DNA of 50,620 bases from contig DRHY01000196.1 of assembly GCA_011052985.1 (NCBI GenBank), positions 1-50,620 of the forward strand, given 5' to 3'. Positions 1 to 50,620 of the stretch are shown here, piece after piece. The position numbers and the translations under genes were made by a program. Source of the stretch: Methylophaga thalassica. GTDB taxonomy: Bacteria > Pseudomonadota > Gammaproteobacteria > Nitrosococcales > Methylophagaceae. Numbering within the stretch: position 1 is the stretch's first letter; the number at the start of each line of letters is the position of its first letter. A model generated the notes under the pieces. That model made no database searches, was not told the DNA's origin, and saw only the letters and a program-made list of their open reading frames with translations.

Positions 1-125
1 ACGTAGAGGGTGCCTTATCCATTGAGCCAGTGAGACTGGTTAAAGCTATTCGTAATGCACTTAGAATAAATCTTATACTTCGTAAGAAATTAGAATTCTA
101 TTTAAGGAATAAAGGGATAATCTGA
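1..125 (+). CDS. 3' end of an unknown gene (truncated by window start)
   Basis: An open frame enters from the left edge (first full codon at base 3) and ends at TGA 123-125, giving about 40 residues ending in RNKGII. It converges on the RES toxin gene, whose stop is only 2 bases away. The tail is basic and helical-looking, with IEPVRLVKAIRNAL followed by a Lys/Arg-rich stretch. This faintly resembles the last helix of a receiver domain, but too little is visible to assign a family. Confidence 0.45.
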   Translation, partial: VEGALSIEPVRLVKAIRNALRINLILRKKLEFYLRNKGII

Positions 126-127
126 TT

Positions 128-637
128 TTAAGAACGGGTCTGCTTAATTCTAGGATCAATGGGATAAGGTATAGGCCCAATAATATTGAGCTTGTTTAAA
201 TTTGGATGATAAGGATTGATGATGTAGTTTGGTGTATCGCTAACGATAGTGCTTGGCACCTGTAGAATAAGAGAATCTGCTTGTTTTACCCACTGATCAC
301 CGATTACTTTAGTCGATTCCGCTGCTGGGTCACTCTGCCAATCTTCAGGCAAACTATCGAGCGAAAGCTCTAATACAAGACTTTGATCGAAGCTTACCTC
401 AAACAATGAATAGTGCTCTAACAGTCTTTCAGATTCAACATGAACAACAACTTCTAAGATTGCCAAAGACTGAGTACCAGCTGTGTAAACTATTGGAGTC
501 CCAATAGAATTCCATCTTCCTCCAAACTTTCTAGAACCTTCTCCAGTAAATGCTGCAGGAACTTTAATACCGTTGATCACCTCTGTTTTTGAAGCTAATT
601 GATTTTGAATAATTCGGACAGCAGTAATGTCTGTCAT
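128..637 (-). CDS. RES-domain toxin of a RES/Xre toxin-antitoxin pair
   Basis: This 169-residue protein matches the RES family: GGRWNSIGTPIVY near residues 39-51, a following SLAILEVVVH helix, and a C-terminal block of the type VPSTIV...NYIINPYHP. Known RES toxins (ParT, MbcT, Res) are NAD+-degrading or ADP-ribosylating enzymes. Depleting cellular NAD+ is therefore the expected activity here; that is family knowledge, not seen directly. The gene lies downstream of its antitoxin and overlaps it by an ATGA (634-637), so the two are translationally coupled. Length is normal for the family. Confidence 0.88.
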   Translation of the reverse strand: MTDITAVRIIQNQLASKTEVINGIKVPAAFTGEGSRKFGGRWNSIGTPIVYTAGTQSLAILEVVVHVESERLLEHYSLFEVSFDQSLVLELSLDSLPEDWQSDPAAESTKVIGDQWVKQADSLILQVPSTIVSDTPNYIINPYHPNLNKLNIIGPIPYPIDPRIKQTRS

Positions 638-1137
638 GAAAAGACACCATGCTCAATTCTACCCAGTAAGTCTTTAACCTCTTTCGCTCCTAATTCTGTA
701 TCAGCCAGTTTAAGAGGCGTTTCACCTCCCAATGCTTTTTTGGGAGTTTTGAGCCAATGCTGTGCATCTTCATTACTATGCAGCACTTCGGTTGCTCTAG
801 CCATGAGATCAGCAAGTCGGTAAACGCGTTCCGTTTCATCGGCGTGAAGCACACCTTCACGCTTTCTTCTGGTAAATGTTCTTGCTGAAATATTGACTAT
901 CTCACTCATTTCATTCACGCCAATGCTTAGTCTATCGGCCAGTGCATATAGCGAAGAAACTGCTACACCTCGTCTTATTTGCTGAATAAGTTGCAGTTTA
1001 TTATTGGTAGAAAATCCAACACTTATCATTATTTCTTCGGGAGTTGGCAGTGGCGTTGAGTATTTTGTAACATGAGCAGGCTTAACTCTTCTCCCAGCTT
1101 TAGGCTTCATTTCAATTTCAATATATTTTTCTGACAT
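634..1137 (-). CDS. Xre/MbcA/ParS-type antitoxin (DUF2384)
   Basis: This 167-residue protein has an Xre-like helix-turn-helix in its N-terminal half (around SVGFSTNNKLQLIQQIRRGVA) and a C-terminal DUF2384-type toxin-binding part with ARATEVLHSNEDAQHWL and LGGETPLKLADTELGAKEV. In characterised homologues this part plugs the RES active site and the HTH autorepresses the operon. It precedes the toxin gene in the usual order. Two matching palindromes around its promoter (1159-1190) fit autoregulation. Confidence 0.88.
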   Translation of the reverse strand: MSEKYIEIEMKPKAGRRVKPAHVTKYSTPLPTPEEIMISVGFSTNNKLQLIQQIRRGVAVSSLYALADRLSIGVNEMSEIVNISARTFTRRKREGVLHADETERVYRLADLMARATEVLHSNEDAQHWLKTPKKALGGETPLKLADTELGAKEVKDLLGRIEHGVFS

Positions 1138-1158
1138 AAATTTCCCCTTTGGCTGTAT

Positions 1159-1200
1159 GCCATCTGGCCTATATTATAGCGCCATATGGCAAATGGTGAA
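1159..1200 (-). promoter_or_regulatory. Promoter and paired palindromic operators of the RES/Xre operon
   Basis: On the minus strand a perfect TATAAT (1173-1178) lies 16 bases downstream of a TTCACC -35 candidate (1195-1200). GCCATATGGC (1181-1190, a perfect palindrome) sits in the spacer, and GCCATCTGGC (1159-1168, one mismatch) sits just downstream of the -10. Their centres are 22 bp apart, about two helical turns, as expected for cooperative repressor dimers on one DNA face. Binding by the Xre antitoxin is inferred from position. Confidence 0.6.
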
Positions 1201-1513
1201 ATATTTAGATGACATAGAGCTACATAGCATTCCCTGATCGTCGTTGCTGGACACATTAAAATAATTAATCTGGTGAATCATTAGTTTGACGAAACTATCT
1301 GGATCGTCCACTGGAATTAGTTTGATACTTGATTTAAAAGCTGTTGATGTAAGTAGTTAAGCCCAATACAGCCCAAAATAATTGGCAAAAGAGCTAAGGA
1401 TAATTGTTTAGCCCCTCTAGGATACCAACCTAGAACAAATACAATCCCTAGGGGCTCTACCCCGATTTTGCGGACACTTCAAAGAAGCCTGATAATGGGC
1501 AAAAGGAATGTTT

Positions 1514-1800
1514 ATGTCGAAGAGAAGAAAATACAGTCCAGAGTTCAAACGTGGTGCTGTTGAATAAACCCGGCAGCCAGGTTTAGCTGTGCCCAGATTG
1601 CTCAAAAACTGGGGCTTGCTCCAAATCTGCTAACGAGATGGCGACGTGAAGCAGATCAGAATGGCCAGCAGGCCTTTAATGGTACGGGTAGTCCCAGAGA
1701 TGAAGAAGTTGCCCTTCTTAAACGTGAACTGGCGCGAGTGAAGAAGGAACGGGATTTTTTACGCGAAGCGGCGACGTTCTTTGCCAGGGAGTCGTCCTGA
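1514..1800 (+). pseudogene. IS3 OrfA (helix-turn-helix subunit), inactivated
   Basis: The reading begins MSKRRKYSPEFKRGAVE and then meets TAA at 1565-1567. After TRQPG the frame must shift by one missing base to continue as SCAQIAQKLGLAPNLLTRW and a leucine-zipper-like tail ending at TGA 1798-1800. OrfA normally supplies the DNA-binding part of the OrfAB transposase through a programmed -1 frameshift into orfB. A nonsense codon plus an indel makes this copy a pseudogene. Confidence 0.85.
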
Positions 1801-1847
1801 AGTATCAGGCGATCCAACGGTGTCGCGTCGAGTTTCCCGTACGCTTA

Positions 1848-2660
1848 ATGTGTCGTTGTCTGGAGGTTTCCGCTAGCGGTTATTACGGCTGGGAAGCACG
1901 TTTACCGAGTGACCGACAGAATGATAACAATCGATTGCTGACGCGCATTCGTGAACTTCATACAGATAGTGGCGGTATTTTGGGTGCACCGCGAATGCAT
2001 GAAGATCTGACAATTGAAGGTGAAACAGCCAGCAAAAATCGGGTTGCACGTTTAATGACGGTTGCCGGACTTCAGGAATGGCCGAGAAAAAAGAAACGGG
2101 GACAGAAGAAACCGCCATTATTAACACCGCCTGGTGTTAATAATTTGTTGGAGCGAGACTTCATGGCTCTGGAACCAGAGACTAAGTGGGTCACCGACAT
2201 CACTGAAATCAAAACAGGCGAAGGCAAGCTGTATTTGTGTGTTGTACTCGATCTGTTCAGCAAGCTGGTGATTGGCTGGTCAATGCATCACCGGCAAGAT
2301 CGACAGATGGTATTACGCGCCGTTGAAATGGCTGTTTGGCAAAGCCAGGGAAGAGGGCCTGTTATTTTACATTCTGATAGAGGCAGTCTATTCAGAAGCG
2401 GCGATTACCAGCGATTGCTTAGTAAAAATACATTGATGAGTGCGGTCGGTCATTGTGGCGATAATGCTGCCTGTGAAGGCTTTTTTGGTGTACTCAAAAG
2501 AGAACGGACAAACCGAATGCGTTACCCAACCTTGGATTCTGCCAAAGCTGATTTATTTGACTATATTGAGCGTTTTCATAATCCTCGGATGAGACGAAGA
2601 GTTGCTAAGTACGATATGAAGTTATCAACCGTTTTTAAACCGTCCGTGGAAACGAGGTAG
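1848..2660 (+). CDS. IS3-family transposase OrfB (DDE integrase fold)
   Basis: This is a 270-residue rve-type catalytic domain. The DDE triad is visible: D in [10 protein letters not shown] in [10 protein letters not shown], and E in [14 protein letters not shown]. An N-terminal HTH_21-like part precedes it. The frame is open upstream to about 1791, consistent with normal production by -1 frameshifting from orfA; the first ATG (1848) lacks a clear ribosome site. The catalytic subunit is intact although its partner is broken, so it could act only if another OrfA is supplied in trans. Confidence 0.9.
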
Positions 2661-2766
2661 AACCCGAATTACATACTGCAATGTCTTGGGGACGCATTTG
2701 TGCTTAAACACTGACCACTATGAACAATTAAAGCTATTGCCAATATTCATAAAATTAAGGTGAACC

Positions 2767-4062
2767 ATGTTTAACATATTGATGCATCGCACATATCGGC
2801 ACCTGTTTTTCGCACAGGTTGTTGCCTTGTTGGGAACCGGCTTGGCAACTGTTGCACTTACTCTTATGGCGTTTGATCTGGCCGGTAATGATGCCGGCCA
2901 GGTGCTGGGCACGGCAATGGCCATCAAGATGATCGCTTATGTATTGATCGCACCGCTTGCTTCGGCGTTAGCGGAAAGCGTCCCACGCCGGGCGATGCTG
3001 GTGTCGTTGGATATTGTTCGTGCTGTAACAGCGCTTGCATTGCCTTTTGTTACCGAAGTCTGGGAGGTGTATGTGCTGATCGCAGTACTTCAATCTGCTT
3101 CTGCAGCATTTACCCCAACCTTTCAGTCGATTATCCCGGATACGCTTCCGGATGAAGATGATTACACCAAGGCTCTATCGCTGTCCCGCCTTGCATATGA
3201 TTTGGAAAACCTCATTAGCCCGGCTCTGGCAGCAGTTTTCTTGCTGGTTACAAGTTGGCATGGGCTATTCTCGGGAACCGTTATTGGCTTCATCGCCTCA
3301 GCGTTGCTTGTAGTCTCTGTAGCTATTCCATCAGGTGTCAAACCGGAGAAGCATCGCAGCGTTTATGAGCGTGCCCGGCGCGGATTCAAAATCTTTGCTG
3401 CAACGCCCCGGTTAAAGGGACTAATGGCGTTAAACTTTGTTGTCAGCTTGGCCGGTGCCATGGTGATCGTTAACACTGTGGTACTGGTGAAGGGCCACTT
3501 CGGCCTGACAGATCAGCATACGGCAATGGCCTTTGCGGCATTTGGTGGAGGTTCAATGTTGGCGGCGTTGACTTTACCTGCTTTGCTCAAGCGATGGCAG
3601 GATCGTCGGGTCATGTTAACGGGAGCGGGTATCCTCATTTCAGGAATGCTTTTGGCCATCGCTATAGACAGCTTTGAATGGCTGATCCCGGTCTGGGCTT
3701 TGCTTGGCATTGGCTCTTCGGCTGTACAGACACCCGTCGGCAGATTGTTAATAAAATCATCCATTGGGGTGGACCGACCCGCACTTTTTGCTGCCCAGTT
3801 CTCCTTATCCCATGCCGGTTGGCTCGTTGCCTATCCGCTGGCTGGCTGGCTTGGATCGATTGCCGGTTTGAAGATAACTTTGGTTGTGCTTGCCAGCCTT
3901 GCATTGATTGCGCTCATTTCAGCAATCAGGTTATGGCCATTAAATGACTCTAAAAAGTTCATACATAGACATGATGATCTAGCTGATAACCACCCGCACA
4001 TAGCATTATCTGGGCGACAGCATATTCATCATTATGTAATAGACAATCTGCATCCTAAATAG
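2767..4062 (+). CDS. MFS efflux transporter with His-rich C-terminus (NreB-like)
   Basis: This 431-residue inner-membrane protein has about 12 hydrophobic segments of the MFS drug/enterobactin-exporter type. Its tail, after about residue 395, is rich in histidine (HRHDD, HPH, HIHHY). NreB and NrsD nickel exporters share this layout, with the His tail binding metal, so metal export is likely and nickel is the best guess. An AAGGTGA ribosome site precedes ATG 2767. It stands alone between the IS and the decayed kinase copy. A drug or siderophore substrate cannot be excluded. Confidence 0.7.
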   Translation: MFNILMHRTYRHLFFAQVVALLGTGLATVALTLMAFDLAGNDAGQVLGTAMAIKMIAYVLIAPLASALAESVPRRAMLVSLDIVRAVTALALPFVTEVWEVYVLIAVLQSASAAFTPTFQSIIPDTLPDEDDYTKALSLSRLAYDLENLISPALAAVFLLVTSWHGLFSGTVIGFIASALLVVSVAIPSGVKPEKHRSVYERARRGFKIFAATPRLKGLMALNFVVSLAGAMVIVNTVVLVKGHFGLTDQHTAMAFAAFGGGSMLAALTLPALLKRWQDRRVMLTGAGILISGMLLAIAIDSFEWLIPVWALLGIGSSAVQTPVGRLLIKSSIGVDRPALFAAQFSLSHAGWLVAYPLAGWLGSIAGLKITLVVLASLALIALISAIRLWPLNDSKKFIHRHDDLADNHPHIALSGRQHIHHYVIDNLHPK

Positions 4063-4178
4063 CCATGTCAACCCAGTGTCCGTTTTAAAATGGAGCTATT
4101 ACAGTAAGTTTCTAAAACTTTCATAAGAAGGATATTAGCCGATGATACTTTCTGAAAGAAAATGAGCGGAGAAACCTA

Positions 4179-4719
4179 GTCAATGTTTCGATTGAAGGAT
4201 TATCCAGTCGTACCAGTACTCTTTTCCCAGATTTAGTAAAGCGAATGGCGTTGGAAACTAGGTTAGATATTGCTCTGCGCAATATGGCTTTATCGCCATG
4301 AATTGGTCATGCTTGACCAGCTATGGTTAGTGCGACTTTGTGGTCTTCTGCTAGCGCTTCAAAAAAACCAAACAACGCTTTGACTTCATCGGATAAATCC
4401 AGCGGTGTTTGTTCCAGCTTGACTAAACCGTGTTCGCTTTTTGCTAACCACAACATATCATTAACCATTTTTGCCAAACGTTCTTGTTCTTCCAAATTTG
4501 AGTACAACAATTCACGGTATTCTTCGAGTGTTCTGGATTTGCCTAAGCCAACCTGTCTGTGTCTGGGTGATGAGATTAGTCAGAGGTGTTCGTAGCTCAT
4601 GTGCAATATCAGCTGAAAAATGTGATAGCTGATTAAAGCTATCCTCAAGTCGACCTATCATGTGGTTGAATGAAGACACCAAGTCCTGTAATTCCGATGG
4701 GACAAAAGAGGGGGTCAAG
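4179..4719 (-). pseudogene. Decayed duplicate of the central part of the copper sensor kinase
   Basis: This stretch is near-identical, in the same orientation, to 7651-8193 inside the intact sensor kinase gene. It covers the HAMP end, the H-box ([15 protein letters not shown]) and part of the ATPase domain. It has no start or C-terminus, a 4-base insertion near 4551 that breaks the frame, a short deletion near 4190, and scattered substitutions. Sequence on either side is unrelated to the intact gene. It is a remnant of a second cusS-like gene or of a partial duplication. Confidence 0.88.
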
Positions 4720-4987
4720 GGTACAGCTCGGCACAAAGTTAAGGCAGTACATGCCGCTTACACCCAGTTAATAGTCGGCACTGAACAATCCTTTTAGTCT
4801 AGCTCGGGTGGGTTTTATCACTGACAAAACAATCCATATCACATTGATATTAATTAGAATGATGAATATTTATTAACTATTTCATTGCGAAAATAGTCAG
4901 TTGTTCAGTCGTAGTTCAGTTTCTTTATGATAAAAATGTCTTCAACAATAAAAAGAAATTTGAAATCAACTAGAGAGGTTCTTTCTA

Positions 4988-5431
4988 ATGAACATTATCA
5001 AAACAACAACTGCTGTTATCTTAGGTGCTTCAGCACTTTTTTCTTCCGCTGCAATGGCAGAAGTTCATGAGGTACAAGCTGTGGGGCTGGCATTTAAACC
5101 TTTAGTTTTGAAAGTCCAGCCAGGTGACCAAGTTTCATGGACAAAAATGACCATTCACAACGTTAATACTGAATTTACATCAAATGATGGTGTGAAACAA
5201 TATATTCCTGAAGGTGCAGAAGGCTTTACGTCAAAAATTGGAGAAAACTTCACCAGTGATCCACTTACTGTTGAGGGGGTTTATTTGTATAAATGCGATC
5301 CGCACTGGGGTGCCGGTATGGGTGGCGTAGTTATCGTTGGCGAAGCAACTAACTTACAAAAAATCGTTGACGAAGACCCTAGTGGTGCATTAGGTCGTCT
5401 TGTTAGAAAAACGCAAAAAGCTGTTAAATAA
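4988..5431 (+). CDS. Pseudoazurin-like periplasmic blue copper protein
   Basis: The 147-residue precursor has a Sec signal peptide (cleavage probably after AMA, residue 24). The cupredoxin fold carries a full type-1 copper site: H57 in TIHNV and C103-x2-H106-x4-M111. The spacing and the HNVNTEF and YKCDPHWG contexts match pseudoazurin, a soluble electron carrier for denitrification or other periplasmic redox enzymes. An AGAGAGG ribosome site precedes ATG 4988. It is monocistronic with its own terminator. Here it may exchange electrons with, or buffer copper for, the nearby oxidases; that role is inference. Confidence 0.88.
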   Translation: MNIIKTTTAVILGASALFSSAAMAEVHEVQAVGLAFKPLVLKVQPGDQVSWTKMTIHNVNTEFTSNDGVKQYIPEGAEGFTSKIGENFTSDPLTVEGVYLYKCDPHWGAGMGGVVIVGEATNLQKIVDEDPSGALGRLVRKTQKAVK

Positions 5432-5524
5432 AACAATCTTAATTAATATTTACTAAATAATCTCTAGTATTTATTGAAAAATCATTAAATAACAAAAAAA
5501 TTAACGGCTAAATAATAAAACAAG

Positions 5525-5556
5525 CCCCTGATGGCTTTTAGTCACCGGGGGTTTTT
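5525..5556 (+). terminator. Rho-independent terminator of the pseudoazurin gene
   Basis: CCCC (5525-5528) pairs with GGGG (5547-5550), reinforced by TGA/TCA, and is followed by GTTTTT. It lies about 95 bases after the pseudoazurin stop. Confidence 0.65.
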
Positions 5557-5756
5557 AACTTTAATTTTGCCAGCCAGCTTTGAACGGCAATGTTCTATAG
5601 AGTGTAACCCCTATAATCCTCTCCCGTATTAACTCACGTCAAATGTTATTATTTTCATGTTTTCTATGTTGAAAACCTAGTAACCATATGATTAAGTTGA
5701 ATTTTAATATCCACACTTAATGTTAAGTACAGATTACACCAAGAACACAGATTCAT

Positions 5757-7034
5757 CTAACATTGCTGTAAAAGTAGAGGTGCAAATCCACCACCCGGTG
5801 TACGTAAGTTGGTAGCTTGACCTCGATAAAGTCTTGCTGCAGCAAGTAATAACTCCCCTCGGTAGGTATACAATCGCACATCAACCTTAAGCATTTCACG
5901 TTCGTTATCAACCATCACAACACGTTCTGAGGGTGGCACATAGGCCTGTGCAACATAATCACTTTCAAGAATACGTGCAAAGGTGCTTTTAGTCAGCTTG
6001 CTGCCACGATAGACACCCTTACTGCCATGGCCAGCCACCGGTTTAAAAAACCACTGTCGCCGTTGCAGCCAAAGCGATTGCTCATCATATGCATTAACCT
6101 GAATGGTGTGGGGAATACCCTTTTTTAAAAGTTCAGCATTTTCAGCGCTTAACCCCCAATCTATCAGGTTATGTTGATCTGACAGTAAGACCAGATTTCG
6201 CTTATCAGCCAATAGAGCGTGCGTATAGGGATTCGGGGTGATAACGGCACCACCTTCTAACCATGCAGAGCGCAAAGCGGCATGTTCAGGTGCATCTAGT
6301 CCAAAATCGACCAGACGGTTGTATACCAAATCGATTTTCTGTTTATTACCATACAAGACTCCTGATTCGTATTTGAGATCCTTTGGGGAGAGTATGACGG
6401 CATCAATGCCATGTTGGATGAAAAGCCCTTGCGCGAGTTTGAACTCCGGATAGAGATGTTGTTCTTCTGGTGCATCGTCGATGATTGCAATTCGCTCAGG
6501 TTGACCGCTACCTCGCTGGCTTTGCCATTCACTTATAAATTGCGTAATGACCGCTTCATCGAAATCTTTAGCCCAAGATGCCTGTGCACTGCCGCTACAA
6601 CATTTTAGTTGGGCACGAGTCAGAATGGCATTAAGAAAAGCGCCACCGGCATTGGTGTTGATTTCGATAAGACGAGGGCCATCTTCACTCAGGTGGAAAT
6701 CATAGCCCATAAAAGCGCCTACTGGACCGGGATTATGCCGTGCACTCTCAGGTGCCCAAGACATGACCTGTTGCTGATATTCTGCAAGTGATACAGCGGA
6801 TTCAATTGCCTTAACAATCGCCTGCATTTGTTCAAGATCAGAACTTGGAACAAAAATCGCGGCATTTGAGAAGAATTGGCGCATGGCCGAAGTAGACAGG
6901 ATGCCTTCAGGGTTATCGCCCAATTGGTTGTTGAGATCGCGAATAATCGCTGACCAATCTAGAGTAACGCAGGTACAGTGATGGTTTAGCCGTTGTGATC
7001 TTGTCTGCTCTTGAGAACTATCGATGTTTTTCAT
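5757..7034 (-). CDS. ATP-grasp-like protein of unknown product in a copper locus
   Basis: Start ATG 7032-7034 is chosen because GAGGAG lies 5 bases upstream; a start 12 codons earlier has no ribosome site. The 425-residue protein has ATP-grasp-like features: an EINTNAGGAF acid motif, PNPYTHALLADKRNL, a glycine-rich lysine loop FFKPVAGHGSKGVY, VAQAYVPPSE, KVDVRLYTY, and an RTPGGGFAP end. Such enzymes ligate a carboxylate to an amine or thiol using ATP. Cysteines occur as HHCTC near the N-terminus, a CC pair and a C-terminal Cys. It is transcribed separately, opposite the pseudoazurin gene. Substrate unknown; synthesis of a metal-binding peptide or thiol is possible but unproven. Confidence 0.7.
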   Translation of the reverse strand: MKNIDSSQEQTRSQRLNHHCTCVTLDWSAIIRDLNNQLGDNPEGILSTSAMRQFFSNAAIFVPSSDLEQMQAIVKAIESAVSLAEYQQQVMSWAPESARHNPGPVGAFMGYDFHLSEDGPRLIEINTNAGGAFLNAILTRAQLKCCSGSAQASWAKDFDEAVITQFISEWQSQRGSGQPERIAIIDDAPEEQHLYPEFKLAQGLFIQHGIDAVILSPKDLKYESGVLYGNKQKIDLVYNRLVDFGLDAPEHAALRSAWLEGGAVITPNPYTHALLADKRNLVLLSDQHNLIDWGLSAENAELLKKGIPHTIQVNAYDEQSLWLQRRQWFFKPVAGHGSKGVYRGSKLTKSTFARILESDYVAQAYVPPSERVVMVDNEREMLKVDVRLYTYRGELLLAAARLYRGQATNLRTPGGGFAPLLLQQC

Positions 7035-7421
7035 TGATTCTCCTCTATCGGAAAACATTATTAATGCCAACGGTTAGCTTTAATCTTATATGATTAGTTT
7101 GATTAAAGACCGTTATTGCTATCTTTACCAGTCTGCTTAAAGCCCCTTTGTTGGACGTCCTCTATAGTTAAATAGGATGATCATTCTGCCTGAGGCTTCC
7201 ATAATCCTTGTTATAAGCAAAGGAAATCGTGAACACAAAAGAATAATTAACAAAGGCAGGCAAGGCAGAATATAGTTCGTATGCTCTACAAACGGTAAAA
7301 AAATGCCACTCCAATAAGTACAAGTGTTGAAGCTGCGTGAAGCTTTATCTAGTATCTGAAATTGTTAATCACATTATATTTAATGTCGCTGATAGGAATA
7401 ACCACCGACATATCCCAACCA
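7035..7421. other. Intergenic region with a possible small membrane-protein remnant
   Basis: No intact gene is seen. On the minus strand, about 7335 down to 7137, two frames joined by a frameshift read ASTLVLIGVAFF then LPFVEHTNYILPCLPLLII. This resembles the small DUF2933 membrane proteins that often accompany copper genes. The match is weak and there is no clean start. Confidence 0.2.
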
Positions 7422-8831
7422 TCATGGAATATCTTTAATCGTCGTAGGTAAATAGATGATGAATGCAGTCTTATCGCTTTTAGATGTGACTTCTAAACGG
7501 CCACTATGGGCCTCGATGATTGAACGAACAATGGCGAGACCAAGTCCCGCCCCCTCACTTTGTCTTGCCCTGGACGGGTCGACTCGATAGAAACGGTCAA
7601 AGAGATTTGGCAAGTGTTTGGCGGGAATTGCGCTCCCCGGATTTTCAACAGTCAATGAAACCTCATGGTCTGAAGGATTATCCAGTCGTACCAGTACTGT
7701 TTCCCCAGATTTAGTAAAGCGAATGGCGTTAGAAAGTAGGTTAGAAATTGCTCTGCGCAACATGGCTTTATCGCCCAGAATGAGGTGAGCGTGGCCTTCC
7801 TTGGTGAGTGCGATTTTTTTGTCTTCTGCCAAAGCTTCAAAAAAACCGAATAATTCTCTTACTTCATCGGATAAGTCCAGCGGTGTTTGTTCAAGTTTGA
7901 TTAAGCCGTGGTCACTTTTTGCTAACCACAACATATCATTAATCATCTTTGCCAAACGTTCTTGTTCTTCCAAATTTGAGTACAACAATTCACGGTATTC
8001 TTCGAGTGTTCTGGACTTGCCTAAGCCAACCTGTGTCTGGGTGATGAGATTAGTCAGAGGTGTTCGTAGCTCATGTGCAATATCAGCTGAAAAATGTGAT
8101 AGCTGATTAAAGCTATCCTCAAGTCGACCTATCATGTGGTTGAATGAAGACACCAAGTCCTGTAATTCAGATGGGACAAAAGATGGGGCAAGTCGCATAT
8201 CTAGACGATCTGCTTGTATGTCACCCATTTTGTTCGAAAGTCTTCTTATTGGTGCATGCGCTTTGTGAACGCCATACCAAGCAGCCAACAGGGTAACGGC
8301 CCATGTAAGGACCATTATTAACCATAGAGTTAGACGAAATTTATGGAGAAATTGAAGGTGAAAGCCAATATCGATGGCAGTAATAACCAAGTAGTTATGA
8401 CCCCCTATCGTATTGTGCGTGAGGACACCCCGAAATGTCTTATCGTCCGCATGCCAGACTTGTAGGTCACCGGCACTAATTTCTGTAACTTGGCGAATGC
8501 TGTCTTTCACTACTGAAAGGTTTGCGCCGGCACTTTCGAAAACCACCTTACCTTGTTGATTACGTACTTGATAATAGACGCCATGATGTCCAGAGACAGC
8601 ACCGAACAGTGCTTTACTAAGTTGTAAATTGTTGTCGTTATTATTTCGCAATACGTCTATGACAGCCTTATTAATAACGGCAACTTCTTCTGCATCCTGT
8701 TCGGCAAAATGGCGTTCGACCACATTCAGTACAAGGTTGCCAATTAAAAGTAAGCTTAATCCTACAGATGCGCCAACAAAACACATTACCCTTGCGGCGA
8801 GCGAAAGGGGTTTTTGATTATAAGGCTTCAT
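7422..8831 (-). CDS. cusS: Heavy-metal sensor histidine kinase (CusS/CopS type)
   Basis: This 469-residue membrane kinase has TM1 at about 15-36, a periplasmic sensor at 37-165, TM2 at 168-188, a HAMP domain, and an H-box [15 protein letters not shown] with phosphoacceptor H253. An HATPase domain follows with N-box [23 protein letters not shown] and GAGLGLAIV. The family senses periplasmic Cu+ or Ag+. The start overlaps the end of the regulator gene by 14 bases, so the two are one operon. An internal segment is duplicated at 4179-4719. Confidence 0.9.
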
Positions 8832-9510
8832 CGACGGGCTCTACGTCAAGTTTGTAACCCATACCGCGAACCGTATGGATAAGTTTCGGTTCAAAATCGT
8901 CATCAACTTTGGCACGCAGGCGGCGTATCGCCACATCTATCACGTTGGTGTCAGAGTCAAAATTCATGTCCCATACCTGAGAGGCAATCAAAGAGCGTGG
9001 TAGAACCTCACCTTGGCGACGTGCCAATAACTCTAAAAGACAAAACTCTTTGTGGCTAAGATTTATTTTTTTACCTGCTCGCGTAACGCGATGCTTAGGT
9101 AAATCTAAAGTCAGATCAGCTAATTTAAGAAGATCAGAAAAAGTTGAGGGAATGCCTCGGCGCAATAATGTTCTTATCCTTGCTAGAAGTTCGGCAAAGG
9201 CAAAGGGCTTAACTAAATAGTCATCGGCGCCTAATTCTAGGCCTTTAACGCGATCATCCACCGTGTCACGAGCCGTAAGGAATAGTACCGGCGTTTGGCA
9301 TTCTGCTTCACGTAACGACTGCAAGATGCGCCACCCGTCAACATCCGGCAACATAACATCCAGAACGATCAAGTCAAACGCTTCTGTCATTGCCAAATGA
9401 TGACCATCTAGGCCATTTCGAACAAGATTGACCTGAAACCCGGCTTCGCTTAGTCCTTTTTGTAAGTAGTCGCCTGTTTTGACCTCATCCTCCACTAACA
9501 ATAATCGCAT
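8818..9510 (-). CDS. cusR: Copper-responsive OmpR-family response regulator (CusR/CopR type)
   Basis: This 230-residue regulator has a receiver domain (acid pocket E7, D8; phosphoacceptor D51 in [11 protein letters not shown]79; K101) and a C-terminal winged helix with [34 protein letters not shown] ribosome site lies just upstream of ATG 9510. It is divergent from the copA operon, with a 150-bp shared control region carrying inverted repeats, the usual arrangement for direct activation of copper genes by the regulator. Confidence 0.92.
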
Positions 9511-9667
9511 AGATGGATACCCCCTTGAACAACATTCTAATTAGTTTATTAGGTGAATAACGACTACAGGATTACACAAGGATTACGTTTTTGTAATGTT
9601 TTGGTCATCCGGATGACAGGGACGAAAAGTTAACCTTTCACAAAATTGTTGTATTGGAGTGTTGACA
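9511..9667. promoter_or_regulatory. Divergent cusR/copA control region with candidate copper box
   Basis: ATTAC-N6-GTAAT (9582-9597) is an inverted repeat like the cop/cus boxes bound by CopR/CusR. A direct copy of the half-site, ATTAC, lies 11 bases upstream at 9571-9575. A separate perfect 14-bp palindrome, GTCATCCGGATGAC, lies at 9604-9617. I did not find the ATTAC-N6-GTAAT pattern before the other metal genes, so the rightward operon may depend on this one site plus readthrough. Core promoter elements are not clear. Confidence 0.55.
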
Positions 9668-11485
9668 TTGAAGTTACCTATATATCCTATATCTACTTTT
9701 AATCCAACGCGCCGGCGATTCGTACATGGCATAGCCGCTGGTGGTGTGCTGGCAAGCTTCCCAGGCTTATTGTATGCTATGGACAATTCGAAGCAGCTTG
9801 CCTACAGAGGTACTGCTCCAGTCTTAACTGGCCAAACTATTGAGTTGGTTGTCGACCAATCACCTGTTAATTTCACTGGTGTCACGCGTATGGCAACAAC
9901 AATTAATGGCTCCATTCCGGCGCCGACCCTGCGATTACGTGAGGGTGATGAGGTCACCATCCGGGTAATAAACCGACTCAAAGTAGCTACCTCCATTCAT
10001 TGGCATGGGATTATCCTGCCGTATCAAATGGATGGTGTGCCCGGTATTAGCTTCCAGGGCATAGAACCTGGTGAGACGTTCGTTTACCAATTCAAACTTC
10101 AACAAAGTGGCACCTATTGGTATCACTCGCATAGCGGTTTTCAGGAAATGACTGGTATGTATGGTGCATTAATAATTGAACCGCGTGAGGGTCAATCTCT
10201 TGTTGAACAAAGCCATCTAGACGCGGACCGTGACTACGTGATGCAGCTGTCTGATTGGACGGACGAAGATCCCATGGCAGTTTTTTCGAAACTGAAGGTT
10301 GAGAGCGATGTGTATAACTATAATCAGCCTACCGTGCCATCCTTTTTTAGTGATGTCTCAAAGCTGGGATTGATGGGCGCATTTGAAAAACGACAAATGT
10401 GGAACCAAATGCGAATGAACCCGACCGATCTGGCCGATTTATCCTCTGCGACGTTAACTTATCTGATGAATGGCACAACGCCGGCGGGCAACTGGACGGG
10501 ACTGTTCCAACCCGGTGAGCGGGTCAGGCTGCGATTCATTAATGGCGCCAGTAATACATTTTATGATGTCCGTATTCCTGGTCTGAAAATGACGGTCGTT
10601 CAGACCGACGGTCAGAACGTACAACCGGTTAGTGTCGATGAGTTCCGCTTTGGTCCCGGCGAGACTTACGATGTCATGGTTGCGCCACAAAATGACGCGC
10701 ATACCATCTTTGCGCAGAGTATGGATCGCACCGGTTATGCTCGGGGGACGCTGGCCATACATGAAGGACTAACTGATGATGTTCCGGCGCTGGACCCGGT
10801 TAAGTGGCTTACGATGTCCGATATGATGGGTAAGATGAACCATGGCAGTGGTCATGGTTCTGAGCAGAGCACCATGAATCCCTCTGAGATGAATCACAGT
10901 GATATGGCGATGGATCATAGCCAGCATGGCATGAGTCAGAATCCATTGGCGACACCTTCACAAAAAGTGAACCACGCTCGCAGTGAATATGGCCCATCCG
11001 TAGATACGCGGGTTGATATGCCGAATACGAATCTGAATGATCCAGGTGTTGGCTTGAGAGACAATGGCCGGCGGGTACTCACTTTGTCAGATCTTCGTTC
11101 CGTGGACGGTGTTCTTAATGATACACGGGTGCCAATCCGCGAATTCGAACTGCACCTTACCGGTAATATGGAGCGATACAGCTGGTCTTTTGATGGGCTG
11201 GAATTTGGTAAAAGTACACCGGTACATTTGCCTCACAATGAACGTATACGAATCATTCTGCAAAATGACACCATGATGACGCATCCCATGCATTTGCACG
11301 GCATGTGGAGTGATCTCGAAGATGACCAAGGCAATATGCTGGTACGCCGGCACACCATACCGGTGCAACCTGCACAACGCATCAGTTTTCTGACAACACC
11401 TCATGATCTAGGGCGTTGGGCTTGGCATTGCCACTTATTATTTCATATGGATGCGGGCATGTTCCGCGAAGTGGTGGTGTCATGA
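9668..11485 (+). CDS. copA: CopA-type multicopper oxidase 1
   Basis: About 605 residues. No ATG is available; TTG 9668 is preferred because GGAG (9656-9659) lies 8 bases upstream, with TTG 9662 and GTG 9659 as alternatives. A Tat signal (TRRRFVHGIAAGG) sends the folded protein to the periplasm. Copper-site motifs are all present: HWHGIILP near 114, WYHSHSG near 155, HPMHLHG near 542 and HCHLLFHMDAGM near 590. A Met/His-rich insert (around residues 387-430, MNHS/DHSQHGM repeats) binds extra copper. The family oxidises Cu+ and sequesters copper. First gene of the operon; its stop overlaps copB by ATGA. Confidence 0.93.
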   Translation: MKLPIYPISTFNPTRRRFVHGIAAGGVLASFPGLLYAMDNSKQLAYRGTAPVLTGQTIELVVDQSPVNFTGVTRMATTINGSIPAPTLRLREGDEVTIRVINRLKVATSIHWHGIILPYQMDGVPGISFQGIEPGETFVYQFKLQQSGTYWYHSHSGFQEMTGMYGALIIEPREGQSLVEQSHLDADRDYVMQLSDWTDEDPMAVFSKLKVESDVYNYNQPTVPSFFSDVSKLGLMGAFEKRQMWNQMRMNPTDLADLSSATLTYLMNGTTPAGNWTGLFQPGERVRLRFINGASNTFYDVRIPGLKMTVVQTDGQNVQPVSVDEFRFGPGETYDVMVAPQNDAHTIFAQSMDRTGYARGTLAIHEGLTDDVPALDPVKWLTMSDMMGKMNHGSGHGSEQSTMNPSEMNHSDMAMDHSQHGMSQNPLATPSQKVNHARSEYGPSVDTRVDMPNTNLNDPGVGLRDNGRRVLTLSDLRSVDGVLNDTRVPIREFELHLTGNMERYSWSFDGLEFGKSTPVHLPHNERIRIILQNDTMMTHPMHLHGMWSDLEDDQGNMLVRRHTIPVQPAQRISFLTTPHDLGRWAWHCHLLFHMDAGMFREVVVS

Positions 11486-12486
11486 AAAATCATTGCCGTT
11501 CATATGCGTTGAAGCAGATTATCTTTGCGTGTTCATTGTCTTTAGCCACTGGACCGGTCTGGGCGCAATCCGATGATTCTCACCAAGACCATGATGCAAC
11601 TAAGCAAACGACATCTGCGCATGCAAATCATGGAGCTGACACTGAAACGGGGATGCAGAATGAAACTGGCAATATGCAAGAAATGGATCATTCAAGCATG
11701 GCAATGGATGACATGGAAAGCATGGATCATTCTGGTATGCAAATGGGTAGTGACCAAGCGCCGCCAGACGCACGGGATCCGCATGCTTATTCAGGTGGTT
11801 TTACCCTGACTGAAGGTCCGTACTCGTTGTCAGAAAAACGCCTTTTGAAATTAGCAGATGAACATTATTTCTGGGCAATTTTAGGTGACCGCTTAGAATA
11901 TGATGCGAGCAGCGACACTGCAATATTTGACCTCCAGGGCTGGTATGGAACTACCTACAATCGATTTACAGCCAAACTTGAAGGCGATGTGGTCGACGGT
12001 ACGCTTGAGGAGAGTCAGTCAGATCTGCTGTGGAGTCATGCAATCAGCACCTTTTTTGACACGCAACTGGGCGTTCGGCTTGACCATTATGATGAAGGCA
12101 AAAACCGTGAATGGGTTGCCTTCGGTATTCAGGGGATTGCTCCCTACTGGTTTGAACTCGATTTGACTGCTTATTTGGGGGACAGTGGGCGTACGGCATT
12201 GTCGCTGGAAGCGGAATATGAATTTCTTCTTACGCAACGCTTGATTTTACAACCCCGGGCTGAACTCACGGCCTATGGCAAGGATGATGACGTTAATGGC
12301 TTAGGAAGCGGTTTATCAGATGCCTCAATAGGCCTGAGACTACGCTATGAATTCACGCGGCAATTTGCTCCCTATGTGGGTGTCGAGTGGAGCGAGCAGT
12401 TTGGTGATACCGCTGACTTCTCAAGAGCAAACGGAGAAGATACCAGTGACACACGCTACGTGGTTGGTCTCAGATTCTGGTTTTAA
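11482..12486 (+). CDS. copB: CopB-type outer-membrane copper resistance protein 1
   Basis: Start ATG 11482 overlaps the copA stop (ATGA); an in-frame ATG 22 codons upstream lies inside copA and is rejected. The 334-residue precursor has a Sec signal peptide ending near VWAQ, then a Met/His/Asp-rich stretch (MDHSSMAMDDMESMDHSGMQM), then a beta-rich CopB domain ending YVVGLRFWF. The terminal phenylalanine is typical of outer-membrane barrels. CopB works with CopA in copper tolerance; whether it binds, exports or excludes copper is not settled for the family. Confidence 0.9.
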   Translation: MKNHCRSYALKQIIFACSLSLATGPVWAQSDDSHQDHDATKQTTSAHANHGADTETGMQNETGNMQEMDHSSMAMDDMESMDHSGMQMGSDQAPPDARDPHAYSGGFTLTEGPYSLSEKRLLKLADEHYFWAILGDRLEYDASSDTAIFDLQGWYGTTYNRFTAKLEGDVVDGTLEESQSDLLWSHAISTFFDTQLGVRLDHYDEGKNREWVAFGIQGIAPYWFELDLTAYLGDSGRTALSLEAEYEFLLTQRLILQPRAELTAYGKDDDVNGLGSGLSDASIGLRLRYEFTRQFAPYVGVEWSEQFGDTADFSRANGEDTSDTRYVVGLRFWF

Positions 12487-12527
12487 TCAAATTATTCATA
12501 AATTTATCACGACCTAGGAGTCGACTC

Positions 12528-12806
12528 ATGAAACGTCAATTTTTGTCATATTTTGTTGCCTTGCCAGCATTAATGTTGGCTCTATCTGCTCAAGCTCATA
12601 GCCCTGAAGAGCATATTAACAAGGGACAAGCACCTAACTGTGCAGCCATGAAAGATATGGATCATTCTAAAATAGATATGAATGATCCAGTCATGCAAGC
12701 CATGATGCAGAAATGCATGCCTCAAGATGAAGCAGCGTCTGAAGACGGTCATCCTAGCCATGATATGGAGGCAGATGCGTATAAACCTGCTGAGCATCAA
12801 CATTAA
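12528..12806 (+). CDS. Small periplasmic Met/His-rich copper-binding protein
   Basis: The 92-residue precursor has a signal peptide ending at AQA (residue 23). The mature part of about 69 residues is rich in Met, His and acids (MKDMDHSKIDMNDPVMQAMMQKCM, written here as the stretch at residues 42-65 with its key Met, His and Cys). Two Cys occur, in PNCAAM and QKCMP. AGGAG precedes ATG 12528. It lies 41 bases after copB in the same direction. Likely a periplasmic copper buffer or chaperone; no named family recognised. Confidence 0.75.
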   Translation: MKRQFLSYFVALPALMLALSAQAHSPEEHINKGQAPNCAAMKDMDHSKIDMNDPVMQAMMQKCMPQDEAASEDGHPSHDMEADAYKPAEHQH

Positions 12807-12838
12807 TTACAGCTGGCTGTTATAACGGAGTGATTAAT

Positions 12839-13402
12839 ATGTCATCTTTAAAGTTCTTGAAATGCTTTATGTGTATTGCATTTGTATCAGGTATGGTGGT
12901 ATTGGCTGGATTAGGGTTCATTTATTCAGGCTATTACCCGATGGGGGCTGACAGTAAGCACACAAAGCTTACGTACTGGGCATTAGAAACCTTACGTGAA
13001 CGCTCCATCAGTAGGGCTGCTCAGAATATTGAGGTGCCAGCCGATCTTGATATACCAGCACGATTACTTCGTGGTGGTTCAGATTATGCTGCTATGTGTG
13101 CAGGGTGTCATCTTGTGCCAGACAAAATGAATTCAGATTTCACTTTGGGACTGTATCCTGAACCACCTAATTTGACGTTGAATCATTCAGGCCATGATGA
13201 GCCAAAAGTAGTCCAAGCCAGAGAATATTTTTGGATTATCAAACATGGTATTAAGGCTTCTGGTATGCCTGCTTGGGGGGCGGGCCATACAGACGAACAA
13301 ATTTGGAATCTAGTCGCTTTCTTGCAGCGACTTCCTGAATTATCACCCGAGCAATACCAGATTCTTTCGGCTCAGGGATCTTCAAGTTCCCGTAATCATT
13401 GA
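12839..13402 (+). CDS. Membrane-anchored c-type cytochrome
   Basis: Start ATG 12839 has CGGAG nine bases upstream; an in-frame GTG at 12830 lies on that ribosome site. The 187-residue protein has an N-terminal membrane anchor (about 8-32), one haem site CAGCH (87-91) and a likely axial Met (M143 in SGMPAWGAGH). The domain is cytochrome c class I (cbb3/CccA-like). It lies between two oxidase/CopB pairs, so it could pass electrons to or from them. That is inferred from position only; cytochromes c of this type do occur in copper clusters. Confidence 0.85.
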   Translation: MSSLKFLKCFMCIAFVSGMVVLAGLGFIYSGYYPMGADSKHTKLTYWALETLRERSISRAAQNIEVPADLDIPARLLRGGSDYAAMCAGCHLVPDKMNSDFTLGLYPEPPNLTLNHSGHDEPKVVQAREYFWIIKHGIKASGMPAWGAGHTDEQIWNLVAFLQRLPELSPEQYQILSAQGSSSSRNH

Positions 13403-13464
13403 CGGTAGTGTGCAATACAGGCTTACGTTTGAGTTAAATCCAATTTTGTTAGGAGACGAATTCC

Positions 13465-15240
13465 ATGGCAAATTCAGTTGAAGAGAATCGTAGACGTTTT
13501 ATTAAATCTGCCATTGGGACAGCTTCAGCCCTTGTTTTAGCCAAAATGGCGCCGGCATGGGCTTATCCACTGGGTCGAAGCTATGGTGATGTTATTTATG
13601 CGCAGAATGTGGTCGATCTGCATATTCGCCGTGAAGATATGAATGTTGCTGGACGGATTGCTAGACCGATAACTATCAACGGTAGTATGCCCGGACCACT
13701 TATTAGGCTGAAAGAAGGACAACGAGCCAAGTTACATGTTAGTAATGCGTTGGATGAGTCTACGTCTATCCATTGGCATGGAATCATTCTGCCAGAAAAT
13801 ATGGATGGCGTGCCTGGCGTCAGTTTTCCTGGGATCAAGGCTGGAGAGTCATATCATTACGAATATGATGTTCAGCAAAGTGGTACTTACTGGTATCACA
13901 GCCACTCGGGATTGCAGGAACAGTTAGGTCATTTTGGGCCACTTGTAATTGACCCAGCGGATGGTGATATTGGCGCAGATCGGGAACATGTGATTATCCT
14001 GAGTGATTGGACCTTTGAAGATCCAGACGAGGTGTTCCGAAATCTCAAGGTAGCCGAGGGTTATTACAACTACCAGCAGCGAACCTTGGGTGACACTTTC
14101 GACGATATTCGTCGACAAGGGCTTGCGAAAACATGGCAAGAGCGGTCCATGTGGAACGAAATGCGCATGAGCGCGCGCGATCTTCTGGATGTGACCGGCT
14201 CTACCTATACCTATCTGATGAATGGTCGCGATAATTCGACTAACTGGACGGCACTTTACAAGCCAGGAGAAAAAATTCGTTTAAGAATCATTAATGGCTC
14301 TGCCATGTCGTTCTTTGATTTTCGCATTCCGGGTCTCGAGATGACGGTGGTCTCTGCAGACGGCCAGCCTATCAAGCCTGTTACGGTAGATGAATTTCGA
14401 ATTGGGGTGGCTGAGACATACGATGTCATTGTAACGCCGAAAAACGATCGTCCTTATACGCTTTTTGCGGAAAGCATGGATCGTAGTGGTTATGTGCGTG
14501 GTACGCTCGCGACAGAATTAGGGCAGGAAGTGCCTGTGCCTGAATTGCGACCGGTACCAGAGCGAGGGATGGCGGCCATGGGGATGAGCCATGAAATGGG
14601 TGGGATGGACATGATAACCACCAATGAAGATCAACTTGGGATGGATGACCATCAAGAAATGTCCGGGGGCCATGGTGGGCATAAGGCTGCGACGCAACAG
14701 CGACCTTCGGCGCCAGATCTTGGCATTGAACATGCGCCAGGTGGTCATGGTCCCGGTGCTGCCATGATTGCTAGAAACCCAGTCAGCCGTCTAAATGAGC
14801 CGGGTATTGGCCTCGAGAATGTCGACCATCGAGTTCTGGTCTATGGCGACCTTATTGGGGCTCACCCATGGCCTGATGATAGGGAGCCGGAGCGTGACAT
14901 CGAGCTGCATCTCACCGGTAATATGGAAAAATATATGTGGTCTTTTGATGGTGTGAAATACACTGAGGTCAATGGACCTGTGGAGTTTCATCATGGTGAG
15001 CGTCTGCGTTTGATAATGGTAAACGACACGATGATGGATCATCCGATTCATCTGCATGGCATGTGGATGGAACTTGAAAATGGCCAATATCCCCGTCCTC
15101 GAAAGCACACTATAAGCCTCAAACCAAGTGAGGTCGTTTCATTGCAAATCAGTGCCGATGCACCCGGCAGTTGGGCTTTCCATTGTCATCTTCTATATCA
15201 CATGAAGGCGGGGATGTTTCGAGTTGTCAGGGTCAGATAA
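13465..15240 (+). CDS. copA: CopA-type multicopper oxidase 2
   Basis: 591 residues with a Tat signal (RRRFIKSAIGTASALVL). Motifs are SIHWHGIILP (H103, H105), WYHSHSG, HPIHLHG and HCHLLYHMKAGM (type-1 ligands C574, H579, M584). Its Met/His-rich insert (about residues 370-435) has MGMSHEMGGMDM and HQEMSGGHGGH and differs clearly from that of oxidase 1. The two oxidases align along their length but are well diverged, so this is a paralogue rather than a recent copy. AGGAGA precedes ATG 13465. A second copB follows 9 bases later. Confidence 0.92.
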   Translation: MANSVEENRRRFIKSAIGTASALVLAKMAPAWAYPLGRSYGDVIYAQNVVDLHIRREDMNVAGRIARPITINGSMPGPLIRLKEGQRAKLHVSNALDESTSIHWHGIILPENMDGVPGVSFPGIKAGESYHYEYDVQQSGTYWYHSHSGLQEQLGHFGPLVIDPADGDIGADREHVIILSDWTFEDPDEVFRNLKVAEGYYNYQQRTLGDTFDDIRRQGLAKTWQERSMWNEMRMSARDLLDVTGSTYTYLMNGRDNSTNWTALYKPGEKIRLRIINGSAMSFFDFRIPGLEMTVVSADGQPIKPVTVDEFRIGVAETYDVIVTPKNDRPYTLFAESMDRSGYVRGTLATELGQEVPVPELRPVPERGMAAMGMSHEMGGMDMITTNEDQLGMDDHQEMSGGHGGHKAATQQRPSAPDLGIEHAPGGHGPGAAMIARNPVSRLNEPGIGLENVDHRVLVYGDLIGAHPWPDDREPERDIELHLTGNMEKYMWSFDGVKYTEVNGPVEFHHGERLRLIMVNDTMMDHPIHLHGMWMELENGQYPRPRKHTISLKPSEVVSLQISADAPGSWAFHCHLLYHMKAGMFRVVRVR

Positions 15241-15249
15241 GGAGATGAT

Positions 15250-15999
15250 ATGAACAAACTTACAACCATGACAATGCTCGGTTTTTTAGGAATGAGCACC
15301 ACGGTCTCTGCCGATCACGCTGAGGATCATTGGCCCGAACCCATTGAGTCTTACCGAACCGGGCAGGTTTTATTTGATCGGCTGGAATTCACCCGTACAG
15401 ACAACAATGAGAACCTAATCGTCTGGGATATGTTGGCTTGGTACGGTGGCGACACAAATCGGGTTTATTTTAAAAGTGAAGGTGAGAATAAACAAAATGA
15501 TGGTGAACCCACTGAACTGGAAAGTACGGAGGTGTTGGCGAGCCGGTTAATTGCTCCTTTTTGGGAAATACAGGGCGGCGTTGGACTTCGTGGATCAATG
15601 GCATCGGATACCGATCGTGAACACTATCTAGTATTTAGCCTGTTTGGCATGGCTCCCTATCGATTTGAAATGGATAATTCACTTACCATTAATGAAGATG
15701 GCGACATAGCAGCGTCACTTGAAGCCGAATACGACATTCGCCTCAGTCAAGTTTCGTACTTACAGCCACGCTTGGAAGTTTCTGCTGGACTCACAGATGC
15801 CCAAGCGTTCGATCGCCCTAGTGGATTCAACGATGTTCGAATAGGACTGCGTTATCGCTATGAAATCTCTAGAGAGTTTGCGCCTTACATAGGTGTTTAT
15901 TGGAGCCGGGCCTTGGGTCAAAAGGCTAACCAAATCGCTGATGAGGGGGGCGATAAAATCGAAACTGGTTTTGTTGCTGGGGTTCGGATGTGGTTTTAA
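15250..15999 (+). CDS. copB: CopB-type outer-membrane copper resistance protein 2
   Basis: The 249-residue precursor has a short signal peptide (to about VSA, residue 21) and then a CopB domain (SYRTGQVLFDRLEFTR ... TGFVAGVRMWF) ending in phenylalanine. It lacks the long Met/His-rich N-terminal stretch of the first CopB. A GGAG ribosome site (15240-15243) precedes ATG 15250, 9 bases after the oxidase stop. It shares blocks such as RYRYEISREFAPYIGV with the first copy (RLRYEFTRQFAPYVGV). Confidence 0.88.
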   Translation: MNKLTTMTMLGFLGMSTTVSADHAEDHWPEPIESYRTGQVLFDRLEFTRTDNNENLIVWDMLAWYGGDTNRVYFKSEGENKQNDGEPTELESTEVLASRLIAPFWEIQGGVGLRGSMASDTDREHYLVFSLFGMAPYRFEMDNSLTINEDGDIAASLEAEYDIRLSQVSYLQPRLEVSAGLTDAQAFDRPSGFNDVRIGLRYRYEISREFAPYIGVYWSRALGQKANQIADEGGDKIETGFVAGVRMWF

Positions 16000-16039
16000 T
16001 TAGAATTGCAAAATTAGCAAGACTGAAGGGGGAGAGTTA

Positions 16040-17389
16040 ATGGCTAACAAAGAGGACAGATCAACGCATTATAAAGAGGGAAGCCTCACTTTAGCGGGAA
16101 CAGTTATGCTCGGTACCGGGGTTATGATTGGTGCTGGTATCTTTGCGCTTACCGGGCAGATGGCGCAGATGACTGGGGCGCTGTTCCCGCTGGCTTTTCT
16201 CGCTGCAGCAGTAATCGTCAGCTTTAGTGCCTATTCCTACATCAAGATCTCTAACGCTTATCCCTCTGCAGGTGGCATTGGCATGTATTTGCATAAAGCT
16301 TATGGAGACAGGTTACCAACAGCATTTAATGCTTTGCTGATGTATTTTTCAATGGTGATCGCCCAGAGCTTTCTCGCGCGCACATTTGGTTCTTATACCA
16401 TGCAACTTTTTGGTGGGGACCAGAGCGGCATGATGGTGCCCATTCTCGGGGTGTCACTTATCCTGGCAGCCTTTCTGATTAATCTATCAGGTAATCGATT
16501 GATCCAAGGCGTCGCCTCTTTTATTGGTGTTTTGAAAATCGTGGGCATCCTTGTTATCGGATTGGTAGGGGTTTGGATCGCCGATAGCATTTCAGTCGAT
16601 TTCACAAGCCCAGGAGAAGCAGGGACCTTCAGTAACTTTCTTGGCGCAACAGCACTCGGGATATTAGCGTTTAAGGGCTTTACCACCATTACCAACAGCG
16701 GTTCGGAGGTAAAAGATCCTAAACGAAACGTGGGTCGCGCCATCGTTATTTCCATCGCCGCTTGTGTGGTGATTTATAGCTTGGTCGGTTTTGCTGTGGC
16801 AAGCAATTTGTCGCTGGCTGAAATCATCAAAACTCAGGACTATTCTCTTGCTGCAGCAGCGCGCCCGGCATTGGGTGAATATGGTGTGTGGTTTACGGTC
16901 GCTATTGCCATGATGGCGACTGCCGGCGGTATTCTAGCCAGCATTTTTGCAGTCTCAAGAATGCTGGCAATGCTGACGGAAATGAAACTGGTGCCACACC
17001 GTCATTTCGGCATGCCCGGTAGTATTCAAAAGCACACGTTGGTATACACTGTGGTTCTGGGACTGATCCTGACAGCATTTTTTGATCTGTCCCGGATTGC
17101 CGCGCTTGGTATCGTGTTTTACCTGATTATGGACATTGCCATTCATTGGGGCGTTCTTCGCTATCTGCGTGAAGACATAAAAGCTAATCGATGGGTGCCA
17201 GCGACAGCCATTCTGCTGGATTTACTGGCATTGGGTGGTTTTGTCTGGGTTAAGCTGAATACTGATCCGTTTGTGATTGGTGTGGCGGTTGTTACGATGA
17301 TTGTTATCGCAGTTGCTGAGCAGATTTTCCTGAAAAGATCCGCTGCATCCGAGCAGCCCGGTAATCAGGAATCCCATCATCACCATTAA
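16040..17389 (+). CDS. APC-superfamily permease with short His tail
   Basis: This 449-residue inner-membrane protein has about 12 hydrophobic segments. The APC signature is near the N-terminus (GTGVMIGAGIFALTGQMA), with GFTTITNSGSEVKDPKRN typical of amino-acid or cation permeases. It ends in SHHHH, possibly metal-binding. GGGGGAGAG precedes ATG 16040. It sits between copB and the copper ATPase, and its stop overlaps a possible start of the next gene. Substrate unknown; amino acid uptake to support thiol or metal-ligand supply, or metal-complex transport, are guesses. Confidence 0.78.
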   Translation: MANKEDRSTHYKEGSLTLAGTVMLGTGVMIGAGIFALTGQMAQMTGALFPLAFLAAAVIVSFSAYSYIKISNAYPSAGGIGMYLHKAYGDRLPTAFNALLMYFSMVIAQSFLARTFGSYTMQLFGGDQSGMMVPILGVSLILAAFLINLSGNRLIQGVASFIGVLKIVGILVIGLVGVWIADSISVDFTSPGEAGTFSNFLGATALGILAFKGFTTITNSGSEVKDPKRNVGRAIVISIAACVVIYSLVGFAVASNLSLAEIIKTQDYSLAAAARPALGEYGVWFTVAIAMMATAGGILASIFAVSRMLAMLTEMKLVPHRHFGMPGSIQKHTLVYTVVLGLILTAFFDLSRIAALGIVFYLIMDIAIHWGVLRYLREDIKANRWVPATAILLDLLALGGFVWVKLNTDPFVIGVAVVTMIVIAVAEQIFLKRSAASEQPGNQESHHHH

Positions 17390-17418
17390 TGACAATATTT
17401 GACGTGGAGGGCAGTACC

Positions 17419-17631
17419 ATGATGACTAATAATATGTGGGCAGGGCATTGGCTTTGGATGTTGATGTTCGCAATCGTTGTTGTGATCCCTGTCTGGCGAA
17501 TTTGTCAGCGCACGGGTTATCCGGGTTGGTTGGGTGTTCAAATACTTATTCCAATCGCCAATCTTGTATTACTCTATTTTATTGCGTTTTCGAGCTGGAC
17601 TACAGACAAAATGAGAAACCAAGATGACTGA
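17419..17631 (+). CDS. Small membrane protein upstream of the copper ATPase
   Basis: Start ATG 17419 is chosen because GGAGG (17406-17410) lies 8 bases upstream; an alternative ATG at 17389 overlaps the permease stop. The 70-residue protein has two hydrophobic segments (about 8-24 and 38-58) joined by [11 protein letters not shown], a loop like that of the DUF805/DUF5684-type small membrane proteins. Its last codons overlap the ATPase start by 8 bases, implying translational coupling. Role unknown; perhaps an accessory to the ATPase. Confidence 0.7.
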
Positions 17632-19963
17632 ACATCAACATGTCCATAGACATGGCAACCAAGTTCACGAAGAGCATAAGGTCAAAGATCCTGTCTGCGG
17701 CATGTCCGTGGAGCCTCAAACTGCACAGCACCAAAGTCAGCATGATGATCAAACCTGGTATTTTTGCTCTTCACGCTGTAAATCCAAGTTTGACGAAAAC
17801 CCAGAAGAATACCTCGATGATAAGCAAAAGACGCAAGCCCCGGTAACGCCGGGCACTATGTACACTTGTCCGATGCACCCCGAAATCCGCCAGCCAAAGC
17901 CTGGCGATTGTCCCATTTGTGGTATGGGATTGGAACCTGAGCAAGTCAGTTTGAATGATGGACCTTCTGAAGAACTAAGGGATATGACCCGCCGATTCTG
18001 GATCGGTTTGATACTGGCATTGCCAGTGTTGATACTAGAAATGGGAGGGCATCTGACCGGGCTTGATCATATGGTGCCGCCTCAAATGTCCAATTGGATT
18101 CAATTAGTTCTGGCAACACCAGTAGTCGTTTGGTGCGGTTGGCCTTTCTTCGTCAGGGGATGGAAATCTATAGTGAGCCGAAACCTGAACATGTTTACGC
18201 TGATTTCCATCGGTACTGGCGTGGCGCTTATCTACAGTCTGGTGGCAACCCTGATGCCGCAGATTTTCCCTGATGCCTTCCGTCAGGCGGATGGTTCTGT
18301 TGCTGTATATTTCGAGGCAGCTGCAGTGATCGTGGTATTGGTATTGCTCGGGCAGGTACTGGAATTGAGAGCGCGGGAGAAGACTTCAGGCGCTATTAAG
18401 GCTTTACTTGATCTGGCACCCGCGACAGCCAGGAAGTTGGACGATAACGGTGGTGAGTCCGATGTATCGCTTGACGAGGTCAAGGTTGGTGATCGCCTTC
18501 GGGTACGTCCGGGGGACAAGGTACCATTGGATGGTGAGGTGCTTGAGGGTAACTCCAATGTCGATGAGTCGCTGGTGACGGGTGAGCCATTGGCGGTCAG
18601 TAAGACGTCTGGCGATCAAGTCATCGGTGGCAGTATTAATCAGCAAGGCAGCTTTATTATGCGAGCCGACAAGGTTGGCCGGGATACTATGCTGTCTCAG
18701 ATTGTACAAATGGTGGCTAACGCACAGCGGAGTCGCGCACCTATCCAGGGACTGGCAGACAAAGTGGCGGGTTGGTTTGTCCCGGTCGTCATCGTCATAG
18801 CCGTTATCGCCTTTATCGTTTGGTCATTTTTCGGTCCAGCGCCGCCGATGGCTTTTGGGCTGATTGCAGCGGTTAGCGTATTAATTATTGCCTGCCCGTG
18901 TGCGCTCGGCTTGGCAACGCCCATGTCGATCATGGTGGGTGTCGGTCGGGGTGCTCAAAGCGGTGTGTTGATCCGGGATGCCGAAGCCCTAGAGCGTATG
19001 GAAAAGATCGATACTGTTGTAGTAGATAAAACCGGCACACTGACTGAAGGCAAACCACAGGTCACCAAGCTAGTCACAGCTAATGGACTCAGCGAAGCAG
19101 ATCTGATGCGTTATGCAGGAGGCCTCGAAAAAGGCAGTGAGCATCCGTTGGCCCATGCTATTTTGGAAAAAGCCAGGGTAATGAATCTTAAGCTGCCCGA
19201 TGCCGAAGATTTTGATTCCCCTAACGGTAAAGGGGTCACCGGTTCGATTGATGGCCAGCGGGTTTTATTGGGTAATCGTATGCTTATGGAGGCAGAAGCA
19301 GTTGATACTGCAGACTTTGAAAATGAAGCTGATACGCTTCGCAGGGATGGGGCTACCGTGATTTTTGCAGCAGTGGCTGGCAAAGTCGCTGGCTTACTTG
19401 CTATTGCTGATCCGGTTAAAGAAACCACTCAAGCGGCTATTTTGGCGCTGCAAAAAGAGGGTATACGCGTTGTTATGCTGACCGGTGATAATCGTACCTC
19501 GGCTGAAGCAGTTGCCCGTAAGCTGAATATTGATGAAGTAGAAGCAGAAGTCCTGCCGGAAGATAAAGGCAAGATTATTCAGCGCCTGAAAGACGAAGGC
19601 CGGATTGTGGTGATGGCTGGCGACGGGGTAAATGATGCACCTGCCCTGGCAACGGCCGATGTTGGTATTGCCATGGGCACTGGCACCGATGTGGCTATTG
19701 AAAGTGCCGGTATTACGTTGCTACGCGGTGACTTGATGGGCATTGTCGAAGCCCGCCGGTTATCATTAGCGACTATGCGCAATATCAGACAAAATCTGTT
19801 TTTTGCTTTTATTTACAACACTGCCGGGGTGCCGATTGCCGCTGGGATTTTATATCCGTTTTTTGGCATACTGCTGTCACCAATCTTTGCAGCGGCTGCT
19901 ATGTCACTTTCATCTGTAAGCGTCATCACGAATGCGCTGAGGTTGCGGCTTGTTAAATTATAA
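17624..19963 (+). CDS. copA: Cu+/Ag+ P1B-1 ATPase with YHS and heavy-metal-binding N-domains
   Basis: This 779-residue pump exports cytoplasmic Cu+ or Ag+ to the periplasm. In order: a His-rich start, a YHS domain ([11 protein letters not shown] ... [11 protein letters not shown], residues 20-62), a heavy-metal-binding domain with YTCPMHPEI and [10 protein letters not shown] (80-104), and membrane helices. The CPC motif is at about 424-426 and the phosphorylated Asp at about 468 in [15 protein letters not shown] and GDGVNDAP are present, as are YN in FAFIYNTAG and MSLSS near the end, the Cu+ signature of class 1B-1. It lacks the usual ferredoxin-like MXCXXC domains. The start overlaps the preceding gene. 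Confidence 0.95.
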
Positions 19964-20068
19964 AAAATAGCTCAGATTGGTTTTTATGACCAGTTATTGC
20001 TCGAAACTTAAATTAAAGTCTTTAGGTCAAACTTGCTTATCAAAATATATAAAAGTATCATTGCAACA

Positions 20069-20410
20069 ATGCGCATAGTAAGTCTTTTACTGCTTTGTTT
20101 TTCGTTGGTTTTCGCCAATGTTAGCTATGCGCAGAGCCATGAGATGAATTGCCCTATGGAGCAAGGCGACAGCATGAGTAATATGGATCATGCCGATATG
20201 CCAGACTGCTGTAATGATGCCGCGACGGCCGCTAAAACAGGCGAATCCTGTAAAGCAGATCAAGATTGCAGCATCTCTAATGTAGTTCTCTTTTTCTCTG
20301 TTCCATCATGGAACTTCGTTTCCACTGATAGGCTTTTGGCACGAGCGAGTATACCGTTTGTGCCTACCTTGGCGCCTACTGATCTCTGGCGCCCGCCAAC
20401 CTTAAGCTGA
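20069..20410 (+). CDS. CusX/CzcI-like small periplasmic protein heading the Cus operon
   Basis: Start ATG 20069 gives 113 residues beginning with a clean signal peptide (MRIVSLLLLCFSLVFANVSYAQ); a TTG start 12 codons earlier is possible. The mature part has Met/His/Cys clusters (HEMNCPMEQGDSMSNMDH, DCCND, CKADQDC) and ends DLWRPPTLS. A similar protein with the same RPP tail heads the Czc operon (39975-40319). Such CzcI/CusX-type proteins precede HME-RND operons and are thought to modulate them; biochemistry is poorly known. It lies 100 bases upstream of cusC. Confidence 0.72.
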   Translation: MRIVSLLLLCFSLVFANVSYAQSHEMNCPMEQGDSMSNMDHADMPDCCNDAATAAKTGESCKADQDCSISNVVLFFSVPSWNFVSTDRLLARASIPFVPTLAPTDLWRPPTLS

Positions 20411-20428
20411 TCCCATTATTCCCGTAGT

Positions 20429-20487
20429 GTTTCAAGCTGCAACTTAATTCCATGCTTGAAACATTTGCGTTGCATTTGCTGCAACGC
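20429..20487 (+). promoter_or_regulatory. Two adjacent hairpins between the CusX-like gene and cusC
   Basis: GTTTCAAGC (20429-20437) pairs perfectly with GCTTGAAAC (20454-20462). GCGTTGC (20467-20473) pairs with GCAACGC (20481-20487). Neither is followed by a T-run, so simple termination is unlikely. They may set relative expression by RNA processing or partial attenuation. Confidence 0.5.
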
Positions 20488-20511
20488 CATTGAATTCATC
20501 GGATCCAGCTT

Positions 20512-21864
20512 ATGTCAAACCTATTTATCAGAGCCATTGTGCTCAAAAGTTATTCGCCACCAATCTGGCGAATTCACTGGCTAGGCTTTATTGCATTATT
20601 GACTGCCAGTTTTGCAACTGCAGTCATGGCGCAACCACAAGTTTCATCTGAGCCACTAAGCCTTGAGAATGCATTGCAACTTGCTGAGCAACGCTCTCAC
20701 GCCTTGTTGGCGCAAGATGCTTCATCGCAAGCCTCCCAAGAGCTGGCCATTGAAGCCGGACAACTTCCTGATCCAATGCTGGAGTTATCTGTTAATAACC
20801 TGCCAGTCAATGGTCCCATGGCTTATAGCCTTACGGAAGATTTCATGACCTCTCGCAATATTGGTATTTCTCAGACATATACCCGTGAAGCCAAGCGTGA
20901 TGCCCGTGCCAAAGTATTTGAACGTAAAGCAGATAAGGCGCAGATAACGAAAGCACTGACACTTACTGAAATACGCCAAAATACTGCAGTAGCTTGGTTT
21001 GATGTTTATTACCAGCAGCAAATGGTGTTGTTATTAACACGCGAGCAGCAAGAGGCAAGCTTACAAGTTCAGGCTGCCGAAGCTGCCTATCGTGGGAGCA
21101 CTGGACCACAATCCGATATTTTTCTGGCCAAAACGACTGTGGCTGAAATCCAAGATCGTATTTATCAAGCTCAAGCGCGCCTTGATAATGCCAAAACGAC
21201 GCTGGCGCGTTGGGTCGGGAATACTGATCACACATCTTTGGGTATAGCGCCGAACATTTCGGAGTCTTCGCTCGACACTCAGCATTTATATCATCAGGTA
21301 AATGAACATCCAGATATTGCTGTAATGAGGGCTGAGGAAGCGGTTGCAATGGCTGAAGCCAAGGCCGCACGTCAAGAGAAACAGTCTGATTGGACTTGGT
21401 CAGTAATGTATGGCGAACGAAGTTCAGGTTTTTCGGACATGATTTCGATTGGTGTCAGCGTGCCGCTGCAATGGAATCAGGAGAGCCGCCAGGATCGGGT
21501 AGTAGCTGCCAAATTGGCCCAAGCGGACCAGGTGCGAGCAGAACGCGAAGAAATGACCCGGGAGCATATTGCTGAGACAGCCCGTTGGCTCGATACCTGG
21601 AAAAGTAATTTAGTCCGACTCAGTGACTATGAAGCCGCTTTGATTCCCCTTGCTAACCAGCGCACTAATGCAGTAGTGGCCGAATATCGTGGCGGTAAAG
21701 GCAAGTTAGTGACAGTGCTTGATGCCCGAAAAATGGAAATTGCTACGCGTGTAGAAAAACTGAGGATTGAAATGGAAACCGCAGCGCTTTGGGCCACATT
21801 GGAATATCTGATATTGCCCGATAGTGCAGTCATTCCTTCATCCCACGCCATGGAGTTCAAATAA
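20512..21864 (+). CDS. cusC: CusC-like TolC-family outer-membrane factor
   Basis: The 450-residue precursor has an N-terminal signal region (hydrophobic about 23-42, ending VMAQ) and two repeated outer-membrane-efflux domains of helical type (LSLENALQLAEQRSHALLAQ at the start of the first). It forms the outer-membrane channel of a tripartite CusCBA pump. Its stop overlaps the next start as TAATG. No lipobox Cys is obvious at the cleavage site. Long alpha-helical stretches with many Gln/Glu/Ala are as expected. Confidence 0.88.
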   Translation: MSNLFIRAIVLKSYSPPIWRIHWLGFIALLTASFATAVMAQPQVSSEPLSLENALQLAEQRSHALLAQDASSQASQELAIEAGQLPDPMLELSVNNLPVNGPMAYSLTEDFMTSRNIGISQTYTREAKRDARAKVFERKADKAQITKALTLTEIRQNTAVAWFDVYYQQQMVLLLTREQQEASLQVQAAEAAYRGSTGPQSDIFLAKTTVAEIQDRIYQAQARLDNAKTTLARWVGNTDHTSLGIAPNISESSLDTQHLYHQVNEHPDIAVMRAEEAVAMAEAKAARQEKQSDWTWSVMYGERSSGFSDMISIGVSVPLQWNQESRQDRVVAAKLAQADQVRAEREEMTREHIAETARWLDTWKSNLVRLSDYEAALIPLANQRTNAVVAEYRGGKGKLVTVLDARKMEIATRVEKLRIEMETAALWATLEYLILPDSAVIPSSHAMEFK

Positions 21865-23759
21865 TGAATCGTAAATACATCTTTTTATTTTTAGTCATGG
21901 CTTTGATGGTGCTTGTCGCTGGTTATGCTGCTTATCAATGGGGAATGCAGCAAGGGATGGACATGTCTTCATTGAGCTCAGAGAGCATGGCGGGTAATGC
22001 CAAGACCACCGAAGATCCTTCAAGTTGGGGGATTGCCGAAGGCGAAAAAGCGACCCGCCGTCATATCGACGCTGGGATTAAAGCCGGTGATATTGATCCG
22101 GTCACGGGGCAAAAAATTCTTTTTTATCAAGATCCGATGGTCCCAGGCAATAAATTCGAGACACCCGGTAAATCACCTTACATGGATATGATGCTGGTGC
22201 CAGTTTACAAGGGAAGCTCGGATGCTGAGAGTGCGATGGATGAATCTGGCGTCACCATTAACTCACGCCTACAACAAAATATTGGTATGCGCACGGCGTT
22301 GGTAACCAGACAAGACATTACGACGCAGGTGACGGCGGTCGGTGCTATTGCCTGGAATGAGCGCGAGGAAGTGAATGTTCAGGCCAGGGCACTGGGTTAT
22401 GTGGAAAAGCTTTACGTAAAGGCCACGCTGGATCGAGTTAATAAAGGCCAACCGCTTTTGGCTATCTATGTACCTGACTGGATGGCCGTACAAGAAGAAT
22501 TTCTGGCTCTCAAAAACATGCAAGGTGAGGGATTAGATGAACTGATAGCAGCCTCAATTGCCCGCATGCGTCAGGTGGGGATGAGTGAAGCACAAATCCG
22601 TCAGATAAAAAGCACCGGAAAACTGCAGACGCAGCTGACAATTACTGCCCCCATTGATGGTGTCGTCACAGAAATAGTTGCCCGCGAAGGCATGACTATA
22701 TCTACCGGCTCCACATTAATGCGTATTAATGGATTAGATCCCGTCTGGGCTAATGCTGAGGTACCGGAGAGTCAGGTCGCTTTACTCAGTCCTGGTGATC
22801 CCATCATCGCCAGCAGCCCTGCTTTTCCTGGCAAACAATTTAAAGGTCAGATACAAACATTATTATCGGAAGTGGACCCGACAACACGCACTCTTAAGGC
22901 GCGGGTGGTGTTGGACAATCCACAAGGTGAATTGGCGCCGGGTATGTTCGTCAATATGCAGTTGGCAGGCAAAAAAATTACCGATGCACTGATGGTGCCA
23001 ACCGAAGCGCTTATCCGAACGGGCAAACGCACCTTAATCATGGTGATCTTGAAAAATGGCAGTTTTCGCCCAGTTGAGGTCATAACCGGACGCGTAACTG
23101 ATGATAAAACCCAAATTAAGCAAGGCTTGCAGGAAGGTGAACGGGTTGTGGTATCAGGTCAGTTTTTGGTGGATTCTGAAGCCAGCCTGAGAGGCGTTGA
23201 AGCGCGGCTAATGGATAGTCAGGAAACAAAAACTGATAACGATTCAATGTCTGGGATGACAATGGAGGTTCATCAGACCGAGGCAAAAATCGAAGCGATA
23301 AACGGACAGATATTGACTTTGACCCATCCAAATATTCCCAGCCTAGAGTGGCCGGGGATGACTATGGACTTTGAATTATCGTCATCACTTAATCCAGATG
23401 CGCTGACGGTGGGTGAGCAAATTGAAATTGCCTTTCGTTTAGAAGCAGGCGCAGCGCCATTGATTTTGGAGTTTCAACCGCGCTCAGCAGATCCTGAAAT
23501 GGCAATGGATAGTCATCGTACGCAGGCACAAATCGAAGCTATCGACGGGCAGATTTTGACGCTGACTCATCCAAATATTCCCAGCTTGGAATGGCCGGGT
23601 ATGACCATGGACTTTCAACTTTCGTCATCACTCAATCCAGATGGGCTGACGGTGGGCGAGCAAATAGCAATTGAGTTTCGCTTAGAAAAAGGCTCAGCAC
23701 CTAAAATTATCGACCTGCAGCCTTTGTCAGCCGAGACTGAAATGGAAGGTGCAAAATGA
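21864..23759 (+). CDS. cusB: CusB-like RND adaptor fused to two C-terminal CusF domains
   Basis: 631 residues, far longer than a typical CusB (about 400). In order: an N-terminal membrane anchor (4-24); a heavy-metal-binding domain (about 88-120, FYQDPMVPG and [10 protein letters not shown]); the HlyD-like barrel-sandwich and beta-barrel domains (to about 455); then two CusF copper-chaperone domains (about 467-545 and 546-631). Each CusF unit keeps the Cu+ site His in LTHPNIP and W-x2-M-x-M in EWPGMTMDF. The periplasmic adaptor links CusA to CusC and here carries its own chaperones. Overlaps cusC (TAATG) and cusA (ATGA). Confidence 0.9.
23263..23748 (+). repeat. In-frame tandem duplication of the CusF domain in cusB
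   Basis: The two CusF-coding units repeat with an exact period of 243 bases (81 codons), for example ATCGAAGC at 23289 and 23532. Most differences are silent or conservative, and long stretches of DNA identity remain (for instance CATCCAAATATTCCCAGC in both). The duplication is therefore fairly recent and the reading frame and copper ligands are kept. Confidence 0.85.
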
Positions 23760-26700
23760 TTGCCAAACTTATACGTTGGTCAATCGACAATCGTTTTTTG
23801 GTGTTATTGGCTACGCTGATGATGCTTGCCTGGAGCTTGGTATCTTTATCACGTACGCCGCTGGATGCGCTGCCTGATTTGTCAGATGTTCAGGTGATAA
23901 TTAAAACGACCTGGCCGGGACAAGCACCGCAATTGGTCGAGGATCAAGTCACCTACCCATTAACCACCACCATGTTATCGGTACCCGGCGCTGAAGTAGT
24001 ACGCGGTCTGTCGTTCTTTGGCGATAGTTATGTCTATGTCTTGTTCGAGGAGGGTACCGATCTGTATTGGGCCCGCAGTCGGGTGCTGGAATACCTTAAT
24101 CAGGCGCAGTCAAGGCTGCCGGATACGGCAAGCTCATCAATTGGCCCTGATGCCACCGGCGTCGGTTGGATCTATCAGTATGCTTTGGTAGATAAATCCG
24201 GCACCCAGGATATTTCCCAGCTACGCGCGTTGCAGGACTGGTTTCTTAAATTCGAACTGAAAACCGTCGCCAATGTGGCAGAGGTCGCAACTGTCGGCGG
24301 CATGGTCAAGCAGTACCAGGTGGTCGTCGATCCCGACAAGTTAGCCACTTATCGCATACCGCTTTCCCGCGTTATTGAGGCTATTAATAATGGTAATCAA
24401 GAGACCGGCGGCGCGGTTCTGGAGATGGGCGAAGCGGAATATATGGTGCGCGCCTCCGGCTATTTGCAAAGCTTAGAAGATTTTCAATCCATTCCCTTAC
24501 TAACCACTGATGCTGGTGTATCAGTGACATTGGGCGATGTCGCGCATATTCAAATCGGCCCTGAAATCCGGCGGGCTATCAGCGAGCTCGACGGTGTCGG
24601 TGAAGCTGTGGGGGGCATCATCGTGATGCGCTCTGGAAAAAACGCTCTGACCACCATTGCTGCTGTGAAAGACAAACTGAAAACGCTGCAAAAGAGTTTG
24701 CCCGAGGGCGTTGAGATTGTGACGGTTTATGATCGCTCTGGGCTAATAGAACGCGCTGTCGATAATCTCACAGAAAAGCTTATTGAAGAATTTATTGTCG
24801 TGGCATTAGTGTGCCTTATTTTCTTATTCCATCTTCGTTCAGCCTTGGTGGCTATTGTTTCACTGCCCCTGGGGATCTTGATGGCTTTTATTGTGATGCA
24901 CTGGCAGGGGATCAACGCTAATATCATGTCACTTGGCGGTATTGCCATCGCTGTCGGTGCCATGGTCGATGCAGCGGTGGTGATGATTGAAAATGCTCAT
25001 AAACATTTAGAACGCTGGTATGAAAAACATCCCGGATCAAAGCTAGAGGGCGACAGTCGCTGGAAGGTGATAGGTGATTCTGCCGTCGAGGTGGGCCCCG
25101 CGCTGTTTTTCTCGTTGTTGATTATTACGCTGTCTTTTATCCCAATTTTCACCTTGGAAGCTCAGGAAGGCCGACTATTCTCTCCATTAGCATTTACCAA
25201 GACTTATGCAATGGCCGCAGCAGCTGGCCTTGCTGTAACGCTTATCCCGGTACTAATGGGCTACCTTATCCGGGGCAAAATTCCGGCTGAACAGGCTAAT
25301 CCACTAAACCGGTTTTTAATTGCTTTATATCGACCTTTATTGGCAGGCGTACTCAAGTTTCCAAAGATGACCTTAGTGGTCGCCAGCGCATTGTTACTGA
25401 CCAGTTTATGGCCTTTACAACATATCGGCAGTGAGTTTATGCCACCGTTGGATGAAGGGGATCTGCTTTACATGCCCAGTGCTTTACCCAGTCTTTCGGC
25501 CGGTAAAGTAGCGGAATTGTTACAGCAGACTAATCGAATGATCAAAAGCGTGCCGGAGGTGAAAACCGTCTATGGCAAAGCCGGACGTGCGGATACGGCA
25601 ACTGATCCGGCGCCACTGGTGATGTTTGAAACCACCATTCAGTTCAAACCTCATGAAGAGTGGCGGCCGGGTATGACCAAAGAAAAATTGATCGCCGAAT
25701 TAGATCGGACCGTGAAGGTGCCCGGCTTAACCAATATCTGGGTACCACCGATTCGTAACCGGCTTGATATGCTGGCTACTGGTATCAAGAGCCCTGTGGG
25801 CGTAAAAGTTTTGGGGGAAGACTTAAACGTTATTGATGGCATTGCCGGCGACATTGAAAAAGTCCTCAAAGATGTACCTGGGGTCACCAGTGTTTTTGCT
25901 GAGCGTCTCACCGGTGGTCGTTACGTCGATGTTGATATTAAACGTGATGCCGCGGCGCGTTATGGCCTTAATATTAATGATGTGCAGTTGATTATCAGTT
26001 CGGCTGTGGGCGGCATGAATATTGGCGAAACGGTGGAGGGATTGCAGCGCTTTCCCATTAATGTTCGCTACCCCCGGGAGATCCGGGATTCACTGGCCTC
26101 TTTACGGACCTTGCCTATCGTGACTATTCGCGGCCAGCAATTGATACTGTCAGATGTTGCGAACATTAGCATCAGTGACGGTCCACCCATGGTGCGCAGT
26201 GAAAACTCGCGGTTAGCGGGGTTTGTGTATGTTGATATTCGGGATCGGGATTTGGGTTCGGCGGTAACCGATATGCAGCAAATCGTCTCGGAGCAAGTGG
26301 ATTTGCCGACCGGCTATTCAATCACCTGGTCCGGACAATTCGAGTATCTTGAGCGTGCGACTGCCAAGCTCAAGCTGGTGGTGCCTTTCACGTTGCTTAT
26401 CATCTTTGTTTTGTTCTATCTCACGTTTAAGAATTTTGGCGAAGCATTGCTGCTAATGGTGACTTTGCCCTTTTCTTTAGTGGGTGGCATCTGGCTGCTC
26501 TATCTGTTGGGACACAACTTGTCGGTGGCGAGTGTGGTCGGCTTTATCGCTTTAGCCGGGGTAGCAGCCGAGTTTGGCGTCATCATGCTGCTCTATCTTA
26601 AGCAAGCCTGGCAAAACCGGTTGGATGAACAAAAAGAAACAGAGGCTGATCTGCTGGATGCCATAGGTGAAGGCGCTGTGCTCAGGGTTAGACCCAAGGC

Positions 26701-26926
26701 CATGACGGCGACCGTTATCCTTGCTGGCCTGCTGCCCATTATGTTTGGTAGCGGCACTGGTAGTGAAGTTATGCAGCGCATTGCTGCGCCAATGGTAGGC
26801 GGCATGGTGACAGCACCACTGTTGTCAATGCTGGTGATACCGGTGATCTATTTACTGATTCATAAAAAGCGTGCACAGAAGCAGACGAAAAACGAACCAA
26901 TTCAATCACAAGCAAATAACGAGTGA
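23756..26926 (+). CDS. cusA: CusA-like HME-RND pump for monovalent copper/silver
   Basis: 1056 residues, full length, with 12 membrane helices and two large periplasmic loops. TM4 reads [21 protein letters not shown], the HME4 (Cu+/Ag+) signature. Of the three periplasmic methionines known in E. coli CusA (573, 623, 672), only the first is kept ([16 protein letters not shown]); the others align with Leu (ARYGLNIND) and Arg (TIRGQQL). That comparison is from memory of the E. coli protein. It overlaps cusB by ATGA. A weak hairpin with a T-run (26939-26971) separates it from cusF. Confidence 0.93.
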
Positions 26927-26996
26927 TGAATTACGCCGGGTCATTTAACGTGCATTGACCTAGGTTTTTTTATTTAACGCACTGGAGAAAATTAAA

Positions 26997-27347
26997 ATGA
27001 AAAAATTATTAGTAAGTTCTTTGACAATCATTCTGTCCTTTTCGGCAACGTCGATATTAGCGGAGCAGAAAATGGATCATGACGATATGGAAAACATGGC
27101 TCCAAAAGCGGAGACATCGGATCAACAGATCACCCATTCCGCCATTGGCACTGTCACTAAAGTCGATATCAGCTCAAAAAAAGTCACTTTGGTTCATGAA
27201 CCGATTGAAAGCCTCAGCTGGCCGGCCATGACCATGGGATTTATGGTTCAGGATGATAAATTACTCGACAAATTTAAGGTAGGTGAAACTGTGGATTTTG
27301 AGTTTATAAAAGCAGAAAAAGGTTATGTCATCACTAAGATCAAGTAA
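26997..27347 (+). CDS. cusF: CusF periplasmic Cu+/Ag+ chaperone
   Basis: The 116-residue precursor has a signal peptide (MKKLLVSSLTIILSFSATSILA). A short Met/His/Asp-rich linker (MDHDDMENM) leads to a CusF beta-barrel with the full site: His in VHEPIES and W-x2-M-x-M in SWPAMTMGF. It delivers Cu+ to CusB/CusA. Together with the two domains fused to CusB, this operon encodes three CusF units. GGAG precedes ATG 26997, 70 bases after cusA. Confidence 0.93.
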   Translation: MKKLLVSSLTIILSFSATSILAEQKMDHDDMENMAPKAETSDQQITHSAIGTVTKVDISSKKVTLVHEPIESLSWPAMTMGFMVQDDKLLDKFKVGETVDFEFIKAEKGYVITKIK

Positions 27348-27454
27348 AAGATGAAACTCTAACCCCATCATGGAGCATATAATGGACAGTGTGAATTGTC
27401 TGGACGGCGGCTCCGATCAAAGCTGATTTTAAGTTATCAATGGAGACTATTATT

Positions 27455-28090
27455 ATGAACTTACATCTAGGCGATACTGCCCCTGATTTCGAAGCAGATA
27501 CTACTGAAGGCCATATTAACTTTCATCAGTGGATTGGGGACGGATGGGCTATCTTATTCTCCCACCCAGCTGATTTCACACCAGTTTGCACCACAGAACT
27601 AGGTGAGACTGCCAAGCTGAAAGAAGCTTTTGACAAGCGGCACTGTAAAATAATCGCTATCTCCGTTGATTCGGTAGAAGATCATAAAGCCTGGGTCAGC
27701 GATATTGAGGAGACCCAGAGTTGCGCGGTCAACTTCCCAATTATTGGAGATGAAAATAAGCAAATCTCTCGGCTTTACGATATGTTACATCCCGGAGAAG
27801 ATGATAGTTCGGCAGTGCGTTCAGTATTTCTGATTGATCCGAGCAAAAAAGTTAGGATGATGCTGACTTATCCGAAAAGTGCAGGCAGAAACTTCAATGA
27901 AATTTTACGGGTGCTCGACTCGATACAGTTAACCGATGGCTATAAGGTTGCTACCCCAGCAAACTGGTCCAATGGTGATGATGTCATCATAGTTCCTTCT
28001 TTATCCGACGAGGAGGCTAAAGAACTTTTTCCTGAAGGTTGGAAGACGCTTAAGTCATATCTTCGTATAGTCAAGCAGCCTAATCGTTGA
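27455..28090 (+). CDS. 1-Cys (Prx6-type) peroxiredoxin
   Basis: Start ATG 27455 is preferred because GGAG (27442-27445) lies 9 bases upstream; the first in-frame ATG (27440) overlaps that site. 211 residues with peroxidatic C45 in SHPADFTPVCTTELG and the long C-terminal domain of the Prx6 group (LRVLDSIQLTDGYKVATPANW). It reduces peroxides and peroxynitrite in the cytoplasm. It follows cusF by 107 bases, so it may belong to the copper response, where Cu+-driven peroxide stress would need it. Confidence 0.9.
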   Translation: MNLHLGDTAPDFEADTTEGHINFHQWIGDGWAILFSHPADFTPVCTTELGETAKLKEAFDKRHCKIIAISVDSVEDHKAWVSDIEETQSCAVNFPIIGDENKQISRLYDMLHPGEDDSSAVRSVFLIDPSKKVRMMLTYPKSAGRNFNEILRVLDSIQLTDGYKVATPANWSNGDDVIIVPSLSDEEAKELFPEGWKTLKSYLRIVKQPNR

Positions 28091-28213
28091 GGTAAGGCGC
28101 ATGCCATTTTAAGTAATGAAAGGATGAAGAATATTCAGTTGTTCGTAATATTAAGTAGTTCTTTTGCTAAGATTACCTTCGAATAGTTTTAATCTACAAA
28201 GTAGATTAGCATC

Positions 28214-28247
28214 AAAAAGACATACGCCTCATAATGAGGCGTATGTC
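28214..28247 (-). terminator. Strong terminator downstream of the DUF326 remnant
   Basis: A perfect 13-bp stem, GACATACGCCTCA (28219-28231) with TGAGGCGTATGTC (28235-28247), has a 3-base loop. On the minus strand it is followed by TTTTT (28214-28218), just after the stop at 28255. It may also insulate the peroxiredoxin transcript from the right. Confidence 0.8.
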
Positions 28248-28254
28248 AGACTGC

Positions 28255-28560
28255 TTATGCAGCCATTTTTCTACATTCTTCAGTGCATTTTCTGCATTGG
28301 TTAGCACAGTCTTTACAGTGCTGATGCTCATACTGATCACCAGTTTCGGCACATAAATTACAAATTTGAGCTGCATAGTCACTGCCACGAGCAATTGCAG
28401 TCGCTGTAAAACGACACATATCCGCACAATCTAAATCCATATGTACACATATCTGTCATTTTGGAAACATAACTTTCTTCTAAACAAGCTACTGCACAAT
28501 TATCGCATTGCGCTGCGATAATAAGCTTCAATACAAGATTGATTTTTTTTCATGAGACAT
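28255..28560 (-). pseudogene. DUF326 four-helix-bundle copper-binding (Csp-like) protein, frameshifted
   Basis: Pieces in three frames make up a typical Cys-rich DUF326 protein: NQSCIEA, then IIAAQCDNCAVACLEESYVSKMTDMCT, then the stretch from MDLDCADMCRF through CNLCAET to HCKDCANQCRKCTEECRKMAA. Csp proteins store Cu+ on cysteines lining a helix bundle. At least three indels are needed: 8 A instead of 7 after ATGTCTCATG, an extra T near GCTT, and a shift at TGTACATATGG. Only the last 61 residues are a continuous frame. It is either decayed or affected by sequencing error at the A-run. Confidence 0.8.
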
Positions 28561-28678
28561 AGTGACCTTTCTTTAATTGATAAACCATGCTGAATTGCAT
28601 GTTAAGACCATTCAGCGAGCAATATAAATTAGCCAATGAGTCGCTGCATTTTCCTTTTACCAAGCTGTCACAATCAGA

Positions 28679-28912
28679 TTATTTATGACGTGTGTATAAA
28701 ATATACATGATGGCAATAATTATGTTTGCAACCATTACAAAGTGAAGTAGAAGCGAGATATTTTGGTAGAGGGCCTTAATCTCTTTGTATAGTTCTTTTG
28801 AATTCTTGTTTCCCCAATCCGCCTTAAAATAGTCTTTATCGACAACTAATAGATTAATAAGACCTACGCTTGACCCCGAGGATGGCCGAACTTCGCAATA
28901 AATTGCATAACA
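28679..28912 (-). other. Open frame without start, small membrane-tail protein remnant
   Basis: A frame with no ATG, GTG or TTG near its beginning reads EVRPSSGSSVGLINLLVVDKDYF, given here as residues about 9-30, then a charged stretch and a C-terminal hydrophobic helix (LLLHFVMVANIIIAIMYIL) ending YTRHK. An upstream ATG (MQFIAKFGHPRG) is in another frame. It looks like a real coding sequence that lost its start by a frameshift. Family not recognised. Its neighbours on the minus strand are also decayed. Confidence 0.3.
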
Positions 28913-29030
28913 TCACCTAAACACAAAGAAGAAAGTCATTGCCTTTTTATATTGGTAGCAACAATTTATTGTTTAGGATCAGTAAACATCCTCTTAAACC
29001 TGTGTGAGTTAAAACGCCTATCATTCTAGT

Positions 29031-29058
29031 AACCGGCATTAACCAATATCCGGTTATT
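29031..29058. repeat. 28-bp repeat, copy 1 (possible att site or operator)
   Basis: This sequence matches 44469-44496 at 24 of 28 positions, with an identical 17-bp core ACCAATATCCGGTTATT. Both copies have TAACCGG and CCGGTTA arms around a 13-base spacer. It lies 72 bases upstream of the gene at 29130. Confidence 0.6.
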
Positions 29059-29129
29059 CATAGACTAAGCTAGCGAACTAATTTTAAATGCCTCCTCGAA
29101 TATAATTTATTTAATGAAAGGTGAGTGTC

Positions 29130-29816
29130 ATGGCTGAAGAGATGGGCACAGTTGACCCCAAAAGAGAAAGTCGGCAGCAAGCTGAAATGCAAAAGATTAA
29201 ACAATTCTTGACTGAAGAAGAGGTCAAGAGCGAGTTTTACATGGAAATGATCGTTACGCTCCAGTCAGCACAGGCAAAGCGAATATTTCGCCGGACTTTC
29301 GAACATATACAAACACAGATGACAGCAGCAACGTTGCTAACACGTAAATTTGGATTGCGTGAACTGTCAGATGAAAATGTGAGGAAAATTACTGAAAGTA
29401 TTAGGCATCTGTCTACTGAAATGAATCGGGATATGGAACAAGCAGATCACATTCTGAACAGCATTGGAATCAAGAATGCTGCCGTCACAGATGATAGTGT
29501 TGATTTGCTAATCAAAATCACTTGCCCAGAAGGTATGGCATTTATGAATCTGATCCGTCAGCTGGATAATCTGACAATGAAACTTAAAACGCTTTGGATG
29601 GCCGGGGAAGTTCCGCTTGCTCATTCAGAAGATAGGTCTCATGCATGGCAAGTTCGTATCTTTAAAATTGCTGATGCAATCAGAGCACTTGGGCAACAAG
29701 CTTACATAGCATCTGATAAGAAAAAAGACAGTGATTTAAATAAGGCTCAGGCCAAACGACAATCGTATAAAAAACGTAAGCACAATGCATCCAAGCAAGC
29801 AGCGACTACAGGCTGA
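29130..29816 (+). CDS. Plasmid/ICE-type protein, possibly DUF1845/TIGR03761-like
   Basis: Start ATG 29130 has AAAGGTGA upstream; GTG 29121 lies on that site. 228 residues, soluble, helical, with a very basic tail (KRQSYKKRKHNASK). The segment FMNLIRQLDNLTMKLKTLW then WQVRIFKIADAIRALGQQAY resembles the C-terminal part of ICE proteins of the DUF1845/TIGR03761 group (AcaB relatives), some of which are transcription factors of conjugation genes. The resemblance is from memory and moderate. A TATAAT lies at about 29101, and a 28-bp repeat further upstream. Confidence 0.5.
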   Translation: MAEEMGTVDPKRESRQQAEMQKIKQFLTEEEVKSEFYMEMIVTLQSAQAKRIFRRTFEHIQTQMTAATLLTRKFGLRELSDENVRKITESIRHLSTEMNRDMEQADHILNSIGIKNAAVTDDSVDLLIKITCPEGMAFMNLIRQLDNLTMKLKTLWMAGEVPLAHSEDRSHAWQVRIFKIADAIRALGQQAYIASDKKKDSDLNKAQAKRQSYKKRKHNASKQAATTG

Positions 29817-30026
29817 AATAAATGATAGTCATGAAAGACATCTCGCTGATTCTTATCCTCGACAAATTAAGTCTATCAGCGTTTGAAGCTGCCTATTCTT
29901 TTGGTAGTACCGATAAGGAGACATGACTTAATTGGAAGTCAAATGAAAAATTAGTTTCTAACACCGTAACTATACGAATTAAGCAATGATGCGTTACTGG
30001 TCGTTATAGGAATTTGAGAGCAATGC

Positions 30027-30785
30027 CTATTTTCGGTCTTTGGATATCAGACGTGAGGCCATTCCTACCAGATAACCAATCAGATTCAGACATAAAGCTG
30101 CAGCAGCAATAACAAAAGCTTACCAACCATAGCCAATAATAGTTTCTGCATTTGGGCTTAACACAGTGAGCAATATCAGAAGGTAAAGAAATGAGCCAAT
30201 TCCTTCATAAGCCGAATCATGACGTGAAAAAAAATGCTGAAAACTTTGTTCGCAAACTCACTCCCAAAATGGTGGGAACGAGAACAACCAACACTAATTC
30301 GAAAATAATGGTGTCAGGTGGTACTTCCAGTTGAATGCCCGTCAGCCATAAAAAAAGCAGAGGAACAATGAAAGGGGGAAAAAACGGTATTTACCGCATT
30401 AAAAACGGCTGCCAGGGCAACATTGCCTCGCGCCATCAACACTAACAACGGAGATGATACATCTGTGGGTAAGGTGCCAAGCAAAGTTTGACCCATAGCC
30501 AACGGACCACTGCCAAAAAAATAATCGGCCGGTCAGCAGCCCGGCAAGCCACATTGGGCCGTTGACTAGAATCAGCGCTAAAAATTGCCTTGAAGTTTTA
30601 CGAAGCACTAACCGAACGGCATGGGCATCAAAAGTCAGGCTGATAATAAACATCAATGCAGCAAGTAATAGCCCAATTAGTGGTTGGAGATATTTACCCG
30701 CCTCAGGTAATACCAATCCAAGCCCAGCCACAATAATGACAAACCAAACGAGATTTGATTCTACGTAATAAATTAATCTACTCAT
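30027..30785 (-). pseudogene. Bile acid:sodium symporter (BASS/ACR3-like) family transporter, decayed
   Basis: The start is intact (MSRLIYYVESNLVWFVIIV), and the frame runs through the first four helices to GLLTGRLFF. It continues in other frames as GPLAMGQTLLGTLPTDVSSPL then FNAVNTVFSPF, FLWLTGIQLEVPPDT, LLILLTVLSPNAETIIGYGW, an in-frame TAA, and LCLNLIGYLVGMASRLI. Frame breaks sit at a run of 7 T, at TTTTTTCCCCC, and at a run of 8 T. The last helix or two are missing. The family imports bile acids or organic anions, or exports arsenite. Non-functional as read. Confidence 0.82.
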
Positions 30786-30976
30786 GGTTTTAAATTTCCA
30801 AACTTCATGTGTGGATGAGAATAAATTACCCAAACATAGAACTAATTTAAATCGTGCAAAAAAAGATCAATAATAAGTAAATACTCAATATCATGATCAA
30901 TATAAAAACATTAATAACATAGAAATCCTTATCTTTAATGCGGCCAATCAATAACTGCATAATAGGATGAGAAATG

Positions 30977-33004
30977 CTAATTTTTGTTTGATGGATGCCC
31001 AACAGGCATATCGTAACGTTGCTGACGGTATAGCCAAGAAGGTAGTAATACATGTGCTAATGCTTCGTTAGCATCCTCTCTATTTGCCGGACCTTTGAGC
31101 TCTAGTTGACGCTTTTTGAGAACATACTGCCCAGCCAGAGCTTTCTTTTGAGGGCGTAAAATGGTCACCTTCTCACCTTGCAACAGGGCAAAATAATCGG
31201 CAAATTGCATCATTGCCCTGCCGGGTGACTGCTGCTCGGCTGGTCGGCTCAAATCTCTGCCTATCATTGGTGTCTCAGCGCTGATGCCCATCAGTGATAG
31301 TAAAGTAGGCGCCATATCAATCTGGCTCGCCACCGTCTTGATACGTTTTGGTTTTATATCAGCCCCTAAAATGAGACCCGGGATTTGAAAACGTTCTATC
31401 GGCACAAGTGCATTTCCATAAACATTCAAATCATGATCAGCAATCACCAAAAAGAGGGTATTCTCCCAGTAATCGCTTTTCATAGCTGTGTTAAAGAATT
31501 GTCCCAAAGCATAATCTGCATATTTAACAGCATTCAAATCAGTTTGTTTCTCGGCCGAATGCAGATCGATCTTGCCATCAGGGAATTCGTATGGCGAATG
31601 GTTGCTGGATGTAAAAACTAAACTAAAGTACGGTTGATAACTCAGGTTCGCTTGAACGATCCGTTGATGCGCCATATTGAATAGATCTTCATCTGAGACC
31701 CCCCAACTGCCTACGAAGAGCGGATCAACGTAGTCATTTTGGTCAACGATAGATTGAAAACCATTGCCAATAAAGAAGTTAGCCATGTTATCGAAGTGAG
31801 ATTGCCCACCATAAATGAATTCAGTTTTGTAGCCGCGTTGACTCAATAAGTCTGCGATGGTGAAAAAATTCTGTTGTGATAAAGAAAGCTTTACAACGCT
31901 TCTTGCGGGTGAGGGCAAAAAACCCGTTATCGTGGCTTCAATTCCTCTTACAGATCGTGTGCCGGTTGCATAAAGTTGTTCAAACCACCAGCCCTTATTT
32001 TTCAGTTTTTCTAATTCTGGTGTTACAGAATACTCTCCACCAAGAGATTCGACGAAGGTGGCACCCAGGCTTTCTTCAAGAATGATAACCAGGTTAAGTG
32101 GTATATCTCTTTCAACTGTCGCGGGGCGCTTATTGATAGTTGGAAAGGGTGCATTTGGATCATTATCAAGCCAAGGATAATTCTCGCTCATTTCCTGCAT
32201 AATTTGTTCATCAGTAAGCGTACCATAGACTTCTCCGGCTTCTGCTTCATGCTTCATGTTGTAAATAGCAAAATACACTGACCAGGTTGAGTTAATGACT
32301 AGGCTATTGACCATAGCATCCGAAGTGATTGCAAACATTGCCGGATTGGCTGGACGATGCGATAAAGTAGACCGGATCATGACGACTAGGATGAGAACCA
32401 TAAGAGGCCAAGTCAGCCAAACACGCCAAACCGGCCAGTCCAAATGATATTGTTTTAACCAATGCTGTAACAGCCGATTCGTGAACAAGCCGGCTAATAT
32501 AGTGAAAACAACCCCGAGAATAAGTGGCAGACGAAAACCTTCCCACAAGGTTGAGAAAACTTCTTTTGGATATTGTAAGTATTCGACAAAGAGTCTGTTC
32601 GGACGCAAGTCATACTGAACAATAAATGTCGGTGTGGCAGACTCCATAAAAATGATCAAAACAATGATCATTAAACTCCAGAACCACACCAACTTTTGCC
32701 ATAATTGCCAGGTTAATTTATTGACCAGTAGCGGCATCAACAACATCAGTGGCGCAATAAGCATACCCATAATAATGAGATCAGCTCTGAGCCCCTGAAT
32801 GAATAGTGATGGCAGATCAATTGCTGCCGATACCCGATCCCACTGCCATACAACAAGCCCTAATCTTGATAGCGAGAGAATAAGAAGCCCAATAAGCAGA
32901 ACCTGAAATAAAATGCGGTAAGGTCCGAGCAGTGAGGGTGATTTTGTGAATATATCTTTTTCGTTTGAATTCAAAAAAATCTGTGCCATAGCAATAATGT
33001 CCAT
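30977..33004 (-). CDS. LTA-synthase-like phosphoglycerol transferase (sulfatase fold)
   Basis: 675 residues with about five N-terminal membrane helices (to about 225) followed by a periplasmic sulfatase-type domain. NLVIILEESLGATF holds the first metal acid, YATGTRSVRGIEATITG the nucleophilic Thr, and FLVIADHDLNVYG the distal metal Asp/His. Such enzymes move glycerol-phosphate or phosphoethanolamine from phospholipids to envelope glycans, releasing diacylglycerol. The first ATG overlaps dgkA by 34 bases; ATG 32989 is an alternative start. Pairing with DgkA, which recycles diacylglycerol, supports a phospholipid-derived substrate. Confidence 0.85.
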   Translation of the reverse strand: MDIIAMAQIFLNSNEKDIFTKSPSLLGPYRILFQVLLIGLLILSLSRLGLVVWQWDRVSAAIDLPSLFIQGLRADLIIMGMLIAPLMLLMPLLVNKLTWQLWQKLVWFWSLMIIVLIIFMESATPTFIVQYDLRPNRLFVEYLQYPKEVFSTLWEGFRLPLILGVVFTILAGLFTNRLLQHWLKQYHLDWPVWRVWLTWPLMVLILVVMIRSTLSHRPANPAMFAITSDAMVNSLVINSTWSVYFAIYNMKHEAEAGEVYGTLTDEQIMQEMSENYPWLDNDPNAPFPTINKRPATVERDIPLNLVIILEESLGATFVESLGGEYSVTPELEKLKNKGWWFEQLYATGTRSVRGIEATITGFLPSPARSVVKLSLSQQNFFTIADLLSQRGYKTEFIYGGQSHFDNMANFFIGNGFQSIVDQNDYVDPLFVGSWGVSDEDLFNMAHQRIVQANLSYQPYFSLVFTSSNHSPYEFPDGKIDLHSAEKQTDLNAVKYADYALGQFFNTAMKSDYWENTLFLVIADHDLNVYGNALVPIERFQIPGLILGADIKPKRIKTVASQIDMAPTLLSLMGISAETPMIGRDLSRPAEQQSPGRAMMQFADYFALLQGEKVTILRPQKKALAGQYVLKKRQLELKGPANREDANEALAHVLLPSWLYRQQRYDMPVGHPSNKN

Positions 33005-33357
33005 GCTGCGATTGAAATAATAAGGGTAAGTAAGACAGCCAGTGATCCATAATCTTTGGCCCGACCGGTTAATAAGTGATGCTCCAAACTGACTCTATCC
33101 AGCGTCGATTCAATTGCTGAGTTGATCAACTCGACGACCATTACAGCGATCATGCTGGCAATTAATATAAACCGCTCAATAGCGGTAAAGTCTATCCAGA
33201 ACACAACTGGCAATAATAAGACAAAGGCAATAAATTCCTGACGAAAAGCAACTTCGTGACGCAGTGCAGAATGCAACCCTTTGTATGAATAAAAAGTGGC
33301 CCAAAGCATACGTTTGAAACCAGTGAACTTTTTAGGTTGGATATTAATAATTGTCAT
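32971..33357 (-). CDS. dgkA: Diacylglycerol kinase (DgkA)
   Basis: 128 residues, the normal size for trimeric membrane DgkA, with three membrane helices. The signature E-x-x-N-(S/T)-A-(I/V)-E is present as VVELINSAIESTLDRVS, and the amphipathic N-terminal part includes ALRHEVAFRQEF. It phosphorylates diacylglycerol to phosphatidic acid at the inner membrane. Its end overlaps the next gene, the LTA-synthase-like enzyme that would produce diacylglycerol, so a recycling pair is likely. Confidence 0.92.
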   Translation of the reverse strand: MTIINIQPKKFTGFKRMLWATFYSYKGLHSALRHEVAFRQEFIAFVLLLPVVFWIDFTAIERFILIASMIAVMVVELINSAIESTLDRVSLEHHLLTGRAKDYGSLAVLLTLIISIAAWTLLLWHRFF

Positions 33358-33392
33358 TTTTTTATTTGCGTAAAATGTTATTGAGATGCTGT

Positions 33393-34283
33393 TTAATGGT
33401 CACTAAAATCTCTGCAATGCTCCTGATTTAGCTCAAGCTCTATCGTGGTGTGATCTAGATCATATTGAGATAAAGACTCGGCAATCGTTTGTTTCATAGC
33501 CAGGTAATTTTCAGAAGAGACATTATCGTTATTAAGTGTCAGGTGTGCAGTGAGGACATGGTGTTCACCATCAAGTGACCAAAGATGTAAATGATGTACC
33601 TCATTGACACCCTCAATGCTGACAAGAGTTTTTTTGATCTCATCATGCAGCGCTTTATCGGGCACTGCCTGAAAAAACAATTTACCGGTCACCCACAAAT
33701 TACGAACAACATTAAACAAGATGAATAGCGTAAAACCAATGGATAAAAGCGGATCTAAAATCGGCCAGTCGGCAAACTGCAGAATGATGGAAATGATCAA
33801 CACAGCCAGCCAACCTAATACATCTTCTAATAAATGCCAGTTGAGTATTTTTTCATTAAGAGACGTCCCTTTACTCAGCCGATAAGCCGCAAACCCATTA
33901 ACAGTAACCCCCAATACGGCCAATGCCAGCATACCTTCGGTAACCGGCATTACTGGATCGGCCAAACGTGGTATTGCTTCACTCAACACCCATATTGAGC
34001 CAGCGATTAACACCAAGCCGTTTATCAGAGCACCAAAAAGAGACAAGCGCCGATAACCATAGGTGAACACAGAATTAGCAGATTTATTGCCTGCGCGGTT
34101 CAAAAACCAGGCACTGCCGATAGACAGACTGTCACCAAGATCGTGAACAGCATCAGCCATAATTGCTGTGCTGTTGGTCAGCCAGCCACCGATGAATTCA
34201 ATGATGGTAAAACTAACATTTAGAAAAAAAGCCGTTGCAATCCTTTTATCAGAAGCACCATCCTCTTGATGATGTGTATGCAT
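33393..34283 (-). CDS. czcD: Cation diffusion facilitator (CzcD/ZitB type)
   Basis: 296 residues with six membrane helices. The metal sites are ADAVHDLGDS (TM2) and NWHLLEDVLG (TM5), the His/Asp pairs of zinc exporters. The cytoplasmic tail domain includes GVNEVHHLHLWSLDGEHHVLTAHL, the metal-sensing ferredoxin-like fold. N-terminal HTHH and C-terminal His may add metal binding. It exports Zn2+, Cd2+ or Co2+ from the cytoplasm to the periplasm, where CzcCBA takes over. It lies 73 bases after czcA in the same direction. Confidence 0.92.
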   Translation of the reverse strand: MHTHHQEDGASDKRIATAFFLNVSFTIIEFIGGWLTNSTAIMADAVHDLGDSLSIGSAWFLNRAGNKSANSVFTYGYRRLSLFGALINGLVLIAGSIWVLSEAIPRLADPVMPVTEGMLALAVLGVTVNGFAAYRLSKGTSLNEKILNWHLLEDVLGWLAVLIISIILQFADWPILDPLLSIGFTLFILFNVVRNLWVTGKLFFQAVPDKALHDEIKKTLVSIEGVNEVHHLHLWSLDGEHHVLTAHLTLNNDNVSSENYLAMKQTIAESLSQYDLDHTTIELELNQEHCRDFSDH

Positions 34284-34356
34284 AGAGATATACCTTTATG
34301 TTTTTGTTTATTGATAAACTCAGGAAAGGTTGGCGGCCAATACAGGCCGCCATGTT

Positions 34357-37300
34357 TTATCTTGATTTTCCACGGCCGTGCACTATCCGGTAAAGTGCCG
34401 GCAACACCACCAGTGTTAGCAAGGTTGACGAAATAATTCCGCCAATGACGACCGTTGCCAGTGGCCTTTGCACCTCAGCCCCGGTACCGGTATTGAGTGC
34501 CATCGGCACAAAACCGAGACTTGCTACCAGAGCCGTCATCAATACTGGCCGTAACCGAGTCATTGCACCATCAACGATTGCTTTGTGCAGATCGCCGTGC
34601 CGGTGCCAGTAATCCCTGATGAATGACAACATGACGAGACCGTTTAACACCGCAACACCCGAGAGTGCAATAAAACCAACCCCTGCGGAAATAGATAGCG
34701 GCATATCTCGCAGCCAGAGCGCCAGCACCCCACCAGTTAATGCCAATGGCACACCAGTGAAGATAATCGCTGCATCACGAAATGAACCAAACAAGGTAAT
34801 CAGCAGGCCCATAATGATAACCAACGTAACCGGTACCACAATCGACAGTCGTTGACTGGCTGATTGCAGTTGTTCATAGGTTCCACCGTATTCGATCCAA
34901 TAACCGGGTGGTAATTGCACTTGCTCAGCAATACGCTGTTGAGCTTCTTCTACAAAAGAGCCCAGATCCCGGCCTCTGACATTGCTGGTGACCACGACAC
35001 GCCGTTTGGCGTTTTCTCTGGAAATCTGACTCGGCGCCTCCGTTAATTCGATGGTTGCGACTTCAGACAAAGGTACGTAATCACCACCAGGTAAACTCAC
35101 GGGCAGATTTGACAAGGCGGGTATGTCTTGTCTAATTTCTTCAGGCAACCGCACCACCAGATCAAAGCGCCGATCGCCATCATAGATCAGGCCAACTTCG
35201 CCACCGCCAACGGCGGTTGATAACATGTTTTGCAAATCATCAACATTAAGACCATAACGTGACATGGCCATACGTTTGGGTTCAATGGTCAGCATAGGCA
35301 TATCATCGACCTGTTCCAGCCGGGCATCAGCAGCGCCGGGGATCTCCTGAATCACAGCCAGAACCGCCTCTGCATTTTGCTTAATCAAGTCCAAATCATC
35401 GCCGAAAACTTTAATACCCAAATCCGCACGAACGCCTGAAATTAACTCGTTAAAGCGCATCTCAATCGGTTGGGTAAACTCATAGTTGTTACCTGGTAAT
35501 TGGGTAACCGCCGCTTCAATTTCTGCAAGTAGTTCGCTTTTAGGTAATTCCGGATCCGGCCATTCACTCCTAGGCTTAAGTATAAGAAATGTATCGGCCA
35601 CATTAGGCGGCATCGGATCAGTCGCGACTTCTGGTGTACCGATTTTGGCAATCACCTTATCTACCTGTGGGAAAGTTTTGAGCCGCTGTTCAAGCTGTTC
35701 CTGCATTTTGATAGATTGCTCAAGGCTGGTACCGATCGTTCGCAGTGCATGTAAGGCAATATCACCTTCGTTCAGTTGCGGAATAAATTCCGAGCCCATT
35801 TTGCTGGCCATGTTGACAGACAAAGCAACCAACACAACAGCCAAAAGCATCAGCAGCCAACGCAATTTGAGGCTGAGCAGCAACACTGGCCGGTAAAGCC
35901 ATTTGGCACCACTGATGATAAAACTTTCTTTTTCAGTGATTCGCCCCCCCATAAACATAGCGATGGCAGCCGGCACGATAGTCAGCGTAAAGACCATGGC
36001 AGATAGTAATGCAATAACTACTGTGGCAGCCATTGGCTCAAACATCTTGCCTTCAACCCCTGTCAATGAGAATAATGGGATATAGACAATCGTGATAATC
36101 ATGACGCCAAATAAGCTTGGGCGTATCACTTCATTGGTGGCCTCATAAACGACATTTAAGCGTTCTTTAACAGGCAACACTCCACCGTTTTGTTTTTGTG
36201 CCATAGATAATCTTCGGATAGAGTTCTCAACAATAATTACCGCACCATCGACAATCAGGCCAAAATCAAGTGCCCCCATACTCATCAAATTGGCAGAAAT
36301 ACCTGCCTGTACCATTCCAGTAATCGTTGCCATCATTGATAGTGGTATAACTGCAGCCGTGATTAAGGCCGCGCGGATATTGCCTAACAACAGAAACAAC
36401 ACAACGATAACCAGCAAAGCACCTTCAAGCAGATTTTTTTCAACCGTGGCAACGGCTTTATCGACCAAGGTGGTGCGATCGTATACCGCTTCCAGTATGA
36501 CGCCCTCCGGTAATGACGATTGAATCTCCGCCATTTCACGAGTCACAGTCGCAGCAACTTCACGTGAATTTTCTCCAAACAACATCATAACTGTGCCGAC
36601 AACCGTCTCTTTACCATCACGTGTTCCCGCACCACTGCGCAGCGGCTTACCAATCACAACGTCGGCCACATCTTTGACGAGCACCGGCCGATCATCGATA
36701 TTTTTCACTACCACCTGACCAATATCATCGATGGATTTAAGCTGTCCTGGCGATCGAACCAAAATCTGCTGCCCATAACGTTCAATATAACCGGCGCCCC
36801 GATTATCATTGTTTTGCATCAGCGCCTGTTTCAGATCACTGAGGGACACGCCAAAATTCAGCAATTTCGCCGGATCCGGCTGAACATGAAATTGCTTTTG
36901 ATAACCACCGTTAACATTGACTTCTGTGACCCCTTTTACCCGCTCCAGCCGGGGTTGAATGACCCAGTCCTGAAGCACTCGTAAATCGGTAGGATCATAT
37001 GAACTGCCATCAGGTTGCCTGGCATCAGGTTCTGCGGTAATTGTGTACATGACAATTTCACCCAGCCCGGTCGCGATAGGTCCCATCTCCGGTTCAATAC
37101 CCTGTGGCAGTGAGCCTTTTATCACTGCCAAACGGTTATTAATAAGATTACGCGCAAAATACAGATCGGTGCCTTCTTCAAATATCACGGTGACTTGTGA
37201 TAATCCATAGCGAGAGATGGATCGGGTGTAATCAAGATCCGGCAGTCCGGCGATCGCTCTCTCGATGGGATAAGTGATGCGTTGTTCAGATTCCAGCGGC

Positions 37301-37470
37301 GAATACCCGGGTGCTCTGGTATTGATCTGCACCTGTACGTTGGTGATATCAGGCACCGCATCAATCGGCAGCTTCTGAAAGCTCCAGATCCCAAGGCCAA
37401 TGATAAGAAATATCATTGACAACATCAGGCCACGTCTCTCGATTGAGAGACTTAAAATATTATTAATCAT
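34357..37470 (-). CDS. czcA: CzcA-like HME-RND pump for divalent metals
   Basis: 1037 residues, full length, 12 membrane helices. TM4 contains DFGLIVDGAVIIVEN, the HME1-type signature with the three proton-relay acids (D, D, E) of CzcA, which separates it from the Cus pump upstream in the window ([14 protein letters not shown]). It exports Zn2+, Co2+ and/or Cd2+ across the outer membrane with CzcB and CzcC, driven by the proton gradient. It starts 14 bases after czcB. Confidence 0.93.
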   Translation of the reverse strand: MINNILSLSIERRGLMLSMIFLIIGLGIWSFQKLPIDAVPDITNVQVQINTRAPGYSPLESEQRITYPIERAIAGLPDLDYTRSISRYGLSQVTVIFEEGTDLYFARNLINNRLAVIKGSLPQGIEPEMGPIATGLGEIVMYTITAEPDARQPDGSSYDPTDLRVLQDWVIQPRLERVKGVTEVNVNGGYQKQFHVQPDPAKLLNFGVSLSDLKQALMQNNDNRGAGYIERYGQQILVRSPGQLKSIDDIGQVVVKNIDDRPVLVKDVADVVIGKPLRSGAGTRDGKETVVGTVMMLFGENSREVAATVTREMAEIQSSLPEGVILEAVYDRTTLVDKAVATVEKNLLEGALLVIVVLFLLLGNIRAALITAAVIPLSMMATITGMVQAGISANLMSMGALDFGLIVDGAVIIVENSIRRLSMAQKQNGGVLPVKERLNVVYEATNEVIRPSLFGVMIITIVYIPLFSLTGVEGKMFEPMAATVVIALLSAMVFTLTIVPAAIAMFMGGRITEKESFIISGAKWLYRPVLLLSLKLRWLLMLLAVVLVALSVNMASKMGSEFIPQLNEGDIALHALRTIGTSLEQSIKMQEQLEQRLKTFPQVDKVIAKIGTPEVATDPMPPNVADTFLILKPRSEWPDPELPKSELLAEIEAAVTQLPGNNYEFTQPIEMRFNELISGVRADLGIKVFGDDLDLIKQNAEAVLAVIQEIPGAADARLEQVDDMPMLTIEPKRMAMSRYGLNVDDLQNMLSTAVGGGEVGLIYDGDRRFDLVVRLPEEIRQDIPALSNLPVSLPGGDYVPLSEVATIELTEAPSQISRENAKRRVVVTSNVRGRDLGSFVEEAQQRIAEQVQLPPGYWIEYGGTYEQLQSASQRLSIVVPVTLVIIMGLLITLFGSFRDAAIIFTGVPLALTGGVLALWLRDMPLSISAGVGFIALSGVAVLNGLVMLSFIRDYWHRHGDLHKAIVDGAMTRLRPVLMTALVASLGFVPMALNTGTGAEVQRPLATVVIGGIISSTLLTLVVLPALYRIVHGRGKSR

Positions 37471-37484
37471 GTCTGTTTCCTAAA

Positions 37485-38606
37485 TCAGTGAGCGTGAGCT
37501 GCGCCGGCTTTTTCCAGATCAGCTTTAATCAGATAGCTATTTTCAGCGACGATGTCATCGCCCTGCCGGAGTCCGGATATAACCTCACTGAATTGACCAT
37601 CATTAAGACCCAGTTGTAATGGCCTGACTTGATATTGATTACCTACTTTGACAAAAGCGACTGATGCGCCTTCAAACTGTTGTATGGCACTGTTAGGAAT
37701 TCTTAGTTTGACTTCTGTTTGCTCGGTAATGGCTTCAGCCTCAACGAGCAAACCCGGAAACCAGACTTGCTGCTGATTATCAAGTGCAACGCGGGCAATC
37801 CGATAAGGGGCATCATCTTTGCTTGGCAGCAGTTGCTTTATCGTCGATTCATAAAATGTGTTGTTATGTAACAGACGCACTTTCTGACCGGGTTTTATAT
37901 TCATGGCCTGTCCTGGAAAGACTTTGAGTTCAGCCCAAAGTGATTGGGTATTCGTGATCGTAAACAAACTTTGATCTGCCGCGACTTCGCCGGTATTGGC
38001 ATCTTTTGCTGTAATGACACCTGAGATGGGCGCGGTTACGTTATAACTCTGTAAGCTGTTGTTTGACTCAACACTGGCTAATAGCTGACCTTTTTTGACA
38101 GAATCACCAAAATTCACATAAACGCGGGTGATTTGACCCGGAAAACGTGCTCTGACTTGACTTATCTCATCAGGTGATAAAACCACTCTACCGTAGAGTT
38201 TGGAGGTGACCGATATTTGTCCGGCTGTAACTTCTGCAGTTACCACACCGTGTTTTTGAGCCATACCGTCATCCATTTCTACATGCTCACTACCTTCATC
38301 CTCAGCGTCGTGAGCATGCCCTTCTTCTTCGGGTTTTGATTCAGCGCTATGATCATGTTCATCCTCTTTTGGCATCGATTCATCATGGTTATCTTTATCA
38401 TGTGTTATCTCATGATCATGCTGCTGATTTGATTCTGCTAGCTGGGCTTGTGCTTGTTGATCTGATTGAGGAGCCTCATGCGCATGACCATCTTCAGCAA
38501 TGGCAGGTGACATGATGAGCAATATTAGCGCTGCTATTGATAGTAGGCTGCTCATGGGTAAAAAAACGAAATGTGATTTATTAAACATAGTTTTGTCCTG
38601 ATTCAT
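37485..38606 (-). CDS. czcB: CzcB-like RND periplasmic adaptor with His/Asp-rich N-region
   Basis: 373 residues. A signal anchor (about 13-37) is followed by a long His/Glu/Asp-rich segment (about 38-112; HDHEITHDKDNHDE and EDEHDHSAESK), then HlyD-type domains (GRVVLSPDEISQVRARFPG; LLASVESNNSLQSYNV; VTAPISGVITAKDANTGEV). It joins CzcA to CzcC, and the acidic/His region may buffer Zn2+. A second ATG 6 codons in has a better-placed AGGA and may be the true start. Confidence 0.9.
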   Translation of the reverse strand: MNQDKTMFNKSHFVFLPMSSLLSIAALILLIMSPAIAEDGHAHEAPQSDQQAQAQLAESNQQHDHEITHDKDNHDESMPKEDEHDHSAESKPEEEGHAHDAEDEGSEHVEMDDGMAQKHGVVTAEVTAGQISVTSKLYGRVVLSPDEISQVRARFPGQITRVYVNFGDSVKKGQLLASVESNNSLQSYNVTAPISGVITAKDANTGEVAADQSLFTITNTQSLWAELKVFPGQAMNIKPGQKVRLLHNNTFYESTIKQLLPSKDDAPYRIARVALDNQQQVWFPGLLVEAEAITEQTEVKLRIPNSAIQQFEGASVAFVKVGNQYQVRPLQLGLNDGQFSEVISGLRQGDDIVAENSYLIKADLEKAGAAHAH

Positions 38607-38611
38607 ATTGC

Positions 38612-39910
38612 TTACTCTGCAGCTGTTAGCGGTTCGGCGGTGAGTTGTTCGATTTCTGTCTGATATAGCAATGCAGCCGTTGCAGCCTCAATGACACTAC
38701 GTCTGGCACCTAGCAGGTCTTGTCTGACGGTAAGAAATTCCAGATAACTGTAGAGTCCCCGTTGATAACCGGTTTGCGTTTGCTCCAGACTTTTAGTGAG
38801 TTTGGGGATAATCTGTTGTTGCAACTTGGAAATACTTGCAATTGCTTGTTCACGCCCGGAATAGGCCCGATAAAGCTGAGCATGAAGTTGCAACAGCATA
38901 TCTTGACGGCGATAGCTGACTTCATTACGCGCGGCCAATGCTGATTCAATATCCCCTTGCGCTCGCTGGCGGCTGAACAAAGGCACTGACACACCAGCAA
39001 CTAACGCCGAATCATTCAGTCCTTCATCTCGCCTGATCCCAACTGACCAGGTCAGATCTGCAACTTGCTGAGTTCTGGCAAGACGTACTTGTGCATCACG
39101 AACCCGCGTTTCTGCAGCGAAACGTTCCAGTTGCGGATTTTGCTGGGCCTGATTAAATAAGGCTTCAAATGACATGGCCTCGCTAAAGGCAAACAATGAG
39201 CCTGTGGCGGTCTCAAAATTAGGTTGATAACTCCCCCACAAATTAGCGAGTACCACTTTGTTGGCTTCCAGCTGACGTTTTTCGGCAGCCAATATCAGTT
39301 CAGCCTGATTAACAGAAGCTTCGGCGCGGCCCAAATCTGCTTCAGCCGCGACGGCAGCACCTACACGTTTATTAACTTCTGTTAATGTTGTTTGTGCCAG
39401 TTCCAGCCCCGTCTCGGCTAGCTTTACACGCTCTTGGCTATTGAGCACTTCAATAAATTGTCGTGTTACCTGACCTAGCAAGTCCAGCGCTTTTATTTTG
39501 CGATCAACACGGACAACATCGCTTTGTTGTTCCACTAGTTCAACACGGGACAGTCTTTTATCCCCCAGTTCAACGACAGAGGAGAGAGTGACCGTGGTTT
39601 CAAGTGACTTGATACCGCTTAGTTCCCTGGTGCCAGCGAAATTTTCAATCTCAGCACCAACAACATATGCCGGTTTGAGATTGGCCGTTTTTTTCTGGGC
39701 TTCAAGTTGCTGCTGACGAATTGGAAAAACCTGTAATGCCGGATGTTGCGCCAGTGTTTGTTGCATGGCCTCGTTTAAACTCAACGTTTTCGTTTGTTGA
39801 ACGTTCTCGGCTAATACCGGCGAGACAGAAAAGGCAACCAGCATCGAACAAAGCAATGCACGGATAGCAGGCGCACGCACATTTGTAGTGCGATCAAAGT
39901 GTATTTTCAT
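38612..39910 (-). CDS. czcC: CzcC-like TolC-family outer-membrane factor
   Basis: 432 residues with a signal peptide (ending VLAE, about residue 35) and two helical OEP domains (SLNEAMQQTLAQHPALQVF; SLEQTQTGYQRGLYSYLEFL). This is the outer-membrane channel of CzcCBA. It lies 64 bases after the CzcI-like gene and 5 bases before czcB. It is clearly paralogous to CusC in the window but well diverged. Confidence 0.9.
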   Translation of the reverse strand: MKIHFDRTTNVRAPAIRALLCSMLVAFSVSPVLAENVQQTKTLSLNEAMQQTLAQHPALQVFPIRQQQLEAQKKTANLKPAYVVGAEIENFAGTRELSGIKSLETTVTLSSVVELGDKRLSRVELVEQQSDVVRVDRKIKALDLLGQVTRQFIEVLNSQERVKLAETGLELAQTTLTEVNKRVGAAVAAEADLGRAEASVNQAELILAAEKRQLEANKVVLANLWGSYQPNFETATGSLFAFSEAMSFEALFNQAQQNPQLERFAAETRVRDAQVRLARTQQVADLTWSVGIRRDEGLNDSALVAGVSVPLFSRQRAQGDIESALAARNEVSYRRQDMLLQLHAQLYRAYSGREQAIASISKLQQQIIPKLTKSLEQTQTGYQRGLYSYLEFLTVRQDLLGARRSVIEAATAALLYQTEIEQLTAEPLTAAE

Positions 39911-39974
39911 GAAATTAGATCCTGTTTAACTGCAAACAACGGACTTACGTTAAGTCCGCAAAAACATCAGCAGT

Positions 39975-40319
39975 TCAAGATCTCGGAGGGCGGTACATAC
40001 TGACTGTAAAGTCAGGTTTTGGCGATCTAGGGTGGAGGTTGAAATAATTGTCTGGAATAGCAGCAACATTAATTCCATCAATATTAAAGATTGCGATAAA
40101 ATGTGAACACTGACAATGCATACAAAAATCACAATCGCCAGTACTTTGTGCATCATGCGAAGACGCATTGTTCGCTTGTTGAATTGCATTGGAATCATCA
40201 AGAACAAGCTGATGTTCTTGTGGTGTCTTGGAATCAGATGTATGAATGTCAGCCGCAACTATGCCTGATTGCATCACAATCATAAAGATGAGCATGTTGA
40301 TAAATAATTTTACTGACAT
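39975..40319 (-). CDS. czcI: CzcI-like small periplasmic protein heading the Czc operon
   Basis: The 114-residue precursor has a signal peptide (MSVKLFINMLIFMIVMQSGIVAA). It contains a Cys/His cluster CDFCMHCQCSH at about residues 63-73 and ends SMYRPPRS, echoing the RPP tail of the CusX-like protein at 20069-20410. CzcI-type proteins modulate czc expression or pump activity; their mechanism is unresolved. It is the first gene of the leftward operon czcI-C-B-A-D. The 220 bases upstream hold no other gene and no clear operator. Confidence 0.75.
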   Translation of the reverse strand: MSVKLFINMLIFMIVMQSGIVAADIHTSDSKTPQEHQLVLDDSNAIQQANNASSHDAQSTGDCDFCMHCQCSHFIAIFNIDGINVAAIPDNYFNLHPRSPKPDFTVSMYRPPRS

Positions 40320-40542
40320 TCGTTAATTTTATTAATGGATTCTGATGTCTTAGTTAACAAGATACTAACTTAGTTCCCAAAAGATTAGCAAAATTAAAAG
40401 TTCTCTGCTGGGTCTGTGAGAGTCTGTCACTGTTTTTATGTAACAAACACAAAGTTTTTGATGATTTTGAATAGTGTATGAGATCTTATGCTCGGGGTCT
40501 CCGGATCTATAAACAAAACTAAGACACTATAATTCGCTAATA

Positions 40543-41312
40543 GGGGTCAGCTCACGAAACGGAAAAAATCGTACGCTAAGACCTCTGCAGTGTTCCTAAC
40601 GATCGGTACTTTCCTTGTTCGACCTGTTTGTCCTGCTGCCAGATATAGTCGCCGGTCAGGTTGATGTGCTCCCAGCCCAAGGGAGAAAGATGCCGCAGAA
40701 GCGTCTCGTCGATATCCCGGCCGTCTTCGCGCAGCGCTTGAACCGCCCGCTCCATATAAACCGTATTCCAAAGGATAATGGCGCTAACAACGAGATTAAG
40801 GCCGCTCGCGCGGTAGCGCTGGTTCTCGTAACTGCGGTCGCGGAGTTCCCCGAGCCGGTTCAGGAAGACGGCACGAGCCAGCGCGTTCTTAGCCTCGCCC
40901 TTGTTCAAACCAACCTGCACGCGGCGACGCAGTTCGACGTTTTGCATCCAGTCGAGTGCGAATAAGGTCCGCTCAATACGGCCCAGCTCGCGCAATGCGA
41001 TCGCGAGGCCGTTCTGACGCGGATAGCTTCCGAGCTTACGCAGCATCAGTGATGCGGTCACGGTGCCTTGCTTGATTGATGCCGCCAAACGAAGGATTTC
41101 GTCCCAGTGTGTCCGAATGTGTTTTACGTTGATGCGACCGCCGATAAGTCCTGCGAGTGTCGGATACTGTTTTGTGTCGCCCTGTATGTACAAACGACGG
41201 TCGGCTAGATCACGAATACGCGGAGCGAAGCGGTATCCAAGCAAGTGCATCAATGCCAACCTGCGCCAAATAAGCCTAACGTACGATTTTTTCCGTTTCG
41301 TGAGCTGACCCC
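40543..41312. mobile_element. Tn3-family mini-element (non-autonomous) with 38-bp ends
   Basis: Terminal inverted repeats at 40543-40580 and 41275-41312 match at 36 of 38 bases; both begin GGGGTCAGCTCACGAAACGG, the Tn3-family length and style. Inside lies only the C-terminal fifth of a transposase. The flanking 5-mers TAATA and TTATT differ, so no target duplication is evident. Internal deletion of a full Tn3 transposon would leave such a TIME-like element, movable in trans. It abuts and truncates the actin-like gene to its right. Confidence 0.9.
40576..41259 (-). pseudogene. tnpA: C-terminal fragment of a Tn3-family transposase (TnpA)
   Basis: The 227-residue frame matches the end of Tn3 Tnp[20 protein letters not shown], then [53 protein letters not shown] and [18 protein letters not shown]. 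Full TnpA is about 1000 residues, so the N-terminal DNA-binding parts and the first catalytic Asp residues are gone. The fragment's stop overlaps the left terminal repeat, as in complete Tn3 elements; its front end abuts the right terminal repeat. Confidence 0.9.
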
Positions 41313-42121
41313 TTATTTGAAATAGCGTCCACTGCTGGCATTATTTCAGTCAGTGCTGCCTGATGATATTTTGCTAAATCTACATCCTGGCCATACAGAC
41401 GGAACCGGCCTTTACGAATCCCTTCATCAATATGAGAAATGTTGTCGTAATTGATAGAGAGGTCTTCGCTGATACCTTTGGCCACAGCTTTCAAATAAGC
41501 ACTCATTCCGGTTGGGTGACTGCCACTTTTACCACTAATTTCTCTCAAGCCAGTTGATACAAGAAAATCGACTGTGAAAAAGCCTGGATCAATCAATAAA
41601 TTTCTAGTGCTGCTCAATTCCTCTAGCAATTTTGCTTGTGATGCGTAGTGCAAAAACCCACCTAATGGTTGAGCTACCGCGTTAACCTTTTTGATTTGAA
41701 CGTCACGATTTACAACGCGATGAGAACCAACAAGCCGTTTTTCTAAAAGCGACCTTTTACTACTCATGAGATCAACTGGTAAACCCACAACCAATAAATC
41801 AATAACATCCACGTCCATTTGTGTAAGAGCACCATACATCAATGCCATGTAGTCTTCGGTCTCAATATAATTTTCATGCATGATGCGAACACCGCCTTCA
41901 AGTGCGGCATCAATGCCTGGCCCCACTTCATAGCGATTACCATTCACAACGACTTGGTAGATATCAGGACTTTCTTGAAAGCTATTCTTGTTAACACTGG
42001 GGCGGTTAACAATTGATGGAAAGTGATCTGCCTCAGCACGACCATTAACAATGTTACGAATGAATTTAGTATTGCCATAGCCTACGTCTACAGCACGAAT
42101 TACAGGATTAATATTGTTCAC
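41276..42121 (-). pseudogene. ParM/PRTRC-D-like actin ATPase, 3'-truncated by the Tn3 mini-element
   Basis: GTG 42121 is chosen as start because GGAGGAACGCTG precedes it; an upstream ATG-initiated extension runs through repeats and looks non-coding. The protein begins NPVIRAVDVGYGNTKFIRN, the first phosphate loop of actin-like plasmid segregation ATPases, with NLLIDPGFFTVDFLV as the second phosphate loop. Wording is closest to PRTRC system protein D. About 270 native residues remain before the frame enters the transposon end (HETEKIVR), so roughly the last 50 are missing. Repeats at 42327-42440 lie just upstream. Confidence 0.75.
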
Positions 42122-42209
42122 CAGCGTTCCTCCACGGAAATACAGAAAAACGCGCACACAAAGGCATCTGGAGCCTTTAAGCAAGCACGCGATAGATTGA
42201 GTTTGAAAT

Positions 42210-42230
42210 ATGGCCTGAAGTAGGCCTTTT
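42210..42230 (+). terminator. Plus-strand terminator opposite the actin-gene leader
   Basis: GGCCT (42210-42214) pairs with AGGCC (42220-42224), loop GAAGT, followed by six T. It works only on the plus strand, yet no plus-strand protein gene precedes it. It could end an antisense transcript crossing the actin gene's start. Confidence 0.55.
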
Positions 42231-42326
42231 TTGATGCACACTTCCGTGGAAGTTATGCGCAGGAGCGTCAGATTTGACGGACAAATATAGATTACCTCGG
42301 GCGCACCTATAAAATCAACCCCTACA

Positions 42327-42440
42327 AGTCCTGCAGGACGCCTACAGGACACCTGAACATCTCATTTCCCACAATCTCCAAATTAAATTCAGAGATTTAC
42401 AACACCAGAAGTCCTGCAGGACACCTACAGGACACCTGAA
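42327..42440. repeat. Iteron-like repeats upstream of the actin-like gene (candidate centromere)
   Basis: Two 31-bp direct repeats (42327-42357 and 42410-42440) differ at one base and start 83 bp apart. Each has a perfect 12-bp palindrome GTCCTGCAGGAC followed by a tandem of an 11-bp unit CAGGAC(G/A)CCT. Such repeats beside a ParM-like gene are typical of a parC/parS site or of origin iterons. An imperfect palindrome ACTTCC-GT-GGAAGT lies nearby at 42240-42253. Confidence 0.65.
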
Positions 42441-43402
42441 GTATTAGAAAATAAAATAATTGTCAGTTTTCTCAAAAACGCACCTAAGTTGCATTGGAAA
42501 AAATTGCCGTGGAGACTGAGGGGCAAAACCAGAGCAGAAACCACAGTCGAAACAAGACGATGCAGCTCAGATAAGAACTTTATTCCAGACTTTGGGAAAA
42601 AACCGTACTACAAAATCCTTGACAGACTAGGGGGTATTGATCTGAAAATATGCTCAATCTTCAACAGGGCCCTCTGGGTCTGAAGAGAGCAGCAAGCCAA
42701 CTGCATCAAAAATGGCTCTCTCTAAGCTACGTTCACCGAACGTTGCCCACTCAAAAAAAGACAAAAAGAGCTGTAAATATGCTGAAAACGCATGTTGACG
42801 GATTTCTATGTCTAAAAATCATTACGGACACGGTATTAACCGGATTGCTACGGCGATCACTGTCCAACAAGTAGGGCTGTCTCTATGGAGACACGCATCA
42901 ATCGAAGTACAGCGAACTACGGTTTGACTGTAAACCATACGAAACCACAAAAAGATTGGCCATAAACCTGATGTAAACAAAGTCTGCGATCGGAGTAGCG
43001 TTTTACTAGGGCGGACATAACGTGATCGAGCATCCTGCTGGCGGGGATTATTGGGAACAAATTCAATCACGATCGTATTTTTGTGTGTATCAAAAACCAA
43101 CCGAACACTGTGTAAATCTGTGACAGAGATGAACTAGGTGGCTGGCTATCATCAAAGATTCTGTAAAGGAGTAGGTCGAACATCTACTAGTGCTTTGCAG
43201 TGATAGCAGCGTCATGTCGGGTCTGAACAAAACCTTCCATGAAAGATATAACTCACGTTTAAGAATTAGCCGCAGTTAAGAGCTGCACCTGATGAGAGTT
43301 CCCTATCGTATGGGTATTGATTGATAACTACTGATGATTTTAACGAGTGAATAGAGAGGAAAAACTGCTTATGAAAATTGATTAAAACTGGAGATTAAAA
43401 AA
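42441..43402. other. Non-coding stretch between actin-gene repeats and integrase
   Basis: About 960 bases. Open frames here are short, lack ribosome sites and translate to unconvincing sequence. No tRNA, terminator or strong repeat was found beyond short inverted repeats. It may hold the integrase promoter and attachment-site arms, or an origin; nothing visible proves it. GGAG at 43390-43393 is the integrase ribosome site. Confidence 0.5.
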
Positions 43403-44470
43403 ATGGGAAAACCATTAGATAAACCATTTCAACCGCCGTTGACTGTGACGGAGGGGGACTATGTATTTGCTGCACCTGAAATGCGAGGTCGCCTGAACAG
43501 ACACGGTAAACCTTGGACGGTGAGAACCATCTTTGTTTACAACGTACAGCACGTTCTTTATCGACACAATGCAACGCATTCCAAGCGTCAAAAGCCAGTA
43601 GCAGAAAAAACAAAGGCAAATAGATTCAATGAAATTCGTTCTATGGCTCAGACACTGCATGACCTGGGCTATCGGATTATGTTGCCAACCCATATTCGTC
43701 AAAAGCACGTAAAAGCCCTGACACATTTCTGGGAAGCCAGGGAAGACCTGAAGCCCGCCTCTGTAGTCCAAAAAGTTTCTATCTTGAGGGTCTTTTTGGG
43801 GTGGATGGGCAAGGAGGCTGTGATTAAAGGCTTATCTGATGAAGAGCTATTTACCAAACCAGAATTAATGAAACGTCAATATGTCGCAACAGAAGATAAA
43901 AGCTGGGATGACAAGTTCGACATTAACGACGTAATCCAAAAAGTTGAAGAAGACTGCAAATATTGCGGTAGACAGCTGAAGCTAGCGCATCTGTTTGGAC
44001 TTCGTGCCAAAGAATCCATGCTGTTCAGGCCAAACCTAGATTATGACCGTGAAGGTCAGTTCATCCATGTAAGACGCGGCACCAAAGGTGGTCGGCCTAG
44101 AACCTTACCTGTTGAATCAGCAGAACAACGTCAATACCTGGAAGAGCTGCAAAGCTACTGCTACGACATTAACGAATCCATGATTCCCAGACGTTCCGAT
44201 CCAAAGCGTTGGATCAAACATTATTACCGGGTCATGAATAGAAATGGAATTTCGCGGGAAACGGGCATTACACCGCACGGCCTGAGACACGGTTACGCAC
44301 AGAGATTGTATGAACGAACCACCGGCCACCCTGCAGCAGTGAAAGATGTGCCGAAGTTAGCACGGGAAATCGACAAGATTGAAGAGCGGATTGCCAGGCT
44401 CATGGTTTCAGAAAACCTTGGCCACAGTCGTGAATCCATCTCTAGTGCTTATATTGGACGGAATGATTAA
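43403..44470 (+). CDS. Tyrosine recombinase / phage-type integrase
   Basis: 355 residues. An N-terminal SAM-like DNA-binding domain spans about 70-150 and a catalytic domain about 175-355. All active-site residues are visible: R201 (FGLRAKES), K228 (RGTKGGRPR), H292 and R295 (PHGLRHGYAQ), H341 (LGHSRESIS) and Y350 (SAYIGRND). It can integrate and excise DNA at specific sites. Its stop codon abuts a 28-bp repeat (44469-44496) that recurs at 29031-29058, which would fit an att site beside its integrase. Confidence 0.9.
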   Translation: MGKPLDKPFQPPLTVTEGDYVFAAPEMRGRLNRHGKPWTVRTIFVYNVQHVLYRHNATHSKRQKPVAEKTKANRFNEIRSMAQTLHDLGYRIMLPTHIRQKHVKALTHFWEAREDLKPASVVQKVSILRVFLGWMGKEAVIKGLSDEELFTKPELMKRQYVATEDKSWDDKFDINDVIQKVEEDCKYCGRQLKLAHLFGLRAKESMLFRPNLDYDREGQFIHVRRGTKGGRPRTLPVESAEQRQYLEELQSYCYDINESMIPRRSDPKRWIKHYYRVMNRNGISRETGITPHGLRHGYAQRLYERTTGHPAAVKDVPKLAREIDKIEERIARLMVSENLGHSRESISSAYIGRND

Positions 44471-44496
44471 CCGGCTACCACCAATATCCGGTTATT
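44469..44496. repeat. 28-bp repeat, copy 2 (possible att site or operator)
   Basis: This is the partner of 29031-29058, with 17 identical core bases and the same TAACCGG/CCGGTTA arms. It overlaps the integrase stop codon and lies 52 bases before the next gene. Confidence 0.6.
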
Positions 44497-44548
44497 GATT
44501 GCCCTTAATTTAATTATTGTTAATCTTCACACCACAAAGGAAACGACC

Positions 44549-44866
44549 ATGAATCACGAAAACCCTTGGGATATCGCATTACCACTTATCACTTCTAATG
44601 GTGAAGCTGACAAGCTAAACACCACCACTATAGAAATCCTAAATAGACTCAGTGACAAAGCCAACCCAAACACAGGGTTCGCAATCACTAGACCTGATGA
44701 GTTGGCGCGAGATGCGAAACGTTCCATAGAGGATATCCGAAAAGAGCTAACCGAGTTGGTGAAGGCTGAAATTATTAAGCCCGTTGTCACAATCGAACAA
44801 GGCTTATTCATGGTCCATCCTAGACTTATGTCTCTCGCTCACTTTTCAATGCAACAGGAGATGTAA
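44549..44866 (+). CDS. Winged-helix DNA-binding protein, plasmid type
   Basis: Start ATG 44549 has AAAGGAAACGACC upstream; an earlier in-frame start lies in the repeat region. 105 residues. The pattern TTIEILNRLSDKANPNTGF, TRPDELARDAKRSIEDIRKEL, VKAEIIKPVV and EQGLFMVHPRLMSLA is that of a compact winged helix, resembling the DNA-binding half of RepL-like or plasmid-control proteins. It could regulate the following small genes or the plasmid backbone. The stop is 2 bases before the next gene. Confidence 0.55.
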   Translation: MNHENPWDIALPLITSNGEADKLNTTTIEILNRLSDKANPNTGFAITRPDELARDAKRSIEDIRKELTELVKAEIIKPVVTIEQGLFMVHPRLMSLAHFSMQQEM

Positions 44867-44868
44867 GT

Positions 44869-45150
44869 ATGTCAGCCGCACTACAATCACCTATGGCATT
44901 AAAAGACCAGGCTCAGTCAACCGAGACGATTGTATATTTCCCGCGATCGTATACGGGCGAGACCCACATCATTTTGGGTAGCTTTGTTTTGGAAACAACT
45001 GGGAGTGCTGAAGAAGCAATCTCAATGTTGAAGAAGTATCAAGGGGCAGCGAAACGATGCAATAAACCAGTGGAACTTATACCTACTGATAGCTCATTTC
45101 AAACACTTGGCCTTCGAATTGATGAGTGGCAATTCACAGATATCAAATAA
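44869..45150 (+). CDS. Unknown small protein, operon partner of the winged-helix gene
   Basis: 93 residues, soluble, no signal peptide. It contains ETIVYFPRSYTGETHIILGSF and a helix GSAEEAISMLKKYQGAAKRC. GGAGATGTAAGT precedes ATG 44869. Coupling with the preceding gene (2-base gap) suggests one transcript. I do not recognise a family. The 198 bases after it hold a 36-codon frame without a start (45233-45326) and nothing else. Confidence 0.6.
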   Translation: MSAALQSPMALKDQAQSTETIVYFPRSYTGETHIILGSFVLETTGSAEEAISMLKKYQGAAKRCNKPVELIPTDSSFQTLGLRIDEWQFTDIK

Positions 45151-45348
45151 GTTTGATCTGTGGATTAGAAGCGAGTCTGCCATGGAAATAACATGGTTTT
45201 AAATTGAACGAAAATAGAAAATTAATTAGGATGCAGACAAGTACATTGGCGTGTTGCGATAAATGAAGAACATAAGCGTCAACAAATTACCTTGACTGAA
45301 CCCATTACGGCTGAAAATCAGGGATAACTGTTTAAAACGGAGTAAGTT

Positions 45349-45846
45349 CTGAGCAGTGTATTTGGTGATGGTGCAGGATTTTTTGCAGGGCATGCAATTT
45401 CAGAGCAAAACAAAGCCCAGCAATAGCACTTACTTGCTGACGCTTTGGTTATTGAGCACTCTGAAAAGAACTCATTACTTCATGCCCAGAGAAATGAAGC
45501 TATATCTAAAATTAACGAAATCGGAAGTCAAAACCTGATGTCTCTGGCTGAATATGAGTACGAGGTTCATTCTTCGGTGGATGTTTTTGAAGATTTGGGT
45601 CATGTCGGTGAACGTCTTAAAAGTATGGCGGAATCCATCCAACTAGTGGATAAAAATGAATTAAAAAAACTATCCGATAGGCTATTTGATGCTAGAGAAA
45701 TTCAAAGAAAGAGCGATAGAGGTGCATGGATACAGGCTCGCTGGGAAGTATTGATGCAAACCTGTCGTTTCCCAACCAACGATGATGAAGCAATTCTAGT
45801 GGGTGGGTATCATGCCTTTTCCAGGGAGCCTGCCTGTATTACTTAA
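45349..45846 (+). pseudogene. Unknown soluble helical protein with CTG start and internal TAG
   Basis: GGAG (45339-45342) is correctly placed 6 bases before CTG 45349, where an ATG would be expected. The frame then reads SSVFGDGAGFFAGHAISEQN, meets TAG at 45424-45426, and continues openly for 140 codons to 45846 (LLADALVIEHSEKN ... FSREPACIT). Residues after the stop are helical and charged, with no known domain. Either the gene is inactivated by two point changes, or translation restarts downstream (ATG 45538). Its end overlaps the next start. Confidence 0.55.
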
Positions 45847-46006
45847 ATCTGATAAAGATGCTTTAGAAGATGGAAGAACTGTAGACATTTACCGAGTGCT
45901 AACCGATCCCCATGACATCATTCCTGCGCAATCCAAAATGCGAAGAGGCCCTATTAGGCTGGCGAAGAGCGACCTGAAAACCCTAAATCATTTAATTTCA
46001 GAATAG
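45812..46006 (+). CDS. Unknown 64-residue protein
   Basis: Start ATG 45812 lies within the end of the preceding frame, with GGGTGGGT as a purine-rich ribosome site. The sequence MPFPGSLPVLLKSDKDALEDGR ends with SDLKTLNHLISE; basic and soluble. A clean terminator follows immediately. Conserved family not recognised. The overlap suggests it was translationally coupled to the now broken upstream gene. Confidence 0.5.
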   Translation: MPFPGSLPVLLKSDKDALEDGRTVDIYRVLTDPHDIIPAQSKMRRGPIRLAKSDLKTLNHLISE

Positions 46007-46022
46007 CACCCCGTAAGGGGTG
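46007..46022 (+). terminator. Compact hairpin after the 45812 gene
   Basis: CACCCC-GTAA-GGGGTG is a perfect 6-bp stem with a GTAA tetraloop, right after the stop codon and followed by ATTATTTAT. It would end the 44549-46006 transcript. Confidence 0.65.
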
Positions 46023-46066
46023 ATTATTTATGAATTGAATTATATAAGTAGTGGTCGGTATATCCC

Positions 46067-46543
46067 TTGATTCACCTAAAACAAACTTCTGCAAAATTCT
46101 ATTTGAGTGGGCTAGCAGCCCTTAATCTCCCTTCACCTTCCGGTTCGGGTGATTGGCACTTTCAAAGCGTTTTTTCTGAAAATGGTTATACGCGTGGTTT
46201 CTATGCTGGCATTGGTGCCGAAATAAATACAAATAGCTTATATGAGAGTAATGGCATTGAGGAATGCAGTCAGGCTTTAAAGAACCTCGGCATTGAATTT
46301 GATGGGGATGAAGCATATGCAGCTACTCATCCAAGAGCAATTGCGGATTTATTAGCTGATACTTTGCATAGAGGCAGACAAGCAAACTTTATCGTTCTGG
46401 ATGATTGGCTCAACGAAAGCCAAGACCTACTTAAACTTAATCTACTTCTAGACAAACTGTCCAATAACCTTACAGCAGCTCAACTCAGACTATTAGAATG
46501 TTGGAAAAATAGAAATTCACAGCGCGACCTAAAGTATATGTGA
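46067..46543 (+). CDS. Unknown protein, possibly a regulatory or antitoxin-like factor
   Basis: TTG 46067 is the only workable start; the ribosome site is poor. 158 residues: KFYLSGLAALNLPSPSGSGDWHF, a middle THPRAIADLLADTLHRGR helix and a C-terminal LSNNLTAAQLRLLECWKNRN. The SGLAALNLP...GDWH opening recurs, from memory, in proteins paired with nucleotidyltransferase-type partners, but no such partner is adjacent. It converges with the StbE toxin gene on the other strand. Confidence 0.5.
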   Translation: MIHLKQTSAKFYLSGLAALNLPSPSGSGDWHFQSVFSENGYTRGFYAGIGAEINTNSLYESNGIEECSQALKNLGIEFDGDEAYAATHPRAIADLLADTLHRGRQANFIVLDDWLNESQDLLKLNLLLDKLSNNLTAAQLRLLECWKNRNSQRDLKYM

Positions 46544-46562
46544 CACCGATAATAAACTTAAT

Positions 46563-46850
46563 TTATCCTATTCGCTTTAACGCTTTCTTATAAACTAAGT
46601 TTTTATTCCGCTTACCAACAGTAATTACATCGATGGTGATGGTTTCATCAACAACCGTATAGACCAGTCGATAACCATCATCTCTAAGCTTTATCTTGTA
46701 TGAATCTTTCATTCCAGTAAGCTTCGCCGACGGTACCCGAGGTGTTTCACGCCGATCTTTCAACTTTTTTGCGAGCTTCTTTCTGATCCCCGCATCAAGC
46801 TTGTCCCATTCCTTCTTGGCATCTTCAGTAAATCTTAAACTATAGGTCAT
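46563..46850 (-). CDS. stbE: RelE/StbE-family toxin
   Basis: 95 residues with the RelE/ParE superfamily fold: MTYSLRFTEDAKKEWDKLD, KLTGMKDSYKIKLRDDGYRLVY and DVITVGKRNKNLVYKKA. RelE toxins cut mRNA on the ribosome; StbDE systems stabilise plasmids. It overlaps the upstream antitoxin gene by 11 bases. The pattern of YKIKLRDDGYRLVY and GKR is closest to StbE. Confidence 0.9.
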   Translation of the reverse strand: MTYSLRFTEDAKKEWDKLDAGIRKKLAKKLKDRRETPRVPSAKLTGMKDSYKIKLRDDGYRLVYTVVDETITIDVITVGKRNKNLVYKKALKRIG

Positions 46851-47094
46851 CCCAATCCACTTCTATACGAGGCTGGTGCTCCCTCGCACGCACAAGGGCA
46901 GCAAGTTCTGCATCTTCCAGCCGCTCCATCATCGCCTCATACGCTTCCGCGGGAACCGCATAAAACACCGCTTTGTTCCTGTTTAAAACAGCAACAGTTT
47001 CCCCATCTGATTCGTCGACAACAACCATCGGATTACGCTTAAGCTCTGTAATACCAATAGTCACTGAAGACAAGACGGCACTTACCTTTCTCAT
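46840..47094 (-). CDS. stbD: Phd/YefM-like StbD antitoxin
   Basis: 84 residues. The N-terminal DNA-binding part SSVTIGITELKRNPMVVVDES and the following VAVLNRNKAVFYAVPAEAYEAMMERLED match StbD; the acidic C-terminal tail (RIEVDWDDL) would bind the toxin. GAGGAG lies 8 bases before ATG 47094. It precedes the toxin as usual and likely autoregulates. The 236 bases upstream hold no other feature I can support. Confidence 0.9.
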   Translation of the reverse strand: MRKVSAVLSSVTIGITELKRNPMVVVDESDGETVAVLNRNKAVFYAVPAEAYEAMMERLEDAELAALVRAREHQPRIEVDWDDL

Positions 47095-47330
47095 CTCCGC
47101 TACTCCTCTTCCTGACTACGCTTATCACACCAGCCTAGTCAGCCCATCATGGTTTTTTGCTCCTTAACTGATCAGGCTTCCTTGACCAAACCAGCTACCC
47201 TCTATTAGCTCAATATAGCACACTTAAATGACCATATAAAGATGCTTTATGTATTAGTAACATTCATAACCACTATCCCTATAAAAGAACATTTTATGCC
47301 GTACACAGGGTGGGGCTTTTTTAGTTATGT

Positions 47331-47549
47331 TTAGATTAACTCCGCGTCAAATTCACCTACATACCGATAAACTATACCCAGCATCTTTTGTTCTACTGGA
47401 ATAATCACACCTTCATCCACCAGCACATGAAATACTTCTTTCCATTCTTCCAGTTCATCTGGCTTAGCCCAAACCATCACACCAAAAAAAGTGAATGTCT
47501 CTGTAAGACACTCATTGTTTAAATGTTCTATTAACGTTTTTCTCGACAT
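47331..47549 (-). CDS. Unknown 72-residue protein
   Basis: Start ATG 47549 is chosen (CAGGGA upstream); a longer frame from 47615 overlaps the preceding gene. It begins MSRKTLIEHLNNECLTETF and contains VWAKPDELEEWKEVFHVLVDEG, acidic and soluble. It follows the 47552-48049 gene with a 2-base gap, so the two form an operon. No family recognised; a short regulatory or anti-restriction-like protein is possible. Confidence 0.55.
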   Translation of the reverse strand: MSRKTLIEHLNNECLTETFTFFGVMVWAKPDELEEWKEVFHVLVDEGVIIPVEQKMLGIVYRYVGEFDAELI

Positions 47550-47551
47550 AG

Positions 47552-48049
47552 TTAAATCCCTGTAACGCCTGATTCCAAGGCATAGATAAAGCCATTTTCC
47601 TTGCGAGACATCCAAGACGCTTTATCTGCAATGAACGAACGCTCACCGATAGCGAAGTGAATACAGCTGCTGCTGCGTTTAGTGATTTTTGGCTTCCCTG
47701 GCACCTTCATAACAACACTGGCTTTGGGATGCTCACCGGCAGGGGAGAAGGTAATCACTCGCTTGATAATGGTAATCGGCACATTCTTCTTAACTGGTTT
47801 ACTGTCTTTTCCTGGCTCACCTGCAGCTGCAATTTCAATACACTTCTGCATAGCATCAATGAGGTTGTCACGTGCTATATGGGCAGTGAACGTTCCATCG
47901 CCATTATCGACACCTGGGGCGTAACCACCACCGTATTGGGTGGAGTCGTGTATCGAGATAGATGGATTGCTGATCAACACATATTTACCTGTGTCCAAGG
48001 GGGACGTGCTGGCGGGTGTAAAGCTAAATTGTTCTTCAAGTTCTTTCAT
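47552..48049 (-). CDS. Unknown 165-residue plasmid-type protein
   Basis: GGAGAATTA precedes ATG 48049. The sequence MKELEEQFSFTPASTSPLD, then TQYGGGYAPGVDNGDGTFTAHI and PKASVVMKVPGKPKITKRSSS, is soluble and beta-rich, with no membrane segment or catalytic motif visible. Operon with the 72-residue gene downstream. Not recognised. It may be part of the same backbone module as the actin-like gene, but only location suggests that. Confidence 0.55.
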   Translation of the reverse strand: MKELEEQFSFTPASTSPLDTGKYVLISNPSISIHDSTQYGGGYAPGVDNGDGTFTAHIARDNLIDAMQKCIEIAAAGEPGKDSKPVKKNVPITIIKRVITFSPAGEHPKASVVMKVPGKPKITKRSSSCIHFAIGERSFIADKASWMSRKENGFIYALESGVTGI

Positions 48050-48184
48050 TAATTCTCCACTAACTCACTATGGCTGAATACCAGATTTAAGGTTATCCCA
48101 GCTTTGTGATCACGCAAGTATGAACAGGAGGCCAAGAGATGCTGTAAAAAGCGGATTATGTTATTATTAAGTCATTGATTCTGC

Positions 48185-48347
48185 GTACTTGATTACTCAA
48201 GTACCTGAAGTGCCACAGCTGCTTTAACGCTGTGCTCAACGGATACTGACTGCGGTTGGTATCTTACATAATGTTGCTGCTTCTACGGACGCAGTTAACC
48301 TCAACCCTGAAGGGAGAATTCCCTTCAGGGGGCATTCTCCCTTTTTT
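48185..48347 (+). promoter_or_regulatory. Structured leader with alternative terminator/antiterminator hairpins
   Basis: The 315 bases between 48050 and 48364 have no gene. They contain GTACTTGA-TTAC-TCAAGTAC (48185-48204), a CACAGC/GCTGTG hairpin (48214-48234), and a switch-like end. CCCTGAAGGG (48305-48314) pairs with CCCTTCAGGG (48321-48330), whereas GGGAGAAT (48312-48319) pairs with ATTCTCCC (48334-48341) followed by six T, a terminator. The two pairings share bases and exclude each other. It precedes the small membrane gene at 48365 and may be a small RNA or an attenuator. Confidence 0.6.
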
Positions 48348-48364
48348 ATTTTCGGAGAATGTCT

Positions 48365-48544
48365 ATGAGGAAAGACGCAGGTGAAGCTTCCATTAAGGTA
48401 GGCACCAATGTCATTACTGCAGGTTTCATCGGGTTAGCATTTGCTAATAGTGGTGAATCACTGGCTAGCGCTTTCATTGCTATATTGTTGGGAGGCGTTT
48501 TGATTTACTATGGTATTAAGTTTAGAGACGGAGGAAATGAATGA
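48365..48544 (+). CDS. Small membrane protein A
   Basis: Start ATG 48365 has GGAG 7 bases upstream; ATG 48359 is too close to it. 59 residues with two hydrophobic stretches (about 10-27 and 33-49) split by NSGESLASA, ending KFRDGGNE. Size and layout resemble holins or hydrophobic toxins, but no family is recognised. Its stop overlaps the next small membrane gene (ATGATGA region), so the two are coupled. Expression is probably controlled by the alternative hairpins in front. Confidence 0.6.
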   Translation: MRKDAGEASIKVGTNVITAGFIGLAFANSGESLASAFIAILLGGVLIYYGIKFRDGGNE

Positions 48545-48687
48545 TGACTATTTTAGAATACATAAAGCCGGAATTAGTAATAGGTGCTGTTCTAATTTTA
48601 GCGTTTTTCATTTGCCTTGGTAACTATGCAACCAGAGTAGATGAGAAGCGTAAGCACAAAGACAAACATAGTGACAGAACCGCATAA
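48541..48687 (+). CDS. Small membrane protein B
   Basis: 48 residues from ATG 48541 (or 47 from 48544), with GGAGG 6 bases upstream. One hydrophobic helix (VIGAVLILAFFICLGNY) is followed by a strongly basic tail (RVDEKRKHKDKHSDR). It overlaps protein A by 4 bases and is followed by a terminator. Helix-plus-basic-tail layout suits a membrane-anchored partner or a small peptide toxin; no homologue recognised. Confidence 0.55.
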   Translation: MMTILEYIKPELVIGAVLILAFFICLGNYATRVDEKRKHKDKHSDRTA

Positions 48688-48713
48688 GAGCTAATTCCTA
48701 CTGGGATTTAGTA

Positions 48714-48746
48714 AAGCCTCTACCTTCTTCGGGTAGGGGCTTTTTT
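48714..48746 (+). terminator. Rho-independent terminator after the small membrane genes
   Basis: AAGCC-T-CTACC pairs with GGTAG-G-GGCTT around a TTCTTC-type loop, followed by TTTTTT. Strong and correctly placed 27 bases after the stop at 48687. Confidence 0.9.
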
Positions 48747-48836
48747 ATTAGCAAGTAATAGCTCCAGCTATCATAAAATGCTGTACTCAAGGCATATCAA
48801 GGCTTTTAAGGAATATCTTGGATTAAAGGATTTAGA

Positions 48837-49766
48837 ATGAGAGAAAGCAACCCTGAAATCATTTATCGATATCAAGCATTCAATGCCCTTTCCCTTGATG
48901 CCTTATGCCATGACCAGCTATATTTTTCCGATCCTACAAATTTTAATGACCCACTGGACTGTAATCCAGCTGTAGAGCGAGACTCAGATAGAGAAACATT
49001 AAGACAAATACTAAGCTCATTAATACAGAAAAGAGTCGAAAAAGAAGTAACAAACTCTCTTCAAGCAACCAATCTCACCGATAAAATTAGTAACTCACAT
49101 GCTAAAGAACAAGCACAGCAGTCATCCGAAAATGAACTAAGAAGGATTGAGCATTACGCTACTAATCCGGACTACACTTGCTCGGTTGAAGAGGCGGAAT
49201 GTGGGATGTTTCACCATGGAATACATAGCGAACTTTTAAAGCAAAATAACCGTGGTATATGCTGCTTTTCAGCTGAGTACTCTAACCCCTTACTCTGGAG
49301 TCATTATGGTGACCAGCATAAAGGGTTTTGTGTGGGTTATTCATTAAATAGAAACCCTGAACCATCACTTCATAAAGTGCTTTATGGAGGTGCAAGAACA
49401 ATCAAGACCAGTCTAATTGCTAAAGCAGTTTTACATCATGATATACAAGCTCAGAAAGCCTTAGATCAAAACACACTCTTACGTAAAGCTGAACCTTGGC
49501 AATATGAACAAGAGTGGCGATTAATAGGAGAAGTAGGCATACAAGATTCTCCTCTATGTTTAGTGGAAATTATCTTTGGTCTACGATGCTCGTTATCTGT
49601 CATTCATGCTGTTATCAATGCACTTAAACCCCGTGACATTTCGTTTTATCAAATGAGCTTAACAGGGGATAGCTTTGAACTAAGACGCTCGGATATAGAA
49701 GACTGCGGCCAATTACCATTAACAGCTCGTTCAGGAATTGAAATATTCGGACCTTGTGATGATTAA
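48837..49766 (+). CDS. DUF2971-domain protein
   Basis: 309 residues. Family features in order: IYRYQAFNALSLDALCHDQLYFS, FNDPLDCNP, a long helical insert (about 50-125), GICCFSAEYSNPLLWSHYGDQHKGFCVGY, and EPWQYEQEWRLIGEVG. DUF2971 proteins are frequent in mobile elements and in the company of defence genes; their biochemistry is not established. It is followed 48 bases later by a membrane protein in the same direction, so a two-gene unit is possible. Confidence 0.8.
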   Translation: MRESNPEIIYRYQAFNALSLDALCHDQLYFSDPTNFNDPLDCNPAVERDSDRETLRQILSSLIQKRVEKEVTNSLQATNLTDKISNSHAKEQAQQSSENELRRIEHYATNPDYTCSVEEAECGMFHHGIHSELLKQNNRGICCFSAEYSNPLLWSHYGDQHKGFCVGYSLNRNPEPSLHKVLYGGARTIKTSLIAKAVLHHDIQAQKALDQNTLLRKAEPWQYEQEWRLIGEVGIQDSPLCLVEIIFGLRCSLSVIHAVINALKPRDISFYQMSLTGDSFELRRSDIEDCGQLPLTARSGIEIFGPCDD

Positions 49767-49814
49767 TTAGTCTCAATTACGGCCAGTATATGCCAGGCAA
49801 ATAAAGACCAGAAA

Positions 49815-50620
49815 ATGATTAAAAGAAAATGGTTTGGTGGGATTGAAAGGAATCTGAGCTTTGTTAATGAAGTCTCTGCTGGAATTGGTCTGGTCACTGG
49901 CTATGTCCTGTTTGGACTTTATTGGCTTAGTACACCTATTACGACAGTAGAAGTGACCACACAGACAGTAGCTTATGAAGAAAGAGTTATTGGTTATATT
50001 CCAGAGCCAACAAGGCTTGAAAGCATCTCTGATCTGGGTTCTTTAAATCGTACAGTCCCGGTGACCGCTAAATTCCCGATTCTAAATGAACAGGGTAGAC
50101 CCGCTTTGAGTGAAGAGGTTGTCACTTTTGAGGGTAAAGGCACACCCATGATCTATGTTGAGCAAAAAGAAATTGTGATACCTAAACTCGCATCAGATGA
50201 TGTCAAACTGGTATCTCCACACAGCTCTAGTAACTATGCCAGGTTCTACCTGGAAACGATTCTACAAGGCACTGGCTATTATTATGAAGATAAGCGGGTA
50301 GCATTTGATGGAGCCATGTCAGCAGATATATTTGCTGTAAGGATCGGAACCTTGTTTGCTCTACTCTCATTAGTGCTGCTAATGATTAAGGTTAAGGCGA
50401 TATCTCGCTCAGTTAACTTTCTCAAGAGCCTCATGGAACCTGATAAAAGCCCAGATACTCTCGATGAAGCATCAATGAGTGAGCATTATGAAGATGCCAA
50501 AAAGTTTAAAAAACAATATGAAATGACGAAACGATCAAGAGAGGCAGAATACTTTGAGAGGATAGGCGAATCAGCTGAAGTTGCCTATGCAAACATACTG
50601 ACCTTTATTGACAAAGCAGA
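49815..50620 (+). CDS. Two-helix membrane protein with cytoplasmic coiled-coil, 3' end outside window
   Basis: An open frame starts at ATG 49815 and runs off the right edge (at least 268 residues). A hydrophobic helix at about 23-43 (GIGLVTGYVLFGLYWL) is followed by a periplasmic domain of about 130 residues, a second helix at about 178-198 (FAVRIGTLFALLSLVLLMI), and then a charged helical region (HYEDAKKFKKQYEMTKRSRE). No family is recognised. It lacks a strong ribosome site. It follows the DUF2971 gene and may be its membrane partner. Confidence 0.65.
   Translation, partial: MIKRKWFGGIERNLSFVNEVSAGIGLVTGYVLFGLYWLSTPITTVEVTTQTVAYEERVIGYIPEPTRLESISDLGSLNRTVPVTAKFPILNEQGRPALSEEVVTFEGKGTPMIYVEQKEIVIPKLASDDVKLVSPHSSSNYARFYLETILQGTGYYYEDKRVAFDGAMSADIFAVRIGTLFALLSLVLLMIKVKAISRSVNFLKSLMEPDKSPDTLDEASMSEHYEDAKKFKKQYEMTKRSREAEYFERIGESAEVAYANILTFIDKA

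Follow-up and report, generated by a model that had tools for sequence, protein, structure and literature searches.

A gene within a copper-resistance locus of Methylophaga thalassica encodes a 425-residue ligase that, judged by its sequence relationships, has the domain order of eukaryotic-type glutathione synthetase (GSS), and relatives of this gene are linked to copper genes beyond background. We propose, with a probability of roughly 0.4, that the copper-associated members of this family are ATP-dependent ligases that act on a thiol resembling gamma-Glu-Cys and yield a cytosolic Cu(I) ligand, with four conserved cysteines (the Cys4 signature) serving as a metal site. In this proposal we infer what the substrate and the product are and what the cysteines do. 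The gene is located in the window, by which we mean the whole stretch of 50,620 nucleotides that was analyzed (contig DRHY01000196.1 of assembly GCA_011052985.1), in the following setting.

4988 to 5431, plus strand: pseudoazurin/plastocyanin-family cupredoxin
5757 to 7034, minus strand: ligase gene, 425 amino acids; predicted circularly permuted ATP-grasp, glutathione-synthetase-like
7066 to 7119, minus strand: leader inverted repeat, AACGGTCTTTAATC...GATTAAAGCTAACCGTT, directly 5′ of the ligase ribosome-binding site
7422 to 8831, minus strand: CusS-type heavy-metal sensor kinase, upstream of the ligase on the same strand
8818 to 9510, minus strand: CusR-type response regulator
9659 to 11485, plus strand: CopA multicopper oxidase, first copy
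13465 to 17389, plus strand: second CopA multicopper oxidase, CopB and an APC-family permease

The gene is intact and under selection. Its reading frame runs without internal stops from an ATG at 7034 to a TAG at 5757-5759 and is preceded by a GGAG ribosome-binding site, which bears out the original prediction of a full-length gene between pseudoazurin and cusS. It lies 387 nucleotides downstream of cusRS, which has the same orientation, with pseudoazurin adjoining, and no signal peptide was seen in the 425-residue product. Among relatives in Methylophaga and Halomonas for which synonymous sites are unsaturated, omega ranges from 0.07 to 0.19, indicating strong purifying selection. The leader inverted repeat folds better than shuffled sequences (z = −3.2) and is kept among close Methylophaga copies of the ligase. 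It is possible that this element is an operator or a leader structure; a search of Rfam found no RNA element.

Two other features of the window are recorded here. The region from about 4300 to 4740, next to pseudoazurin, closely resembles part of cusS, and its antisense reading frame at 4323-4595 is nearly the same as the one at window positions 7801-8106; the region seems to be a shortened second copy of the sensor gene. A RES/Xre-type toxin-antitoxin pair occupies positions 128-1137, and such a pair is also found beside the copper locus on a Methylophaga thalassica plasmid.

The closest relative of the ligase, 99.5% identical and with the same gene order, belongs to a Methylophaga thalassica plasmid of 320 kb, and hence a plasmid of this kind is most likely the source of the window contig. 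Homologues were found on 33 plasmid records and in many genomes, with identities of 43-94% on about 30 other plasmids. The bearers include plasmids from isolates of Moraxella and Pseudomonas that are human-associated, and others from soil and sea bacteria. Within Methylophaga the gene is accessory, being carried by a minority of genomes in the genus. A paralogue with 71% identity resides at a second copper locus of the same genome, where it adjoins genes for cytochrome c, an APC permease, CopB and CopA. The description of the ligase as an orphan was thus mistaken in one sense, as the gene turns up repeatedly in copper loci. Our literature search, for which subscription journals were mostly outside the scope, turned up no paper on the family, and a search of viral contigs for further family sequences yielded nothing beyond one locus.

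Some family members depart from the usual form. The ligase on a Vreelandella sulfidaeris plasmid (locus L034, 8678-10085) is split into several frames, and four decayed relatives (L019-L022; for example G006:C1:1832783-1833197 and G021:C91:10532-10949) carry several stops at about 35-50% identity, which we read as remnants of another type of ligase copy. A C-terminal extension of about 100-150 residues is present in some beta- and gammaproteobacterial members (L033, L042, L043 and L044).

The association with copper is evident at several levels. A copper-type gene is present within 8.5 kb of 30 of the 35 members with the Cys4 signature versus one of the 15 without the full signature, where the loci are related rather than independent, the marker proteins were partly drawn from these same loci, and one member with a long reading frame and both cysteine motifs (L118) is counted among the 35. 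The relatedness of the loci also means that the Fisher value for this contrast does not express a probability. The sole copper-scored member without full Cys4 owes its score to a regulator of the MerR family that belongs to a mercury operon. With markers taken from the window only (CopA, CopB, P1B ATPase, CusA and pseudoazurin), the counts are 26/35 versus 0/15. On the plasmids themselves, copper genes accompany all six ligase stretches and only one of six control stretches located far away on the same molecules. Chromosomal members are linked to copper genes too. In several loci the ligase begins less than 150 nucleotides after a gene for a P1B ATPase, CusA or a DUF305 protein, which suggests co-transcription. 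Small Met/His-rich proteins and DUF305 genes recur in ligase loci. Some members adjoin mercury genes or a CDF gene, and others have no metal-related neighbor. No single partner gene was constant across the loci. The APC permease, once suggested as a supplier of an amino acid, was rejected as an obligatory partner, since it is present in a minority of loci only.

Curated families do not account for this protein. No Pfam or NCBIfam model accepts the window ligase above its cut-off, and it falls in no known housekeeping family; the best Pfam match of this sequence alone is to ATP-grasp_3 (E = 0.013, below cut-off), and the PDB yielded no significant match to either a sequence or a profile query. 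It is unmatched by TIGR01380 (GshB) and, up to E = 1, by PF14403 (CP_ATPgrasp_2), whose gathering score is 32 bits; a sister-clade member (see below) reaches 21 bits against this model. Across 22 diverse members, conserved motifs span the full length of the protein. When these members were scanned singly, weak matches to CP_ATPgrasp_2 appeared in nine (best E = 4.8e-6) and weak matches to YheCD in 15, and none matched the GSS models PF03917 or PF03199 up to E = 1.

Profile-profile comparisons, in which each E-value refers to a single comparison and is not equivalent to a database E-value, are more informative. Against a profile of six eukaryotic-type glutathione synthetase sequences, the family is collinear over 309 columns (probability 95.9, E = 6e-9). 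Against diverse GshB sequences, the C-terminal half alone aligns, to the first three quarters of GshB, with probabilities of 94-95; a GshB profile restricted to a single genus showed no such signal, which came with the diverse set. The E-x-N segment, which is C-terminal in GshB, lies near the N-terminus of the ligase (residues 123-131), such that E124 and N126 precede K331 and the glycine loop in the motif order of permuted ATP-grasp proteins. The short N-terminal piece alone did not match the GshB C-terminus significantly, and rotating the family alignment gave a GshB score no higher than that of the unrotated one. The assignment of a permutation therefore rests on the half-by-half result with GshB and on the collinearity with GSS. 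Eukaryotic glutathione synthetase itself differs from the bacterial enzyme by a circular permutation. An AlphaFold2 model from four sequences had a pLDDT of 43 and a pTM of 0.33, values too low for the model to be relied upon. The profile comparisons show, at the level of sequence, the relationship of the ligase to circularly permuted ATP-grasp proteins ordered as in GSS, the final enzyme of glutathione synthesis. The original prediction of an ATP-grasp-like ligase was right, although weakly founded when a single sequence is considered, and its central suspicion, that the ligase is undescribed and associated with copper, is upheld.

In a maximum-likelihood tree of 69 sequences, 45 rows form a copper clade (support 97/96), 18 rows belonging to further classes within the phylum form a sister clade, and six form a distant group. 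Ten residues, D112, E124, N126, R240, K278, K331, Q363, D385, R387 and R401, are conserved in all three groups and are expected to handle Mg, ATP and phosphate. The main motifs, all encoded on the minus strand, are listed below.

6969 to 6977, minus strand: C20-T-C22, the Cys4 signature on its N-terminal side; conserved in 95% of the copper clade
6642 to 6701, minus strand: D112-F-H...E124-I-N126-T-N128-A-G-G131, predicted Mg/ATP-phosphate ligands, N-terminal through permutation
6597 to 6602, minus strand: C145-C146, the remaining pair of the Cys4 signature; likewise conserved in 95% of the copper clade
6003 to 6044, minus strand: K331-P-V-A-G-H-G-S-K-G-V-Y-R-G344, predicted ATP-binding lysine and glycine-rich loop, aligning with the ATP loop of GshB and GSS
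5874 to 5888, minus strand: K383-x-D385-x-R387 core motif, invariant in the copper and sister clades
5778 to 5834, minus strand: R401-x-Y-x-G-Q-x-T-N-x-R-T-P-G-G-G-F-A-P419, predicted acceptor/ATP region

Residues D112, E124, N126 and N128 are invariant in all 69 rows, E124 and N126 align with the E-x-N of GSS, and the C-terminal motif from R401 to P419 varies little or not at all within the copper clade. The four cysteines C20, C22, C145 and C146 are each present in about 95% of the copper clade and are absent from the sister clade and the distant group. Of the cysteines to which attention was initially drawn, those in HHCTC (C20 and C22) and CC (C145 and C146) are thus conserved in the copper clade, whereas the terminal cysteine is not. 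The copper-clade members lacking both cysteine motifs (L011, L088 and L089) are located among ordinary chromosomal genes.

The sister-clade ligase is chromosomal and near-universal in genomes of two other proteobacterial classes, which we take to be Zetaproteobacteria and Magnetococcia. Among 59 genomes scored for both proteins, GshB is detected above cut-off in 0/30 with the sister-clade ligase and in 27/29 without it, a contrast that is confounded with taxonomic class. A full-length GshB-like protein scoring below the cut-off is present in two of the sister-clade genomes (G099 and G129). GshA (TIGR01436, an NCBIfam equivalog) is above cut-off in all six sister-clade genomes checked, and GSS of the eukaryotic type occurs rarely in this phylum (2 of 150). 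Because GshA is kept where GshB is absent above cut-off, the simplest reading predicts that the sister clade is a displaced glutathione synthetase, and it may thus be the missing glutathione enzyme of these two classes. The candidates are the following.

L109, 7850 to 8923; L110, 7515 to 8588; also L105-L108: sister-clade ligases, candidate missing glutathione synthetase

In two f70 genomes, the sister-clade ligase lies beside TIGR04283 and TIGR04282 glycosyltransferases (L109, 8874-10198; L110, 6228-7525), which are labelled as arsenosugar biosynthesis proteins; no arsenic gene was noticed nearby at either locus. The ligase gene of f74 and f91 genomes shares an overlap with a gene for an MFS transporter (L106, 3218-5544; L107, 7651-9955), and this transporter could be an exporter of whatever the ligase makes. 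The distant group (L012-L017) belongs to family f2 of the same order. Among its genomes, G062 has GshA without GshB above cut-off, and G060 and G061 also have GshB.

Our proposal for the copper clade can be outlined as follows. The protein would be a cytosolic ATP-dependent carboxylate-amine ligase with permuted ATP-grasp order. Its substrate would most likely be gamma-Glu-Cys or another small thiol peptide of that kind, whose C-terminal carboxylate would be activated as an acyl phosphate and joined to glycine or to another amino acid or amine. The product, glutathione or an analogue, would bind Cu(I) in the cytosol and thereby aid the copper ATPase and efflux systems encoded alongside. The C20-x-C22/C145-C146 signature would probably create a soft-metal site that serves for Cu(I) gating of the enzyme or for protection from copper. 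That the ligase might build a thiol ligand for copper had been suggested at the outset, and the idea gains support because the domain order appears to be that of a glutathione synthetase. Counting against the proposal, the genus Methylophaga already has GshA and GshB, so a second synthetase would be unneeded for basal glutathione. The copper-clade enzyme would therefore be expected either to make a different thiol or to be a copper-proof or copper-gated isozyme, and the Cys4 signature fits the latter option. A more ambitious claim, that the family is a third, unrecognised type of bacterial synthetase for glutathione or an analogue, with one branch replacing GshB and a plasmid-borne, copper-gated Cys4 branch spreading with copper-resistance islands, strikes us as rather unlikely.

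It is conceivable, though we think it unlikely, that the enzyme instead makes a metabolite that is not a thiol, such as a conjugate of a polyamine or amino acid comparable to the products of glutathionylspermidine synthetase (GspS) and amidoligases. The family does have a weak collinear match to GspS, and the gamma-Glu contacts of GSS are unconserved, but the GSS match exceeds the GspS match in the same test, and the sister clade appears to replace GshB where GshA is kept. About equally unlikely is a peptide or protein ligase of the RimK or graspetide kind whose target is a copper protein from a neighboring gene. Proteins are common substrates of ATP-grasp ligases, and Met/His-rich small proteins and DUF305 genes recur in the loci. 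However, the earlier suggestion that a neighboring Cys/Met-rich protein is modified lost ground because no partner is constant across loci; moreover, the domain order is GSS-like rather than RimK-like, and the sister clade exists without copper partners.

The confinement of Cys4 to the copper-linked clade could alternatively mean that the protein binds metal or regulates, having kept the ligase fold and lost catalysis. This is improbable given that D112, E124, N126, K278, K331, D385, R387 and R401 are invariant or nearly so and that omega is low. Least credible of all is that the ligase simply rides on plasmids and serves in stress generally, its tie to copper reflecting only the crowding of resistance genes on large plasmids. 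Some members do lie near mercury genes, a CDF gene or no metal gene, but the disparity between ligase and control stretches of the same plasmids, the linkage in chromosomal members and the position directly after copper genes in several loci all argue against it.

Bacterial copper resistance is usually described in terms of efflux, oxidation and periplasmic binding. If our proposal for the copper clade is correct, then a mobile, dedicated enzyme for a cytosolic copper ligand would represent a new arm of this resistance. For the sister clade, the presence of GshA and the absence of GshB in two classes define a gap that provides a testable prediction.

Among known systems, GSS (PF03199/PF03917; PDB 2HGS, 1M0T and 5OES) shares the permuted ATP-grasp order with the ligase, and the E-x-N segment, R240, K278 and K331 (ligase numbering) correspond between the two. 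Identity is about 16%, and the four clade-specific cysteines belong to the copper clade of the ligase. In human GSS, we take R125 and S149/S151 to be contacts to gamma-Glu-Cys and E368 to be a metal ligand. R125 aligns with G110 of the ligase, S149/S151 align with A129/G131, and E368 aligns with the region of G335, so neither the contacts nor the metal-ligand position is conserved, and the true substrate of the ligase may differ on account of the contacts. GshB (TIGR01380) shares the ATP-grasp core, its N-terminal and central parts corresponding to the C-terminal half of the ligase, but it is unpermuted, and Methylophaga has a separate, ordinary GshB. CP_ATPgrasp_2 (PF14403) is likewise a permuted ATP-grasp, to which individual members match weakly; the genome of the window also encodes a true PF14403 protein elsewhere. 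The glutathionylspermidine synthetase domain (PF03738) gives a weak collinear profile match of low probability (60 local, 75 global) and no Pfam match.

With respect to physiology, glutathione (gshA) contributes to copper tolerance in Cupriavidus metallidurans and is also reported to assist it in Escherichia coli, although the same article argues against a simple cytosolic pool of copper-complexing glutathione in the former species (PMC10304878). In the portions considered here, synthesis is assigned to the ordinary gshA and gshB genes with no mention of a permuted ligase, and the cytosolic thiol of Cupriavidus metallidurans works alongside the Cop, Cus and P1B systems (PMC10304878).
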